Of a stretch of DNA of 64,000 nt, positions 1 to 64,000 are shown in pieces. How positions within the stretch are numbered: position 1 is the stretch's first letter; each line of letters starts with the position of its first letter. The position numbers and the translations under genes were made by a program. The notes below the pieces were generated by a model. It did not search any database. It was not told where the DNA came from and was given only the letters and a program-made list of their open reading frames with translations. Source of the stretch: Paenibacillus sp. 453mf (GTDB lineage: Bacteria > Bacillota > Bacilli > Paenibacillales > Paenibacillaceae); NCBI RefSeq assembly GCF_900116105.1, contig NZ_FPAC01000001.1, positions 2,173,135 to 2,237,134 of the forward strand, read 5' to 3'.

Positions 1-105
1 GGTTCTGGCGTTGGCTCAGGTTCTGGCGTTGGCTCTGGATCCGGTGTTTGCTCTGGATCCGGTGTTGGCTCTGGATCCGGTGTTGGCTCTGGTTCTGTAC
101 CGTTT
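1..105. repeat. 18-bp tandem repeat encoding PEPTPD linker
   Basis: On the plus strand the unit GGATCCGGTGTTGGCTCT recurs with small changes (for example GTTTGC for GTTGGC, and TTCTGGCG variants toward the left edge). In the frame of the minus-strand gene each unit encodes six residues of the Pro-Glu-Pro-Thr-Pro-Asp type. The array continues past the window edge, so copy number cannot be given. Such repeats expand and contract readily. Confidence 0.85.
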
Positions 106-989
106 TCGCTAAGGTTGGACCAGTACACATAATCATGCACCGCTACGCCTGCAAAATTGCGGTATTCCTGCAGAGATATAGACACCTCGTTAAGTACGGC
201 TTCCATTTCTTCTGGTGACTTGCCTGCGAAGGAGGTGTACTCTTCTCCTGGCATCGGTTTCGTGTTAACAGCAACTACGATCTTCGCGTCATACGATTCC
301 GACCATTCCATCTCTTCCTCAATCACATGAGAAATGCTGTCGTCACCTGTTGCTTTATCACGATAAGCCATTAAAGTGATTTGATCAAACTCGTTCATGA
401 ACCATTGAATTAGCGGCATATCTGTTTCTGGTACTTCATATTGGTCATACCAAAAAGGCAAATCAATGGCCCTGATAAGGGAAGCATCCTGATTAACAAC
501 GTCCAAAAACAGCTCAAGATTAGATAGATAGGACTGAATTATTGACTCGCTATCCTCGTCCCAACCATTCAGAACATACGGTTCGATATCCAGATGAATA
601 CCTGCAAATCGTTCCGATTCCTCAGATACAGCATTGTAATCAACAACCCAGTTAGCAAATTGAAGCAGCCGTTCTCTTCCACCTTCTGTCGCCCAATAAG
701 GATGGCCGGCGAGTGCATCAACCTTGATTCCTTGCTCCTGGGCGTTTCGTACGAAAGTCTGGTACATTTCCTCTGGCTGATTCATATCAATTCTTAAGTA
801 AATATGATCAATATTTTGATTGTCGGCATATTCAAGTACTTCTTGGCCGCCATCTGCGATGGTCTCTGCCTGCCATAACCATGTTGCCGTTGCCCGCGTG
901 GATGGATTTGTCGATTCAAAAGCGGTCATTAATATAACACTTATGAATAAGACAAACCATAACAAACCGCGGGAATGATTGCGTTTCAT
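1..989 (-). CDS. Secreted TIM-barrel protein with Pro-rich linker, partial
   Basis: The reading frame starts with ATG behind a GGAGG-like site and stays open to the left edge, so the C-terminus is missing. About 329 residues are visible. A short basic N-terminus and a hydrophobic stretch (residues about 8-24) form a likely signal peptide or membrane anchor. The middle looks like a glycosidase-type TIM barrel: a G-I-H-L-D-I-E-P strand near base 588 and an I-T-L-M-A-Y strand near base 385 recall the catalytic and closing strands of GH18-like proteins, though the exact chitinase D-x-x-D-x-D-x-E motif is absent. The last visible 30-35 residues are repeats of Pro-Glu-Pro-Thr-Pro-Asp, a typical extended wall linker, so a surface-anchoring or second domain may follow outside the window. 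Substrate is unknown. It is the last gene seen on this strand and is followed upstream by the SDR gene. Confidence 0.75.
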   Translation of the reverse strand, partial: MKRNHSRGLLWFVLFISVILMTAFESTNPSTRATATWLWQAETIADGGQEVLEYADNQNIDHIYLRIDMNQPEEMYQTFVRNAQEQGIKVDALAGHPYWATEGGRERLLQFANWVVDYNAVSEESERFAGIHLDIEPYVLNGWDEDSESIIQSYLSNLELFLDVVNQDASLIRAIDLPFWYDQYEVPETDMPLIQWFMNEFDQITLMAYRDKATGDDSISHVIEEEMEWSESYDAKIVVAVNTKPMPGEEYTSFAGKSPEEMEAVLNEVSISLQEYRNFAGVAVHDYVYWSNLSENGTEPEPTPDPEPTPDPEQTPDPEPTPEPEPTPE

Positions 990-1133
990 ATCCTCCCTCC
1001 AATTCTCCTCTCTTTTTTGAACCAACGTTATTATAGCAGTGGACAATAGTAAAAGAATGAGCCCAGGTGCTCAACTTGGACTCATTCTTCTGTATTCGGT
1101 CTTATGCCTGATTATTCAATTACAGTCCCAGGT

Positions 1134-1883
1134 TTAGGGCTCATATATCATTTTTCTTGTCATGCCGCCATCAATGACCAGGTTCTCCCCCGTTACAAAA
1201 TCATTGTCTGGTGCCGTTAAATACAAACAAGCTCTTGCAATATCCTCTGGCTTGCCGACTCTTCCCGATGGATGCTGCACATGATCTATTTCTCTAAGTT
1301 CACTATAGTCCCCTGTTTCAATCCATCCTGGACTGATACTATTGACCCGAATCCGTTTATCTGCAAGAGAAACAGCCATCGCATGAGTAAGTGCAACAAT
1401 TGCTCCTTTGGAAGCAGCATAGGCTTCAGAGTTCGGCTCGGACATCGTTGCCCTCGTTGAGGCCATATTAACTACAGCTCCGCCGTGTTCATTATCTCCC
1501 ATATATTTTGCCGCTTCTCTTGTTGTTAAGAAACAGCTGCGGACATTGGTATTCATGACGTCATCCCATTCATTCAGAGACAATTCAAGCGGAGACTTCC
1601 AAATACCATAACCCGCATTATTAATGAGGACATCGATTCTCCCGTAATCCTCCACGACAGTATTCATTAAATGTACAATTGCTTCTTCAGACCTAACATC
1701 ACAGGCGATAAATATGGCAGTTTCACCCTTTTGACGAATGGCAGCGGCTGTAGCAGCTCCTTTTTCCTCGTTGTGATCGGTAAGGACAACCTTAGCTCCT
1801 TGCTCAGCGTACGCTTCGGCTATACCTTTACCAATACCTTGCGCTGCGCCTGTGACGATGACAACATAGTCTTTGAATTTCAT
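1134..1883 (-). CDS. SDR family oxidoreductase (classical short-chain dehydrogenase)
   Basis: A 249-residue protein of the usual classical SDR length. It shows the cofactor motif TGAAQGIG at residues 11-18, the NNAG motif at 88-91, and the catalytic set Ser142, Tyr155 and Lys159. An acidic Asp follows the second beta strand (around residue 36), which usually favours NAD over NADP. The C-terminal GGM near the end is typical of the 3-oxoacyl-ACP reductase/glucose dehydrogenase branch. The substrate cannot be told from sequence. The ATG follows an AAGGAGAG ribosome site. It appears monocistronic; the next gene on the same strand lies beyond a small repeat element. Confidence 0.92.
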   Translation of the reverse strand: MKFKDYVVIVTGAAQGIGKGIAEAYAEQGAKVVLTDHNEEKGAATAAAIRQKGETAIFIACDVRSEEAIVHLMNTVVEDYGRIDVLINNAGYGIWKSPLELSLNEWDDVMNTNVRSCFLTTREAAKYMGDNEHGGAVVNMASTRATMSEPNSEAYAASKGAIVALTHAMAVSLADKRIRVNSISPGWIETGDYSELREIDHVQHPSGRVGKPEDIARACLYLTAPDNDFVTGENLVIDGGMTRKMIYEP

Positions 1884-1970
1884 GATACCTCTCCTTACGA
1901 CTATAGATTGAGCAATTTTACTCTAATGTCTTTATACTACACAATTGAGGTTATTACATTGCATAAATCC

Positions 1971-2058
1971 GAATCAATTTCATAAATCATTAAAATGGTG
2001 AATTTGAAACTATATATACACATGATTTAAGCAGCTAAAGGTATTATGAAATTGATTC
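1971..2058. repeat. Small element with 15-bp terminal inverted repeats (copy A)
   Basis: The ends are exact inverted repeats: GAATCAATTTCATAA at 1971-1985 and its reverse complement at 2044-2058. The 88-bp AT-rich interior has no reading frame of note. A second, longer copy lies at 51889-51999 and shares both the left end and the internal block TGATTTAAGCAGCTAAA. This is the form of a MITE or other non-autonomous repeat. No target-site duplication is obvious. It sits between the SDR start and the DUF2500 gene. Confidence 0.75.
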
Positions 2059-2165
2059 CCCCAACAAAAATAATTAATCGACTATGTCTTGTTTGAAACG
2101 GTTTAACTCAACTAGAAACCGAAAACAAAAACCGCCCATTGAATGGACGGATGGTTAATCAAATT

Positions 2166-2558
2166 CTACCCTCGAACACGTTCGGTATATACCCTGTTAT
2201 AGCGCTTAAATCCAAGATATCTAGTTCCTTGAAAAGTAAGCTGGCCCTCATCGCCTTCAGAGCATAGACCATATTCATCTCCACCGACCTTGAACTCAAT
2301 CCGATCGCCGCTGTCCACTTCAAACGTAATAAAGTAGTTCGTTCGAGTACTCTGCCCCTCGTTTTGACTCTGCTGCGATACCTGAATCCTTCTTCCTGTA
2401 ATCCGTGAAGGGACAGTCAATACCGGCTGCTTATTGTTCCGTCCCCATGCAAGGAGCTCTTTTCCCAGGGTCAATGCGATAATACCGAGAATCACGACAA
2501 ATACTGCCGGGAATACCGTTCCGAAAAAATCAAACATCCAGAAAGATTCAAATCCCAT
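2166..2558 (-). CDS. DUF2500 family membrane-anchored protein
   Basis: A 130-residue protein. Residues about 10-34 form a single hydrophobic segment, followed by a soluble part containing a sequence typical of the DUF2500 (E. coli YhhM) family: residues around 65-125 with a strand pattern ending in Y-F-I-T-F-E-V and then G-x-E-Y-G-L-x-x-E-G-D-x-G-x-L-x-F-Q-G-T. Function is unknown. The soluble part probably forms a small beta barrel on the outer or inner face of the membrane. It stands alone, about 115 bp from the lipoprotein gene upstream on the same strand. Confidence 0.8.
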   Translation of the reverse strand: MGFESFWMFDFFGTVFPAVFVVILGIIALTLGKELLAWGRNNKQPVLTVPSRITGRRIQVSQQSQNEGQSTRTNYFITFEVDSGDRIEFKVGGDEYGLCSEGDEGQLTFQGTRYLGFKRYNRVYTERVRG

Positions 2559-2674
2559 GCCGTCTCCTCCCGTCCTCTGATTATTGTCTGTAAATAACCG
2601 ACTACTTGTTTATGTATATGCTGTAGGGCGGTCAACTTGTCAGTTAGGGGAAGAAATACTTCATGGGATTAATT

Positions 2675-3940
2675 TTAAAGGACATTCCAGCTTGTCCCGC
2701 CATCCATTGTCTGCATTAATATCGATTTTTTCTCACTTGCATTCTCAAGCAGCACCCATCCCACTTTAGGGCTTACGAACTGCAGCTTGACAACCTCTGG
2801 ATAATCTACAAGCTTCTCTGATAAAACTTCACTTACAGGCAATACGTCCCAATCCTCACCTTGATTTATCGTATGATAAACATAAGACCCCTGCAGTGCC
2901 CAGCCTTCAGACTCACTGAGAAAAGTAGGATACAAATCCTTGTTCACACCGCTCTGTGAAGGCAGGTTAAACTGGATATGCTCCCAAACGGAGCCTCCAT
3001 CTGTCGTAAACAAACCGCTGTACTGTACACCGCTGCCTTCCGCACAGCCTAGTGGAAGATACATCTGCTGATGATCTGTATTCAAACTCTCTATTTCGCC
3101 TAGAGAATAAGAAGAACAGGATTCGTACAAAGCTGATGACCTGTTGAAATAGGACTCGTTAATAGACCAGGCCTTCCCTGCATTCTTGGTTAAATAGATC
3201 TTTGGAGCACCAAGCTCAAGTACGGATACGACACCACGATCACCACTCATGAACTGCATACCCTCGGCATATCCGCGATGAGGTATTGCGTGATCCGTTT
3301 GTTGAAGCGGTGAGCTAGTCATCACTTCAGACCAATTCATCCCGCCATCCAGCGTCGAGAATATTTTTTTCTCCTCTTTGCCGGTACCCGCATTGTCACT
3401 TGTCATTAAGAACCCTTCTTTGGCCGAGGCAAAATGAAGCGCGGTTACCTTCTGAGTTTCCTCGAGCGAAGATATCATCCAGCTCTCACCGCCGTCACTC
3501 GTGCGTAGTACCACATTGTCGGTTCCGTCAGTCCCGGAACGCACAATCCAGCCATTCATGCCGTCAAGGAAAAATATGTCTTCTCCATAAACCGGATTTG
3601 TCGCAAATTTTACATTAGATGATGGAGAAATGTTAGTCCATGTCTCCCCATTGTCACGGGTATAGTATAAACGCAGTTCGCTTCTCGTTACTCCCCAAGC
3701 TAGACCGCCATAACCATGGATTAATTGAAAGTCCGTTAATCGTGTCTGAATTTGATACTTGTTCACTTCAGCTACTTCATAATTGCTCGGTTCAATAAGC
3801 GTAATCGTCTGGCCATCCTCCAGCTGCTCTTCCTTTACAACTACAGGCTGAGCCTCCTCGGGTTCCGAAGATGTACAAGCCGTAAGCGCCAGAGTGAGCA
3901 TGAGTATACATGCTAGAGCCCGCTTTGTCGTTTCTCGCAT
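2675..3940 (-). CDS. BNR/Asp-box repeat lipoprotein (Ycf48-like beta propeller)
   Basis: The 421-residue product begins with a lipoprotein signal: basic residues, a hydrophobic core and the lipobox Leu-Thr-Ala-Cys with Cys22. At least seven Asp-box motifs of the S/T-x-D-x-G-x-x-W type can be read (RDNGETW, SDGGESW, LDGGMNW, KNAGKAW, TDGGSVW, NQGEDW, MDGGTSW), spaced 45-70 residues apart, as in sialidase and photosystem II assembly factor Ycf48-like beta propellers. It is therefore likely a propeller tethered on the outer face of the membrane. No sialidase catalytic Arg triad can be assigned, so enzymatic activity is not claimed. Ligand and partner are unknown. Confidence 0.85.
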   Translation of the reverse strand: MRETTKRALACILMLTLALTACTSSEPEEAQPVVVKEEQLEDGQTITLIEPSNYEVAEVNKYQIQTRLTDFQLIHGYGGLAWGVTRSELRLYYTRDNGETWTNISPSSNVKFATNPVYGEDIFFLDGMNGWIVRSGTDGTDNVVLRTSDGGESWMISSLEETQKVTALHFASAKEGFLMTSDNAGTGKEEKKIFSTLDGGMNWSEVMTSSPLQQTDHAIPHRGYAEGMQFMSGDRGVVSVLELGAPKIYLTKNAGKAWSINESYFNRSSALYESCSSYSLGEIESLNTDHQQMYLPLGCAEGSGVQYSGLFTTDGGSVWEHIQFNLPSQSGVNKDLYPTFLSESEGWALQGSYVYHTINQGEDWDVLPVSEVLSEKLVDYPEVVKLQFVSPKVGWVLLENASEKKSILMQTMDGGTSWNVL

Positions 3941-4053
3941 GCTATTCCACCTCTTTGTGCCTTGTTAAGGGCTGTCCTCTAAGTTAGACATTATAGCATA
4001 CTTTGTTTTGAAGGAGAGTCAAAACTGTTACCTGTTCCTGTTTATTCTGTAAC

Positions 4054-4093
4054 AACATTCGCCCTTCTGATATTAACCAGAAGGGCGAATGTT
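4054..4093 (-). terminator. Stem-loop downstream of APC permease
   Basis: A perfect 15-bp stem (AACATTCGCCCTTCT at 4054-4068 with its complement at 4079-4093) and a 10-nt loop lie 20 bp past the permease stop. The U-tract is weak on the minus side and better on the plus side, so efficiency as a minus-strand terminator is uncertain. Confidence 0.6.
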
Positions 4094-4112
4094 TATTTTC
4101 CTATTCAAGTTA

Positions 4113-5498
4113 CTACTTCCTGGTTTGCTTGTCTCCAAGCTCACTGTGACGGTATCCATAGAAGAAATAAATACATAGACCGATGAGAATCCACACGGCA
4201 AATCCACCCCAAGTTGAGCCGTCCAGCTGAAGCATCAGCAGCACACAGAATGCTGCACTCAGCAAAGGAAGAAACGGCACCCATGGCACAGAAAATCCTC
4301 GTTTAAGATCTGGCCTGGACTTGCGCAGACCAATAACACCTAATGATACGACGGCAAAAGCGAACAGTGTTCCAATAATTGTCAAGCTGGCAAGCTGCTC
4401 CAGCGGCAGCAATCCACACAGCAGTGCAATAATGATACCAACCATCCATGTACTGCGGACAGGGGTGTGTCTTTTCTCATCTACTTTGGATAAGAACTTG
4501 GGCAGCAGTCCATCCCGGGAAATCGCGAACAAGAGCCTGGTCTGACTAAACAAAAGAACGAGCAGCACCGTTGTAATTCCGACGATCGCTCCAATCGAAA
4601 TAAGCCCTGCCACAAAGTCTTGTCCTACAAAGCGGAGTGCAAAAGCTACAGGATCTGCAACCCCAAGATTCGTAAAAGGTACCATCCCCGTCAGGACAAC
4701 GGCGACAAGTGAATACATAATCATACATACAATAAGAGATCCAATGATGCCAATGGGGAGATTACGCTGCGGGTTTTTGACTTCTTCTGCTGCTGTGGCC
4801 ACCGCATCGAATCCAATATAGGCAAAAAACACAACTGCCGCTCCGCTCATCACCCCTGTAAAACCAAATGGCATGTATGGAGTCCAATTGTCGGGCTTAA
4901 CATAAAATGCACCGACCAGAATGAAAATGATGATGACTGCAATTTTGACGAAAACCATCATTGCATTAAATCTTGCCGTTTCTCTCGCTCCCTGGGTGAG
5001 CAATAAACAAATAGCCAATATGATGAGAACGGCCGGCAAATCTATGATTTGTCCCTGCGACAAATTAAAAGCACCAGATATAGCGGTAGGAAGATGTATA
5101 CCGAAGCCTTCCAGCAGCCCTTGTACATACGCAGACCAACCGCTTGCCACCGATGCGGCAGCAACACCATACTCTAATACCAGTGTCCAGCCCATTAACC
5201 ATCCGATCACTTCACCGAATGCAGCATAGCTGTAAGCATAGGCACTTCCGGATACTGTAACCGTGGAAGCCAGTTCAGAATAACACAACGCTGCCAGAAT
5301 ACAGACGATGGCCGCAATAACGAAGGATATCATTAGTGCGGGTCCAGCATGTTCTGCAGCTGCTTGTCCGGTAATTACAAAAATACCGGTACCAATAATT
5401 GCACCGACCCCAAGCGATATGAGATCCAGCGCCCCAAGCGTCTTCTTGAGGCCTGTTCCCTTGTTCAGGTCAAAATGCTTCTTACGAAATAAATCCAT
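4113..5498 (-). CDS. APC superfamily amino acid permease (cationic amino acid transporter type)
   Basis: The product has about 461 residues and 12 or more hydrophobic segments. The N-terminal L-G-x-x-x-L-I-S-L-G-V-G-A-I-I-G-T-G-I-F stretch is the hallmark first helix of APC permeases, and the length and C-terminal PWVPFLPLLS segment resemble the CAT subfamily (B. subtilis YhdG/YfnA). It probably imports amino acids by cation symport; specificity is not readable. An upstream in-frame ATG at 5552 exists, but the ATG at 5498 has an AGGAG site at good spacing and family-like N-terminus, so it was chosen. The gene is transcribed away from the FMN riboswitch unit and shares a 296-bp divergent upstream region with it. 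Confidence 0.92.
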   Translation of the reverse strand: MDLFRKKHFDLNKGTGLKKTLGALDLISLGVGAIIGTGIFVITGQAAAEHAGPALMISFVIAAIVCILAALCYSELASTVTVSGSAYAYSYAAFGEVIGWLMGWTLVLEYGVAAASVASGWSAYVQGLLEGFGIHLPTAISGAFNLSQGQIIDLPAVLIILAICLLLTQGARETARFNAMMVFVKIAVIIIFILVGAFYVKPDNWTPYMPFGFTGVMSGAAVVFFAYIGFDAVATAAEEVKNPQRNLPIGIIGSLIVCMIMYSLVAVVLTGMVPFTNLGVADPVAFALRFVGQDFVAGLISIGAIVGITTVLLVLLFSQTRLLFAISRDGLLPKFLSKVDEKRHTPVRSTWMVGIIIALLCGLLPLEQLASLTIIGTLFAFAVVSLGVIGLRKSRPDLKRGFSVPWVPFLPLLSAAFCVLLMLQLDGSTWGGFAVWILIGLCIYFFYGYRHSELGDKQTRK

Positions 5499-5793
5499 AA
5501 ACTCACTCCTAGATGAATGTTGCAACGCTTTAGTGCAATTAAGCACAAACAATTATTATGTTAAAGTTAGTATGGGTTGTCAACTTTAATCATCGAATTA
5601 GAATCATTTGGCTCATGCCTTGCTAACAGATTGCCCTAGCTAGAATTTTACCCAGAAACAAGAAAAAAGTTGGTTGGTATTACCTGCGAAAAAAAGTATT
5701 GCTACGATAGCGCTTACTATATTATTATGTCTGAGTAGGTTACAACTAATTATCTGCTTACTATTTTATACTATCTTAACAAATGAATATTGG

Positions 5794-5944
5794 ATCTTCG
5801 GGGTAGGGTGAAAATCCCAATCGGCGGTGACGTTCATGCAAATGAAGAACGAAGCCCGCGACTCGCGTGCTCAGCATTCCTTGAGCACGCGACTGACTTG
5901 GTGTAATTCCAAGGCCGACGGTTATAGTCCGGATGAGAGAAGAT
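5794..5944 (+). promoter_or_regulatory. FMN riboswitch (RFN element)
   Basis: The stretch carries the conserved RFN landmarks in order: the P1 5' strand ATCTTC (5794-5799), AGGGTGAAAATCCC, CGGCGGTGA, AGCCCGCGA, a variable hairpin with CGCGTGCTCA and TGAGCACGCG arms, TTGGTGTAATTCCAA, GCCGACGG, AGTCCGGATGAGAG and the closing P1 strand GAAGAT (5939-5944). It is followed 48 bp later by an intrinsic terminator, then the DMT transporter gene. FMN binding would be expected to favour termination and switch the transporter off when flavin is plentiful. A TATACT hexamer at 5767-5772 may be the -10 of its promoter. Confidence 0.95.
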
Positions 5945-5991
5945 CACTGATTACATGCTGTTGTTATAATGAGACGCATGTTTATTTGATC

Positions 5992-6042
5992 ACCCCTGTT
6001 GAAAGTGCATGGTTATATGTGCACAATCACTGGGGTTTTTTT
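5992..6042 (+). terminator. Riboswitch expression-platform terminator
   Basis: ACCCC (5992-5996) pairs with GGGGT (6032-6036), with further pairing of GTGCA-type arms inside, and is followed by seven T residues. It lies between the RFN aptamer and the ribosome site of the transporter, the normal place for a transcription-terminating FMN switch. Confidence 0.8.
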
Positions 6043-6094
6043 GACAATCTGAAGATACCATATTCAAATTCTCACTTACGAAGGAGTTTGGATT

Positions 6095-7054
6095 ATGGAA
6101 CACACGAACAAAAAAGCATCACCTGCGGCGGGCTCAACCGGCTTCTGGCTCGTCGCACTCGGAGCAGCACTATGGGGTATTGGACCCCTGTTCCGTATTC
6201 ATCTATTGGACTACATGACCTCGACGCAAGTGGTGCTGATTGAGCACCTCCTTGTCTGTCTCGTTGCTGTACCGATTCTATGGATAAACCGATCTGAATT
6301 AAAAAGTCTGCGTTTGAAGCATTTATTCGCACTGCTTGTCATATCCTGGGGCGGTTCTGCACTAGCTACCATTATTTTTACGATGGCCTTGTCGAGCGGT
6401 GATCTAAATGCGGTTGTGCTGCTGCAAAAAATGCAGCCGATCTTTGCCATACTGCTCGCAAAGCTGATTCTTAAGGAGACGCTGCCCAAACGATTCGGCT
6501 TCTTCTTTACCATCGCAATCCTGGGAACGTATTTGCTTACCTTCGGATTTACAGTCCCTTTTGGATCGAATAATGAATGGATTAAGGTAGGAAGCCTTCT
6601 ATCTCTACTCGCTGCAGCATTATGGGGTGGATCTACGGTGATGGGACGCTTGCTTCTTGGCCAGGCGCAGTACAAGACGGTGACCTCTCTTCGATATGTA
6701 CTCGCGCTGCCGTTGCTCCTCGTCATGACCTGGTTAGAAGGAGCAGCGATGAATCTTCCCCAGGCAGGAGCTGCACTGACGAGTATCGGAGTTAACTTGC
6801 TGGCACAAGCTTTGCTGCCCGGGCTGCTGAGTCTGCTATTGTACTATAAAGGATTGTCTTCTACCAAAGCATCGATGGCTACCCTTGCCGAGCTCAGCTT
6901 CCCGATGATGGGTGTGCTCGTGAACTGGATCGCTTTTGGACAGTTGGTCACTCCTGCTCAGCTCATTGGTTTCGTGCTTATTTGGACATCTTTGTTTATA
7001 TTCGCGCGTCAGCAGCAACAGAGTAGCGAGCAGCTGGTCTCACACACGACATGA
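6095..7054 (+). CDS. DMT/EamA family transporter, probable riboflavin uptake (ImpX/RibN-like)
   Basis: A 319-residue protein with about ten hydrophobic helices arranged as two EamA halves (roughly residues 17-145 and 165-305), the usual DMT length. Each half has the family's glycine-rich first helix (A-L-W-G-I-G, A-L-W-G-G-S) and a final helix containing E and P residues (first half I-L-K-E-T, second half A-E-L-S-F-P). The ATG has an AAGGAG site. The FMN riboswitch and terminator directly upstream are the main functional clue: DMT proteins under RFN control (ImpX of Fusobacterium and Desulfitobacterium) and RibN of proteobacteria are riboflavin transporters. The assignment is therefore inference from regulation plus family; EamA proteins as a group export or import many metabolites. 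No other riboflavin gene is in the window. Confidence 0.85.
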   Translation: MEHTNKKASPAAGSTGFWLVALGAALWGIGPLFRIHLLDYMTSTQVVLIEHLLVCLVAVPILWINRSELKSLRLKHLFALLVISWGGSALATIIFTMALSSGDLNAVVLLQKMQPIFAILLAKLILKETLPKRFGFFFTIAILGTYLLTFGFTVPFGSNNEWIKVGSLLSLLAAALWGGSTVMGRLLLGQAQYKTVTSLRYVLALPLLLVMTWLEGAAMNLPQAGAALTSIGVNLLAQALLPGLLSLLLYYKGLSSTKASMATLAELSFPMMGVLVNWIAFGQLVTPAQLIGFVLIWTSLFIFARQQQQSSEQLVSHTT

Positions 7055-7155
7055 GAAACGATGGAATCAATTTTAGGTGGAAGTTTCACCGATGAGGATA
7101 TAACGAGTTGGAAAGAGGTTAAAGCTTGACTATATAATTAGAGTCATATTAATGT

Positions 7156-7185
7156 GTCGCTGTCCATTTGGACGGCGATTTTTTT
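7156..7185 (+). terminator. Intrinsic terminator after the DMT transporter
   Basis: TCGCTGTCC and GGACGGCGA form a 9-bp stem (one G-U pair) around ATTT, followed by seven T residues. Confidence 0.85.
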
Positions 7186-7273
7186 ATATTTGCAGGTTTT
7201 CACTTTCCCTCCTACCAGACGGAATTATGCGTTATGATAGAGAGAACGATTAGAAAGGATGATCAATAAGCCT

Positions 7274-8767
7274 ATGACTTCTTTTCCTTATACATCTTAT
7301 GACGCAGTAGGACTCGCACAGCTGATCAGAGATAAACAAATCTCTCCAGTAGAGCTTGTATCTGCTGCCATTGAAAAAATCAATCAGTTGAATCCTAAGC
7401 TTAATGCCGTGGTCCGTACTCGCTACGAAGCTGCACTGCAAGAAGCGCGCGAGGTAAATACAATGGCCCAGCCTTTTGCAGGTGTTCCCATCTTGTTAAA
7501 AGACATTTCACAAGCGATCGCCGGCGAGCCTCTTACATCCGGTTCCAAATTATTTGCTGAACACAAGCCACTCTACGATTCTCATTACGTAGCCAAGCTT
7601 CGGAGAGCCGGGTTTATTCCGATTGGACACACGAACACCCCGGAATTTGGTCTCAAGAATATTACCGAGCCTAGACTACACGGCCCTTCAAGAAACCCTT
7701 GGAATACAGACCACTCTCCCGGCGGCTCCAGTGGAGGATCGGCTTCAGCCGTTGCCTCCGGTATGATACCTGTCGCCGGAGCAAGTGATGGCGGCGGTTC
7801 GATTCGTATCCCCGCTTCCTTCAGCGGGCTGTTCGGATTAAAGCCAACACGTGGACGGACTCCCGTCGGACCGGGAGTTGGTCGGCAGTGGCAGGGTGCT
7901 TCCATTGATTTTGCCTTATCAAGAACGGTGCGGGACAGTGCGGCACTCCTCGATGTACTGCAGGTGCTTCAGAACGAAGCTGCCTTCCAGGTACCGCTTT
8001 ACCCGGGAAGATACTTGGAAGACATGTACTTAACGATTGAACGGAAATACCGAATTGCCTATACGATGGATTCTCCAGTAGGCACGCCTGTCAGTGAGGA
8101 TGCCAAGGAGGCAGTGCTCAAGGTCGTCAAATACTTGGAATCCGAAGGACATATCGTTGAAGAAAAACAAAGTCCGGTAAACGGCGTTCATCTCATGGAG
8201 AATTATTACATGATGAACAGCGGTGAGATGGCCGCCATGGTACTGAAGATGGAGCGCGGGCTTGGAAGAGCCATTACTGCTGAAGACATTGAAATCGAAG
8301 GCTGGGTGCTCCTCGAGGCAGGAAGAAAATTATCAGCAGCTGAATTTGTACATAGTCTTGCAGAGTGGGACGTTGCTGCAGCACAAATGGCCGCCATTTT
8401 TGATCGATATGACTTCTATATTACACCTACAAATGCTTATCCGGCTCCGCAGATTGGTGAACTGACGCCTGGGCCAGAGAAGATTCAGCAGCTGCTTAGG
8501 GTTAGTGAGTTATCTAAAGACAAACAGCAAGAGCTCATCTATGACATGTTCGAGCCTAGCTTAAAGTATACGCCGTTTACACAGCTTGCGAATTTGACAG
8601 GTACACCTGCGATGAGTCTCCCTCTTCATCTTAGTAAGTCCGGGCTGCCCATGGGCGTGCAATTCATGTCTGCTAAAGGAAGAGAGCATGAGATGCTCCA
8701 GCTGGCGCACCTGCTTGAGAATACAGATTTGTGGATTACTCCATTCACATCCGGAGGTGAGCATTAA
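7274..8767 (+). CDS. Amidase signature (AS) family amidase
   Basis: A 497-residue enzyme with the full amidase-signature core: the catalytic Lys in G-V-P-I-L-L-K-D (residue about 76), the glycine/serine-rich block S-P-G-G-S-S-G-G-S-A with the cis-Ser (about 152), and the nucleophile Ser in S-D-G-G-G-S-I-R-I-P-A-S (about 176). It hydrolyses an amide; as GatB/C partners are absent it is a stand-alone amidase rather than GatA, with unknown substrate. An ATG at 7259 overlaps the AAAGGA ribosome site itself, so the ATG at 7274 was chosen. It is followed after 6 bp by the phosphopantetheinyl transferase, so the two are probably co-transcribed. Confidence 0.92.
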   Translation: MTSFPYTSYDAVGLAQLIRDKQISPVELVSAAIEKINQLNPKLNAVVRTRYEAALQEAREVNTMAQPFAGVPILLKDISQAIAGEPLTSGSKLFAEHKPLYDSHYVAKLRRAGFIPIGHTNTPEFGLKNITEPRLHGPSRNPWNTDHSPGGSSGGSASAVASGMIPVAGASDGGGSIRIPASFSGLFGLKPTRGRTPVGPGVGRQWQGASIDFALSRTVRDSAALLDVLQVLQNEAAFQVPLYPGRYLEDMYLTIERKYRIAYTMDSPVGTPVSEDAKEAVLKVVKYLESEGHIVEEKQSPVNGVHLMENYYMMNSGEMAAMVLKMERGLGRAITAEDIEIEGWVLLEAGRKLSAAEFVHSLAEWDVAAAQMAAIFDRYDFYITPTNAYPAPQIGELTPGPEKIQQLLRVSELSKDKQQELIYDMFEPSLKYTPFTQLANLTGTPAMSLPLHLSKSGLPMGVQFMSAKGREHEMLQLAHLLENTDLWITPFTSGGEH

Positions 8768-8773
8768 ACACCA

Positions 8774-9484
8774 ATGGACATTCTTGGGGTCAGATTGCAT
8801 ACCGCCATTGAGCAGCCCATTGATGTGAATCAATGTATAGAAGCTCTGCCGTTCGATCAGCAAATGAAGATCCGCAGGTTCAGACGTTATGCTGACCAAT
8901 TAAGATCTCTATGCGGAGAGCTGCTGATTCAGAGCTACGCAGTCGAACATTGGAAGCTGCCCCGCAATAAGATGGACAGGCAAACGAATCGCTTCGGCAA
9001 ACCCGAATTCGTTCATTATCCAATGTATCACTACAATATCTCTCACTCAGGTTCCTGGGTGGTAGCTGCTTTTGATCAACGCCCTGTCGGCATTGACATT
9101 GAGGAGATAAATGACGTGGATTTGTCCCTGGCAGATCGATTCTTCACTCGGAACGAGGGGGAGCTGCTGCGAAACCAGGCAGCATCAGAGCAGAAGCAGC
9201 TATTCTATAAACTGTGGACGCTTAAAGAAAGCTATGTGAAAGCGAATGGTGCCGGACTTTCAATCCCCCTTGATTCTTTCGAATTTCGCATAGCCAGTCC
9301 GGGAGAAATTACATTCTCCAGCTTACACGAGGTGGTGGAAGAAAACTGGTCGTTTAGAAGTTACGATATCGATCCCGACTATTCGCTCGCCGTTTGCAGC
9401 CGATCCGGGAATGCTCCGGAATCTATAGAACTAATAGACTTACATCAGCTTTTGGCGGGTCATACGGTGCTCCGAGGCAAGTAG
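8774..9484 (+). CDS. Sfp-type 4'-phosphopantetheinyl transferase
   Basis: A 236-residue protein, the standard Sfp-class length (pseudo-dimer). Visible motifs are GKP (75-77), NISHSG (88-93), GIDIE (106-110) with magnesium ligands Asp108 and Glu110, and W-x-L-K-E-S-Y-x-K-x-x-G-x-G-L (148-162) with Glu152. It transfers phosphopantetheine from CoA to carrier proteins, typically of nonribosomal peptide or polyketide synthases. The ribosome site GGAGGTGAG lies within the last codons of the amidase gene, suggesting translational coupling. No carrier-protein or synthetase gene is in this window, so its client is elsewhere. Confidence 0.93.
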   Translation: MDILGVRLHTAIEQPIDVNQCIEALPFDQQMKIRRFRRYADQLRSLCGELLIQSYAVEHWKLPRNKMDRQTNRFGKPEFVHYPMYHYNISHSGSWVVAAFDQRPVGIDIEEINDVDLSLADRFFTRNEGELLRNQAASEQKQLFYKLWTLKESYVKANGAGLSIPLDSFEFRIASPGEITFSSLHEVVEENWSFRSYDIDPDYSLAVCSRSGNAPESIELIDLHQLLAGHTVLRGK

Positions 9485-9493
9485 TGAAACATA

Positions 9494-9533
9494 AAATAAC
9501 GACAGCAGGGCGGTTGCCCTGCTGTCGTTATTT
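9494..9533. terminator. Strong bidirectional terminator, sfp / MFS
   Basis: A perfect 18-bp stem (9494-9511 with 9516-9533) around a GGTT loop, beginning in AAATAA and ending in TTATTT, between convergent genes. Confidence 0.85.
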
Positions 9534-9570
9534 GGGTTGAAAATATAAATGAACATGAACATCCTTCCTA

Positions 9571-10818
9571 TCAGCTAGCAGCAGGCGTCTGTTTGTCGGC
9601 CGGCTGATCGATATTCAGATCACGCATTTTCCAATGAGCGAGTAACAAGAATGGAATGCCACATGCCGTCATTAAAGCCAAAGGTAAAAATATCATCAGA
9701 GGTTGTTCTGCAGATAACGAGGTCAATAACCACCCTCCAATGACCGGGGCGAGTACATTTCCCATATTGTTGAAGCCGATCATGCCGAAATAGGTGCCTC
9801 GCAGCTCAGGTTTAGCGATTCTGTCTACCAATAGATCCATCAGGGTAAACATCAACACTTCTCCAATAGTAAAAATAATGACGCCAAGCATCATCGTCCA
9901 TCTAGATTCAAACAAGCCGAATACAAGTAAACTGCTGGCCACAAAGGCATTTCCGACAATTAAAGAAACCGCAGGAGGAAAGTTCCTGAACCATCTTACC
10001 AGCGGATACTGCACGATCAGAACCACCACTGCATTCATGGACAGCATATAAGTGAACATTTCGGCTCCATTCCCAAAGCTCGGACTGAGTTCAAGATATT
10101 GCGGGAGTGTTGAGCTAAAGTGTCCATATCCTAGCACACAGAATATAGAACCTACTAACACATACATAAAGGTACGATCACGGCTAGTCACTGCAAAAGC
10201 TCCCTTTAGAGATACGGACTGTGCAGTGGTAGCACGACCAAGGTTAATATCACTTCTTCTTCCGAACTGGAATATAAGAACCAGCCCATATAATATGTAT
10301 ACAAATCCCGCGGCTATGAATGGGGCCCCGCTCTGCGACGTTCCAAACTGCAAACCGAGCAAAGGACCGATCACGACACCGACATTGATTGCCGCATACC
10401 TCAAATTAAAGATTAACAGCCTGTTCTTCGGATCTGTAATATCCGACAGCATCGCTCGCGAGGTTGGCTCGAATACAGCTCGACACAGCCCATTTAATGC
10501 GTTCATAACAAAAAACATCCAGATCTGATTGGCCATGGCAAAGCCGATAAATACAAGTGCCCAGCTAAAAATCGAGAATAACAATACTTTTTTACGTCCA
10601 ATTCGATCCGATATGTATCCCCCATAAAAACTGGCAAATACGCCGATCAGCGAGCTGACAGCGACAACCATACCTGCCTCCGCTGGACTTGCTCCCATCG
10701 ATTTAATGAGATAGATCGACAGAAAAGGAATGCTCATCGATGTGGCCATTCTTCCGAACATCGTTCCAACAATAATGGTCCAGGCGAGCGGGTGAATCTG
10801 TTTTAAATGACTGTTCAT
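9571..10818 (-). CDS. MFS transporter (drug-efflux-type, 12 TM)
   Basis: A 415-residue polytopic protein with about 12 hydrophobic helices and the MFS loop 2-3 motif G-G-Y-I-S-D-R-I-G-R-K-K (residues about 61-72). The arrangement fits the DHA1-type multidrug/metabolite exporter group, though substrate cannot be read. A GGAGGC site precedes the ATG. It is monocistronic, ending at the bidirectional terminator it shares with the sfp gene. No adjacent regulator is present. Confidence 0.9.
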   Translation of the reverse strand: MNSHLKQIHPLAWTIIVGTMFGRMATSMSIPFLSIYLIKSMGASPAEAGMVVAVSSLIGVFASFYGGYISDRIGRKKVLLFSIFSWALVFIGFAMANQIWMFFVMNALNGLCRAVFEPTSRAMLSDITDPKNRLLIFNLRYAAINVGVVIGPLLGLQFGTSQSGAPFIAAGFVYILYGLVLIFQFGRRSDINLGRATTAQSVSLKGAFAVTSRDRTFMYVLVGSIFCVLGYGHFSSTLPQYLELSPSFGNGAEMFTYMLSMNAVVVLIVQYPLVRWFRNFPPAVSLIVGNAFVASSLLVFGLFESRWTMMLGVIIFTIGEVLMFTLMDLLVDRIAKPELRGTYFGMIGFNNMGNVLAPVIGGWLLTSLSAEQPLMIFLPLALMTACGIPFLLLAHWKMRDLNIDQPADKQTPAAS

Positions 10819-11003
10819 AATGCCTCCATCTGTCTCTGCTAATAAGTAAGTTAGTACATATCATTTCAGCTTAATCGCTATCTGTCAATACATGTAAACA
10901 CTCACTCAATTGGCAGGACGGACGAAAGAAAATAGATACCTGCATGCTTTACTATTATGAATTTTTCATATATTGCAATAATCTTATTCAAGTTAATTGC
11001 CAT

Positions 11004-11038
11004 AAAAAAACCTTAGGATATATGTTCATCCTAAGGTT
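11004..11038 (-). terminator. Intrinsic terminator of the aldo/keto reductase gene
   Basis: An 11-bp perfect stem (AACCTTAGGAT 11009-11019 with 11028-11038) is followed on the minus strand by a run of U from 11010 to 11004. Confidence 0.9.
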
Positions 11039-11054
11039 CTGATCAAATACATCA

Positions 11055-11948
11055 TTATGTTCTTCCTGTCCAGTCATCTGATGCGATTTCTCTCCAGCGG
11101 TCACGGATCACCTCATAATCTTCCTTGGCAAGTAACCGTTCTCTTAACAGGTCCGCGTTCTCCTGCCAACGATTTGGCTTCTTGGTACCTACAATCGCCG
11201 TATCTACACCCGGCACGGATAAAGTGAAACCAAGCGCCTTGGCAATAACCTCCTCATTGCTCTCACCTAGGAATCCGTAGTTCAAGTCCCGTAACCGATT
11301 CCAATACACAAATGGATAAGCCGTTTCTTCAAGCGTATCATAAGTCCAGGCCACGTTGGCTAGCGGACGCTTCGCCGTCACACCCATTCCCCGCTTCCGC
11401 GCTTCAGGAATGGTCAGGTCAATGGCCTCTTGGTCCGCTATATTCACAGATGTTTCAAGACTATCGAACACACCGGTTTGAACAGCGTATAATGCATCCT
11501 TACTATCTCCACTGTAGCCAATAAATCTTGTTTTACCTGCTTCCTTGGCCCGGTTCAATACCTCAATGACAGAGCCTTCCCGAAGCACTTCTTCCGAACA
11601 GCTGTGCAAATGAATCATATCCACATATTCCGTGTTCAGTCTTCTCAAGCTGCGGTCTATCGAATTGGACAGCATGACCGGATCCCAATCTGGTTGATTA
11701 TATCCGGAAGCATGTCCACATTTGGTGAACAGATACACATCCTCTCTTTTGGGACCAAGCACCTGTCCAATTAATTCCTCACTATTTCCATAACATTCCG
11801 CAGTGTCGATCACATTCAATCCGGCTTCGATCGCACTTCCAAGCAGCCGATCCACCTCTGGCTTCGATATGCCGGACCCGATTTCCGACCCGCCGAATCC
11901 AAGCACGCTGACTTTCATTCCTGTGTTTCCATAAGAGCGCTGTTCCAT
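11055..11948 (-). CDS. Aldo/keto reductase
   Basis: A 297-residue (beta/alpha)8 AKR. The catalytic tetrad is visible as Asp48 and Tyr53 (V-I-D-T-A-E-C-Y-G), Lys76 (F-T-K-C-G) and His113 (D-M-I-H-L-H). The C-terminal A-I-V-G-T-K segment and following basic residues match the NADP-binding loop. The sequence is closest in style to the YqkF/YdhF-type AKRs of unknown physiological substrate. It starts at ATG behind AAGGAGG and has its own terminator. Confidence 0.9.
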   Translation of the reverse strand: MEQRSYGNTGMKVSVLGFGGSEIGSGISKPEVDRLLGSAIEAGLNVIDTAECYGNSEELIGQVLGPKREDVYLFTKCGHASGYNQPDWDPVMLSNSIDRSLRRLNTEYVDMIHLHSCSEEVLREGSVIEVLNRAKEAGKTRFIGYSGDSKDALYAVQTGVFDSLETSVNIADQEAIDLTIPEARKRGMGVTAKRPLANVAWTYDTLEETAYPFVYWNRLRDLNYGFLGESNEEVIAKALGFTLSVPGVDTAIVGTKKPNRWQENADLLRERLLAKEDYEVIRDRWREIASDDWTGRT

Positions 11949-12132
11949 AATTATAGCCTCCTTGGGTAAAAGTCAATTTCATAAAGTATCTATCATGTTC
12001 GTATTACCACCTCATAAAAAAGCGAAACAATAGATGAGCCGGGTCCATATTTTCTCTCGCATACTAAGCTTCATCCTCAGCTATGCCGGATATCAAATAT
12101 ATGCCAGATCATTTATTAACTAGCTCTTCAAA

Positions 12133-13395
12133 CTATTGCTTTAAATCAACGCTAACCTCGAGACCCTCTAGGTAGTTCGTATTGAATTTGTAAGTGCTAA
12201 TATAGATGGGATCTATGTCACTCACATTGGAGAAAGTAAGCTGATACTTATTCGTGCCATCAATACGAGTCGCTGTATCGTTCTCATGATATTGAACCCC
12301 TTTACTATCTTCGAGCCAAATCCGATCAAGTTGTTCGAATATGCGATACCCTTCAGCTTCATAAGTCAGTGTCAGCTTGTTGTGTTCCTTGGTCTGATCC
12401 AGAATCGTCAGAGATCCTGCCTTCCCTTGATCAATGGTTATTGGCTTCCCTTTCCACTCACCCCTAATTTTTGAACTAGGATTTAACATGTAAGGTTTGA
12501 TGAATATCTTATTAGGAATCATCTCGAAAGGCTCAAAATAAGCTTTAAAATGGTTTTTATCCTTGTATCCGCCTCCACCTGAACTTATTGGTTGTAAAAC
12601 GCGTCCTTGATCGTCATACACATGGAAATCCCAAAATAATGTTGTTGACTTCGGTAGACTGAAAGAGATTTCAGTGGTGGTTGGGTATAAAGTAACAGCA
12701 TCATAATCAACTTGAAACACTTCATTATCATCCCACGTTTTGGTTTGTCCGATTGTATAGGTTTGATATTCACCTTCTTGAACGATGGGGATATTGGCGT
12801 ATGTAATAGTTTCATCTGTAGACATAAGTCCGAGCACGAAGGACTCTGGCAATGAATGCTCATCTCCCCTGACATCTATACTAATTGTCCCTGCATACAT
12901 ACCATTATCGAGCTTCTCATAGGATATGTTCCCACCATAATCTTCTATCCTCTTACCATCAATCGTAAACATGATATCTTCTGTAAATGCCCACGGATCA
13001 CGATCATTCGAAGGTACAGTCCAGCCCAGGTTAATTTTAGAACCATCATACAGACTCTCCGTGAATGTGATTTCTTGGTCATTGATTTTAACTTTCTGAC
13101 CAAGCTCCGTTGTAAGCTGAAGCTCGCTGCCTCTCTTTACATCCACTCCGCCGACTAATTCAAATACTGACTTAAGCAATGGAAGAGATTTAAGGGATTC
13201 CGCAAAGCTTGGAGATAAAGAGGACATGCCTATGGTGATGAGCAGTATTGCCGCTGTTAAGATGCCATAACGTTGCTTTAATAATCGACTACGCTCTCTC
13301 TTTAATCCTTTAAGAGTCAGGTTTACACGATCTTCGATCGTTTCAGGCATAGCTCCGTTTACCTGCTTCATGATTTCCTGCTCCCATTTTTCCAT
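12133..13395 (-). CDS. DUF4179 domain protein, probable anti-sigma factor
   Basis: A 420-residue protein with a short cytoplasmic N-terminus (about residues 1-42), one membrane helix (about 43-65, rich in I/L/A) and a long extracytoplasmic part. The N-terminal sequence around the helix and the following region match the DUF4179 pattern of Firmicute proteins encoded next to ECF sigma factors; the C-terminal part resembles DUF5643. Its start overlaps the end of the sigma factor gene by 28 bp and has an AGGAGGAG site inside that gene, so the pair is translationally coupled. The natural inference is that it holds the sigma factor at the membrane and releases it on an envelope signal. The signal and regulon are unknown. 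Confidence 0.87.
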   Translation of the reverse strand: MEKWEQEIMKQVNGAMPETIEDRVNLTLKGLKRERSRLLKQRYGILTAAILLITIGMSSLSPSFAESLKSLPLLKSVFELVGGVDVKRGSELQLTTELGQKVKINDQEITFTESLYDGSKINLGWTVPSNDRDPWAFTEDIMFTIDGKRIEDYGGNISYEKLDNGMYAGTISIDVRGDEHSLPESFVLGLMSTDETITYANIPIVQEGEYQTYTIGQTKTWDDNEVFQVDYDAVTLYPTTTEISFSLPKSTTLFWDFHVYDDQGRVLQPISSGGGGYKDKNHFKAYFEPFEMIPNKIFIKPYMLNPSSKIRGEWKGKPITIDQGKAGSLTILDQTKEHNKLTLTYEAEGYRIFEQLDRIWLEDSKGVQYHENDTATRIDGTNKYQLTFSNVSDIDPIYISTYKFNTNYLEGLEVSVDLKQ

Positions 13396-13907
13396 TCTAA
13401 CTCCTCCTGTTCTCCCCAGAGTGACCGGGCATTTTCACGAGCACGGCGCAGCCATGTTTTTATGGTGTTTTCCGGTTTTTCATAAATATCAGCTAAATCC
13501 TTAATCGAAATATCCTCAATGTGATACAGCTTTAGTAGTCGGCCCTCCTCTTCAGGCAGCGTCGCCAGCAATTGTTCTAGCTCCACTCTTTCATATCCTT
13601 TCTCACTGGTAGAAGGGAATGTTAGTTCATTGAAATCAATTACGTTTTTGTTTCGCCTGTGGATTTGATTACATTCATTGATAACGATTCGTAGCAGCCA
13701 TGTTTTAAAATAACTGGGCTCTCTCAAGCTCTTTAGTTTGGAAAAAGCCTTTAAAATTGCTTCTTGAATGGCATCTGCACAATCAGCATCGCTGGCTAGT
13801 AATGTTCTTGCTACCTGATACATTGTAACTTTGTGAGCACTTATCAAGTGTTCAAATGATCTAAGGTTACCTCGTTGGGCCTTTTTCACTTCCTTTGCAA
13901 CGTCCAT
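13368..13907 (-). CDS. ECF-type RNA polymerase sigma factor (SigV/SigW-like)
   Basis: A 179-residue sigma-70 family protein with region 2 (residues about 10-80, including D-A-I-Q-E-A-I-L-K-A-F and Y-F-K-T-W-L-L-R-I-V-I-N) and region 4 (about 105-165, with I-S-I-K-D-L-A-D-I-Y as the recognition helix-turn-helix). Regions 1 and 3 are absent, as in ECF factors. It is the first gene of a two-gene operon with the DUF4179 protein. A GGGGGG-rich site precedes the ATG. Autoregulation is usual for such factors. Confidence 0.93.
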   Translation of the reverse strand: MDVAKEVKKAQRGNLRSFEHLISAHKVTMYQVARTLLASDADCADAIQEAILKAFSKLKSLREPSYFKTWLLRIVINECNQIHRRNKNVIDFNELTFPSTSEKGYERVELEQLLATLPEEEGRLLKLYHIEDISIKDLADIYEKPENTIKTWLRRARENARSLWGEQEELEWKNGSRKS

Positions 13908-13924
13908 AACTTCCCCCCTTTCAA

Positions 13925-13963
13925 CTCGTATGTTAGATGCAAGAGAATGTCAATCAGGTTTCA
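13925..13963 (-). promoter_or_regulatory. Candidate promoter of the ECF sigma operon
   Basis: On the minus strand TGAAACCT (13956-13963) resembles an ECF -35 element, but no CGTA or CGTC lies 16 bp further on. Overlapping it, TTGACA (13948-13953) is a perfect sigma-A -35 with only a poor -10 (TACGAG) 17 bp away. Either reading is weak. Confidence 0.3.
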
Positions 13964-13997
13964 ACTATTTAAAATTTTTTATGTTAAGTGAAAGTAA

Positions 13998-14026
13998 AAA
14001 AGCAGCGAATCATAAAGGCTGCTTTT
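13998..14026. other. Hairpin in the divergent sigma / phnD gap
   Basis: AAAAGCAGC (13998-14006) pairs with GCTGCTTTT (14018-14026). The 478-bp gap between the divergent sigma and phnD genes otherwise holds the two promoter regions listed here and no credible reading frame. The role of the hairpin is unknown. Confidence 0.4.
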
Positions 14027-14264
14027 CTGCAAATCTATGATAAATCCTATCACCAACCAGCCAATGACATTAAAAATATAAATCGCTGCCATTCCATCTA
14101 GTATATCTACAAATTTCATTACTAATTGTAAATTCTTTTTGAAATTCGACCACAGGTATAATAACGAAATTTGCTTCTCAGAAGTCCAATGTTTTTACAT
14201 TTCACTCGAAAAACACCACGAAACATGACTCATTTTGTTGAAATCGATGGAAACCTATCCAAAT

Positions 14265-14318
14265 TTATAACCCCGCTGACATCACGTTTATAAATTATTA
14301 ACATTCCAAAGGTACAAT
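14265..14318 (+). promoter_or_regulatory. PhoP-box-like array and -10 upstream of phnD
   Basis: Hexamers TTATAA (14265), CTGACA (14276), TTTATA (14287) and TTAACA (14298) start exactly 11 bp apart. The last two match the B. subtilis PhoP consensus TT(A/C/T)A(C/T)A and CTGACA matches four of six positions. A TACAAT -10 (14313-14318) follows at the distance seen in PhoP-activated promoters, and no good -35 is present. This suggests induction under phosphate starvation. Confidence 0.6.
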
Positions 14319-14385
14319 AAGCTTGTCTTTCAAGATAGGGATACGTGCCTTGCCTTGAATAATCAAATTTATCGGGGGTTATGAA

Positions 14386-15489
14386 TTGAAAAAAAGAAAC
14401 ATGCTTCTTACCACTTTTACTCTGGTTACCGCTCTGATTGCAGGCTGTGGCTCTAATGCCGGCACTTCATCACAGGAACCAACGCCTACGACTTCACAGG
14501 CTTCTGATAACACAGGAACATCTGGCGAAGCAGCCAGCACAACAAAAGAAATTGATCAGCTCAAAATCAGCTTTGTTCCTTCCAAAGACCCGGAAGATAT
14601 TATTACTGCTACTGACCCGCTCAAAGATCTCTTGAAGGAGCAGCTGTCTACACAAGGCTTTGAAGTGGGAGAAATCAGCATTGACGTTGGTACGACCTAC
14701 GAAGCCGTCGGTGAAGCACTGTCCGCAGGAACGACAGATATCGGTTTTATTCCCGGTGGAACTTACGCGCTGTACGATGACGGAGCCGATGTAATTCTGA
14801 CTGCAACACGTGCAGGATTGTCCAATGACTCTGATGCTCCAAAAGATTGGAACGATAACAAACCAACTGAACCAACAAGTGAGCAAGCAACATATTATCG
14901 CTCCCTGGTCATCGCAGGTCCTTCCGCTAAAGGACAAGAACTCGCAGAGAAAGTCAATAACGGCGAAGAACTGACATGGGAAGAATTGAATGACGCCAAC
15001 TGGGCAGTCATGTCAACGACTTCTTCTGCAGGTTATATTTATCCAACACTGTGGTTGCAAGGCAACTATGAGAAGAGTATCACAGATCTGTCCAATGTCG
15101 TGACATCCGATTCCTACGGCAATTCTTTTGGCCGTCTGGCTGCAGAGCAGGTCGATGTGATCGTTGCCTTTGCTGACGCAAGACGCGATTACGCGGAGCA
15201 ATGGACCAGTGAATTCAACCGCACGAACCCAATCTGGGATGAGACGAATGTCATCGGTGTAACCCAAGGGATCTATAATGATACGATCAGTGTGAGCAAG
15301 AACAGTGAAGTAATTACCGATGATCTCAAAGCCGCTCTTCAGGAAGCATTTATCGAAATCGCCAAAACAGAAGAAGGCAAGAACGTCATTGCTGTTTACA
15401 GCCACGAGGGCTACCAAGAAGCACAATCCTCTGATTATGACGGAGAAAGAGAAGCGCAAGAGCTTATTCGCAACATGAAAAACCAATAA
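14386..15489 (+). CDS. phnD: Phosphonate/phosphite ABC transporter substrate-binding lipoprotein
   Basis: A 367-residue binding protein with a lipobox Leu-Ile-Ala-Gly-Cys (Cys21) and a Ser/Thr/Gln-rich linker to about residue 55, then a PhnD-type two-lobe fold: F-V-P-S-K-D-P near the start, D-I-G-F-I-P-G-G-T-Y around 118-127 and S-T-T-S-S-A-G-Y-I-Y-P around 205-215, the phosphonate-binding loops of the family. The start is TTG, 7 bp after GGGGG; an ATG 5 bp upstream opens only ATG-AAT-TGA. The next genes are the ATPase and two permeases. The family includes phosphonate, phosphite and hypophosphite binders, and no degradation genes are in view, so the ligand is open. Confidence 0.92.
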   Translation: MKKRNMLLTTFTLVTALIAGCGSNAGTSSQEPTPTTSQASDNTGTSGEAASTTKEIDQLKISFVPSKDPEDIITATDPLKDLLKEQLSTQGFEVGEISIDVGTTYEAVGEALSAGTTDIGFIPGGTYALYDDGADVILTATRAGLSNDSDAPKDWNDNKPTEPTSEQATYYRSLVIAGPSAKGQELAEKVNNGEELTWEELNDANWAVMSTTSSAGYIYPTLWLQGNYEKSITDLSNVVTSDSYGNSFGRLAAEQVDVIVAFADARRDYAEQWTSEFNRTNPIWDETNVIGVTQGIYNDTISVSKNSEVITDDLKAALQEAFIEIAKTEEGKNVIAVYSHEGYQEAQSSDYDGEREAQELIRNMKNQ

Positions 15490-15524
15490 GATAAAATGAA
15501 TCAAACTTAAAATGATATGCTTTT

Positions 15525-15568
15525 AAAAAAGTGAGAGCATCAGGCTTCTAATGATGTTCTCCTTTTTT
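15525..15568 (+). terminator. Intercistronic hairpin between phnD and phnC
   Basis: GAGAGCATCA (15533-15542) pairs with TGATGTTCTC (15552-15561, one G-U), followed by a T-rich run. An attenuating terminator here would let the binding protein be made in excess over the ATPase and permeases. Confidence 0.6.
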
Positions 15569-15607
15569 CATCTCGGCAGCAAAAACTATAGGAATGGAGC
15601 TTGACCC

Positions 15608-16390
15608 ATGATCGAGTTTATCAATGTACAAAAGACCTACCAGAACGGCACAATCGCACTACAGAATATTAATCTCAAGATCGAGCAAGGTGAATTCGTT
15701 GCGGTTATCGGTCTGTCCGGAGCAGGTAAGTCTACCCTCATTCGATGTATTAATCGCATGCATGATATTACGGACGGGCAGTTGTTCGTAGATCAAGTTG
15801 ATGTATCCAAGCTAAGAGGCAGGCAGGTACGGAACTTTCGCAAAAGAATTGGCATGATTTTTCAATCCTTCAACTTAGTCAACCGAATCAGTGTCATGAG
15901 CAATGTCCTTGTCGCCTTTGTCCCGCATCTGCCGATGTGGCGCAAGCTGACAGGAACATTTACAAAAGATCAGAAAATAAAAGCACTAGAGGCTTTAGAT
16001 AAAGTAGGCATACTGGATAAGGCTTATGTTCGGGTAGACCAGCTCTCCGGCGGACAGCAGCAGCGGGTTGCGCTCGCACGGACACTCGCCCAGAATCCTG
16101 ATATCATCCTGGCGGACGAGCCAATCGCTTCCCTTGACCCGGTTACCTCCCGAATTGTGATGGATGACTTTAAGAATATCAATGAAACCTTGAATATTTC
16201 GGTCATTATGAACATCCACCATGTGGAAGTTGCACTAGAATATGCCGAGCGCATTATCGGAGTTCGAGCAGGAGAGATTGTCTTTGACGGTCCTCCGTCT
16301 GAAGTTACGAAGGACACCCTGGATGAAATTTACGGCAGTAAGCTAAGCGATGTTCCCCTCCCGGAGGAGGTGGCACTTACCCATGTATGA
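15608..16390 (+). CDS. phnC: Phosphonate ABC transporter ATP-binding protein
   Basis: A 260-residue ABC ATPase with Walker A GLSGAGKST (35-43), Q-loop in M-I-F-Q-S-F (about 83-88), signature LSGGQ (146-150), Walker B ending in D-E-P (170-172) and H-loop His204. The length and the phrase following the Q-loop (N-L-V-x-R-x-x-V-x-x-N-V-L) are PhnC-specific. It powers the two PhnE permeases. Its last 8 bp overlap the first permease gene, and the ribosome site of that gene (GGAGGAGGTG) lies within its final codons. Confidence 0.95.
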   Translation: MIEFINVQKTYQNGTIALQNINLKIEQGEFVAVIGLSGAGKSTLIRCINRMHDITDGQLFVDQVDVSKLRGRQVRNFRKRIGMIFQSFNLVNRISVMSNVLVAFVPHLPMWRKLTGTFTKDQKIKALEALDKVGILDKAYVRVDQLSGGQQQRVALARTLAQNPDIILADEPIASLDPVTSRIVMDDFKNINETLNISVIMNIHHVEVALEYAERIIGVRAGEIVFDGPPSEVTKDTLDEIYGSKLSDVPLPEEVALTHV

Positions 16391-17198
16391 TAAATTGTTT
16401 CCTCCGAAGAAGATGGTGCTGAATAACGGTAAAGTCGTTATGCAAAAAAGAACACGGCTTCCGCTTGTTCTCGTTATTCTTGCGATTCTGACTGCAGCAT
16501 CTGTTCAGTTAACCGGCTTTGATCTTCAATTGCTCTTTTCAAGAATCGAAAATTTCTTCAAAATATTAGGCCAAATGGTTCCTCCGAATTGGAGCTACTT
16601 CCCCAAGCTGTTGGAAGCACTTCTCGCGACACTTCAAATGTCGCTGTTAGGATCGATGATTGGAGCGATACTCGCCCTGCCATTCGCCCTGCTCGCTTCT
16701 TCCAACGTGATGCGGAACAAGGTGATTACCTCTATATTCAAGATCATTATGAGCTTGTTAAGAACACTTCCGACACTGGTAACCGCCTTGATCGCAACCT
16801 TTATCTTTGGACTTGGTCCTATGGCGGGTCTAGTCGCAATTATTTTATTCACGCTTTCCTATGTCGGAAAATTGTTGTACGAGCAAATTGAGAACGTCGA
16901 AATGGGTCCGTTTGAAGCCATGGAGTCGATTGGCATGAACCGGGTCGAAGCTTTTCGCTATGCTATATTTCCACAGGTGCTCTCCCGTTATCTATCTACC
17001 TCCTTGTTCTGCTTCGAGGGCAACGTTCGCTATGCAGCCATTCTTGGTTATGTAGGGGCGGGAGGTATCGGTCTACTGATTAAGGAGAATCTCGGCTGGC
17101 GTGATTATTCGAATGTAGGCATGATTGTTTTTGCACTGGTCATCACGGTTTATATCATCGAATCGATCAGTGAACATTTCAGAAAAAAGTTAACATGA
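16383..17198 (+). CDS. phnE: Phosphonate ABC transporter permease (first PhnE)
   Basis: A 271-residue membrane protein with about six hydrophobic segments and the binding-protein-dependent permease loop (E-A-M-E-S-I-G-M-N-R-x-E-A-F-R-Y-A-I-F-P-Q, residues about 178-200), which contacts PhnC. An in-frame GTG/ATG-type start further upstream would place 11 extra residues inside phnC; the ATG at 16383 has a perfect GGAGGAGGTG site at 10 bp. It overlaps phnC by 8 bp and is 13 bp from the second permease. Confidence 0.93.
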   Translation: MYDKLFPPKKMVLNNGKVVMQKRTRLPLVLVILAILTAASVQLTGFDLQLLFSRIENFFKILGQMVPPNWSYFPKLLEALLATLQMSLLGSMIGAILALPFALLASSNVMRNKVITSIFKIIMSLLRTLPTLVTALIATFIFGLGPMAGLVAIILFTLSYVGKLLYEQIENVEMGPFEAMESIGMNRVEAFRYAIFPQVLSRYLSTSLFCFEGNVRYAAILGYVGAGGIGLLIKENLGWRDYSNVGMIVFALVITVYIIESISEHFRKKLT

Positions 17199-17211
17199 GG
17201 AGATCCATGCT

Positions 17212-18018
17212 ATGACAACCATTGAGAAGCAATTGAGTGCTTCCCCTCGGAATCATCGATATATTTTGACGGTTACCATTATTGTGCTCATTCTATTCAT
17301 CTGGTCCCTAGACACCGTAAGCTTCGAGGATGTGAATCAAAAAGGAATCTCGATAGCAATGAATATTTTGACAGGGATTGTTACTCCCGATCTTGAACTG
17401 CTGTTCAGTCTAACGGAGCAAGGGGTTCTTTATCTGCTGCTTCAAACGACAGCCATCGCCATACTGGGAACACTCGTCGGGGCAGTGCTGTCTGTTCCGC
17501 TCTCTTTCTTGGCAGCATCCAATATAGTGCCAAAGCCTATCGCTTGGCTTACAAGACTGCTGCTTATTATGATCCGCACGATTCCCGCACTCGTATATGG
17601 ACTCATGTTCATTGGTGTAACTGGACCCGGACCGTTTGCAGGGGTGCTGACCATCGGATTAACCTCTATCGGCATGCTGTCCAAATTGTATGTTGACTCC
17701 ATCGAAGAACTGGACAAGCAGGTACTGGAGTCGATGACCTCTCTAGGCTGTAACACTTTTGAAAAAATCCGCTACGGTATAATCCCGCAGCTATTTTCAC
17801 TGTTCCTGTCGGTGACGATTTACCGGTTCGACATGAATATGCGTGAAGCCTCGATCTTAGGGCTTGTTGGCGCAGGAGGAATTGGTGCTCCTCTCATCTT
17901 CGCGATGAACAGCTACCGCTGGAACCAAGTCGGCTCCATCCTGATCGGCTTAGTCATATTTATCCTGCTCATCGAATGGATGTCCAACAGACTTCGTTCC
18001 AAGCTCGTTAATGGCTAA
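17212..18018 (+). CDS. phnE: Phosphonate ABC transporter permease (second PhnE)
   Basis: A 268-residue permease with about six hydrophobic segments and the EAA-type loop E-S-M-T-S-L-G followed by R-Y-G-I-I-P-Q. It is related to the preceding permease, and the two together presumably form a heterodimeric channel, an arrangement common in phnDCEE clusters. It is the last gene of the operon; no phosphonatase, C-P lyase or phosphite dehydrogenase follows. Confidence 0.92.
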   Translation: MTTIEKQLSASPRNHRYILTVTIIVLILFIWSLDTVSFEDVNQKGISIAMNILTGIVTPDLELLFSLTEQGVLYLLLQTTAIAILGTLVGAVLSVPLSFLAASNIVPKPIAWLTRLLLIMIRTIPALVYGLMFIGVTGPGPFAGVLTIGLTSIGMLSKLYVDSIEELDKQVLESMTSLGCNTFEKIRYGIIPQLFSLFLSVTIYRFDMNMREASILGLVGAGGIGAPLIFAMNSYRWNQVGSILIGLVIFILLIEWMSNRLRSKLVNG

Positions 18019-18070
18019 TCTTCTGCTCTCGGTTTGTCGATGAATCACACTAAATATAAACAACACAAGC

Positions 18071-18098
18071 AAAAACCTCCGAATACGTTCGGAGATTT
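18071..18098 (-). terminator. Terminator between phnE and the 5'-nucleotidase gene
   Basis: CTCCGAA and TTCGGAG form a short stem. On the minus strand it ends in GGTTTTTG, so it best serves the convergent nucleotidase gene and may also act weakly on the phn operon. Confidence 0.6.
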
Positions 18099-18130
18099 AT
18101 CTATGTTCCCAATTGGAGAGTGAAGATTGC

Positions 18131-19717
18131 TTAGTAAATAACCCTCCAGTTGTTATTGCAGGAAGCATGTATGATTTCCCGCTTCATAATATAGTTTGCC
18201 AGAATTTCTGTCATATCTGTCGGGATCTCCCGTATTACCGGCTTGTTTACCAGCATGGAGAAGTTACCTCCACCTCCTGCCCGATAGCTATTCATGACAA
18301 CCTCATACTCAGTGTCATCTGCTATAGGGGTGCCTCTGAACAGTAGCTTGGTGACCCTACTTCCCTCAGGTCTTGAAATATCTAATTCATATTCAATACC
18401 TTCCCACATGTCATAATTAAAATGCTGCGGCTTCGGCTGAAGATAACTCTCGGAAGTTCTAAGCCCCTCTCCATTCTCATTTAGTCGAAAATAACAGGCA
18501 TTCTGCTCCAGTGCAGCCCGGATATCGCTGCCGGACAGTAGAAGCACTTTGAGTGTGTTCGGATAAATATAATTGGAGACGACATCTCTCATCGTAATGT
18601 GCTCAGTGAACCCTCTCGCTTCATTGGTAAATATCGCAGCACAGGAAATTTGCGCCCCTGTTGCCTCCATTTGTACCTGGTTGACGAACTCCGTAAAGGC
18701 ATGATCCATCTGTCTGGCAGCCATAGGGTCTACAATCGTCATGTCCCCCTCGACTCTGCCGATCGGCTGATCCAGCCATGCCTGAGTTCTTCGCTCACCT
18801 TCTGCAAAGATCTCAAGGATCTCAGGATCTGCCGCTGCATCCACTGCATACAGGAGCATCGCATTTCTATCACTAATTACCCATCTACCTTCGGGATTGC
18901 GGCTAAACATCAGCTGTACCTTGGATATAGCCTGTCCTGCAGAGCCTGGCTGCACATAGATTACTCCGTTCAGCTCTCCGGCAAGCAGACGGTGCTGATG
19001 ACCCGTGAGCAGCACATCGATGCCTTCAAGTCGCATGCACATTTCATAACCCTGATTCTCTCCTGTTAGAGGCTCGGTAGCGTCTCCGGTGTGAGGGTCA
19101 CGCTCAAACCCGCCGTGATAGCTTACAACGATGGCATCCGGGTTCTCGGTATCCCGAATGTGAGTTACCCAGCGCTGCGCAGAAGCAAGCGCATCCTCGA
19201 ATTCCAAGCCTTGAATGTTGGAGGGTTCCTCCCAATTCGGAATATAGTGGGTAGTCACTCCCAGAACGGCTACTCGAATACCCTCCTGCATCTCAAATAT
19301 ACGATAAGGCTGTCCAAACGCTGGCTGACCATCGGTCTGATTAACGATATTAGCCGACAGATAGGAGCAGTTCGCATCCTTAATCGTGCTGTTTAACAGC
19401 CCCATCCCGTAATTAAACTCATGATTGCCAATAATTGCTGCATCGAATCTCAGCGTATTCAGCACGGCCGCTGCAGGGTGAACACCCTTTCTATCGTACT
19501 TGGCATAATGATACATGAAGGGAGTTCCCTGCAATAGATCTCCATTGTCCAGCAGCAGAAGAGACGGGTCGTCCATCCTTTCTTTACGGATGAGTTCTGA
19601 CAGCTTGGCAAAGCCGAGGGGCTTATCCCCCGGTCCCCGATAATCGGTTGGATAGATATGCCCATGTACGTCACTTGTCTGGAGCAGTGTAATCGTAACT
19701 GTATTTGTCGAGTTCAT
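18131..19717 (-). CDS. 5'-nucleotidase / 2',3'-cyclic phosphodiesterase family metallophosphoesterase
   Basis: A 528-residue two-domain enzyme. The N-terminal metallophosphatase domain shows D-V-H-G-H (about 16-20), D-N-G-D-L-L-Q-G (about 57-64), G-N-H-E-F (about 97-101) and G-H-Q-H (about 239-242), the full dimetal site. The C-terminal 5'-nucleotidase domain holds Y-x-R-A-G-G-G-G-N-F near residue 485. It lacks a signal peptide, unlike secreted UshA/YfkN relatives, and is more like cytoplasmic B. subtilis YunD. It may recycle nucleotides; a link to the neighbouring phosphonate operon is possible but unproven, as the genes are convergent. Confidence 0.9.
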   Translation of the reverse strand: MNSTNTVTITLLQTSDVHGHIYPTDYRGPGDKPLGFAKLSELIRKERMDDPSLLLLDNGDLLQGTPFMYHYAKYDRKGVHPAAAVLNTLRFDAAIIGNHEFNYGMGLLNSTIKDANCSYLSANIVNQTDGQPAFGQPYRIFEMQEGIRVAVLGVTTHYIPNWEEPSNIQGLEFEDALASAQRWVTHIRDTENPDAIVVSYHGGFERDPHTGDATEPLTGENQGYEMCMRLEGIDVLLTGHQHRLLAGELNGVIYVQPGSAGQAISKVQLMFSRNPEGRWVISDRNAMLLYAVDAAADPEILEIFAEGERRTQAWLDQPIGRVEGDMTIVDPMAARQMDHAFTEFVNQVQMEATGAQISCAAIFTNEARGFTEHITMRDVVSNYIYPNTLKVLLLSGSDIRAALEQNACYFRLNENGEGLRTSESYLQPKPQHFNYDMWEGIEYELDISRPEGSRVTKLLFRGTPIADDTEYEVVMNSYRAGGGGNFSMLVNKPVIREIPTDMTEILANYIMKREIIHASCNNNWRVIY

Positions 19718-19803
19718 TATTTCATTTGTCCTCCCGTGCTCTAAATGCGGCTTACTCCCATCCTATTGTAAAAGAAAACCAACAACTCATCGTAAAGGTT
19801 TGT

Positions 19804-19831
19804 TTGATTAAGGTTAATTATCGTTTATAAT
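19804..19831 (+). promoter_or_regulatory. Plus-strand promoter aimed at the 3' end of the GNAT gene
   Basis: TTGATT (19804-19809), a 16-bp spacer and a perfect TATAAT (19826-19831) form a good sigma-A promoter, followed by an AGGGAGG ribosome site at 19858-19864. The only frame it serves is a 32-codon TTG-led one ending at 19972, antisense to the last codons of the GNAT gene. See findings. Confidence 0.5.
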
Positions 19832-19899
19832 GCGCAAACCCGTAAGGGAATCTAGATAGGGAGGAATGCGGAATTGCCTCGTGCGATCGTAACTGAAGC

Positions 19900-20382
19900 T
19901 CAGGTGACGAAATGCTGGCTTGGATTACCTGACTCCGGATGGAACCTCTCACGGAACTGCCCGTCCGTATAAGAACCAATCACCTTTCTCCAGAATGCTT
20001 GCGCAACGACATTCGTACGGACCTGCGACACCTTCCATTCGCCTGAGAAACGACGAAACAGTTCCTGGGCTGCCCAGGTGCCAACACCGCTGCGACGATA
20101 TTTTTGCATAACAAAAAACTCCGTCATATAGTAATCGCCTTCTCGCCGTTCAGACAATCGTTCAACTAAGGCAAATCCGGCTGGCGCTTGTCCACTTCGA
20201 ATGAGAAAGGGGAACTTATCCGAATGGATAAAATACTCATTCAAGTTCGGATATTCGGGGAATACCCCGTCGCTGTTCACATCAATATCTAAATACTTGG
20301 TAAAATCATATAAATAAAATTGCATCAAATGCCTTATAATCTGGCTCTCTTCCCTGGATATAATGGTGAGGCTTAGTTCCAA
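19900..20382 (-). CDS. GNAT family N-acetyltransferase
   Basis: A 160-residue protein with the GNAT acetyl-CoA signature: a beta strand V-M-Q-K-Y-R-R-S-G-V-G-T-W-A-A (residues about 93-107, the R/Q-x-x-G-x-G/A loop). The N-terminal half has aromatic-rich helices as in predicted acetyltransferases of Firmicutes (P-x-x-Y-F-x-H type). The start is TTG behind GAGGTGAT; an ATG 5 bp upstream is out of frame and short. Substrate unknown. Confidence 0.85.
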   Translation of the reverse strand: MELSLTIISREESQIIRHLMQFYLYDFTKYLDIDVNSDGVFPEYPNLNEYFIHSDKFPFLIRSGQAPAGFALVERLSERREGDYYMTEFFVMQKYRRSGVGTWAAQELFRRFSGEWKVSQVRTNVVAQAFWRKVIGSYTDGQFRERFHPESGNPSQHFVT

Positions 20383-20601
20383 TTCATATCACCTCGCGCT
20401 CGTTCTTTTTTTTTGTATACTCTCCGTCTATTAAACACTAACACCTTTATATAAAATATAAAACTTTCAATTCGGACCTTCAAGCGTACTTTCTAGTCCT
20501 CATCCTTCTTCTAAGCAGGCTTGTTTTTCCTTTGAAAAATCAATGTGGTAAAATAAGGTCAATCCATATACAAATCCAAAAAAACCGGGGGTTACATTGC
20601 T

Positions 20602-21684
20602 ATGAATATACAAAAAGAAACCGACCGTAAAAAGCTTGATGAACGTGTCGTAACCATGCCCTGGTTCGTTCAGCAATTCATTGACTACAAACTGCCGGAC
20701 CTGTCACCCTCCACCCTGCTGGAGTATGTCAGGGATTATGATACGTTTTTTACATGGCTTCGTGCAGAGGGACTCTCCACGGCAGAGAAGAATTCAGATG
20801 TCACCTTGAAGGATCTGGAAGTACTCCGAATGGACAGCATTACAGGCTATCGGATCTACTTAACGACGAAGAGAGAAGGCGCAAATTCCCGTATCACGAT
20901 ATCCCGCAAGCTGTCCTCTCTTCGCTCACTCTTTCACTATCTCAGCCAGATTGCCGAGGATGAGGAGTTTTATCCACTCTTAAAGCGTAATATTATGGCC
21001 AAAATCGAGATCAAGCGGGTTCATAAGCCCAAGGATACAGCGGCCAAGCTCAAAGGTAAAATACTGGAGGAAGATGAGCTCCTTGAATTTATCGGATACA
21101 TATTAGAGGGCTATGCAAAGGATGTCGAGAAGAATAAGCAAGCCCTGTATTCCCATGAACAAAATAAGGAAAGAGATGCGTGTATCGCCAGTCTCATTCT
21201 CAATTCAGGACTGCGGGTATCCGAAGTCGTCAATCTAAACGTCGATGATCTTGATCTCAATAACAAGGTGCTCTATGTATATCGCAAGGGTAACAATGAT
21301 GAAACATTCAAGAATCCAGTCTATTTCAGAGAGCAGGCAAAAGACGATCTTCTAACCTATATGCAGCTGCGGACATTACGCTATCATACACCCAAGAAAG
21401 AAAAGGCACTCTTCGTCACGGTCCCCAATGGTCAAAAGGAAGGGAAACGCATGACAAAACGTGCTATTCAAGCCATGATTATCAAATATGCCAAACGCTT
21501 TGGGAAGCCCTATCTTACTGTTCATAAGCTTCGGCATTCCTTTGCAACCGACTACTATTTACAGAATGATATCTACAAGACCAAGGAACAGCTGGGGCAT
21601 GCCTCTACAGAAACGACAGAGGTTTATGCCCATCTAACTGATAAAACGATGTCCGAAGCTATTGAACGCCGCACTGAATCATAA
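20602..21684 (+). CDS. xerS: Tyrosine recombinase XerS
   Basis: A 360-residue tyrosine recombinase of XerS length, with N-terminal core-binding domain (about 20-130) and catalytic domain holding Arg205 (S-G-L-R-V-S-E), Lys229, His308 and Arg311 (H-K-L-R-H), His333 (L-G-H-A) and nucleophile Tyr342. XerS resolves chromosome dimers alone at difSL in streptococci and lactococci; Paenibacilli often carry a homologue. No mobile element genes surround it, so it is likely a housekeeping gene. Its 3' end overlaps the convergent mobB gene by 26 bp. Confidence 0.9.
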   Translation: MNIQKETDRKKLDERVVTMPWFVQQFIDYKLPDLSPSTLLEYVRDYDTFFTWLRAEGLSTAEKNSDVTLKDLEVLRMDSITGYRIYLTTKREGANSRITISRKLSSLRSLFHYLSQIAEDEEFYPLLKRNIMAKIEIKRVHKPKDTAAKLKGKILEEDELLEFIGYILEGYAKDVEKNKQALYSHEQNKERDACIASLILNSGLRVSEVVNLNVDDLDLNNKVLYVYRKGNNDETFKNPVYFREQAKDDLLTYMQLRTLRYHTPKKEKALFVTVPNGQKEGKRMTKRAIQAMIIKYAKRFGKPYLTVHKLRHSFATDYYLQNDIYKTKEQLGHASTETTEVYAHLTDKTMSEAIERRTES

Positions 21685-22186
21685 AATTTGCAATTTTCGT
21701 GACATGATCACGATCATAACAGGCTGCCGAGTCAGGCAGCTGTTCTTTATCCAGCCTTTTTGAATCGACAGCGATAACTGCTCTTATCCGCTCTAGCTGA
21801 AGTAGAGCGAGGTCCTCTTGTTCTTTCACCATCAGGAGTTTAGGATAGGGAGCTCTCTTGAAGCCCTCCACCAGAATGTAATCATAGGCAGAGAATCGTT
21901 CGATGATCTCTTCAAGAGATGTGCTCCGCTTCTCAATGACAGCATGTCTGGAATTCGAAATGACAGCAACGGCTTCAGCACCAGCTTGACTATACTTTCC
22001 ACTGTCTGTATTCGGATGATCCATATCAAAGTGGTCATGTCCATCATGCTTAATGACAGCCGTCGTATAGCCTCTTTCTCGCAGCTCCCGTACCAATCTT
22101 GTAATCAGCGTCGTTTTTCCTGCATTCTTATACCCGATGACTTGCCAAATCCTCGATTGATCGAAATGTGTATGCCCAGAATTCAT
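21659..22186 (-). CDS. mobB: Molybdopterin-guanine dinucleotide biosynthesis adapter MobB
   Basis: A 175-residue P-loop protein with Walker A G-Y-K-N-A-G-K-T-T (residues about 18-26), D-G-H-D-H-F-x-M-D (about 48-56) and V-E-G-F-K (about 106-110), as in MobB. It binds GTP and helps MobA attach GMP to molybdopterin. It lies 16 bp downstream of moeA on the same strand. MobA and the MoaA-E steps are not in this window. Confidence 0.92.
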   Translation of the reverse strand: MNSGHTHFDQSRIWQVIGYKNAGKTTLITRLVRELRERGYTTAVIKHDGHDHFDMDHPNTDSGKYSQAGAEAVAVISNSRHAVIEKRSTSLEEIIERFSAYDYILVEGFKRAPYPKLLMVKEQEDLALLQLERIRAVIAVDSKRLDKEQLPDSAACYDRDHVTKIANFMIQCGVQ

Positions 22187-22202
22187 CCTGCTCCCCCTTC
22201 AG

Positions 22203-23477
22203 CTAGCATCCGGATGCTGTATTTAGCTTAAGCAGTTCTATAGGTTCCCCTGCCTTAAGTCCCTTGGATTCAGGACGAACAATAATGAGGCAATCACTGT
22301 CTTTAATCGTGACCATAACACTCGACTCGTCCACTTTTGCCGCAGATGCGTACACTTTTCCGTTCTTAATGCTTAGTTTACCCCGGACATATCGGGTAAA
22401 GTTGTTAACCTTGGAGTAATCTTCTCCTAAGGTTGCTGTCCACTTCTCCAAATAAGGCGAATCCGAAGCCTGCATCATCCGAAGAGCTGGTCTTACGAAC
22501 AACTCGAACCCGACATAACATGCACCTGGATTACCAGACAACGCAAATAACAATTTATGTTGTACGACAGCTGCCGTCGTCACACTGCCTGGACGCATCA
22601 TGACCTTGTTAAACAGCATTTCCACATCGTCCTGTCGCACAAGATCTCCCATAATATCATAGTCTCCCACGGAGACTCCACCGGTCGTTATAATCACATC
22701 GTATTTCTGGACGACTTCCTCCAGCATATGCCGTGCCAGCTCAATATCATCCACGATCGAACCCAGCAGATGAGGCTCACCACCGGCCTGCTTCACTTGA
22801 GATACGAGCATATAGCTGTTACTGTTTCGAATTTTGCCGGGCTGCAGCTCTTCATCTACACGAAGCAGCTCCGTTCCTGTTGCGAAGATAGCGACCTGCG
22901 GCTTGCGATATACCGGTACCTCGTGAAATCCGAAGGTAGCGAGGACCGATATTTCTCCTGCAGACAACAGTGTTCCCTTTTTGATTAGCAGCTCACCCTC
23001 TGAAATTTCTAAACCAATGGATGTAATATTGGTGCCTGCTGTGATGGGACGTTTGAAACCGACAGCTGTAGCTCCAGCTTCATTCCGGACCTCAGTTGCT
23101 TCGATCATGACGACGGCATCGGCTCCATCCGGCACCTGTGCTCCCGTCATAATTCTGGCAGCTGTTCCAGCGTAGATGACTTTGTCCGATGCATATCCAC
23201 ATGGAATCTCGTCGACGATTTGGAGCCAGATTTGATTCCTGCCAGAAGCCCCATCAAGATCGCTGCTCTTCACAGCGTAACCATCCATCCCCGATCTGCG
23301 AAAATAAGGATAGGGATGCGGTGCGCGAATATCTCTGCTGATCGTACGGCCATGCACTTTATCAATGCTTACGAGCTCTGTGTCCATCTCCTGTACATGC
23401 CTGCTGATCATCTGCTGAGCAGCTTCTACTTGCATCGCTTTGCGGTTGAACTTTGGATCCGTTGATATATTTGCCAT
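22203..23477 (-). CDS. moeA: Molybdopterin molybdenumtransferase MoeA
   Basis: About 424 residues. Visible MoeA features are S-G-M-D-G-Y-A in the N-terminal third, T-G-A-Q-V-P-D-G-A-D-A-V-V, T-G-T-E-L, T-T-G-G-V-S-V-G-D-Y-D and L-S-G-N-P-G-A, followed by a C-terminal beta-barrel domain. It inserts molybdate into adenylylated molybdopterin. A longer open frame extends to 23573, but AAGGAG lies just upstream of an ATG-ATG pair at 23480/23477, and the latter was chosen. It forms a two-gene unit with mobB. Confidence 0.93.
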   Translation of the reverse strand: MANISTDPKFNRKAMQVEAAQQMISRHVQEMDTELVSIDKVHGRTISRDIRAPHPYPYFRRSGMDGYAVKSSDLDGASGRNQIWLQIVDEIPCGYASDKVIYAGTAARIMTGAQVPDGADAVVMIEATEVRNEAGATAVGFKRPITAGTNITSIGLEISEGELLIKKGTLLSAGEISVLATFGFHEVPVYRKPQVAIFATGTELLRVDEELQPGKIRNSNSYMLVSQVKQAGGEPHLLGSIVDDIELARHMLEEVVQKYDVIITTGGVSVGDYDIMGDLVRQDDVEMLFNKVMMRPGSVTTAAVVQHKLLFALSGNPGACYVGFELFVRPALRMMQASDSPYLEKWTATLGEDYSKVNNFTRYVRGKLSIKNGKVYASAAKVDESSVMVTIKDSDCLIIVRPESKGLKAGEPIELLKLNTASGC

Positions 23478-23571
23478 CATATACTCCTTATGTTTATCAT
23501 CTTTTTCCAAAGTGTAGCGGCTTCTTTCTGCCCCTGCAAGGTCTGTACAGCCTGATTCCAGGATTCTGTTC

Positions 23572-23620
23572 AAAAAAAGAGCTGGAACTAAAGTTTAAAT
23601 CAACTCTAGGTCCAGCTCTT
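23572..23620 (-). terminator. Terminator of the pspA cluster
   Basis: AAGAGCTGGA (23577-23586) pairs with TCCAGCTCTT (23611-23620), with further inner pairing, and runs into seven U on the minus strand. It separates the DUF4247 gene from moeA, so the two operons are distinct. Confidence 0.85.
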
Positions 23621-23636
23621 ATAATTATTCCCCTGC

Positions 23637-24389
23637 TTACCTTCGCCTTGAAATTCGCCCTGAACCCATTTTGATTTTGGGCCGGCTGCTCTTCTTAGGA
23701 GATGAGAATATGCTTGATCCGCCGCTCTTCCCTCGTTCAATCTTTCCTTTGCTAGAAGAGGATGATGAAGATCCTCGTTCGAGCACACTATTTCCTGATG
23801 TTGACTTGCTTGTGTCGGCTGTATCTCCTAGCCCTCTCCTGATAATGGATCCGCTCTTATTCGTTGTCAGTGGAGGTGCCATCGACTTATCGTTATCCGT
23901 AGGCGTCCGATACGTTCCTTGGGACGGTTTATAAGTCTTCTGAGTTGTATAACCCCGATATTTCCCCGCGCCTTTTAAGGAATCAAACATACTGTCGAGA
24001 ATCGATGCCGTTATATATCCCTGGAGAAAGGAGGAGCTGTAGTTCTGTCTAACATATTCTTGTGAGTCTACTTCAATAAGCGTATCTTCCGGTGTCTCTG
24101 GATCTTGCTGGAGATGATACAATTCATCAGGATATACAAGGAACATTCGCTCTATATCCTGTGGAGATACTTCTTCCGGTGATCTCTCTTCCATCAGCTC
24201 ATCCGCAACTTCAGGCACCGTCATACCCGCAGCACGATACACATAGGAAGTTGAATTGCCGCTGCCATTCACAGATTCGAGCGGGTAGTTCTCTTTGACC
24301 GCAGATGCTGTTCCGCATCCACTAAGTACAGAGACGAATAAACTGAGGACAAGTACAATTTTGATCGTGTAAAAAAAACGCTTGTTCAT
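23637..24389 (-). CDS. DUF4247 lipoprotein
   Basis: A 250-residue protein with a lipobox (V-L-S-G-C, Cys25) after a hydrophobic core. Residues about 40-130 match the DUF4247 style. The last 90 residues are low complexity, rich in Ser, Gly, Lys and Arg, with a seven-Ser run and an Arg-rich end, and are probably extended and strongly positive at the membrane or wall. It is the last gene of the pspA-DUF350-DUF4178-DUF4247 cluster, 12 bp from the DUF4178 gene, and is followed by a strong terminator. Function unknown; membrane-stress association is inferred from the operon. Confidence 0.82.
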   Translation of the reverse strand: MNKRFFYTIKIVLVLSLFVSVLSGCGTASAVKENYPLESVNGSGNSTSYVYRAAGMTVPEVADELMEERSPEEVSPQDIERMFLVYPDELYHLQQDPETPEDTLIEVDSQEYVRQNYSSSFLQGYITASILDSMFDSLKGAGKYRGYTTQKTYKPSQGTYRTPTDNDKSMAPPLTTNKSGSIIRRGLGDTADTSKSTSGNSVLERGSSSSSSSKGKIERGKSGGSSIFSSPKKSSRPKIKMGSGRISRRR

Positions 24390-24401
24390 GGTTTACCTCT
24401 C

Positions 24402-24908
24402 CTAGGTTGCCCGAATAACTTTAACATCTGCTGGAATGATGTGCTCTCCCTCGTACAGCATGAAACGCCCATTTTGCCATTCAATCCTGAGCAGATGATT
24501 GTCATCAGACTGATACTGCCAGACATGCTGCTCTCCGCTCTGGGAGAAAGGAGTTCTTCCTGTTGTCAGCACATGCCCCGCGTATTGTTCTTCCATATGA
24601 TAATCTCGGTCATCAAGCTCTATTGTTGTCGGTACTTCATCCGGGCTGTCGAGCCGTCCATCAATCGGCTGATACAGTCCGTATGTGAGTCGTTCTCTCT
24701 CTTCAATATGCAAGTATGCAAGCTGATTTCCGTCTTGAATCGTAAGCACGACTGCATTGCGTCCACGATTCTGCACTCTTCCTACGACCTCGTAAGTAAT
24801 GAGTGAAACCTCGCATATATCTCCAGGAGCCAGCTGCAGCATGCTCTTCTCTTGCGGCTCCGGCTTTGGCTTCGACAACAGACTCGTTACTCTTTTCCAT
24901 ATACTCAT
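24402..24908 (-). CDS. DUF4178 domain protein
   Basis: A 168-residue, soluble, acidic protein. The start of the domain (L-Q-L-A-P-G-D-I-C then an aromatic-rich V-V-G-R-V strand, residues about 25-50) and the alternating hydrophobic/polar strands fit DUF4178, a small beta-rich domain often encoded near pspA or spermidine synthase-like genes. No catalytic residues or membrane segments are seen. It lies 34 bp after the DUF350 gene in the pspA cluster. Function unknown. Confidence 0.78.
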   Translation of the reverse strand: MSIWKRVTSLLSKPKPEPQEKSMLQLAPGDICEVSLITYEVVGRVQNRGRNAVVLTIQDGNQLAYLHIEERERLTYGLYQPIDGRLDSPDEVPTTIELDDRDYHMEEQYAGHVLTTGRTPFSQSGEQHVWQYQSDDNHLLRIEWQNGRFMLYEGEHIIPADVKVIRAT

Positions 24909-24942
24909 TATCTATCAATCCCCTACGTCTTCTCGATCTTAA

Positions 24943-25347
24943 TTATAGTGAAGCCGAAATGATCAGTGCCCCAACCATATGCAGTGTTCCGGAGAACAAC
25001 CCATATCCGATCTTGCCCTGCTGCATGCCTCCATCAATATCAAAGGCAGCAAACCTGCGAATAATAAAATGGACCACGGCTTCGATCACAAGCAGAATGA
25101 TAAAAGAAATAACCGATACAATTAATGCGTCCCCTAAATGATACGAAACAGATATTGACGAAGACAAAATGTATCCTTGTGCAAACAGCTTCATAATCAG
25201 TCTCGTTGTAACCGCCATATTGCCTGCCTTCACTTCTGCAAAATCCTTATACTTCGTAAACAGCGAATCGATATACATCAGTATAAAAAGTAATACAGCT
25301 CCCGATCCTGTCCATACCAGCATGCGTAAAATATCCATAAATTCCAT
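24943..25347 (-). CDS. DUF350 family membrane protein (YjfL-like)
   Basis: A 134-residue protein with four hydrophobic helices (about residues 9-28, 42-66, 74-97 and 112-133), the DUF350/UPF0719 layout. E. coli YjfL belongs to this family and is likewise encoded with a PspA homologue (YjfJ). It likely forms an inner-membrane platform for PspA or other products of the cluster. A GGGGGATG site precedes the ATG. Confidence 0.85.
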   Translation of the reverse strand: MEFMDILRMLVWTGSGAVLLFILMYIDSLFTKYKDFAEVKAGNMAVTTRLIMKLFAQGYILSSSISVSYHLGDALIVSVISFIILLVIEAVVHFIIRRFAAFDIDGGMQQGKIGYGLFSGTLHMVGALIISASL

Positions 25348-25475
25348 CTCGGCTTACATCCCCCACTGTTCAAGATAACTCCTCAAGAAAAACGAAGGAG
25401 AAACTGTAAAGGTCTCTCCCTCGCTTATATATGTGCTGATCATGTTATCCATTCATCTCTTCATCAATAAAATAC

Positions 25476-26144
25476 TTATTTATTGTCGTACTGCTTCATC
25501 AGTGCAGCGAGTTCGTCCTCAACAGCCTGGTCTTTACCAATATTCTCAAACTCTTCGTCGAGAGATTTATCCTTCTTGTTCATTTCATTGCTTGCTTCTG
25601 CCAAGGCTTCAGCCTGCAGCATTTTATCTTCCATCCGTTTTAGACCGGCTGTTGCGGAATCCGAGCTAAAATCATTCATCGCCTTGTTAATTTCAGTTTG
25701 TGCTTTGGCTGCGTTATATCGGGCAACCAGAGTTTCACGCTTGCTCTTCATTTCAGCGAGCTGCTTCCGCATCTCCTCAAGCTTACTGCGGAGATTGTCA
25801 GCTGCTGCCTTGTTCTGCTCATAGCTTACTTTGTACTCAGCAAGCTTCGCTTCAACATTCTTCTTCTCTTCTAATGCACGACGAGCCAGATCGATGTTCT
25901 GGGCTTTGGCAGCGGTATGTGCCTGCTCTTCACGCTTCTTAACCAACGCTTCTTGTTCCTCGTACAAAGACTTGAATTTTTTCTCTAGGGCAATTTGAGA
26001 TGCAACAGCCTTCTCCGCATCTTCAAGGTCTTCCTGCATATCACGAATATATTGATCCGTTAATTTGATCGGGTCCTCAGCCTTGTCAATCAGTGCATTA
26101 AGGTTAGACATGGTAACATCACGCAATCTTTTAAAAAACGACAT
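25476..26144 (-). CDS. pspA: PspA/IM30 family membrane-stress protein
   Basis: A 222-residue, almost wholly helical protein with long coiled coils (residues about 30-140) and the PspA N-terminus M-S-F-F-K-R-L-R-D. Proteins of this ESCRT-III-like family coat and repair stressed membranes. The chosen ATG has a GGGAGGA site; an in-frame extension to 26189 is unlikely. A perfect TGAAAC-N16-CGTA promoter lies 75 bp upstream, as for sigma-W-controlled pspA of B. subtilis. A 128-bp gap separates it from the DUF350 gene, so partial read-through or a second promoter is possible. Confidence 0.93.
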   Translation of the reverse strand: MSFFKRLRDVTMSNLNALIDKAEDPIKLTDQYIRDMQEDLEDAEKAVASQIALEKKFKSLYEEQEALVKKREEQAHTAAKAQNIDLARRALEEKKNVEAKLAEYKVSYEQNKAAADNLRSKLEEMRKQLAEMKSKRETLVARYNAAKAQTEINKAMNDFSSDSATAGLKRMEDKMLQAEALAEASNEMNKKDKSLDEEFENIGKDQAVEDELAALMKQYDNK

Positions 26145-26218
26145 TTCATATTCCTCCCAAATTGGTTTTCTATAAGCATCAATCTTCATAACTTAGCAAG
26201 TTGCTTCTAATCCAATAT

Positions 26219-26244
26219 TACGGATCACTTTAAATTCCGTTTCA
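26219..26244 (-). promoter_or_regulatory. Sigma-W-type ECF promoter of pspA
   Basis: On the minus strand TGAAAC (26244-26239) and CGTA (26222-26219) are separated by exactly 16 bp, the B. subtilis sigma-W consensus with no mismatch in either element. B. subtilis pspA (ydjF) is a sigma-W target. Confidence 0.75.
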
Positions 26245-26273
26245 AATATTTATTAAACCTAAACCTTTAACAC

Positions 26274-26309
26274 AAAAAATCCCTGCCTCAATGGAGCTGT
26301 AGACAGGGG
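26274..26309 (-). terminator. Terminator of namA
   Basis: CCCTGCC (26281-26287) pairs with GACAGGG (26302-26308, one G-U) and the minus-strand side runs into six U. It lies 8 bp after the namA stop. Confidence 0.75.
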
Positions 26310-26316
26310 CGGCACA

Positions 26317-27339
26317 TTAAAATCCTCTTAAATAAGGTTTGGGTACAGACTGCTTGCCGCCAATGGCTTGAGAAGCGTGCAGCGCCCAATATGGATCACG
26401 CAGCATTCCCCGACCGACTGCAACAAGATCGGCTTGACCCGATTCAATTACATTTCTCGCATCCTCATAATCTTCCAACAGGCCAACAGCAATCACCGGA
26501 AGATCCAGCTCACTCTTGAATACATGCGCGAGCTCCACCTGATATCCGGCTCTGGCAGCGGGGCCGCCATCCGAACCGATCGGACCTTCTCCTCCCGAGG
26601 TAATATGGAAGATATCCACACCCGCGTCCTTGTATTTTTGGCCAAGTTCAACAGCATATCGAACATCATAGCCATGCTCTACATATTCCTTCGCGGAAAT
26701 ACGCATGATGATCGGCATGTCACTTGGAATCACCTCTTTAACCGCTGTGATGATCTCAACACCAAATCGTGATAAGTCCTGACCGTATTCGTCCTCGCGA
26801 TTATTCGTCAAGGGAGAGTGAAACTGGTGAATCAAGTAGCCATGTGCTCCGTGGATTTCAACTGTGTCAAAACCTGCCTCTACAGCTCTTCTCGCCGCTT
26901 CTCTATAGTCGATTACCAATTGCTTCACTTCTTCGTACTCTAGCGCTCTTGGCACCTCATACCGCTCGCTGAATGGAATCGCTGAAGGTGCGACAGGCGG
27001 CTTCGCATCCTGAGCCTTACGGCCTGCATGGCCGAGTTGTATCCCGATCTTACACCCATAGGAATGTACGGCATCAACCAGCCTTCGATAGGACGGGATC
27101 TGTTCATCACTCCATAGACCTGTATCCAGATTGGTAATTCTTCCGTCCGGATGAATACCGGTCATTTCTACGATGATCAAGCCCGTACCGCCTACAGCTC
27201 TGCTGACATAATGCACATAGTGCCAATCGCCGGGAATTCCGTCCTCCTCCGTAACACTGTATTGACACATCGGCGGCATGACAACACGATTTTTTAATTC
27301 CATGCCCTTCACCTTAAAGGCCTCGAACAATTGACTCAA
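26317..27339 (-). CDS. namA: NADPH dehydrogenase NamA/YqjM (old yellow enzyme)
   Basis: A 340-residue OYE, close to YqjM (338). The flavin-site residues Cys25 and Tyr27 in M-P-P-M-C-Q-Y-S, the substrate-binding H-G-A-H-G (about 164-168) and C-terminal G-R-G-M-L-R-D are present. It reduces activated alkenes such as enones, nitro compounds and nitrate esters, with FMN. The start is TTG, 10 bp after AAGGAG; an ATG 5 bp upstream opens only ATG-CGT-TGA. It is monocistronic. Confidence 0.93.
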   Translation of the reverse strand: MSQLFEAFKVKGMELKNRVVMPPMCQYSVTEEDGIPGDWHYVHYVSRAVGGTGLIIVEMTGIHPDGRITNLDTGLWSDEQIPSYRRLVDAVHSYGCKIGIQLGHAGRKAQDAKPPVAPSAIPFSERYEVPRALEYEEVKQLVIDYREAARRAVEAGFDTVEIHGAHGYLIHQFHSPLTNNREDEYGQDLSRFGVEIITAVKEVIPSDMPIIMRISAKEYVEHGYDVRYAVELGQKYKDAGVDIFHITSGGEGPIGSDGGPAARAGYQVELAHVFKSELDLPVIAVGLLEDYEDARNVIESGQADLVAVGRGMLRDPYWALHASQAIGGKQSVPKPYLRGF

Positions 27340-27484
27340 CGCATCTCAGCTCCTTGTCCTTTTTTCTAGAATAATATCATCCTGCTAAGGTAATAACAAA
27401 CAAGTAACCCCTTATTCGTATCCCGGATTTTGCCTAATTCGCAGTAGTTATGCCACCAAATACATAACAGAGGAGTTAATTATA

Positions 27485-28297
27485 TTGAAGCGTTTGTTAA
27501 ACTACATTTTTATTTTGATGCCTTTTATTGCCATAGTAAGTGCTTTCACTTTCACAGACATGTCAGATGCCTATATTAGTACAAAGCAAGTAGCAGCCAT
27601 AAACAAACCGGATTCTTCAAAGGCTTCCTCAGAACAAAATTCACCAACTCTCGGGCAGCTCCGCAAGAAATACAGCCATTACTTTCTGACCAATGGACCA
27701 AGGGTTAACAAGGTTGCTCTCACATTTGATGATGTTCCTGATCCCAGGTTTACTCCGCAAATTCTTGATATTCTGAAAAGCCATGGTGTGACAGCCACCT
27801 TCTTTGCTAATGGTCATCGGATTGAGAAATACCCTGAACTGTTTAAAAGGATTCACGAAGAAGGTCATGCCATCGGAAATCACAGCTATTCACATCCTGA
27901 CTTTAACCGACTGACTTTAGATCAATTTATTAAAGAGATTCAAAAGACAGAACAGGCTGCATACCCATACATTCATTATTATCCAAAGATGATTCGCCCC
28001 CCCTACGGTGAGATTACCGAGGAGCAGTTACAGTGGGCTATGGCCCATTCTTATCGTGTGGTTAATTGGAACGTGGATTCACTCGACTGGAAGGGAATTG
28101 GCAAAGATAAGGTGATAAAGAATATTATGTCGGGCATAAGGCCTGGAGCGATTGTCCTTCAGCATGGCGGGGGCGGAGTAGGTTCCAATCTCAGCGGTAC
28201 CATTCAGGCTCTTCCTGAGGTAATTACTAGGCTCCAAGCCTTGGGATATGAGCTTGTCACTGTCCCTGAGCTGCTTGGGATTAGCCTGGAAAAATAA
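27485..28297 (+). CDS. NodB-type polysaccharide deacetylase, membrane-anchored
   Basis: A 270-residue protein with an N-terminal signal anchor (about 5-24) and a NodB domain: T-F-D-D (80-83), metal ligands His133 and His137 in H-S-Y-S-H, R-P-P-Y-G (about 171-175), W-N-V-D-S-x-D-W (about 194-201) and a C-terminal L-Q-H motif. The usual DDG of motif 1 is D-D-V here, while the catalytic Asp and metal sites remain. It probably deacetylates peptidoglycan, chitin-like or other cell-wall glycan outside the membrane. It starts at TTG behind GAGGAG. Confidence 0.9.
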   Translation: MKRLLNYIFILMPFIAIVSAFTFTDMSDAYISTKQVAAINKPDSSKASSEQNSPTLGQLRKKYSHYFLTNGPRVNKVALTFDDVPDPRFTPQILDILKSHGVTATFFANGHRIEKYPELFKRIHEEGHAIGNHSYSHPDFNRLTLDQFIKEIQKTEQAAYPYIHYYPKMIRPPYGEITEEQLQWAMAHSYRVVNWNVDSLDWKGIGKDKVIKNIMSGIRPGAIVLQHGGGGVGSNLSGTIQALPEVITRLQALGYELVTVPELLGISLEK

Positions 28298-28298
28298 A

Positions 28299-28333
28299 AA
28301 ACCCGTGAAAGCAGAGCGGCTCTTCACGGGTTA
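28299..28333. terminator. Bidirectional terminator, deacetylase / 3D protein
   Basis: AACCCGTGAA (28300-28309) pairs with TTCACGGGTT (28323-28332) between convergent genes, with A-rich and T/A flanks. Confidence 0.8.
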
Positions 28334-28364
28334 CAAAGTTCAATAATCGAATCTATTTCACAAC

Positions 28365-29027
28365 TTATTCTTTAATGAAATATAATTTCACGTCCTGAAT
28401 TCCAAATTTGCTTACAAAGCTTGGGCTTCCAGGAATAAAGATATCAATCTTGTTACCTTTAATCGCTCCGCCAATATCCGTCGCCGTGGCTACAAAAGCC
28501 TTGTCAGGCAGTCCGTCATGAGAATGTCCTGTCACGAGTACCTTGGTACCGAGAGGGATGATATCGGGATCGACAGCAATGGTACCGAGCTCCAGATCAT
28601 TACCGAAATAATCAACGGCTCCGTATCCACCGTTCTCTGCAGGATCGGAGGAGTAGGCTGTCGCTTTGACATTAAGCGTTTTGCTGTAATCGAAATTCTT
28701 ACCCCATGCTTCAACCACTTTGTTCGAGCTGTCTACATTTAAGCTGGCAGTTACTGCTGGGTTGCTGCCAGCTGCTTGGGCAGTAAGCTTGGAGGTTGTC
28801 GGGATTGTAATCTTTAATCCGCCGTAGATGTTGTATGGCGAGATTTTTTTATTTGCATTCATAAGCTGCTGTAAATTCACTTTATACTTTTTGGATAGTG
28901 TGTAAAATGTGTCTCCTTCTACAGCAGTATGTACTTTGTCTGCGTGTGCAGGAACTACCTGAACCATCAATGCCGCACCTAAGACGACCGCTGCAGCAAT
29001 GCTAGTCTTCTTGAAAGATTTAAACAT
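28365..29027 (-). CDS. Secreted LysM and 3D domain cell-wall protein (YocH-like)
   Basis: About 220 residues: a signal peptide ending at A-H-A (about 25-29), one LysM repeat (H-T-A-V-E-G-D-T-F-Y-T-L-S-K-K-Y and on, about residues 33-78), a linker, and a C-terminal 3D domain with its three conserved Asp (A-V-D-P-D-I-I-P-L-G-T and A-T-D-I-G-G-A-I-K-G-N-x-I-D), as in lytic transglycosylase-like YocH and MltA. It likely binds and cleaves peptidoglycan. The ATG at 29027 has a GGGAGG site; an extra ATG five codons upstream overlaps that site. B. subtilis yocH is WalR-controlled, but no convincing WalR box was found here. Confidence 0.88.
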   Translation of the reverse strand: MFKSFKKTSIAAAVVLGAALMVQVVPAHADKVHTAVEGDTFYTLSKKYKVNLQQLMNANKKISPYNIYGGLKITIPTTSKLTAQAAGSNPAVTASLNVDSSNKVVEAWGKNFDYSKTLNVKATAYSSDPAENGGYGAVDYFGNDLELGTIAVDPDIIPLGTKVLVTGHSHDGLPDKAFVATATDIGGAIKGNKIDIFIPGSPSFVSKFGIQDVKLYFIKE

Positions 29028-29130
29028 AATGTCCTCCCTCATGAATTTGACTGACGTAAATATATCACAATTTTGTAACCTTGTATTATGTAAATGTTGG
29101 AAACAATCTGATCAACTCCTATTGATACAC

Positions 29131-29161
29131 AAAAAAACCCCAGACACGAATGTCTGGGGTT
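29131..29161 (-). terminator. Terminator of the amino acid ABC operon
   Basis: AACCCCAGACA (29136-29146) and TGTCTGGGGTT (29151-29161) form a perfect stem; on the minus strand it leads into seven U. Confidence 0.9.
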
Positions 29162-29183
29162 AATCTCTTTACAGATATAATAG

Positions 29184-29906
29184 TTATAATACCTTGCTAA
29201 GAAAATCCTTTGTGCGCGGATGTTTAGGATTCGCGAATACTTCCTCTGGCGTTCCTTCTTCGACAATTTTACCGCCATCCATGAATAGGATGCGATCACC
29301 GACTTCGCGGGCAAAGCCCATCTCATGTGTCACGATGACCATCGTCATTCCGCCTTCGGCAAGCTTCTTCATCACATCCAGCACCTCTCCAACCATCTCG
29401 GGGTCCAGCGCTGAGGTTGGTTCATCGAACAACATAACATGCGGCTGCATCGCAAGAGCTCTCGCGATCGCAATACGCTGTTTTTGTCCGCCTGACAATT
29501 GGTTAGGATAAATATTCTTTTTATCAGATAATCCCACTGTCTTGAGGAGATCATCTGCAATTTTGTCTGCTTCTTGTGCAGCAATATTCTTCACCGTGAC
29601 CGGAGCAAGCGTTATGTTCTCTCCAACTGTCTTATGAGGGAACAGATTAAAATGCTGGAATACCATGCCCATTTTTTCACGGGTAGAGTTAATGTTATGC
29701 TTCGGATCGGTTATGGAATTGCCTTCAAACAATATAGTGCCATCTGTCGGCACTTCCAGCAGATTCAGGCAGCGTAGAAATGTACTTTTGCCAGATCCCG
29801 AAGGACCGATCACGACGACAACTTCTCCTTTGCCAATCTCGATATCGATTCCCTTCAGAATATTTAGATCTCCAAAGGATTTATGCAAATTTTTAACGCT
29901 TATCAC
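29184..29906 (-). CDS. Polar amino acid ABC transporter ATP-binding protein
   Basis: A 240-residue GlnQ-type ATPase: Walker [10 protein letters not shown] (34-42), Q-loop V-F-Q-H-F-N-L-F (about 82-89), signature LSGGQ, Walker B ending in D-E-P-T-S-A-L-D-P and H-loop T-H-E. The family couples to glutamine/glutamate/polar amino acid permeases. It overlaps the end of the fused permease gene by 14 bp, so it is translationally coupled. The next element downstream is a strong terminator. Confidence 0.94.
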
Positions 29907-31347
29907 TTGTTCTCAACTTCCTTTCAAATGCACCTAGCAGCTTGGACAGCATGAAGGTAAGGATAAAGTAGATGACCGCTGCAATTATATACGGGCTAAG
30001 ACCTTGATACGTAATACTGCGAACCGTATTAGCCTGGTACATAATATCCATCATACCGATGACTGAAATAATAGACGATTCCTTAATAATGGTAATGAAT
30101 TCATTCCCGATGGCCGGAAGAACCGTCTTCATTGCCTGTGGCAAAATGATGTGTCTAAGCGATGCTCCACGAGTCATACCGAGTGAACGGGCAGCTTCCA
30201 TCTGTCCTTTGTCCACGCCCTGAATCCCTGCTCTGAAAATCTCAGCAAGATAGGCGGAGCTGTTAATGGATAGTGTGATCACACCCGATTGCAGCGGAGA
30301 CAGATTAATACCGAACACGAGTGCCAATCCATAGTGAATGATCATAAGCTGAACGAGCATCGGTGTTCCGCGCAGCACTTCAACATAAGCAGTACCCAGC
30401 CATGCAAGGATCTTAAGTCCCGACATGCGAACCAGTGTAATGATAAGACCAATCAGGAAACCGAAGATTACACCGAGAGCAGACAGCAATAAGGTATATC
30501 CGATCCCTTTTGCATAGTAACTGCGATACTCCCAAGCTACTTCCAAAATATTCTTCTCACCTGTCTTGCCTGCTGCCAGAAGACTTGCTTCCTCCACCAT
30601 TTCCGTAATTCTGTCGTCAGCCTTAAGCTCAGCAAGCGTTTCATTAATGACCGCTAGCAGCTCTGTGTTCCCCTTTTGAACACCGATCGCAGCATCGGAT
30701 TCGGATTCATCCGGTACAGCATCTGCGAGCACAATATCATCGTTGAGATAACCGGCAGCAACCGTATCCTCTACGATCAGTGCATCTACACGCTCGGTTT
30801 CAAGCTGCATTACGATATCGCCGATCTTATCCAGTGAGGTTATACTCGCATTCGGCACACCCATCGCGATATCCTCTTGAATAGAGCCTTTCTGAACACC
30901 GATCTTCGTATTCTCTAGATCAGCCATTGTCTGGTACTTGTCCTTATCTTCCGCACGAACGATGACAACTTGTCTCGCTTTATAATAGGGATCCGAAAAA
31001 TCAATGCTCTGACGACGTTCTTCCGTCGGCGTCATACCGGATATTACGAGGTCAACACGGCCGCTCTGCAGCGCTGGAAGCAGGCTGTCAAAGCCCATGT
31101 CCTGAATAACCAGCTCGGCTCCCATCTTCTCAGCGATTGCCTTCGCAATTTCGATATCAAAACCTACAATCTGATCTTGACCATCTATTGTTGTATGAAA
31201 CTCATAAGGGGGAAAATCTGCACTTGTTCCCAATATTAACTCTTGTTTGTCACTATTTGCATCCTGTGCATAAGCCGCTTGAAGTCCTGCAGGAAGCAGG
31301 ATGATCATGCACATAAAGAGGATTAGCAACCGAAATGTTTTCTTCAA
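29893..31347 (-). CDS. Fused amino acid binding protein and ABC permease (GlnP type)
   Basis: A 484-residue fusion: a signal segment (about 5-28), an extracellular type-3 substrate-binding domain (about 35-255, with [16 protein letters not shown] and [13 protein letters not shown]) and a permease domain (about 265-480) with several hydrophobic helices and the EAA loop E-A-A-R-S-L-G-M-T-x-x-x-x-L-x-x-I-I-L-P-Q. It is like lactococcal GlnP, but has one binding domain, not two. With the downstream ATPase it forms a two-gene importer. The start is TTG behind AAGGAGA. Confidence 0.93.
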
Positions 31348-31401
31348 CCTTTGTCTCTCCTTAACTGACTTATAATCATAATTATTAATAATCGAAACAT
31401 C

Positions 31402-31430
31402 ATTATAAGTGAAAATGTATGAATATGCAA
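31402..31430 (-). promoter_or_regulatory. Sigma-A promoter of the amino acid ABC operon
   Basis: On the minus strand TTGCAT, 17 bp and a perfect TATAAT (rc of 31402-31407), ending about 55 bp before the TTG start. The -35 is weak. Confidence 0.55.
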
Positions 31431-31520
31431 TGAACTTCCAATAATTTTCACAGATATCCGATACTAATCGACTCTACCTGCTGAAATGCGACAAAGTTAA
31501 AGACGTTCACGTGCTTACAA

Positions 31521-31529
31521 TGCTATAAT
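31521..31529 (+). promoter_or_regulatory. Extended -10 promoter of the M20 gene
   Basis: TGCTATAAT, an extended -10 with perfect TATAAT (31524-31529), has no good -35. It lies about 110 bp upstream of the start codon. Confidence 0.45.
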
Positions 31530-31638
31530 GCTTGTGTGATGAGACCATTCATCAATAGACGTTTGTTTTTCTTTTGGGGATTTATGTAAACCTTCATTTA
31601 TAAACATTGCATTGCATACAAGAGGAGAGCGATTTGAA

Positions 31639-32811
31639 TTGAGCAAACAGACCATTAATCAAACCATTGATCAATATAGTTCCCGTTTCAAAGAGATTTC
31701 ATTATATATTGGTCAGAACCCGGAGCTCGGGAATGAGGAGTTCCTTGCATCCGCTAGACTTAAGGAAGAGCTGATCTTCCACGGCTTTGAAGTTGAGGCA
31801 CCTGTGCTTGGCCTTGCGACAGCATTTATCGGCACTTATAACGCAGCGAAGCCCGGACCGCGAATTGCACTGCTGTGTGAGTACGATGCCCTTCCTGAAC
31901 TAGGACATGCCTGTGGACATCACTTAATCTGTATGATGAGTCTGGGCGCTGCAGTGGGTCTCAAATCGGTCATTGATGAGATCGGAGGTTCCATCAAAGT
32001 ATTCGGTACACCTGCTGAGGAAACAAAAGGAGCCAAAGTACCCATGGCTGCTGCCGGATTATTTGATGACTGTGATATTGCCATGATGACACATCCTTTC
32101 TATGCGTATGAGAAATCAGGCACTTCCCTGGCCATGGACGCTATTCAATTTGAGTTCTTCGGCAAGTCCTCACATGCGGCCGCAAGTCCCCATGAAGGGA
32201 TTAATGCACTCGATGCTGTTATCCAAACTTTTAATGGAATAAATGCACTTCGTCAACAAGTGAAGAGCACCGTCCGCATCCATGGCATTATTAACCATGG
32301 CGGTGAAGCTGCCAACATTATTCCGGATTACGCCTCTGCCCAGTTTTATGTCCGGGCATCTACACGGAAAGAGCTTGAAGTGCTAACTGATCGTGTCATC
32401 AAAATTGCAGAAGGATCTGCTCTGCAAACCGGCTGCACGCTGAGAACCTCCAATTATGAAACTTCATATGACGAGATGAACACGAATGAGACTTTGTCTG
32501 ATGCCTTTAGCGCCAACTTAATAGAGCTTGGAATTCGTGAGGAAGAGATCAGTACAGGAGATGATCACGGCTCCATGGATATGGGCAATGTGTCTGTAAA
32601 AATTCCAGCCATTCATCCCTACATCAAAATAATTGAAGAGAAGCATGCGCTTCACTCAAAGGAATTTAGAGATTTGGCGATGCAGGAACGAGCACTCTCA
32701 GGTATGATTCTCGCTGCCAAGGCTCTTGGGAATACGGCATATGATGTTATTACACAACCAGAGCTGCTTAACCGCATTAAAGCGGCCCACCGTGTTACGA
32801 ACAACAACTAA
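31639..32811 (+). CDS. M20 family amidohydrolase (PAB-glutamate hydrolase-like)
   Basis: About 390 residues. The metal-binding blocks are readable: C-E-Y-D-A-L-P-E-L-G-H-A-C-G-H-H (residues about 83-98), a catalytic glutamate pair P-A-E-E-T-K-G, a dimerisation-domain H-G-I-I-N-H-G-G, and a C-terminal metal His. The E-Y-D-A-L-P form is typical of amidohydrolases such as AbgB rather than dipeptidases. It probably cleaves an N-acyl or p-aminobenzoyl amino acid. The TTG at 31639 has a GGAGAG site 9 bp upstream; a longer TTG-led frame at 31612 covers the ribosome site and was rejected. Confidence 0.88.
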   Translation: MSKQTINQTIDQYSSRFKEISLYIGQNPELGNEEFLASARLKEELIFHGFEVEAPVLGLATAFIGTYNAAKPGPRIALLCEYDALPELGHACGHHLICMMSLGAAVGLKSVIDEIGGSIKVFGTPAEETKGAKVPMAAAGLFDDCDIAMMTHPFYAYEKSGTSLAMDAIQFEFFGKSSHAAASPHEGINALDAVIQTFNGINALRQQVKSTVRIHGIINHGGEAANIIPDYASAQFYVRASTRKELEVLTDRVIKIAEGSALQTGCTLRTSNYETSYDEMNTNETLSDAFSANLIELGIREEEISTGDDHGSMDMGNVSVKIPAIHPYIKIIEEKHALHSKEFRDLAMQERALSGMILAAKALGNTAYDVITQPELLNRIKAAHRVTNNN

Positions 32812-32825
32812 TTTCACGTCAAAGC

Positions 32826-32862
32826 AAATAGGGTACCGAGTTCATTTCTCGGTACCCTATTT
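32826..32862. terminator. Bidirectional terminator, M20 / glgA
   Basis: A perfect 15-bp stem AAATAGGGTACCGAG (32826-32840) with its complement at 32848-32862 between convergent genes. Confidence 0.85.
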
Positions 32863-32913
32863 ATAATTATTTATAGCTCTTTACTAAACCGTAAATGCTT
32901 GAATGATATGGAG

Positions 32914-34350
32914 TTAATTCTTCATCAGACTCTCGTAAATATCGATATAGGCTTGTGCAGAAACTCCCCAGCTATAATCTCCGCTCATGGCATTGGACAT
33001 CATCTTCTGCCAATGATCTTTGCGATCATAGAACATCATTGCTCTTCTTATGGTATACAGCATGTCATGTGCATTGTAATTGGTAAAGGTGAATCCTGTT
33101 CCTTCTCCAGTGAACTCGTTGTAAGCCTGTACCGTATCATTCAACCCACCTGTCTCCCGGACAATCGGGATGCTTCCATACTGCAATGCGAGCAGCTGGC
33201 TGATTCCGCAAGGTTCAAACATCGAAGGCATAAGAAACAGGTCGCTTCCGGCATAGAATCTTCTGGACAAGCCTTCATTAAACCTTATTTGTGCTGACAT
33301 CTTCTCAGGATGACGAAGCCCTGCCTCATAGAACCAATGCTCGTATGCATGTTCACCTGTGCCCAGCAGAATAAACTGGACATCGTCGTAATACAATAGT
33401 TCATCAAGTGTTCTGCATACTAGATCAAGACCTTTGGACTCCACAAGACGGGTAACCATCGCGATGACAGGAACCTCAGGTCGAACCGGCAATCCAAGCT
33501 CCTGTTGAAGAGCAGCTTTGTTTTTTTGTTTTTGCTTCATATCTGCTGGGGAATATACCGCTTTAAGATCCTTATCATTTATAGGATTATAACTGTCCGT
33601 ATCAATCCCATTAACGATTCCCGACAGCTTGCCGCCAAGTGATCGAAGCAGCCCATCAAGGCCATATCCATAGTGAGCTGTCTTAATCTCCTCAGCATAG
33701 GTCGGACTAACGGTAGATACATGATCGGAATAGACTAAGCCCGCTTTCATAAAGTTTAGGTTACCGTAATATTCTACACCTTCCATCGTAAAATATCGGT
33801 CATGCAAATTTAACAAGTCATGATGTACCTCGTATGGGAATATACCTTGATACAACAGATTATGAATCGTGAACACCGTTCGAATAGATTGATACTCTGG
33901 AAGATGATCATAGTGTGCCATCTTGATTAACGGAATCATTCCAGTATGCCAGTCATGACAATGAATCACATCCGGCTCGAAATCCAGTAGAGGTATCACT
34001 TCCAGAACTGCACGATTATAGAAGGCGAATCGTTCACCATCATCCATATAACCGTATATCCCATCTCTGCCGAAGTAATATTCGTTATCGAGGAAATAGA
34101 ATGTGACGCCGTTATGAACAAGACGCTCTACTCCGCAATACTGCTTACGCCAGCCGACGTATACATCGGTCACCGTTACAGGCTCCATCTTCTCACGGTA
34201 ACGGTCATGAATGCCTTTATATTTGGGTAGTACAACTCGAATATCAACCCCATTTTTACGCAATGCCTGAGGCAAAGCGCCGATGACATCGGCCAGCCCT
34301 CCCGTTTTGATGAATGGATGCCCTTCTGCTGCGGCGAATAGTACATTCAT
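32914..34350 (-). CDS. glgA: Glycogen synthase GlgA
   Basis: A 478-residue GT5 enzyme. It shows the ADP-glucose binding K-T-G-G-L motif (residues 15-19), P-D-V-I-H-C-H-D-W-H-T (about 135-145), V-S-P-T-Y-A-E-E-I (about 211-219) and the C-terminal E-P-C-G-I-S-Q-L and E-T-G-G-L loops. It extends alpha-1,4-glucan from ADP-glucose made by GlgC. The start at 34350 follows AAGGAGGA; an in-frame start at 34371 would lie within the site. It lies 54 bp downstream of glgB. Confidence 0.95.
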   Translation of the reverse strand: MNVLFAAAEGHPFIKTGGLADVIGALPQALRKNGVDIRVVLPKYKGIHDRYREKMEPVTVTDVYVGWRKQYCGVERLVHNGVTFYFLDNEYYFGRDGIYGYMDDGERFAFYNRAVLEVIPLLDFEPDVIHCHDWHTGMIPLIKMAHYDHLPEYQSIRTVFTIHNLLYQGIFPYEVHHDLLNLHDRYFTMEGVEYYGNLNFMKAGLVYSDHVSTVSPTYAEEIKTAHYGYGLDGLLRSLGGKLSGIVNGIDTDSYNPINDKDLKAVYSPADMKQKQKNKAALQQELGLPVRPEVPVIAMVTRLVESKGLDLVCRTLDELLYYDDVQFILLGTGEHAYEHWFYEAGLRHPEKMSAQIRFNEGLSRRFYAGSDLFLMPSMFEPCGISQLLALQYGSIPIVRETGGLNDTVQAYNEFTGEGTGFTFTNYNAHDMLYTIRRAMMFYDRKDHWQKMMSNAMSGDYSWGVSAQAYIDIYESLMKN

Positions 34351-34404
34351 TTGTGCTTCCTCCTTGATCAATGCTTTCGCTCTACATATACACTGCTGGT
34401 GTGT

Positions 34405-36474
34405 TTATACAATCGGAACATCCTGCAGTACTTTCTTCGATTGTCGTTTTTTGGGCTTGACCGCTTTTTTCTTATCTTGTGTAGCCTCATTTTTGAGATC
34501 TACGGGTTTAGCGTCCGGCTTCACCTTGCCACGGGTTGTCTTTTTCAAAATCACGACACTAAGTGGCGGAAGCTTGAGTACCAGACTGTTCGGCTGTCCA
34601 TGCCAGGAAGTTTTCTCAGTGCGAATTTCGTTATTTACATGCAGCCCTTCCCCGCCGAATTCCTGAAGGTCACTATTAAAAATTTCTGTATACGAGCCAG
34701 GCCTTGCAATACCTATACGATAATCCTGTCTAGCTACAGGCTGAAGATTAATGACCACGATCAGCGTATCACCTGGCTTCTTGCCTTTTCTAAGATAGGA
34801 AATGACACTTTGCGAGTGGTCATCTGCTGATATCCATTCATAGCCTTCACCAGCATGATCCAGTTCCCATAGTCCTTTTTCCCGGATATACAATTCATTT
34901 AGCGCTTTGGAGTAAGCATGAAGCTTACGATGACTCTCATAATCCAGCAAGAACCAATCGAGGGGCTCTTCATCCTTCCATTCGATAAACTGACCGAATT
35001 CCCCTCCCATAAAGAGCAGCTTTTTGCCAGGAAAGGTCATGAAATAACCGAGTAAAGTACGAAGACCTGCAAATTTCTGCTCATAGTTGCCCGGCATCTT
35101 GTCAAGCAGCGACTTCTTCCCATGAACAACTTCATCATGAGAGAGAGGAAGCAGGTGGTTGTCCGCCTGTGCATAAACGACAGGAAAGGTAAGGAAATTG
35201 TGCTTATGAGGCCGCTCGTTAAAATCTGTTTTGAAATACTCCAAGGTATCGTTCATCCAGCCCATATTCCATTTGTAATTGAATCCAAGTCCGTCAGCGA
35301 ATACAGGGCTTGTCACACCGGGCCAAGCGCTTGATTCTTCAGCCATCATGAGTGCATTAGGATAATAGTGATAGATCGTCGTATTTAACTGTTTAATAAA
35401 ATCGATGGCTTCCAAATTTTCAACGCCGCCAAATTCATTCAATGTATATTGACCATTACTTTTCTCAAAATCCAGCCTTAGCATACTCGTTACCGCATCA
35501 ATCCGCAGACCATCAATATGATATTTTTCCATCCAGTAAATGGCGTTTGAGATCAGAAACGATCTTACTTCAGGCTTTGAATAATCGAAGCTCAGTGTCC
35601 CCCAGCCCGGCTTATCGGATTTGAGTGGATCCGCATATTCGTAGAGCGGTGTACCATCAAACATACGAAGTCCGTGTGCATCTCTGGCGAAATGAGCAGG
35701 TACCCAGTCCAGAATTACGCCTATACCGGCTTGATGAAGCTGATCAATCAAAAACATCAAATCTTTAGGAGTACCATATCTGCTGGTTGGGGCAAAATAA
35801 CCTGTATTCTGATATCCCCAAGACAGATCGTATGGATGCTCACTCAGCGGCATGAACTCGACATGAGTATAGGACATTTCAAGAAGATAAGGGATGAGCA
35901 GCTCCGCCATTTCACGGTATGTATAGAAACTCATGTCATCTTTTTGCTTCCATGTTCCAAAATGCATTTCATATACATGGAGCGGTTTGTTATATGGCTC
36001 CTTCTGTTTACGGCGCCACGCAGCATCATGCCATACATATCCTTCGATATCCGTTGTTACCGAAGCCGTTGCCGGTCTTACTTCTGCCTGGAAGGCATAC
36101 GGATCCGCACGGAGTAAGGATTCACCATGGGGAGAAATTATATGATATTTGTAAAAAATTCCTTCTATAATTTCAGGAAAAAAACGAGTCCAAAGTCCTG
36201 AATCGGGTATCTTATATAAGAGATCAGACTCGCCTAGGCCGTGATAACCGTTACGATCGTGAGCAAGACCCACTTTTATCGCGTTGGGAGCCCATACCGT
36301 AAATCGGTAACCCTTAACTCCATCTTCCACTACGGGGTGAGCCCCCAAAAAGTGATGACTGAAATGAGATGTCCCTTCATGAAAATAATAAATATCTTCA
36401 GAAGAGATGGATTGTTCCAACCATTTGTTCTCGATCAAAAGATCACCTGCTTTTTCAATTAGAATTTCAATCAC
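34405..36474 (-). CDS. glgB: 1,4-alpha-glucan branching enzyme GlgB with basic C-terminal tail
   Basis: A 689-residue GH13 enzyme: N-terminal CBM48 (about 35-145), then the TIM barrel with D-W-V-P-A-H-F (256-262), nucleophile Asp326 in D-G-L-R-I-D-A-V, catalytic Glu379 region M-A-E-E-S and L-S-H-D-E-V-V-H-G-K. It makes alpha-1,6 branches in glycogen. The last 40-45 residues form a Lys/Arg-rich, low-complexity tail not part of the usual enzyme. The start is GTG, with only a modest GGGG site. It precedes glgA; glgC is divergent 156 bp away. No glgD or glgP is adjacent, unlike B. subtilis glgBCDAP. Confidence 0.95.
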   Translation of the reverse strand: MIEILIEKAGDLLIENKWLEQSISSEDIYYFHEGTSHFSHHFLGAHPVVEDGVKGYRFTVWAPNAIKVGLAHDRNGYHGLGESDLLYKIPDSGLWTRFFPEIIEGIFYKYHIISPHGESLLRADPYAFQAEVRPATASVTTDIEGYVWHDAAWRRKQKEPYNKPLHVYEMHFGTWKQKDDMSFYTYREMAELLIPYLLEMSYTHVEFMPLSEHPYDLSWGYQNTGYFAPTSRYGTPKDLMFLIDQLHQAGIGVILDWVPAHFARDAHGLRMFDGTPLYEYADPLKSDKPGWGTLSFDYSKPEVRSFLISNAIYWMEKYHIDGLRIDAVTSMLRLDFEKSNGQYTLNEFGGVENLEAIDFIKQLNTTIYHYYPNALMMAEESSAWPGVTSPVFADGLGFNYKWNMGWMNDTLEYFKTDFNERPHKHNFLTFPVVYAQADNHLLPLSHDEVVHGKKSLLDKMPGNYEQKFAGLRTLLGYFMTFPGKKLLFMGGEFGQFIEWKDEEPLDWFLLDYESHRKLHAYSKALNELYIREKGLWELDHAGEGYEWISADDHSQSVISYLRKGKKPGDTLIVVINLQPVARQDYRIGIARPGSYTEIFNSDLQEFGGEGLHVNNEIRTEKTSWHGQPNSLVLKLPPLSVVILKKTTRGKVKPDAKPVDLKNEATQDKKKAVKPKKRQSKKVLQDVPIV

Positions 36475-36630
36475 ATTATTACCCCATTTTCACCAATTTG
36501 AATAGCAAAAATAGCTCAAACACAATTTTTTTATTTATTTGTCATGTTTTCTGAAAAGGTTGTTTCACGGGCGAAGGTCGCCGTTTAATAATATCTCAAC
36601 GTCAACAATTACATTCGGGAGGGAAACGAA

Positions 36631-37854
36631 ATGGCTAAGAAAGATTGCATCGCCATGTTGCTCGCAGGAGGAGAAGGAAAGCGCCTTGCGCCTTTGACAT
36701 CGAGCATTGCTAAACCTGCTGTTCACTTTGGTGGAAATTATCGAATAATCGATTTTCCTCTCAGCAACTGCGTAAATTCAGGAATTGATACAGTAGGAGT
36801 ATTAACACAATATGAGGCTGAATCTCTGCATCAACATATTGGTGAAGGAGAGCCTTGGAAGCTGAACCAGACTGGAGGAAATGGTATATCACTCCTTCCT
36901 TCATGGAATATCGGTTGTGAAGAAGGATATTGCGGCACTGCGGATGCCATATATAAAAATATTGAATTTATAGATCAACATGATCCAGAAGATGTACTTA
37001 TTCTCTCCGGAGATCACATTTATCAAATGGATTATCGTGAGCTGTTGCAGTACCACACAGACAAAGGTGCTCAAGCAACGATTGCTGTTATTGAAGTGCC
37101 ATGGAATGAGGCGCATCGCTTTGGTGTGATGGGTGCTGATGAAGATATGCGTGTTACCGAGTTCGTAGAAAAACCAGCGAAACCGGAAAGCAACCTGGCT
37201 TCAATGGGTATTTATGTATTTAAGTGGAGCTACTTGAAGGAGCATTTGCTTCGTGATGCTGCGATTCATGATTCTGGACATGATTTCGGTAAAGACCTTA
37301 TTCCAGCCATGCTGCAGAGTGAGGAGCCGCTGTACGTATACAACTTTAACGGGTATTGGAAAGATGTAGGCACTGTTCAATCGCTGTGGGATGCGCATAT
37401 GGATCTCTTGAACGGAGTAACCTTGAATAAGGAATCTGAACAAACATGGCCGATGTTCACTCGCAAATGGCGTACTAAACCAAGTGCACATAAACCGAGA
37501 ACAAGCAGCTTTGACAGCTGTATGGTTCATGAAACATGCGCCATTGAAGGTGATGCAGACCGTTCGGTCATCTTCTACGGTGTCGAGATTGGAAAATCCA
37601 GTTCCATTAAAGATAGTGTAATTATGCCGAATGCAAAAATAGGCCGTAATGTAACGATTGAGCACGCTATTATTGGCGAAGGTGCCATTGTTAGAGATGG
37701 CGCGGTCATTAAAGGCAAAGTGGACGAAATTGTGGTCATTGGACCACACGAGACCGTCGTTTCTAAGCCTGCTGTTCGTACTCAGCCTAATCGACTGCTC
37801 AAAGAAGTATATGAAAAAACGGGCCGCCTTCGTGCGGAAGGCTTATCCTCATAA
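36631..37854 (+). CDS. glgC: Glucose-1-phosphate adenylyltransferase GlgC
   Basis: A 407-residue nucleotidyltransferase with L-A-G-G-E-G-K-R-L (residues about 11-19), K-P-A-V-H-F-G-G (about 28-35), G-T-A-D-A-I (about 102-107), S-G-D-H-I-Y (about 125-130), F-V-E-K-P (about 177-181) and a C-terminal left-handed beta-helix domain. It makes ADP-glucose, the committed step of bacterial glycogen synthesis. Its usual GlgD partner is not adjacent. It is divergent from glgBA; the gap carries an inverted pair GGCGA/TCGCC near 36575 but no clear operator. Confidence 0.95.
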
Positions 37855-37868
37855 TAACATTTTCAAAC

Positions 37869-37904
37869 GAAAAGAGCACTCCTTCTTCTAGGAGTGCTCT
37901 TTTC
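37869..37904. terminator. Bidirectional terminator, glgC / GNAT
   Basis: A 15-bp perfect stem GAAAAGAGCACTCCT (37869-37883) with 37890-37904, A-rich and T-rich flanks. Confidence 0.9.
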
Positions 37905-37937
37905 ACTTATCATATAATGTAGCGTGAATTTTACATT

Positions 37938-38465
37938 CTATCGTTCGTACAAATTTACGACCCGGACACCCATGTCCGTTACACCTTGATGCTTAAATCC
38001 AAGCCCTTGATAAAAAGCATTTAGCTTCGGACTGTGTGTAATACAATCCAGCCTTAATGCCTTCTTACCTTTGGAGAGTACGATTTCTTCTGCAGCATCA
38101 AGCAGCCATTCGCTAATGCCTCGCTTGCGGTACGCTTGGCGGACCGTGAGTCGATGCAAGTAGCCGTAACGATCATCATTAAGAGGACCCCAATAAGAAG
38201 GATCACTTCCTTGCAGTGTGAACATACCGACAGGTGCTTGGTTCAAGTAAGCGACATATACTTCACGGTCATCAAAATAGGAGCGAACGGATTCTGAAGT
38301 AAACATATCCGGTGTCCAATGCTTCAGAGCGCTTGCGACCATCCATTCAGCTGCTTCCTTCAGCAAGAATACAATATCATTCGTTTCTTCAGGGGTAGCT
38401 TTGACCAATACAAGCTTGCCCTCTTGTTCTTCTCTTTGCTTAATAAGCTCCAGATTGTCTAACAT
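37938..38465 (-). CDS. GNAT family N-acetyltransferase
   Basis: A 175-residue acetyltransferase with the acetyl-CoA loop Q-A-Y-R-K-R-G-I-S-E-W-L-L (R-x-x-G-x-x-x form) and C-terminal N-A-F-Y-Q-G-L-G-F-K. The ATG at 38465 follows GGAGGGG; a TTG six codons upstream lies in that site. It is the last gene of the ABC ATPase/lipoprotein/two-component cluster, 24 bp after the kinase gene. Substrate unknown; its place in the operon suggests it may modify something made or sensed by the unit. Confidence 0.87.
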   Translation of the reverse strand: MLDNLELIKQREEQEGKLVLVKATPEETNDIVFLLKEAAEWMVASALKHWTPDMFTSESVRSYFDDREVYVAYLNQAPVGMFTLQGSDPSYWGPLNDDRYGYLHRLTVRQAYRKRGISEWLLDAAEEIVLSKGKKALRLDCITHSPKLNAFYQGLGFKHQGVTDMGVRVVNLYER

Positions 38466-38489
38466 GCTCTCTCTCCCCTCCAATAGCCA

Positions 38490-39923
38490 TCATGCTTCAA
38501 TGGTCCCTTGCTGATCCTGCTCCTCATGAGCCTCTTCTTGTAAGGCAGGCAAGCGAACGGTAACTGTCGTACCGTTGCCGAGTTCACTATGCATACTCAT
38601 TGTCCCTCCATGAAGCTCAATGAGCTGCTGACTAATAGCAAGTCCCAGACCTGTACCCCCATGCTGGTGATCCACTTGATAGAAGCGGTCTTTTACCTTC
38701 GCCAAATGCTCTTCACTGATCCCGATTCCCGTATCCTGTACAGACACGATAATGAACTCATCTTCGCGTTGAAGGATAATGTAGATCCAAGAATTCATAT
38801 GGGAGAACTTGATTGCATTATCTATGACATTGAGAAACACCTGTTTCAGACGATTGCCATCGCCCAAAATAAGATATTCCTCTTCCTCTGCATCCAGCTT
38901 AAGCTGGATATGCTTCTGCTCTGCCTTCGCCCAGACATTCAGCATCACTTCCTGCATGACTTCACGTACACTGACCGAGCCTTTAACCATTTTCATTTCA
39001 TTTTGCTGCAGTTTAGAGAAATCGAGCAGCTCCTCAACCAGTCCAATTAATCGATTCGTTTCGTTAGATATAATCTTCAGACCCATCCGTGTCTCATCTG
39101 GATCATAGCCGCCGGATTCAAGAGTTTCATTCCAGCCTTTGATGCTGGTGAGCGGAGTCCTGAGCTCATGAGATATCGAGGAGATAAAATCATCCTTGAC
39201 CTGATTGCTGCGAACAATTTCTTGGGCCATATAATTCAGCGTCGAGGCAAGCTCGCCAATCTCATATTTGTAATCCCCCTCGATCCGGACATCAAACCGG
39301 CCCTTCGCCATTTCAGCGGAGACTCCTGTAATGATGTTGATGGGCCTTACAATGGAATTGGCAAGCCCGATACTTATCGTAAAGACAAGCACCAGTACAC
39401 CAATGACAATAAGACTGGACCAGATGAGAATATCAATCAGTGCTTCGTTTACACGCTCAATGCTTGTCACGTAACGGGCAATGTATACATTGTCATTACC
39501 GTAGTCGATCTTCGTTGACACCGCCATTACGGACTCACCTGTTACCGAGTCTTTCCCGATCCAGCGCCCTGTGCTTCCCTTCAATGCCTGAGGAATATCA
39601 CTCGTCTGAATGGTCCGATCGGACTCGAAGCCCGAGGACAATGCAAGCACATTGCCTTCTGTATCGAGTATTTCAAGTGATGTATTGTCCAGCTTGAGAT
39701 AGTACATCAGATTGGAAATAAACGAGCTTTCGTTGCTGCTGTCTATAAACGAAGAATTATAGTATCGGATTACATTTTTCGAATTGGATTCGATGTAATT
39801 ATAGATACTGTCATAATAATATTTCTGCATCGCAACCAGAAAAATAGATTCGATCAGCAATAGCGCAAGCAGAACGAGAATAAAATATTGCAGAACTATT
39901 TGCCTGCGTATGCCTTTCATCAT
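38490..39923 (-). CDS. Sensor histidine kinase (HAMP, HisKA, HATPase)
   Basis: A 477-residue kinase with two membrane helices (about 9-31 and 165-187), an extracytoplasmic sensor region of about 130 residues between them, a HAMP segment (about 188-240), phosphoacceptor His252 in S-H-E-L-R-T-P, and N, G1, G2 boxes (D-N-A-I-K-F, D-T-G-I-G-I-S, G-G-T-G-L-G-L). The first codons overlap the response regulator by 4 bp (ATGA). Signal unknown. Confidence 0.94.
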   Translation of the reverse strand: MMKGIRRQIVLQYFILVLLALLLIESIFLVAMQKYYYDSIYNYIESNSKNVIRYYNSSFIDSSNESSFISNLMYYLKLDNTSLEILDTEGNVLALSSGFESDRTIQTSDIPQALKGSTGRWIGKDSVTGESVMAVSTKIDYGNDNVYIARYVTSIERVNEALIDILIWSSLIVIGVLVLVFTISIGLANSIVRPINIITGVSAEMAKGRFDVRIEGDYKYEIGELASTLNYMAQEIVRSNQVKDDFISSISHELRTPLTSIKGWNETLESGGYDPDETRMGLKIISNETNRLIGLVEELLDFSKLQQNEMKMVKGSVSVREVMQEVMLNVWAKAEQKHIQLKLDAEEEEYLILGDGNRLKQVFLNVIDNAIKFSHMNSWIYIILQREDEFIIVSVQDTGIGISEEHLAKVKDRFYQVDHQHGGTGLGLAISQQLIELHGGTMSMHSELGNGTTVTVRLPALQEEAHEEQDQQGTIEA

Positions 39924-40618
39924 TGAGCTCTACCCTTCCACTTGTAACCATGTCCCCAAACCGTTTGCAAGTATTCCGGCTCTGAAGGATTGTCTTCGAT
40001 TTTTTGCCGCAGACGCCGAATATTCACGTCCACGATTTTGGGATCTCCCATATATTCTTTGCCCCAGACATGATCAAGAAGAACATCACGGCTGAGCGGC
40101 GTGTTTTCTTTCTCCAGGAAAAATTGCACCAGTGAAAATTCTGTCGGAGTAAGTTCAATAGCCTGACCGTTTCTTTTGAACTGCTTGGAAATAAGGTCTA
40201 ATGAGAACGGACCTGATTCAAATGTGACCTTGGCAGCTGTTTCACGATGAACGTTCACTCTCCGGAGCAGTGACTGAATTCGTGCAATAAGCTCAGTAGG
40301 ACTAAATGGCTTGCTAACATGATCATCCGCTCCGACAGACAAGGCATATACTTTATCTTGCTCCTGCACCTTAGCTGTCAAGAAAATAATCCCGATCCGC
40401 TCGTTCGTTTCCCGAATTCGGCGGCAGACTTCAAAACCGTCAATTCCAGGAACCATGACGTCGAGAAGAGCAATATCGATATCATTAACAGAATTGATGA
40501 TTCTCATTGCCTCCATTCCGTCTCCTGCTTCAAGCACTTCGAAGCCGTTACGCTTCAAGTTCAACACGATAAAACTGCGGATCGATTCCTCGTCTTCCAT
40601 AATCAAAACCTTACTCAT
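39920..40618 (-). CDS. OmpR-family response regulator
   Basis: A 232-residue regulator: receiver domain with acidic pocket E-D-E (8-10), phospho-acceptor Asp53, Thr81 and Lys103 (S-K-P-F), and a C-terminal winged helix (about 130-230) with R-R-L-R-Q-K-I-E-D and T-V-W-G-H-G-Y-K-W. It starts directly next to the lipoprotein stop (abutting) and overlaps the kinase by 4 bp, so the three are co-translated. Its targets are unknown. Confidence 0.94.
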   Translation of the reverse strand: MSKVLIMEDEESIRSFIVLNLKRNGFEVLEAGDGMEAMRIINSVNDIDIALLDVMVPGIDGFEVCRRIRETNERIGIIFLTAKVQEQDKVYALSVGADDHVSKPFSPTELIARIQSLLRRVNVHRETAAKVTFESGPFSLDLISKQFKRNGQAIELTPTEFSLVQFFLEKENTPLSRDVLLDHVWGKEYMGDPKIVDVNIRRLRQKIEDNPSEPEYLQTVWGHGYKWKGRAQ

Positions 40619-41950
40619 TTATTCACTCATTCCTTCCTCTTCCATCTCTTGCGGAATATTGTCCGGTTCAGTTACACCTGCCTGTTTTGGTAAACGATAT
40701 CCAATCACCTGATTACTTGACCGGACGATCTGTTTCCATTCATCTTTTACTTTCTCCCATTCATCAAGTGAGAAGAAATTAATCTCTGCTACGGTCTCAT
40801 CCGTATCAATCAGCTTGAAGCGAAGGTATTTATCCTTGACCGATTTCGTATCCAGTGTAACATTTCCGTGCTGCTCAGGCTTAAGGTTGAAGTAAAAACG
40901 ATCCTGGTCATCCCGGTATTGCTGCATAACAAAGGTCATGTCATCCTTGCCGTTCCACTGATAGAAGGAATAGAAGTAGAGCTTCTCGCTGTCGACAAAC
41001 ATCTCCCAGCCTGGTGGGATTTCCAGCAGACCAAATTCAACAATACCATCGTTGTTGATATCTTCACTCATTATCTTTCTAGGCTTGAAGGTGATATCAA
41101 TTCCTTTAAAAGCCTCAACAAGCTGGTTGTTCTCCATATACACAACATCCGTATAGGAATTGGATGCATCTAGACCAATATCTAGCAAAATACCTGTATG
41201 ATTGGGTGAAATTTTACCCGCAGATACGTTGTAGAAGTCCCTCATACGAGTTTCGATTGTCAGCTTGTCAATCGGCTCGAAGACTTCGTCCTTATATTGG
41301 TAGACCGTTACGGTTCCTTGACCGCTTGTCGGCAATATATTCATGATGGTCAGATCATTAATCCCATCACCATTCATATCCATCGGATTACGGGACTCAT
41401 CTACAATGACATACTTGGAGTAAGGCATTTCCAGTATCTTTTGAAGTGTGCTGCCGTTATAAATATAAGAAGCAAGCCAGTTCTGGGCATTCTGCTCTAC
41501 ACTGTTGGAGAAGCCGGCGATAATCTCCAAATCGTCATCTCCCGTTATATCTTGCAGGCGGAATGAATTGAGTACGGATCCGAGACCATCAAAGGTTAAT
41601 TTCTTAACCCAGGTTACCCCTCGCTTCTCAAGCACCATACCATGAATTTTCACTTCTTCATCGGGTGTGTCGTAGAAAACAACTGCCTCCATCACACCAT
41701 CATTGTTCAAGTCTTTCTGAATAATCTTGTTGGACATCTCTCTTGGCTGTGTAATCGTAGAGCCTTCAGGCAATTCACCCTGAATGACGCTGAGCAGATT
41801 CTCCCGCTCCGATGTCAGTTGCGGCGTTTTCATAAGCGACTTTGGATCATTGAATGAATCAAGTCCGTTCGCGCAAGCAGTAAGAAGCATAAGTACGGCA
41901 AATAACAGCGCTGCATGAATTATCCTTTTTATATGTTGTGCATTTAACAC
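40619..41950 (-). CDS. Lipoprotein with FG-GAP/VCBS-like Asp-rich repeats
   Basis: A 443-residue protein with lipobox L-T-A-C (Cys26). Four motifs of the D-x-N/T-x-D-G/D form occur: D-L-N-N-D-G-V, D-I-T-G-D-D-D-L, D-M-N-G-D-G-I-N-D and D-I-N-N-D-G-I-V, like the calcium loops of FG-GAP/VCBS beta propellers. It is therefore likely a surface calcium-binding propeller. The start is GTG behind GGAAAGAG. It sits between the ATPase and two-component genes, suggesting it feeds a signal to the kinase or is scaffold for it; this is inference. Confidence 0.82.
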   Translation of the reverse strand: MLNAQHIKRIIHAALLFAVLMLLTACANGLDSFNDPKSLMKTPQLTSERENLLSVIQGELPEGSTITQPREMSNKIIQKDLNNDGVMEAVVFYDTPDEEVKIHGMVLEKRGVTWVKKLTFDGLGSVLNSFRLQDITGDDDLEIIAGFSNSVEQNAQNWLASYIYNGSTLQKILEMPYSKYVIVDESRNPMDMNGDGINDLTIMNILPTSGQGTVTVYQYKDEVFEPIDKLTIETRMRDFYNVSAGKISPNHTGILLDIGLDASNSYTDVVYMENNQLVEAFKGIDITFKPRKIMSEDINNDGIVEFGLLEIPPGWEMFVDSEKLYFYSFYQWNGKDDMTFVMQQYRDDQDRFYFNLKPEQHGNVTLDTKSVKDKYLRFKLIDTDETVAEINFFSLDEWEKVKDEWKQIVRSSNQVIGYRLPKQAGVTEPDNIPQEMEEEGMSE

Positions 41951-41970
41951 CTGATCACTCTTTCCACTCG

Positions 41971-42696
41971 TTAAATCTTGTTTTTTTCGTGCATGGTAAG
42001 ACGCCGGCCCCGGATATCAAAAGCAATTCTTCCTTCGGAAAGCCCCCATATCCTAGCCGCATGACGTTCTGCCAGCTCGATAGGAAGTACGGCAATCACA
42101 GTAACATTTTCTTCCGAGCACAGCTTTTTGAAATTCTCAAGCACACTGTCCGCTGATTTGGGATCCAGTCCAATGACAGGCTCATCCGCCAAAATAACTT
42201 TGGCCCCATGGGTTAGCGCTCTTGCAATAGCCACACGCTGCCGCTCTCCTCCACTGAGTTGTCCTGCCTTCATATGGGCTTTATCGAGCAAACCAACATT
42301 TTCAATAATGTCCATGGCTCCCATATAGTCATCCGAACGTACCATCCCAGTCACCATTCTCCACCAAGGCGTTTGCCCAGAACGACCGATGAGTACATTC
42401 TTGAGCACCGTTTTGTTCGTGAACAATTCCGGATTCTGCTCCAAATAGGCCCATTCGCGCTTAATTTGCTTTTTACCAGCATAACCAGCATTAAAAATAT
42501 CAGTACCATGTACCGTAAATTTCCCTTTATCCCATTGATCCTTCAGGGCCAAACAACGAAGAAGCGTACTTTTTCCGCTCCCGCTGCCGCCCACAATCCC
42601 GATAAATTCCCCTTGCTGCATGTCAAAGCTTATCTCTCGAAGTACCGGAAGCCTGTCCGGACCTACGCTTTTTGCTAGATTCTCTACTCTGATCAT
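41971..42696 (-). CDS. Orphan PhnC-like ABC ATPase without H-loop histidine
   Basis: A 241-residue ABC ATPase with Walker A GGSGSGKST (36-44), Q-loop Gln87, signature LSGGE (147-151) and Walker B ending D-E-P (171-173). Its middle (T-P-W-W-R-M-V-T-G and L-L-D-K-A-H) aligns with PhnC-type ATPases, including the phnC of this window. The H-loop reads V-I-A-V-L-P-I-E-L-A, with Pro205 where PhnC has His. No permease or binding protein gene is adjacent. It is the first gene of the two-component operon. It may be a regulatory ATPase or share a distant permease. Confidence 0.85.
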   Translation of the reverse strand: MIRVENLAKSVGPDRLPVLREISFDMQQGEFIGIVGGSGSGKSTLLRCLALKDQWDKGKFTVHGTDIFNAGYAGKKQIKREWAYLEQNPELFTNKTVLKNVLIGRSGQTPWWRMVTGMVRSDDYMGAMDIIENVGLLDKAHMKAGQLSGGERQRVAIARALTHGAKVILADEPVIGLDPKSADSVLENFKKLCSEENVTVIAVLPIELAERHAARIWGLSEGRIAFDIRGRRLTMHEKNKI

Positions 42697-42788
42697 TTAC
42701 GCTTAAACTCCTCTTATCCGTAGATTGTATATTCTTAGTTTATTGGAAAAAGAGTCGATTTACCATATGAGAACAAACATTCCTGAGA

Positions 42789-43964
42789 TCAGAGTCGATG
42801 TGACTGCTCTTTCGATCGAAAAAAGAAGCCCGCTATTCCAAATACGAGGTAGCAGCCGCCAAGGAGCCAGAACATGGCTCCCGGAGCACCCAGCCCCAGC
42901 ATGATTCCTCCAAGATTCGGTCCCAAAATGCTCCCTATATTAAATTGAAAAGAAGCAACGACATTCGCAGATGGAAGGAGCTGCTTAGGGAGAATATCAG
43001 CCGCATACGCGAGCCCCAGCGAAAAGAACGAACCAACGAGTCCGCCGGCAAAAGTAAGTAGAATCAAAGTGTACCAAAAGTGAGTGCCGACTGCCGGAAT
43101 CATCAGAAAGAACAAACCACCTAATATTCCTGCGATCATCAGTATCTTTTTACGCCCATATTTGTCACTAAGTGCACCTAGCGGGAGCTGCAGCAGCAGT
43201 CCGCCAATACCCACAAAGGGCAGGAGTGTCGAGATGTCATTCTCGGAGAATCCGATTCTAAGCCCATATATTGGGAAGTTGCTGTTCATTCCCGACTCCA
43301 TATAGCCATACAGGAAGGCCGGCAAGAGTGCATACCAGGCAAGAATGAAGCCTTTTCTGTACCGTCCCTTAACCTGGTCCTTCGTACTCATTTTCTCAGG
43401 ACGTGTATCAGGCAGTCGAAGAGCAAAGAACAGTACAACAAGCATAATGAGGAACAATATTGCAAACGGCAGCATTTGATTGTAATCCAGCAATTTAATG
43501 CCTAACGGCCCAAGACTGAATCCAATCCCATATGACATTCCGTAGATGGATATATTTCGTCCTCTTGAACCAGCGGGGGTCACCAGTAGAACCCATAGCT
43601 GTGTTGCATAGTGCAATGCACTGTCTCCAATTCCGACCAGGAGCCGAAGCAGAAACCATAACCGCAAATCCGGGATGATTGGAAATAACATTAATGGAAT
43701 CATGACGACAATAATTCCTGCGACAATCAGCTTTTTAAATCCGACTGCACCAAGAATTCGTTCTGCAACCAAAGTCATGGCAAAAGAACCGACATACATG
43801 ACTGCGGCATTCATGCCGTTGACACTTGATGAAACTCCCATCTTCTCAATAAATATGGAAAGAACGGGCAATAATAAACCTTGACTTAAGCCTGCTACAA
43901 TAATAATTGCGATTAAGATCAAAAAATGCCTTGATGATCCTTCTTGGTGTATTCCCTTCTGCAA
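42789..43964 (-). CDS. MFS transporter
   Basis: About 391 residues and 12 hydrophobic helices with the loop 2-3 and 8-9 MFS motifs (D-K-Y-G-R-K-K in the latter). Length and layout suit a drug or metabolite exporter of the DHA1 group. An ATG at 44006 would add 14 residues, but a TTG at 43964 follows AAAGGTAGG at good spacing, so it was chosen; this is not certain. The gene diverges from an ArsR-like regulator across about 210 bp, so it is probably controlled by it. Confidence 0.87.
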   Translation of the reverse strand: MQKGIHQEGSSRHFLILIAIIIVAGLSQGLLLPVLSIFIEKMGVSSSVNGMNAAVMYVGSFAMTLVAERILGAVGFKKLIVAGIIVVMIPLMLFPIIPDLRLWFLLRLLVGIGDSALHYATQLWVLLVTPAGSRGRNISIYGMSYGIGFSLGPLGIKLLDYNQMLPFAILFLIMLVVLFFALRLPDTRPEKMSTKDQVKGRYRKGFILAWYALLPAFLYGYMESGMNSNFPIYGLRIGFSENDISTLLPFVGIGGLLLQLPLGALSDKYGRKKILMIAGILGGLFFLMIPAVGTHFWYTLILLTFAGGLVGSFFSLGLAYAADILPKQLLPSANVVASFQFNIGSILGPNLGGIMLGLGAPGAMFWLLGGCYLVFGIAGFFFRSKEQSHRL

Positions 43965-44177
43965 TGCGAACCTACCTTTCACTCGAACAAAAAGAAAAAT
44001 CGTCATCGCTGACGACCTGTCACTGTCCTCTATTATAGTCCTCCGGGTGAGGAAACGGGTTACAAAGTATTCAACATTATAGTGGACAATACGCCCAAAT
44101 ACAAGCGATAATGAAATGAACGCTTACTTTTCGTAAAAGTTAAGCTGAAACCTGTGATAGGAGGTCTGTTTATACAG

Positions 44178-45095
44178 ATGAGTTATCAGGTGAAAGTTGA
44201 CGTTTCTCCCATTTATGAACTGCTGAACAGCTTTATGGTCTATGTGACGAGAAGATGGGTTCGCAGTCTTGATCTCGGTCCTGAATGGATTGAGGACATA
44301 GACAGCACACTAAGCTTGGATGTTCGAGAATCCATTAGAGCTGCCGCTTCATGGCCTTTCAGCGATTATGACGTGCTATTTGCATGGACGGCGCTGCGAG
44401 AGCAGACAAGCGAGGTGCAGCCATTTCTTGCAGAAATGTCCGAAAGACCGATCGAGGAGCTTTTTCGTATGGTCCATTCCGTGCTTCCAGACCTGACGAT
44501 CGAAGAAGCTTCCCGCATACGGGATCATTACATTCCTCTGCTTCAGTTATGGGATAAGCATTATTATCAATCGCTTCTTCCCGAATACCGTAAGCTAATA
44601 GAGGAAGACAGCTCAGAGAAAGAATTGCTATTGACCAAGATGAGTCCTGACCGACTGGTTGACTATGCAACAGCAGGCCTCATTGTGGAGGACATTCCGG
44701 GATTAAACAAAATCATATTGTTTCCAACCGTTCATAACAGACCCATTAATATGTATTGCTTCTACGAAGGTATGCTATTGATTCAGTATCCGGTTGATGT
44801 GCCTGTTGAGCGTGATGATGAACCGCCTGTCAGCTTGCTGAGACTTACGGAAGCCATTTCAGATCCCGAGAGACTACGCTTGCTTCGTTATATATCAAAC
44901 CAACCTAAATCGATTAACCAGATGTCAACTGAGCTCGGTCAGTCCGCGGAATTTCTTCGCCCCCATCTAATGGCTCTACGTGTATCAGGCTTGCTGCAGA
45001 CACACCTAGGCAAGGATCAGAATGAGAAATATAGCCTGAGAACCGACGGACTATCAGAACTTAATATGTATCTGGAAGCTTACATTCAAATATGA
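44178..45095 (+). CDS. ArsR-like winged-helix regulator with long N-terminal domain
   Basis: A 305-residue protein. The last 85 residues or so form an ArsR-type winged helix: D-P-E-R-L-R-L-L-R-Y-I, then I-N-Q-M-S-T-E-L-G-Q-S as helix-turn-helix, and a wing L-L-Q-T-H. The first 215 residues are an unassigned helical domain. A GGAGG site precedes ATG at 44178 (12 bp); an earlier ATG overlaps that site. It is divergent from the MFS exporter and 29 bp ahead of the HAD phosphatase gene. It likely represses the exporter until an effector binds. Confidence 0.82.
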   Translation: MSYQVKVDVSPIYELLNSFMVYVTRRWVRSLDLGPEWIEDIDSTLSLDVRESIRAAASWPFSDYDVLFAWTALREQTSEVQPFLAEMSERPIEELFRMVHSVLPDLTIEEASRIRDHYIPLLQLWDKHYYQSLLPEYRKLIEEDSSEKELLLTKMSPDRLVDYATAGLIVEDIPGLNKIILFPTVHNRPINMYCFYEGMLLIQYPVDVPVERDDEPPVSLLRLTEAISDPERLRLLRYISNQPKSINQMSTELGQSAEFLRPHLMALRVSGLLQTHLGKDQNEKYSLRTDGLSELNMYLEAYIQI

Positions 45096-45124
45096 CAACT
45101 TTAGAACAGCAAGGAGTGAAGATA

Positions 45125-45877
45125 ATGAAATCATACGTGCCGCAGCAGATTATATTCGATCTTGACGATACACTCATACACTGTAACAAATATTTCAATT
45201 TAACGCTCGGTGCGTTTTACGAACTCATGCAGGAATGGTTTTGCGATTACAACATTACGATTGATGAAGTGAGATCGAAGCAAATAGAAATCGATGTGTC
45301 CGGGGTTAACATTTTCGGGTTTGCCTCCCAGCATTTTCCGCAATCCCTGATTGATACATACGTATTTTTCTCCAAAAAATATCATCGTGCCATCAACCAG
45401 GATGAGCAGGCTCAGCTTCAAGACCTCGGCATGAGCGTATACGAGCAGGAGGTTGAAGCATACCCAGGAATGGTTGAAACATTGGAGCTGCTTCGTGACC
45501 AGGGTCATACGCTGCATCTGTATACAGGTGGTGAACATATAATCCAGCAGCGCAAAATCGACCAAATGAAGCTTGGCGAGTACTTTGATGATCGAATTTA
45601 CATTACGAAGCACAAAAATATTGAGGCACTCGAAGCCATCATACAAAAAGGGAACTTTGACCGCTCCATCACCTGGATGATTGGCAATTCACTGCGGACG
45701 GATATTGAGCCTGCGATTTCTGCAGGAATTCACGCGATCTACATCGAACAGGATGTGGAATGGCAATATAATGTAATTCAGCTGAACAAGCCGGAGGACT
45801 ATTCCTTATACACAATTAAGCAACTCGTCGACGTTCCCGATGTAATCCAAGGATACTTATCAGGTCTTCAAAATTAA
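45125..45877 (+). CDS. HAD family hydrolase
   Basis: A 250-residue HAD phosphatase: motif I D-L-D-D-T-L (about residues 14-19), motif II T-G-G (about 139), motif III Lys and motif IV G-N-S-x-x-T-D (about 192-199) can be read. The cap is inserted between motifs I and II. The ATG at 45125 has an AAGGAG site 8 bp upstream; an ATG at 45092 overlaps the regulator stop (ATGA) and lacks a site. It is likely co-transcribed with the regulator. Substrate unknown. Confidence 0.87.
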   Translation: MKSYVPQQIIFDLDDTLIHCNKYFNLTLGAFYELMQEWFCDYNITIDEVRSKQIEIDVSGVNIFGFASQHFPQSLIDTYVFFSKKYHRAINQDEQAQLQDLGMSVYEQEVEAYPGMVETLELLRDQGHTLHLYTGGEHIIQQRKIDQMKLGEYFDDRIYITKHKNIEALEAIIQKGNFDRSITWMIGNSLRTDIEPAISAGIHAIYIEQDVEWQYNVIQLNKPEDYSLYTIKQLVDVPDVIQGYLSGLQN

Positions 45878-45891
45878 TGCCCCGGTTTATA

Positions 45892-45953
45892 AAAAGAACT
45901 GTCCTTCTCCCTTAGATATTAACGATTCATGGGAGTGAGACAGTTCTTTTTCT
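45892..45953 (+). terminator. Terminator after the HAD gene
   Basis: AAAAGAACTGTC (45892-45903) pairs with GACAGTTCTTTT (45939-45950), with inner CTCCC/GGGAG pairing, then T-rich sequence. Confidence 0.85.
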
Positions 45954-46006
45954 TATTATTAGCTGCTAATTGTTAATCTGTAATGTTCCGGGGATTTACG
46001 TTCGGG

Positions 46007-48319
46007 TTAATGCTCTCGCTCTAATGTTAATTTCCCCGATGCACGGTCGGTCAGCACAATTCTAGCTTTGTTCACAGCCCCTGTATGGGTCTTGAATGAC
46101 AAGAGTTGTGTCTTGCCTTTGGACAGTAATGACTCAAGCATCTTCTCGGAGATTTGTTTGCCCGCAAAATCCTTCCATATGACAAACCCGCAGCCTTGTT
46201 TAAAATGACTGCAGCCATATCCTTTCCTGCCTTCGATGATCGTCCCGCCGCAGCCTGGGCGCGGGCAGCTGCCGAGTGCTGTTCGTACACTGGAAGTCTT
46301 GGCAGCGCTCGATGTACGGCTAGATGCCGCAAGGGAAGTAGATGCAGATGATGCGCTAGAGACGGTACTTCTTTTAGATGTGTTAGTACCCGATGAGGCC
46401 GACCCTCTTGTTCCTCGCTTACTGCCCTTTGTACTACGGCTTCCTCTGCCTTTTTTTGTCATGTCCTCGTCACCAAAGGCATCCTTCGCCGCAGGCTGCT
46501 GTACGCGGACCTTTTCAATGATTGAGATTGTAAAGCGTTTGACATTGTCCATGAACTTGTCCTGAGCAGCTTCTCCCTTGGATATTTGATTCAGCCTGCG
46601 CTCCCATTGGCCTGTCATTTCGGGAGAGGCGAGCAGATCGACTCCTGCACTTCGTATTAATTCTATAGCGGTGCGGCCTTTTTGCGTGATCGTCATCTTC
46701 TTGCCCGTCAGCTGGATGTAACCAACCTGCTTAAGCCGTTCAATGGTCGCCGCTCTTGTCGCTGGTGTTCCGAGGCCTGCGTCCTTCATCGCATCTCTGA
46801 GCTCATCATTCTCAATCTGCTTCCCTGCGCTCTCCATCGCTTTCAGCAGAGTTCCTTCCGTATAGCTCTTTGGCGGCTGAGTTTGCTTCTCTTTCATTTC
46901 GCTCTTCTTGCATGACACCGGCTGCTCCTTGTTCAGATGAAAAGGTTCAGACGTATGTTCCTCCTGCTCCTCATCTTCCCCGTCTTTCTTGCTTCGACGC
47001 TTCTTGGCAGCTGAATCTTCTGGTGGCAGAACAACCTTCCAGCCTAATGACAGCAGCTCCTTCACATTCGTTTTGAATGTCTCTTTTTCCACTTCCGTAA
47101 AAACGGTGTGCTGCTTGTACTCTGCCGGTGGATAGAAATGTGAGAGAAAGCGGCGCACGATCAGATCATAGATCTGATTCTCATCCTTACTTAAGGTGCC
47201 TGCTTTTTTGAGTGTTGGCAAAATGGCATGATGATCCTCGACCCGCTGCGGATTACAGACACTTCGATTGCCTTTGTGTACGAGTGAGGGATTAGCTCCT
47301 CCCGCCAGCTCGGCGTATGGACCATTCTTCAGGAGCTGAAGTGTCTTCTGCATGCCATCAATATTTTGCTCGGTCACATAATTTGAATTTGTCCGCGGGT
47401 AGGAAATAACCTTGTGCTTCTCATATAACGCCTGAGCAATATCCAATGTTTTTTTGGCAGGGAATCCGAATTTAGCGTTGGCCTCTCGTTGCAATAGCGT
47501 CAGGTCATACAGCTTAAACGGATATTCCTTCGTATTCTTCACATCGTATTTGTCGACGCGACCCGGCTTGCCTTTTACCTTGTCGGCTATATTCTGGGCA
47601 ATTTCACTAGACGTCAGTCGATCCCCTTGCCATACGCCGCGATATTCCGTTTTATCCTGCTTGAAGGTGGCTGCTACTTCATAGTAGGTTTGCGAGTCAA
47701 AGGCTTCAATCTCCTTCTCCCGGTCATAGATAAGGGCAAGGACAGGAGTCTGTACTCTGCCGACAGATAAAAGGGCATTATGTCTGGTAGTAAAAGCTCT
47801 GGAGGCATTCATCCCGATCAGCCAATCTGCCTCGCTCCGTGCTCTTGCCGCTTCAGTCAAATGATAGAAATCCGACGCATCATGCAGCTGGTCGAAGCCA
47901 CGCTTAATGCTCTCTGCTGTCAAATCCGAAATCCATAGCCGCTTAACAGGCTGGTTCAGCTTAAGCTGCTGCTGAATGAGGTCAAATATGTACTGACCCT
48001 CACGCCCTGCATCACATGCATTAATGATCAGATTCGCTTTTCGCGCAAGCTCTCCAATGGTTTTGAGCTGATCTTTAGTCTTCGGATTCGGTACAATCTT
48101 GAATCGATCCGGTATGATGGGCAGATCATCAATACTCCATCTCTTATACTTGGAATCGTATGCCTCCGGCTGAGCCAGTCCAAGCAGATGGCCAATCGCC
48201 CAAGTAATGATATACCTTTCTCCCTCCAGATACGTTCGGTTGTTTTTTGCACGCGGTTCCACCACGGCTGCTATCGTTCGTCCCATGTCGGGCTTTTCCG
48301 CGATAATGAGCGTCTTCAT
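46007..48319 (-). CDS. topB: DNA topoisomerase III TopB
   Basis: A 770-residue type IA topoisomerase: Toprim domain with Glu8 and D-A-G-R-E-G (103-108), then the catalytic Tyr307 in I-S-Y-P-R-T. It relaxes and decatenates DNA. Residues about 638-690 are a low-complexity linker of Ser/Thr/Arg/Lys followed by a C-terminal four-Cys ribbon (C-P-R-P-G-C-G-G and G-Y-G-C-x-x-x-x-x-G-C-G-F). A GGGAGGAAC site precedes the ATG. Its leader holds a terminator-like hairpin (48358-48393). The mRNA therefore may be attenuated. Confidence 0.94.
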   Translation of the reverse strand: MKTLIIAEKPDMGRTIAAVVEPRAKNNRTYLEGERYIITWAIGHLLGLAQPEAYDSKYKRWSIDDLPIIPDRFKIVPNPKTKDQLKTIGELARKANLIINACDAGREGQYIFDLIQQQLKLNQPVKRLWISDLTAESIKRGFDQLHDASDFYHLTEAARARSEADWLIGMNASRAFTTRHNALLSVGRVQTPVLALIYDREKEIEAFDSQTYYEVAATFKQDKTEYRGVWQGDRLTSSEIAQNIADKVKGKPGRVDKYDVKNTKEYPFKLYDLTLLQREANAKFGFPAKKTLDIAQALYEKHKVISYPRTNSNYVTEQNIDGMQKTLQLLKNGPYAELAGGANPSLVHKGNRSVCNPQRVEDHHAILPTLKKAGTLSKDENQIYDLIVRRFLSHFYPPAEYKQHTVFTEVEKETFKTNVKELLSLGWKVVLPPEDSAAKKRRSKKDGEDEEQEEHTSEPFHLNKEQPVSCKKSEMKEKQTQPPKSYTEGTLLKAMESAGKQIENDELRDAMKDAGLGTPATRAATIERLKQVGYIQLTGKKMTITQKGRTAIELIRSAGVDLLASPEMTGQWERRLNQISKGEAAQDKFMDNVKRFTISIIEKVRVQQPAAKDAFGDEDMTKKGRGSRSTKGSKRGTRGSASSGTNTSKRSTVSSASSASTSLAASSRTSSAAKTSSVRTALGSCPRPGCGGTIIEGRKGYGCSHFKQGCGFVIWKDFAGKQISEKMLESLLSKGKTQLLSFKTHTGAVNKARIVLTDRASGKLTLEREH

Positions 48320-48355
48320 CCGTCCGTTCCTCCCTATTTTAGCCCTGTACGAGCC

Positions 48356-48393
48356 AAAAAGGAGCTTCCCTCATGATTTGACGGAAGCTCCTT
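48356..48393 (-). promoter_or_regulatory. Hairpin with U-tract in the topB leader (attenuator candidate)
   Basis: AAGGAGCTTCC (48359-48369) pairs perfectly with GGAAGCTCCTT (48383-48393). On the minus strand it continues into five U and lies about 10 nt after the expected start of transcription from the TATAAT at 48415-48410, but ahead of topB. Confidence 0.65.
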
Positions 48394-48409
48394 GCTTCTA
48401 AGTAACCTC

Positions 48410-48418
48410 ATTATAGCA
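48410..48418 (-). promoter_or_regulatory. Extended -10 promoter of topB
   Basis: On the minus strand TGCTATAAT (extended -10, with perfect TATAAT at 48415-48410). Only a poor -35 (TTACGA) lies 17 bp upstream. Confidence 0.5.
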
Positions 48419-48539
48419 GAAAACTTGATGTTTCGTAAGTTTCAAGCATTCTTGTTGATGCTCGCATGACCGCTTCGTCCATGGATGGTCCTTCCGGGCG
48501 AATATCAATAAACAAAAACGCACGCTTCGCTCCTTCAAG
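48411..48539 (-). other. Protein-like short open frame between gltD and topB
   Basis: This 42-codon frame (from stop to stop) has a protein-like make-up (F-L-F-I-D-I-R-P-E-G-P-S-M-D-E-A, then M-R-A-S-T-R-M) but has no ATG with a ribosome site; a TTG is possible after AAGGAG at 14 bp. It may be a gene remnant. The remaining 321-bp gap holds the topB promoter, the hairpin and the gltD terminator. Confidence 0.3.
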
Positions 48540-48554
48540 TTAAGGGTGGGGATA

Positions 48555-48592
48555 CAAAAGCCCCTATGAACCAATTCCAGTTCATAGGGGCT
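48555..48592 (-). terminator. Terminator of gltD
   Basis: AGCCCCTATGAAC (48559-48571) pairs perfectly with its complement (48580-48592); the minus-strand exit is GGGGCTTTTGT. Confidence 0.85.
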
Positions 48593-48640
48593 GATATTAG
48601 GATATAGATAATAACGGTATCGCTATTACAAAATTATAAG

Positions 48641-50128
48641 TTATACGAGAACGGTGGAGCCCATCAGGTATTTGTCTACTTCACGAGCGGCTTCGCGTCC
48701 CTCGTTAATTGCCCACACAACAAGACTTTGTCCACGTCTCATGTCACCTGCTGCAAATACTTTGTCTACGTTCGTCGTATATTTGCCATAACGGGCTTTC
48801 ACGTTGGAACGACGAGTCGTTTCAAGACCGAGCTGCTGAGGAATCGTTTGCTCTGGTCCATCAAATCCGATGGCGATAAAAGCCAGATCCGCTTCAAAGA
48901 CACGCTCCGTGCCTTCGATCGGCTGATAGATTTTGCGGCCAGTTTCATCGACAATACGCTGAATTTGTACGGTATGCAGCTCCTTCAGGTTCCCCTGCTC
49001 GTCACCTACAAATTTAGTTGTCATGATGGAGAATTCACGCGGATCATTGCCAAATACGGCTTTTGCTTCTTCTTGTGCATAATCCAGCGTGTACACGTTA
49101 GGGAATTGCGGCCACGGATTTGTAATCGGATCACGTTCTAGCGGTGCCTTCTCATGAGTACCGAACTGAGTCACACTTTTGGCGCCATGACGCAGTGAAG
49201 TGGCAACGCAGTCAGATCCAGTGTCACCGCCACCAATGACGATTACCTTCTTGCCTTCTGCAGAAATATAGTTGCCATCTGCAAGATTGGAATCAAGGTA
49301 GCTCTTGATCGTTCCATTCAGGAAGTCCATCGCATAATGAACTCCGTTAAGCCCGCTGCCTTCAATATTGAACTCACGCGGCTTCGTCGCCCCTCCGCAC
49401 AATACAACCGCATCGTATTGTTCAGTAAGCTCCTGTGAAGAGATGTCCTTGCCAATCTCTGTATTCGTAATGAACGTAATCCCTTCCGCTTGGAGCAGAT
49501 TCACACGGCGTTCTACAACACCTTTATCCAGCTTCATGCTTGGAATACCATAGGTCAACAGTCCGCCGACACGATCCGCACGCTCATAAACCGTCACGAG
49601 GTGTCCAGCTTTGTTCAGCTGTGCTGCTGCTGCAAGTCCGGCAGGACCTGATCCAACGACTGCTACACGCTTGCCCGTCCGTTTTTCAGGCGGGTTAGGA
49701 ACGACCCAGCCTTCTTCAAACCCTTTTTCAATGATGGCTTCTTCTATCGTCTTGATCGTGACAGGCTGACCAATCAAGCCCACCGTACATGAACCTTCAC
49801 AAGGGGCAGGGCACACACGACCTGTAAACTCAGGGAAATTGTTCGTTTTATGCAAACGGTCAAGCGCTTCCTTCCAGAGACCACGGTAAACAAGATTGTT
49901 CCATTCTGGGATCAGGTTATGCACCGGACAGCCGGAAGTGCCGCCGATCATATCAATCCCGGTGTGACAGTAAGGTGTTCCGCAATCCATGCATCGTGCA
50001 CCTTGAGTACGGAGTTCTTCTTCTGACATGTGCTTGTGGAATTCCTCCCAGTCCTTAATCCGCTCTTCGGGAGGTCTGTCAGCCGGCAGCTGTCTTTTAT
50101 ACTCCATAAATCCTGTAGGTGTAGACAT
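48641..50128 (-). CDS. gltD: Glutamate synthase (NADPH) small subunit GltD
   Basis: A 495-residue FAD/iron-sulfur flavoprotein. The N-terminus has two Cys clusters (C-M-D-C-G-T-P-Y-C and C-P-A-P-C-E-G-S-C) for two [4Fe-4S] centres, then FAD motif [15 protein letters not shown] motif G-G-G-D-T-G-S-D and a C-terminal G-D-M-R-R-G. It passes electrons from NADPH to the large subunit. The start follows GGGGGAA; an upstream frame to 50164 lacks such a site. The large subunit gene gltA is not adjacent, which is unusual. The 377-bp region upstream holds the gltD promoter region and no gene. Confidence 0.92.
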
Positions 50129-50233
50129 GTTACATTTTCCCCCATCCATTCTCATCTGTCTCAACGATACGGGCTATCCTATAAAATCCGAACAATAGCG
50201 ATATAGTTGACACTTCGTGTAGAGTTTTTGACT

Positions 50234-50242
50234 ATTGTATCA
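50234..50242 (-). promoter_or_regulatory. Extended -10 candidate of gltD
   Basis: On the minus strand TGATACAAT, an extended -10 with TACAAT at 50239-50234, about 105 bp ahead of gltD. No good -35. Confidence 0.3.
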
Positions 50243-50505
50243 CAAAAAAGCACAATTTGTACTTATCCGAATAACGAATTTTAAATCTTATTGTACAATC
50301 GGCTTATATCCCTTAAATAGTACAACATTCAAAAGCTCGCCTAAATCTATATTTCAACTATAGTAGCATCTGCAAATCCTGATATTAAATGGACTATGCG
50401 CATAATAATTTGTATTATTCATCACAAACCGCGTCAACTTATGATCGATTTTATTTATCGGAGTTTTCATAAAAAGTGTTTGTTCAATCGTGCTGCTCAA
50501 GCTGT

Positions 50506-50991
50506 TTACACTATTTTTCTGAAAAACTGGAACGTGAACTCATATGGATTTTTCTCATCTTTCTCACCCTGGATCTCTTCCGTCAAAACCCACTCATCCC
50601 ACTTGATATCAGGCATATAGGTGTCCCCTTCCATCGTGTCATGGATTCGTGTGACGATGAGCCGATCCGCGTAAGGAAGAAATTCCTCATACACCTTGGC
50701 ACCGCCAATGACGAACAATTCCTCATTCTTTGCAATCTCAACACCCTCAATAACCGAATGAATCACCTCTGCACCTGGAAGCTCGAGCTCTTGACGAGTA
50801 AGAACGATATTTCTGCGTTTAGGCAGTGCTCTCCCCTTGAGGGATTCCCATGTTTTGCGGCCCATAATGATGGTGTGCCCGGTAGTTTGCGCTTTGAAAA
50901 AATCCATATCCTTCGGAAGCCGCCAAGGCATGCCATTGTCTTTGCCAATTACACCGTTAGCGCTCATGGCCCAAATCATTGTAATTCCCAT
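50506..50991 (-). CDS. folA: Dihydrofolate reductase
   Basis: A 161-residue DHFR of standard length, with the N-terminal M-I-W-A-M-S-x-N-G-V-I-G-K and M-P-W-R-L-P motifs (residues about 5-27), the acidic Asp29 in K-D-M-D and the NADPH motif I-M-G-R-K-T-W-E-S-L. It reduces dihydrofolate made by ThyA in the gene just upstream (20 bp apart). Confidence 0.95.
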   Translation of the reverse strand: MGITMIWAMSANGVIGKDNGMPWRLPKDMDFFKAQTTGHTIIMGRKTWESLKGRALPKRRNIVLTRQELELPGAEVIHSVIEGVEIAKNEELFVIGGAKVYEEFLPYADRLIVTRIHDTMEGDTYMPDIKWDEWVLTEEIQGEKDEKNPYEFTFQFFRKIV

Positions 50992-51010
50992 GGTACACCT
51001 CCTTATATAA

Positions 51011-51805
51011 TCAGACAGATACCTGTGCCTTTATAGCGGGATGATGCTCATAATTCTCAAACTCAAAATCTTCATATTTATAATCGAATATAGAATCTGG
51101 CTTGCGTTTAATAACGAGTGTCGGCAATGGGTACGGCTCACGTGCCAGCTGAGTGTTCACTTGCTCCAGATGATTAGAATAGATATGAACATCTCCTCCT
51201 GACCATACAAAGTCGCCGACTTCCAGGCCGCATTGCTGTGCTACCATATGTGTCAGAAGTGCATAGCTTGCAATATTAAACGGCAGCCCCAGGAAGGTAT
51301 CCACCGAGCGCATCGTGAGCATACAAGACAGCTTTCCACCAGCTACATAAAATTGAAACACAAAATGGCACGGTGGCAGCTTCATTTGTTCAATCTCGGC
51401 TACGTTCCAGGCACTGACGATATGTCTTCTGGAATCCGGATTATTCTTGATTGAATGAATGACGTTCGCAATCTGATCTATAAACTTTCCATCAGGTGTC
51501 TCCCAAGCTCTCCACTGTGAACCATAAACAGGTCCTAAATCTCCATTCTCGTCAGCCCATTCGTCCCAGATACGGACTCCGTTTTCTTTGAGATAGCGAA
51601 TATTCGTTTCACCACTAATAAACCATAGCAGTTCATGAATAACGGATTTAAGATGGATACGCTTTGTCGTTACAAGTGGAAATCCTTTGGACAGGTCAAA
51701 TCGCAGTTGACGTCCGAATACAGAGATTGTACCTGTTCCAGTGCGATCTTCTTTTTTGACTCCATGATCTAAAATATCTCTAAGCAGCGCTTGATAGTCT
51801 TTCAC
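51011..51805 (-). CDS. thyA: Thymidylate synthase ThyA
   Basis: A 264-residue ThyA, the exact E. coli length, with D-R-T-G-T-G-T near the N-terminus, catalytic Cys in L-P-P-C-H-F and Asn/Asp of the folate and dUMP site (R-R-H-I-V-S-A-W-N and D-V-H-I-Y-S-N-H). A longer frame starts at 51835, but the GTG at 51805 with AAGG-type site gives the family length. It forms an operon with folA. Confidence 0.95.
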
Positions 51806-51888
51806 AGCAAACCTTGCCCCTTTCTGAGTAACCATTCCATTAAAAGAGAAATTCCATAAGTAAAGTAATTAACATCATGGTAAAACTT

Positions 51889-51999
51889 GAATCAATTTCA
51901 TAACTCATTAAAAAGGTGTATTCGAAACTATATAGACAAATTAATTCATTTTGATCTATATATACTCTTGATTTAAGCAGCTAAATGTAATATGAAATT
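51889..51999. repeat. Small element related to the repeat at 1971-2058 (copy B)
   Basis: The left end GAATCAATTTCATAA (51889-51903) is identical to copy A. It also shares GAAACTATATA, TGATTTAAGCAGCTAAA and TATGAAATT. It has about 28 bp more, bounded by two direct CTATATA repeats (51927 and 51956), and its right inverted repeat has lost GATT. It sits in the 325-bp gap between thyA and pdhD, which holds no gene. Confidence 0.75.
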
Positions 52000-52043
52000 C
52001 CCTATTATAATAGTTTACCATGCTGAGCATATGTCAGTCAGCA

Positions 52044-52087
52044 GAAAAAAAGAGGCAAAGAGAACGAGTTATCGCTCTCTTGCCTCC
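52044..52087 (-). terminator. Terminator of the pdh cluster
   Basis: GAGGCAAAGAGA pairs with the complementary CTCTCTTGCCTC; on the minus strand it exits into seven U (52050-52044). Confidence 0.85.
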
Positions 52088-52130
52088 AAATCAATGCATG
52101 CTGTTTAATGAATCAACTCAATGTAAGTAA

Positions 52131-53546
52131 TTAACGTACCATTGCGTGGATTGGATGACCCAGAACCATTTCAGATGCTTCCATTACGATTTCACCGAGT
52201 GTTGGATGCGCGTGGATCGTCAAGGAAATATCCTCAAGTGTAGCCCCCATCTCAATAGCAAGACCGATTTCCGCAATCAGGTTAGAAGCTTCCAGACCCA
52301 CGATTTGTCCGCCCAGTACCAGACCTGTTTCTTCATCAGCAACAAGCTTCACGAAGCCTTCAGGATGTCCAAGGGAAACGGCACGACCGTTACCTGCATA
52401 AGAGAATTTACCGGATTTAACTTTGTATCCTTTCTCTTTTGCTTCTTTTTCAGTGTAACCAACGCTGGAGCACTCAGGATCAGTGAACACAACTGCTGGC
52501 ATTACTTTATAATCAACAACAGACGGCATTCCTGCGATAACTTCTGCTGCTACTTTACCTTCGTAAGAAGCTTTGTGTGCAAGTGCAAGACCTGCAACGA
52601 TGTCGCCGATTGCGAAGATGTGCTTATGATTCGTACGACCTTGGTTGTCAACTTTAACGAAGCCGCGCTCGTCTGTCTCAACACCAATCAGATCAAGACC
52701 AAGCTCACCATCCGTATTAGGACGACGTCCTACAGTTACAAGCAGGTAGTCAGCCGTAACTTCTTTGCTCTCGCCGTTTACGCTGTATTTAACAGTAACA
52801 TCTTTATCTGTTTGCTCAGCGCTTTCCGCTTTTGCATTTGTTACGATTTCGATGCCTGTTTTCTTCATGTTCTTCGCAACAAGCGTAGTCATATCTTTAT
52901 CAAATCCAGGAAGTACTGTATCCATACCTTCGATGATGGTTACTTTCGTTCCGAATTTGGAGTACATTTGACCAAGCTCAGCACCAATGTAGCCGCCGCC
53001 GATAACGATCATGCTGCCAGGTACTTCTTGCAGGTTCAATGCTTCAGTGGAAGACAGAATGCGTCCGCCAAACGGGAATGGCTTAAGTTCGATTGGACGG
53101 GAACCTGTAGCGATGATTGCATTTTTGAAACGGTAACGCGGAGATTCATGATCATTGAATACACGCGCTTCGTTTTCGTTAATGAACATGCACTCGCCGT
53201 TGAATACTTCAACTTTGTTGCCTTTAAGAAGGGAGCTTACGCCGCCAGTCATCTTTTTAACAACGCCGTTTTTGAATTCTTGAGTTTTTGCAAAGTCTAC
53301 TTTGACGTTTTCAGCAGTTACGCCGAATTGATCTGCGTGTTTTGCGTTCTCATATGCATGTGCCGCAGAGATCAAAGCTTTAGAAGGAATACAACCGCGG
53401 TTCAGACACACACCGCCAAGCTCGGATTTGTCAACGATAAGAACTTTTTGTCCAAGCTGTGCCGCACGAATTGCAGCAACATAACCACCAGGGCCAGCAC
53501 CAATGACTAGAGTATCAATATCGAGAGAAGCGTCTCCTACTACCAT
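52131..53546 (-). CDS. pdhD: Dihydrolipoamide dehydrogenase (E3)
   Basis: A 471-residue flavoprotein: FAD motif [10 protein letters not shown] (residues about 16-25), redox-active Cys47 and Cys52 in [16 protein letters not shown] motif G-G-G-Y-I-G-A-E and the C-terminal H-A-H-P-T. It reoxidises lipoate on E2. It starts with ATG behind GGAGGT, 3 bp after pdhC. In the antisense codon-aligned frame there are no stops for 454 codons, which shows that TTA, CTA and TCA are almost unused here. Confidence 0.97.
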
Positions 53547-53549
53547 GTT

Positions 53550-54857
53550 TTATACCTCCATTACCAGCAGCTCGGGATTAGCGAGCAGGGATTTAATGTA
53601 GTTCATAAAGTTTTGAGCTGTTGCACCATCAATGATACGGTGGTCGAAGCTTAGGGACAGAGCCATAACAGGAGCTGCTACAACTTGACCGTCTTTAACA
53701 ACCGCTTTTTCACTGATACGTCCAGTTCCGAGAATTGCAACTTCAGGGAAGTTGATGATCGGAGTGAAGAACATACCGCCTGCAGAACCGATATTCGAGA
53801 TGGAAATTGTGCTGCCCTTCATTTCGTTAGGAGACAGTTTGCCGTCTCGGCCGCGTGCTGCAAGATCACGGATGCTGTCTGCGATCATCCAGATGCTCTT
53901 ACGATCTGCATCATGGATAACTGGCACGATCAGACCGTTATCTGTATCTGTAGCGATACCGATGTTGTAGTATTTTTTGTAAACAATTTCGTTAGCTTGC
54001 TCGTCGATCATTGCGTTCATTACAGGGAACTCGCGAGTAGCTGCAATAAGCGCTTTGACGATGAATGGCAAGTAAGTCACTTTCGTGCCTTTTTTCTCTG
54101 CAATTGGTTTCATGCGAGTACGGAACGCAACCAGCTCAGTTACATCGACTTCGTCCATGATTGTAACGTGTGGTGCTGTGTAAGCAGATTTAACCATCGC
54201 ATTGGAAATTGCTTTGCGGATACCTTTAAATGGTACACGCTCTTCTTCAGCACGAGCATTAGCTGCTGCTGCCGCCGGTGCGCTGGCTGCTTCTTTTGTT
54301 TCTTCAGCTGCAGATGCTGCTGGAGCTGCTTGACCGCCGCCGTTCTTGAATGCTTCAACATCTTCTTTAGTTACTTTACCGTTGTTGCCAGTTCCAGTAA
54401 CTTCAGCGATGTTAACGCCTTGCTCACGAGCAAATTTGCGAACGCTAGGAGTCGCAAGAACTTCTTTTGCTGGTGCAGAAGAAACTTCTTTTTCTCCGCC
54501 TTCTTTTGCTTCGCTTGGGCTGCTTGCTGCAGGAGAAGAAGTCGTGTCTGCTCCGCCTTTAGCTGCATCCGCTTCTTGAGATGCTTGTTCTTCCTCTTCT
54601 TGATCAGGAATATCGCCTTCAGCATCAATTACAGCGACAACAGCACCGACAGTGAAGATGTCGCCGTCTTTAGCGAATACTTCTTGTACTGTACCGTTGA
54701 CTGGACAAGGAACTTCAACGACAGCCTTGTCATTTTGTACTTCCATGATGATATCGTCGTCTGTAACTTTATCACCTGGTTTGATGTGCATTTTGATGAT
54801 TTCGCCTTCGTGTAGACCTTCACCGAGCTCAGGGAATTTGTAATTAAATTTTGCCAC
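53550..54857 (-). CDS. pdhC: Dihydrolipoamide acetyltransferase E2
   Basis: A 435-residue E2: one lipoyl domain with Lys44 (V-Q-N-D-K-A), Ala/Glu-rich linker, peripheral-subunit-binding domain (about 135-168, with T-P-S-V-R-K-F-A), an Ala-rich linker and the catalytic core (about 210-435) ending with [10 protein letters not shown]. It transfers acetyl groups to CoA and forms the core of the complex. The pdhB-pdhC gap (114 bp) contains two hairpins. Confidence 0.97.
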
Positions 54858-54899
54858 TTGTATTACCTCCTACTTTGGATGACTACATAGAAGAACTGT

Positions 54900-54961
54900 G
54901 CATAAGGAGCTGAAGTTTCAGCTCCTTATGCTGTTTAGGACGAACGATTCGTCCATCGTTC
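54900..54961. other. Two hairpins in the pdhB-pdhC gap, one with alternative pairing
   Basis: First, a perfect 14-bp inverted repeat (54900-54913 with 54918-54931) around AGTT, without a U-tract. Second, GGACGAA (54938-54944) pairs with TTCGTCC (54948-54954), while the overlapping GAACGAT (54942-54948) could instead pair with ATCGTTC (54955-54961); the two are mutually exclusive. Confidence 0.6.
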
Positions 54962-54971
54962 ATTCTATTTA

Positions 54972-55952
54972 TTAGAATTCAAGTACTTTGTTAACCGCAT
55001 CAATTACACGATTAGGAGTTGGGAGCCAAGAGTCCTCAATTTGTGCGAATGCATATACCGTGTCAGGAGCAGCAACGCGTAGCACAGGTGCTTCCAGGTG
55101 CAGAATTGCTTTTTCATTGATTTGGGCAATAACTTCAGCTGCTACGCCGGAGCTCTTTTGAGCTTCTTGAACCACGATAGCGCGGTTTGTTTTCTTAACG
55201 GACTCAAGGATTGTATCGATGTCGATCGGGCTGATCGTACGAAGATCGATAACTTCTGCCTTGATTCCTTTTGTTTTTTCCAGTTCTTCTGCTGCTTTAA
55301 CAGAAGTGTGAACCATCATGCCATAAGCGATAATCGTTACGTCAGAACCTTCACGCACCACGTTCGCTTTACCAAGCTCAACTGTGTAATCTTCTTCTGG
55401 AACTTCTGCACGGAATGCATGATACAGGTTCAAGTGCTCCATGAAGAATACTGGATCGTTATCACGGATAGACGCAATCAGAAGACCTTTTGCATCGTAA
55501 GGGTTAGAAGGAACTACTACTTTAATACCCGGTGTTTGCGTAAGCAAACCTTCAAGGGAATCTGTATGAAGCTCAGCTGCTTTTACGCCGCCGCCGAAAG
55601 GTGTACGGAACACGATCGGGGAGTTGTAGCGGCCGCCGGAGCGGTAACGCATACGTGCAGCTTGAACCGCCATTTGGTCCAGTGCTTCAAAAATAAAACC
55701 TACGAATTGGATTTCTGCAACTGGACGGAAGCCAGTTACACCAAGCCCTACTGCCAGACCGCCGATAGCGGACTCCGCAAGTGGAGTATCAAATACGCGC
55801 TCTTCGCCGAATTCTTTTTGCAAACCTTCCGTCGCACGGAATACACCGCCGACATTACCCACGTCTTCACCGAAAATCAGGACATTCGGATCGCGTTTAA
55901 GCTCGACGCGCATGGCGTCGCGGATTGCTTCTTTCATGTTCATTTGTGCCAT
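54972..55952 (-). CDS. pdhB: Pyruvate dehydrogenase E1 beta subunit
   Basis: A 326-residue transketolase-like subunit with G-E-D-V-G (about 28-32), [15 protein letters not shown] and C-terminal P-D-T-V-Y-A-F. With PdhA it decarboxylates pyruvate. It lies 81 bp downstream of pdhA. Confidence 0.97.
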
Positions 55953-56033
55953 TGCTTCATATCCTCCTTAAACATTTAACAGTTCGTGCCTATATGAGTT
56001 CCGATCAGCGGAACAATTACTTACACCAAAGTT

Positions 56034-57146
<1,113 letters not shown>

Positions 57147-57156
57147 TTATAGAATT

Positions 57157-57186
57157 ATTATACACCTGTTTTGTCACATACGTCAA
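57157..57186 (-). promoter_or_regulatory. Sigma-A promoter of the pdh operon
   Basis: On the minus strand TTGACG (57186-57181), 18 bp and a perfect TATAAT (57162-57157), about 55 bp before the pdhA start. Confidence 0.8.
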
Positions 57187-57227
57187 AGATAAACGTTGAT
57201 TTTTTTAAGCTTTTCTTATGTTTGTAT

Positions 57228-57262
57228 GTATAACAGTTGTTTTATATTAGTATAACAGTTGT
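57228..57262. repeat. 13-bp direct repeat, candidate operator near pdhA
   Basis: GTATAACAGTTGT occurs at 57228-57240 and again at 57250-57262, starts 22 bp apart (two helical turns). Each contains the dyad AACA-GT-TGT(T). It lies 40-75 bp upstream of the pdhA -35 and about 100 bp ahead of the divergent esterase. Confidence 0.6.
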
Positions 57263-57360
57263 GGAAAATACCTGCTGCTTGTACTAGCCGAGCAACTAGG
57301 GTTAATCTTATCTTATTGTCAAAACGAATGCAAAACATAGACGAAGAAAGGTGACGATTT

Positions 57361-58095
57361 ATGACGGATTCTCGCTACTTGAAACGAACCATCCTTAAGG
57401 ATGAAATTGAAAGCCGGTTTTTGAACGCAAAAAGAAATCTCCGGGTTTACCTCCCGCCGGGCTACAATGAAGTATTAAGCTATCCTGTCGTCTACTGTCA
57501 GGACGGGGAGGAATTTTTCAACTTCGGCCGCATAGCCACAACTGCCAATCGCTTAATTTTGGATGAAGGCGTAGAGCCTTTTATCATTGTTGGCGTTGAA
57601 GTCGACGTGAAAATTCGTACTCAGGAGTATGCGCCTTTTGGACAACAATTTGAGGCATACACTTCTGCCTTTGCGAAAGAAATCATTCCCTATATCGAAG
57701 AAAAATATCCGGTCCGCCGCACAAAAGAGGAAAGAATTCTTGCAGGTGACTCCCTTGGCGGCAGTGTTTCACTCCACATTGCGCTTATGTATCCCGAATT
57801 GTTCAGCAAAGTTATCAGCTTGTCCGGTGCCTTCTATCCCCAATCACAGGAGCTGTATGCTAAGTCCTCGGATCTGTCCTGGCTAAATGTGTGGATGATC
57901 GTGGGACTTCAGGAGGACAGCTTCGAGACCGATTATGGCATCTTCAACTTCGTAGAAATGAATCAGAACACTCGTGACTTGTTAGAAGCGCGTGGTGCCA
58001 AAGTGAAGTATGCTGAAAAAGACGGACGCCATCAGTGGGGATTTTGGCAAAATGAGCTTCCAGGCGCGCTCGAATACTTCCTGGATAAACAATAA
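57361..58095 (+). CDS. Alpha/beta-hydrolase esterase (enterochelin esterase-like)
   Basis: A 244-residue hydrolase of the esterase D/YbbA/YieL type: nucleophile Ser131 in G-D-S-L-G-G, an acidic residue near Asp187 and His224 (D-G-R-H-Q-W). Such proteins cleave acyl esters, including siderophore or feruloyl esters; substrate unknown. It diverges from pdhA. The ATG follows AAGGTGACG. Confidence 0.88.
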   Translation: MTDSRYLKRTILKDEIESRFLNAKRNLRVYLPPGYNEVLSYPVVYCQDGEEFFNFGRIATTANRLILDEGVEPFIIVGVEVDVKIRTQEYAPFGQQFEAYTSAFAKEIIPYIEEKYPVRRTKEERILAGDSLGGSVSLHIALMYPELFSKVISLSGAFYPQSQELYAKSSDLSWLNVWMIVGLQEDSFETDYGIFNFVEMNQNTRDLLEARGAKVKYAEKDGRHQWGFWQNELPGALEYFLDKQ

Positions 58096-58243
58096 TACAG
58101 TCACTTCGGGTATGGGGATGAGGTAGTTCACAACAGCTGTTCTAAACAGATTAAGCTCAGCAGGAGCACTCTCTCCTCCCCGGTTAGCCCAATATTGGTG
58201 TTAGCGTTTACATCCAGCTTCTATCATACACCAATTTTTGACA

Positions 58244-58288
58244 CAAAAAAACCGGCTCTGCTTGAGCTTGAGCCGGTCTGTTTTTTTA
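58244..58288. terminator. Bidirectional terminator, esterase / phosphatase
   Basis: ACCGGCTC (58251-58258) pairs with GAGCCGGT (58270-58277), flanked by A7 on the left and T7 on the right. Confidence 0.88.
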
Positions 58289-58762
58289 TTTCAGCTTCTC
58301 TATCGTAATTTGATCCAGCAGCGCGTCACTTCCCAGATCAATCAATCTGTGCACCTCATCAAAATTTCCGGTGTAATAGGGATCGGGCACCTCTCTGTGT
58401 ATTTCATCGGGGAGTAGATCCATAAATTTTAATATGTTCGCTTGTTCTGCACCGGGTAATTTTCGGACATTGCGCTCATTCGAATCATCCATGCACACGA
58501 TATAATCAAAGGAACCAAAGTCACTATCTGTTACTTGTCTTGCTGTCATACCTTCAAAGCTTACCGAGTGAAGGTTCAAAATTTTCTGTGTTCCTTCATG
58601 AGGAGGCTTTCCAATATGCCAATCCCCTGTCCCAGCTGAATCAACCAGAATGCGCTCCTCCAATTGCCGCTCTTTCACTTTGTGGCGAAAAATGGCCTCC
58701 GCCATCGGTGATCTGCAAATGTTGCCCAGGCATACGAATAGTACGCGAATCATCTCTTCCAC
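58286..58762 (-). CDS. Low molecular weight protein-tyrosine phosphatase
   Basis: A 158-residue LMW-PTP: the C-(X)5-R-S loop C-L-G-N-I-C-R-S (Cys11, Arg17) and the acid D-P-Y-Y near residue 126, as in B. subtilis YfkJ and YwlE. The start is probably GTG behind GGAAGGG; an in-frame ATG at 58753 is the alternative. It removes phosphate from Tyr or Arg residues of proteins. Confidence 0.92.
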   Translation of the reverse strand: MEEMIRVLFVCLGNICRSPMAEAIFRHKVKERQLEERILVDSAGTGDWHIGKPPHEGTQKILNLHSVSFEGMTARQVTDSDFGSFDYIVCMDDSNERNVRKLPGAEQANILKFMDLLPDEIHREVPDPYYTGNFDEVHRLIDLGSDALLDQITIEKLK

Positions 58763-58848
58763 GCTTCCCTTCCAGCATTCTATCTAATCTTCTTCACTTC
58801 ATAACTACAACTCCCCAATTGTGCAGGAGGATATAGCCAGCAAATCAA

Positions 58849-59505
58849 TTATTTATTCAAAGTGTGTTGTTTGTTTGGTGCTACCGAAGTTTCTTTTTCT
58901 ACAGTCTGTAGCGTACGCTTCGGCAGCCTCCATCGATAGTGAACGGACAGCATACGGAAAAAGACAACCGCACCGAACAAAATCAGCAAGCTCACGGTGC
59001 TGTCCGCAATATGAAGTCCGATCATCAGCCCTGCCAAAATAGCCCACACCGCATATATTTCATCTCTGAGAACCAGCGGCTTGCGTCCAGCCAGCAGATC
59101 TCTAATAATTCCTCCACCAATCCCGGTCAACACTGCAGCTACAATTACTGCACTGATGGGATGATTCATATCAGCAGCATAGAGTCCGCCCTGAATGGCA
59201 AAAGCCGACAATCCAATAGCATCAAAGAATATTTCTGTCTTCTTCCAATGGCCGATCCATGGATTTGGGAGAATGAAAGCAATCGCAATGGAAAACAAAG
59301 CCAGCATAATAAACGTTCCTTGACTCCATAATGTAGTCACGGGTACGCCAATCAATATATTTCGTATGACTCCGCCGCCAAATGCCGTCACCATACCGAG
59401 AACGATGACACCTAATATATCATAATCTTCCTCCATTGCAACGAAGGCACCAGACATTGCAAAGGCGATCGTTCCGATAATACTAAAAATCTCAAACACA
59501 TTCAT
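58849..59505 (-). CDS. TRIC-family (UPF0126) cation channel protein
   Basis: A 218-residue protein with about seven hydrophobic helices and two copies of G-G-G-x-x-R-N/D (residues about 43-49 and 131-137), the Gly-rich kinks of trimeric intracellular cation channels (YvgT-like). It probably conducts K+ or other ions. The start was set by family; a GTG at 59529 is another option. It stands alone. Confidence 0.88.
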   Translation of the reverse strand: MNVFEIFSIIGTIAFAMSGAFVAMEEDYDILGVIVLGMVTAFGGGVIRNILIGVPVTTLWSQGTFIMLALFSIAIAFILPNPWIGHWKKTEIFFDAIGLSAFAIQGGLYAADMNHPISAVIVAAVLTGIGGGIIRDLLAGRKPLVLRDEIYAVWAILAGLMIGLHIADSTVSLLILFGAVVFFRMLSVHYRWRLPKRTLQTVEKETSVAPNKQHTLNK

Positions 59506-59645
59506 TTCCACTTGCCATCTATACCTCACTCATTAGGTCATATTTACACTTGTACCATTGTAGTCAAGTGCCGTCCATTTGTGCAACTATTATTTGTGGA
59601 CTATACTCAATAGAAATGAACAACAAGTAGCAAGGAAGTGGCCAA

Positions 59646-60287
59646 ATGCCCAACACTAGAGTTGCCATCTTTACAGGCGGGGATCTTCATGAGGAATATA
59701 TTGAGAAGCTGAATGCAGATGACATCTTAATCGGTGCGGATTACGGTGCTTGGTATTTAGTAAATCAGCATCTCACACTTAATTTAGCTGTTGGAGATTT
59801 TGATTCTGTATCAGAAGAGCAATATAGATGCATTGAAGAAAATAGTCATCAAGTCGTCAGGTGTGATCCCATCGATAAGGATCTGTCTGATACAGAGCTT
59901 GCCCTCAAATATGCCTATTCCTTTGATCCAGCAGAAATTGTTATTTTTGGTGCAACAGGTTCAAGACTCGACCACACGCTGGCGAATATACAGATCTTAT
60001 CCAAAACTCTCAAGCAGGGTGTACGCTGCAGTATTCTAAACAGAAACAACCTGATTACTGCAACGGATTCTCGTATTACTTTACATAAGAGTGAATATGA
60101 CTACGTATCTATACTCCCTTTAACGACTGAGGTTCGCGGTATTGATCTTGATGGTTTTATGTACCCTCTATCCAATGCTGTTCTGTCAATCGGGGACTCA
60201 CTCGGTATCAGTAATCAAATTGTGGACACAACAGGGACAATAACAATTAAGGAAGGTATTCTGCTTGTAGTACAGAGCAAGGATTGA
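59646..60287 (+). CDS. thiN: Thiamine pyrophosphokinase
   Basis: A 213-residue TPK: G-A-D-Y-G (about 31-35), G-D-F-D-S (about 50-54), D-K-D-x-S-D-T-E (about 77-84) and G-A-T-G-S-R-L-D-H (about 102-110). It makes thiamine diphosphate from thiamine and ATP. It is convergent with the thiamine thiazole operon. ThDP is the cofactor of the E1 encoded nearby. Confidence 0.93.
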   Translation: MPNTRVAIFTGGDLHEEYIEKLNADDILIGADYGAWYLVNQHLTLNLAVGDFDSVSEEQYRCIEENSHQVVRCDPIDKDLSDTELALKYAYSFDPAEIVIFGATGSRLDHTLANIQILSKTLKQGVRCSILNRNNLITATDSRITLHKSEYDYVSILPLTTEVRGIDLDGFMYPLSNAVLSIGDSLGISNQIVDTTGTITIKEGILLVVQSKD

Positions 60288-60292
60288 GTTCA

Positions 60293-60332
60293 ACAACAAA
60301 AATCCATTCGATAACGAATGGATTTTTGTTGT
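60293..60332. terminator. Bidirectional terminator, thiN / thiF
   Basis: An 18-bp perfect stem (60293-60310 with 60315-60332) around ATAA, with T5 on the right arm and A5 on the left. Confidence 0.88.
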
Positions 60333-60346
60333 GCAACTCCTTTTTA

Positions 60347-61420
60347 TCAGCCAAAATATCGATGGTAAATCGTTCTTGCTTCCGATATATCCTTCGTTCC
60401 GTGAACCAGCGCTCTTCCATCCTTGAATATGACCAGTCGAACCGTTTCTTTTAGCTGAAAAGAGACAAGAAAAGGATTCACCTCAACTTTGCCTTGATCT
60501 AGGCTGCGTAAACGATCAGCCGTTTCTTGAAGATCAAGCTCTCTTCTACGTGCAGGCCTAATCTGTACGGTATCCCGCCCACATAACACATCTGATCGAT
60601 CCGTGTTTGCTGCACTAAGATAAGGATAAGTTCGCTGATGCCCGCAGGATAGGCAGTTCGGATTCTTCGCCAAATCAACACCTATCGTGGTATATTCATT
60701 ACGCCACATGTCAAAACTGAGAAGCTTTCTCCTTAGCGCATCATAGTTTCCGGTAAGGAGCTTAAACGCCTCTGCTGTCTGATTCGCTGTAACCATCTGG
60801 ACTGCTTGTGGAAGAATTCCTGCCGTATCGCAGGTATCACCACCAAGCGGGACCTCACCCAGCAAGCAATTCAAGCAAGGGGTTTCTCCAGGTAAAATGG
60901 TATATGTAATACCGTAGCTGCCGACACAACCTCCGTAAATCCAGGGCTTGTTGTTCTTCTGAGCAATATCATTGATGATCAGCCGAGTATCAAAATTATC
61001 CGTGGCATCCATTATCAAATCTGAGCCAATGATGAGTTCTTCTAATTCCTCTGCGCCTACATCCATAACATGAGCATCAATATTTACTTCAGAATTAATA
61101 TGACGAAGTCTGTTCTTGGCAGCGACTGCCTTAGGAAGACGGGATATTGCATCTGCTTCACTGTACAGCTGCTGTCGCTGGAGATTGCTCCATTCAACAT
61201 AGTCTCGATCTGCTATAGTTAAACGACCTACACCTGAACGAACCAGCGTTTCTGCAATTCCAGTTCCAAGCGCCCCGGCTCCTATAACGACCACATTACT
61301 GTTACTCAGCTTCTGCTGTCCTTCTTTGCCGAATGGCACGAATAGCTCCTGTCTCGAGTATCGATCAGGTGTTGCTTTTGCAGCTGCGCTTAAATCTTCT
61401 GTACTTTGCGATCTATTCAC
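60347..61420 (-). CDS. thiF: ThiF/MoeB family adenylyltransferase (ThiS-activating)
   Basis: A 357-residue E1-like enzyme: ATP-binding G-A-G-A-L-G-T (47-53), D-A-T-D-N-F-D-T-R, zinc pairs C-L-N-C and C-L-S-C, and the Cys in G-D-T-C-D-T. It adenylates the ThiS C-terminus. Its C-terminal 60 residues after the zinc pair are as in B. subtilis ThiF. It overlaps thiG by 4 bp. Since the window also has mobB-moeA, it may also act on MoaD; this is inference. Confidence 0.92.
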
Positions 61421-62187
61421 TTATGAATCATCCCTTCCATCGGACTGCTTGCCGATGCGTAGCGTTTGACCGGGATCATTCCAGACTCGTAGGCTTTCCT
61501 TCCCGCCCATATGGCATATTTCATCGCTTCCGCCATTTTCACAGGGTCTCCTGCTCCAGAAACTGCGGAATTCAGCAGCACAGCATCCGCCCCAAGCTCC
61601 ATTGCATAGGAAGCATCACGAGGAGATCGAATACCTGCATCAATTATAACAGGAACAACCGCCTGTTCAATGATCAGCTCCAGTGCTCTTGGATTATTTA
61701 AACCTTGACCTGAGCCTATTGGGGATGCACCCGGCATGATCGCATGAACACCTAATAGCTGTAATCTTTTTGCAAGCATCACATCATCTGAGATGTATGG
61801 CAGTACAATAAATCCTTCTGCAAGCAGTATTTCGCAGGCATTATAGGTCTCCAGTGGGTCTGGCAGAAGTGTAATCTGATCCCCGATCACTTCTACCTTA
61901 ATCATATCACATAGTCCAGAAGCTTTTGCGAGTCTGGCTATTTTTACAGCTTCCTCCGCCGTTCTTGCTCCAGCAGTATTGGGCAGCAGCGTATACTTGG
62001 ATAAGTCGAGATGATCCAGAAAATGCGGCTCATCCTTCTTGTCTAGATTCAGTCTGCGTACCGCAAAAGTAAGCACTTCCGACTCAGAGATCTCTACCGC
62101 TTTGCGCTGAACATACAGATCATCGAATTTTCCAGTACCTAATAACAGCCGTGAACGAAAATTATAACTTCCAATGTTCAACATCAT
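61417..62187 (-). CDS. thiG: Thiazole synthase ThiG
   Basis: A 256-residue TIM barrel: G-T-G-K-F near the N-terminus, the Schiff-base Lys in [16 protein letters not shown]-x-G and D-A-G-I-R-S-P. It makes the thiazole from DXP, dehydroglycine and ThiS-thiocarboxylate. Tandem ATGs at 62187/62184; the first touches the ThiS stop (TAATG). Confidence 0.95.
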
Positions 62188-62390
62188 TAACCGCCTCCCA
62201 CAAAATGAACGATCTCGATCTTATCACCATCTGCAAGCTTTGTAGTGGAATGTAAATCTTTCGTTAATATTTGATCATTCCACTCAACCACGACCGTTTT
62301 GACACCTAATTCAAGGGAATCTATTAGATCGCTAACTGTGATAACTGAATCATCAATTGGTTTATGTTGTCCGTTAATGACTAGCTTCAA
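62187..62390 (-). CDS. thiS: Sulfur carrier protein ThiS
   Basis: A 67-residue ubiquitin-like protein (usual length 66) with C-terminal V-G-G-G. The terminal Gly is thiocarboxylated to supply sulfur. It overlaps thiO by 4 bp and thiG by 1 bp. Confidence 0.95.
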
Positions 62391-63526
62391 TGAACCAACC
62401 TGCCCTTCTCCAAGATTCGCATAGGTGAGAACTCGGTAATTCCGAGCTCTTCTTCACTCTCACCTGCTACAAGTCTGCTAATAATTTCTCCTGTTACTGC
62501 GCTTAGAAGAATTCCATTACGATAATGCCCGGCTGCAATGTATAGTCCTGTAACTCCTTTGTATTGTCCGATATAAGGCAAACCATCTATCGTTTGCGGT
62601 CTGAGTCCTGCCCAGGAACGAGTATAAGCAGCGTGTTCAAGCTGCGGAATCCACATGCTTCCCTCGTGAAGCAGCCGAAGCATTCCTTTTATGGATACCC
62701 TCTTGTCATGATTAAAAGGAATGCTCGTCGCCCCAATCCATATTTCTCCCCCTGGCTTTGGCACAAGATAAACATCATGCGTATAAATGGTATAATCCAA
62801 TCTGATCTCAGGTAAGGAAACGGCAATGATTTCACCTTTGACAGGCACTGTAGGAAGATTTATTCCCAAATTGGACAGCACATCCCCCATACCCTGTCCG
62901 AGTCCTGATGCGATAATGACGTTATTACAGGAGTAACTGTCTGTTAATGTCTCAACCCCACGAACGGTGCCACACTGGATATCTAGTGAAACCACTGGCT
63001 GTTGTTCCAGATAACGCGCTCCTTTGGCTCTAGCAGCATCAATGAGAGCTCTGTTTAATTGGCCCGGTAACAGCTGAAGCTGATCGGGATAATAATAAGC
63101 GCATTCGGCTTGGTCACAGATCGCTGGAATTTCACTTCTAAGCCTGGATCGATTCCAATATTCTTGTTGACCTATGTTCATTGATTTCTTAGGAAGATCC
63201 TTAAACGGTGAGACAAATCCTGCACTGCATAGAGCGACATCGATAGGAGTTGAAATGGATAAATCATCTACAAGTGATCGGATTAGCTCAAGACTGCGTT
63301 CAGCCAAGTTTTTCAGGGCAGGAGTCGAGAAGGATTCTAAATGCGGGGCCAGCATGCCTGCGGCAGCTCCTGAAGCTCCAGATGCAATACGTTCTCCCTC
63401 CAACAGCAGAACATCCTTACCATCCCGCGCCAAATAATAAGCGATGGCTGAACCGATAATGCCCCCGCCCACCACGATAAATTCTGACCTGCGACTGGTA
63501 TCGACGTTCTGTTCGTAATGTTGCAT
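62387..63526 (-). CDS. thiO: Glycine oxidase ThiO
   Basis: A 379-residue FAD amine oxidase: G-G-G-I-I-G-S-A-I-A near the N-terminus, G-A-S-G-A-A-A-G-M-L and C-terminal W-A-G-L-R-P and G-H-Y-R-N-G-I. It converts glycine to iminoglycine for ThiG. The start is ATG at 63526, 6 bp after AGGAGG; the ATG at 63541 includes that site. Confidence 0.94.
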   Translation of the reverse strand: MQHYEQNVDTSRRSEFIVVGGGIIGSAIAYYLARDGKDVLLLEGERIASGASGAAAGMLAPHLESFSTPALKNLAERSLELIRSLVDDLSISTPIDVALCSAGFVSPFKDLPKKSMNIGQQEYWNRSRLRSEIPAICDQAECAYYYPDQLQLLPGQLNRALIDAARAKGARYLEQQPVVSLDIQCGTVRGVETLTDSYSCNNVIIASGLGQGMGDVLSNLGINLPTVPVKGEIIAVSLPEIRLDYTIYTHDVYLVPKPGGEIWIGATSIPFNHDKRVSIKGMLRLLHEGSMWIPQLEHAAYTRSWAGLRPQTIDGLPYIGQYKGVTGLYIAAGHYRNGILLSAVTGEIISRLVAGESEEELGITEFSPMRILEKGRLVH

Positions 63527-63541
63527 ATCCGTCCTCCTCAT

Positions 63542-64000
63542 TTACTTGACCTCTCTATAACGACATAGTGCATTATGATATTCGAGCACTGCACCAAGTG
63601 GATCGGCTGCATTCATCACTCCTGATATCACAGCAATACCTGATGCACCCGCATTAACAATTTCATGAATATGTGTCGGCTTGATCCCTCCAATAGCAAT
63701 GACCGGAACATGTACCTCTGTACAGACCTGCCGTAATGAGGCAATTCCTCTTGGAGCAGCACCCGGCTTACTAGAGGAAGGATAAACATGACCGTACATT
63801 ATGAAATCGGCTCCTTGGTGCTCGGCCTGTTGTGCCTCCTGTAGGGAATGGACAGAAACCCCAATTCGTGTTTTTGACATCCCCCTGTTTGTCATTGAGT
63901 TCTTGAGATACTGGATCTGATGAAGCTCCTTCACCCCGATTTGGAGAATGGCTGCGCCATACTTGCATACCAGCTCCGCTTGACGATTCAGTCCCAATCT
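63542..64000 (-). CDS. tenI: Thiazole tautomerase TenI, partial (N-terminus outside window)
   Basis: The frame is open to the right edge, giving 152 visible residues of a protein of about 200. G-V-S-V-H-S, Y-G-H-V-Y, G-A-A-P-R-G and I-A-I-G-G-I mark TenI rather than ThiE, and the tenI-thiO-thiS-thiG-thiF order equals that of B. subtilis. TenI converts the ThiG product to its aromatic tautomer. The rest (probably tenA and a TPP riboswitch) lies past the edge. Confidence 0.9.
   Translation of the reverse strand, partial: RLGLNRQAELVCKYGAAILQIGVKELHQIQYLKNSMTNRGMSKTRIGVSVHSLQEAQQAEHQGADFIMYGHVYPSSSKPGAAPRGIASLRQVCTEVHVPVIAIGGIKPTHIHEIVNAGASGIAVISGVMNAADPLGAVLEYHNALCRYREVK

Follow-up and report, generated by a model that had tools for sequence, protein, structure and literature searches.

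The window, the whole stretch of 64,000 nucleotides of Paenibacillus sp. 453mf DNA that was analysed, carries a one-gene unit that, judging from its sequence, very probably serves FMN-repressed uptake of riboflavin by an ImpX-type DMT carrier. The locus is one of the ImpX-type members that are widespread in the order, not a new kind of transporter. It likely represents a vitamin B2 uptake route for much of one Bacillota order (the gene occurred in 225 of 296 sampled genomes, across 21 of 48 genera, at E 1e-30 or better), in contrast to RibU under an FMN riboswitch, which is the usual route in the phylum according to the accessible part of PMC3766115. The features of the locus are as follows.

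5790..5948, + strand: full-length FMN riboswitch aptamer (RFN element, RF00050; cmscan, 108.1 bits, E 3.3e-24).
5799..5804, + strand: 5' aptamer segment with a GGGG core, predicted empty-state partner of the terminator 5' arm (RNA folding of growing transcripts).
5942..5946, + strand: 3' aptamer segment, predicted empty-state partner of 5987-5991 (RNA folding of growing transcripts).
5987..5998, + strand: predicted switching strand, which pairs either with the aptamer as an antiterminator or downstream as the terminator 5' arm (RNA folding of growing transcripts).
5992..6042, + strand: leader terminator, stem 5992-6036 with seven T at 6036-6042 (folding and sequence).
6081..6086, + strand: ribosome binding site AAGGAG (sequence).
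6095..7054, + strand: gene for an ImpX-type EamA/DMT transporter, 319 aa, ATG start (PF00892, DMT fold, identity to ImpX, clade).
7156..7179, + strand: terminator 3' of the transporter gene, a stem of 10 pairs with a T run after it (consensus scan).

The aptamer covered positions 1-138 of the 138 of the RF00050 model, exceeded its gathering score of 66.2 bits; nothing else in the window passed an Rfam gathering score. The leader (5985-6045) folded at -19.2 kcal/mol (z -2.48), a stability equalled in 4 of 200 shuffles. A stricter terminator consensus scan, which requires loops of 3-8, did not list the leader hairpin 5992-6036; its only entry was the terminator at 7156-7179 (shuffles averaged 1.4). 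This second terminator lies between the transporter gene and the next gene downstream, an amidase starting at 7259, and the transporter unit looks monocistronic. The upstream neighbour is a BcaP-like permease on the opposite strand; with this permease and the amidase as neighbours, no rib gene adjoins the transporter gene. A complete RFN aptamer with a terminator and a single EamA gene, away from any rib gene, had been described in the first-pass annotation and was confirmed here; the start given there, 5794, falls four bases inside the aptamer. Five promoters were predicted at 5600-7300, compared with 2.6 (sd 1.9) in shuffles, and none stands out from chance. The 319-aa protein matched PF00892 (EamA) in two stretches at 98.6 bits (cut-off 28.2) and did not match PF12822, the ECF S component of RibU; its best NCBIfam match was far below cut-off (50.7 vs 230.2). 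The permease gene itself (4113-5552, - strand) is near the branched-chain amino acid transporter BcaP, at 675.4 bits just under the cut-off of 690.

Folding of growing transcripts predicted a switch in the leader. In transcripts ending at 6000-6030, bases 5991-5997 paired upstream (mean P 0.79-0.83), and in the longer transcripts, with ends at 6036 and at 6045, they paired downstream (P 0.66-0.68). Until the 3' arm of the terminator appears, the partners of the strand 5987-5998 are the aptamer bases 5799-5804 and 5942-5946; because bound FMN would hold these same bases, the leader is predicted to be an off switch acting by termination, a layout that agrees with the shut-off by FMN proposed in the first-pass annotation. 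When FMN is scarce, the 5' and 3' closing strands of the empty aptamer would pair with 5987-5998, the terminator would be blocked and the transporter gene transcribed; when FMN is bound, the aptamer would keep its strands, 5992-6036 would close and transcription would end before the gene. The product, a carrier of the ImpX type with a predicted DMT fold, would bring in riboflavin for conversion to FMN in the cell. Among 81 leaders surveyed, 79 could be parsed (all but L136 and L151), and a terminator was found in 58 of these, compared with 24 of 158 shuffled leaders; the other 21 lacked one by the rule used. Of the 58 leaders with a terminator, 30 showed pairing of its arm to the ends of the aptamer with P >=0.5 and 28 did not, and the value for the window's own leader in this survey was 0.45. 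The predicted antiterminator is not general across leaders.

Linkage of riboswitch and gene was followed across the genus, the order and the phylum. All 75 genomes of the genus had an FMN riboswitch (149 copies in total) and 74 had an orthologue of the gene, each with a same-strand riboswitch 139-236 nt upstream (74/74; two genes are broken, and only the first piece of each enters this count), whereas none of 27 weaker EamA matches in the genus had one. The genome without an orthologue, G042, had a single riboswitch only. Downstream of 32 riboswitch loci (L001, L002, L005-L034) lay the transporter gene in 29 cases and ribD in the remaining 3. The wider set was picked by hand and comprised 26 gene-bearing genomes from outside the genus, at least one for each further gene-bearing genus, with 20 of the 71 match-less genomes and G042 as 21 controls without the gene; stricter filters were used for the riboswitch search in this set. 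The gene was linked to a riboswitch in 23 of the 26 (157-263 nt), and each of these 23 genomes had exactly two FMN riboswitches. The three unlinked genes (in G102, G106 and G141) were weaker matches (1e-67 to 1e-77) in genomes with one riboswitch each, and the 21 controls had one riboswitch in 20 cases and none in 1, so that each of the 24 genomes lacking a linked gene had at most one. The riboswitch-gene link is not chance: the notion that the two are unrelated neighbours, which deserves next to no credence, is contradicted by linkage in 74/74 genus genomes and 23/26 others, and the tested genomes without a linked gene have no second riboswitch.

Of 398 genomes sampled from the phylum, 12 had a match at E 1e-20, and five of these 12 lie beyond the order; a riboswitch stood upstream at four of the five loci (L125-L128) and not at the fifth (L129). 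The window protein and that of L125 were 45% identical. A scan of named genomes gave 21 loci, mostly from Desulfosporosinus and Alicyclobacillus, and a riboswitch was found at 18 of the 20 tested (L150, with too little upstream sequence, was left out); the exceptions were Desulfosporosinus lacus (L136) and an Actinomycetes MAG row (L149). In D. lacus (L136 1900-2560) the gene is kept and the upstream FMN riboswitch is absent, unlike in its relatives; none was found there even with permissive settings. Two genus genomes carry the gene in two pieces, G036 (C6:373147-374042) and G054 (C1:4788197-4789098), where it is either broken or misread. Regulon databases may already include some members of the riboswitch-linked set.

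The relation to ImpX was traced through a Fusobacterium gene. When the window protein was searched against 72,556 plasmid records, only two places reached E 1e-5 or better: one codes for a Thermomicrobium DMT protein and the other lies in a Fusobacterium vincentii record of 2.1 Mb. This record (L151, NZ_CP084075.1, 2,108,235 bases) is labelled plasmid pSB055A, is chromosome-sized, carries impX and is probably a mislabelled chromosome. The F. vincentii gene has an FMN riboswitch directly upstream (118.2 bits). The impX gene of F. nucleatum was cloned with published primers (PMC4418817, available text), and these match the flanks of the F. vincentii gene at 2525-2544 and 3899-3919, pointing towards one another and each with 3 mismatches; equal matches occurred in 0 of 200 shuffles of the locus, and shuffled primers reached at best 5-6 mismatches there. 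An exact-match scan of the genome contigs with the reverse primer returned nothing, the F. vincentii place having 3 mismatches. With the riboswitch upstream and primer matches in both flanks, the F. vincentii gene is taken as ImpX in the sense of the available text of PMC4418817, where ImpX is described as allowing an E. coli ribB mutant, a riboflavin auxotroph, to grow at low riboflavin.

The window protein and F. vincentii ImpX share about 33-34% identity (34% over 290 columns). When F. vincentii ImpX was searched against the own genome at E 0.001, the window gene was the only match (3.2e-33), and ImpX was the single place that the window protein matched in the F. vincentii record; the two are thus bidirectional best hits, with a record that is possibly not a whole genome and with F. 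vincentii standing in for F. nucleatum ATCC 23726. With ImpX as the query against 38 genomes, the riboswitch-linked gene ranked first in all 31 tested genomes holding one (8e-34 to 4e-21), and the next best other match was 6e-10, apart from three sister genes without the RFN element. As these sisters (G102, G106 and G141) match F. vincentii ImpX as well as the linked genes do (1e-28 to 1e-32) and the identity is low, the substrate is not settled by homology alone. In the available text of PMC4418817 the cut-off first applied to ImpX asks for more than 38% identity along 80% or more of the F. nucleatum prototype and was adjusted for some families; this is a search cut-off and not a property of the protein, and because the window protein misses it, with 34% to F. 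vincentii ImpX, it is called ImpX-type and not ImpX. The same cut-off may explain why this lineage was missed in that 2015 survey, whose authors state in the available text that ImpX is possibly underestimated and in whose available text the word Paenibacillus does not occur. A literature search, which excluded most subscription journals and all supplements, found no paper holding both ImpX and Paenibacillus. In their accessible parts, PMC7266159 mentions the FMN riboswitch, EamA and riboflavin, its EamA passages concerning ykkC RNAs, and PMC12452182 names Paenibacillus for T-boxes.

A phylogeny with F. vincentii ImpX and other EamA proteins placed the family in one wider clade with F. vincentii ImpX, the position of the latter within it being unsure. 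The first tree used 15 EamA paralogues together with four DMT proteins of E. coli for its outgroup; the clade (100/99) had 33 rows in it, of which 25 were riboswitch-linked Bacillota rows, seven had no riboswitch and one was F. vincentii ImpX. The second tree (46 rows), from which the E. coli rows and the paralogues L160, L168, L170 and L171 were left out and to which two relatives were added, held 35 rows in one clade, again at 100/99. The riboswitch-linked Bacillota rows together with D. lacus formed a clade in both trees (100/99 and 98/97). F. vincentii ImpX sat on a long branch outside all others, a placement of which the program warns, and the relatives without an RFN element fell between it and the riboswitch-linked clade. 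Forcing all riboswitch-linked rows, with D. lacus and F. vincentii, into a single clade was 6.3 log units worse and was not rejected (p-AU 0.133); given this value and the unsure placement of F. vincentii, the riboswitch link may or may not have a single origin. H51, Q111, R200, Y251 and E266, present in both the window protein and F. vincentii ImpX, were common to all 33 family rows, and H51, Q111 and E266 occurred in none of the 19 outgroup rows.

An AlphaFold model of the window protein (pLDDT 87.7, pTM 0.85) gave 33 matches in the PDB with E up to 0.001, all of which, judged largely by their titles, are carriers of the DMT superfamily. These included LicB, titled a choline importer (7paf_A; TM 0.72/0.82, 17% identity in the structural alignment), and 5i20_E, presumably E. 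coli YddG (TM 0.72/0.79, 16% identity); both share the fold and differ in substrate.

The Paenibacillus genome itself has exactly two FMN riboswitches. The second, about 258 kb from the locus, precedes ribD-ribE-ribBA-ribH (names read from the translations), and with this operon present the cell should be able to make riboflavin. Since the synthesis operon stands under an FMN riboswitch of its own, the carrier would save synthesis and not replace it. ImpX of F. nucleatum, which is also predicted in Desulfitobacterium hafniense, is likewise an EamA/DMT protein of about 310-320 aa with the riboswitch directly upstream, commonly as a single-gene unit in an organism with the riboflavin pathway; F. 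vincentii ImpX differs in its 34% identity and its separate long branch.

In Bacillota, RibU likewise takes up riboflavin and is controlled by an FMN riboswitch (PMC4418817, available text); it differs in being an ECF S component, another protein family. As far as PF12822 detects it, a RibU-like S component is absent from the own genome, where the only match lies inside a 554-aa protein that was read as a LytS-like kinase. The absence is claimed for this genome only, because PF12822 matched in 36 of 40 tested genomes, several of the matches lying in frames about as long as RibU. RibN of alpha- and gamma-proteobacteria is likewise a riboflavin importer annotated to the DMT family (PMC10012899, available part), and in alpha-proteobacteria it likewise occurs with an FMN riboswitch (PMC4418817, available text). 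Six alpha-proteobacterial riboswitch loci from plasmid records were followed in search of RibN; three of them led into ribB or a ribB-like gene, two into a lumazine synthase gene and one into a gene for a hypothetical protein (three of the five assigned names were read by eye). The riboswitch locus of Ilyobacter is a rib operon.

These results bear on the earlier reading of the gene as a DMT-type flavin transporter used in place of RibU. Its first part gains support from homology, the mutual best match and riboswitch linkage, all of which tie the protein to ImpX, and its second part is in keeping with the PF12822 search of the own genome. The gene is not a further exception to RibU, however, since its product fits best under ImpX, which the first-pass annotation had already named among the exceptions. 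The arrangement is also widespread in the order.

Several relatives without a riboswitch stand beside genes of F420 metabolism. In Thermomicrobium roseum (L152 1395-4608; only the plasmid record was searched) cofD, cofC, the DMT gene and a nitroreductase lie in one row, CofD and CofC over cut-off and the nitroreductase, nearest to the FbiB C-terminal domain, under it. The order in G680 (L182 8701-15775) is DMT, a PucR-type regulator (read by eye), CofC, isochorismatase, NpdG and CofD, with CofC and NpdG over cut-off and CofD under. In G795 (L186 2998-8193) the DMT gene adjoins CofC and NpdG, both over cut-off, with CofD under; in G789 (L187 3895-12480) CofC is over cut-off and CofD under, and NpdG was looked for at this locus and not found. 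CofC was thus over cut-off at all four F420-linked loci, and no FMN riboswitch was found in these stretches. G680, G795 and G789 were all of the genomes with the gene at E 1e-25 among 121 sampled from the class; none of the three (completeness 97, 90 and 93%) had a CofG match at E 0.001, compared with a match in 11 of 14 control genomes, over cut-off in 3. These relatives are candidate transporters of deazaflavin (F0). Their association with F420 genes speaks for a flavin-like substrate across the clade as a whole, and the wider clade may move deazaflavins too. Simple F0 import or dependence is doubtful in Thermomicrobium, since T. roseum is reported as an abundant F420 producer (PMC8498797, available text); in the available text of this 2021 review the sole transporter passage concerns a putative ABC exporter, and the words 'uptake' and 'salvage' are absent. 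As a testable proposal for deazaflavin transport, the F420 clusters are the step most worth following.

The same clusters bear on whether the carrier of the window might import another flavin relative, for instance F0 or some other deazaflavin, or a product of flavin breakdown, with FMN as the signal. The four clustered relatives and the missing CofG in all three searchable genomes would fit such a substrate, but the riboswitch-linked Bacillota rows form their clade apart from the F420-linked rows in both trees, the own genome has no CofG over cut-off (two weaker matches), and Fusobacterium ImpX supports growth on riboflavin (PMC4418817, available text); a substrate other than riboflavin is accordingly considered unlikely. 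Export of flavins or of some other metabolite, in the manner of YddG or RhtA and with the riboswitch answering FMN for a different reason, appears more improbable still. DMT exporters do have the fold of the window protein, and the E. coli DMT carriers rhtA, yddG and eamA are annotated as exporters. Against this, there would be little point in FMN shutting off a flavin exporter, the near fold match LicB bears the title of an importer, and the window protein shares 13-20% identity with four E. coli DMT proteins vs 33% with F. vincentii ImpX. Riboflavin import under FMN repression is hence preferred for the locus.

For the whole clade, a tentative division into three branches can be proposed, for which the odds are judged somewhat short of even: the riboswitch-linked members would import riboflavin, the F420-linked members, in bacteria with the late genes cofC, cofD and npdG and without CofG, would import F0, the precursor of the deazaflavin cofactor, and a branch in the window's order linked to MCP and DICT genes would move a flavin-like compound for sensing. 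An F420 link was sought for other RFN-less relatives and rejected: with CofC, CofD and NpdG as queries, blastp (E 1e-4) was negative across the 17-18 kb around each of the RFN-less sisters of the window's order and across the 5.9 kb of the Actinomycetes row L149. In these sisters (L179 6207-9116, L180 6599-9338 and L181 6927-9654) a gene with an MCP signalling domain precedes the DMT gene in 3/3 and a DICT-domain gene also precedes it, in two by Pfam and in the third as a similar ORF recognised by eye, which suggests a sensory role for this sister group.
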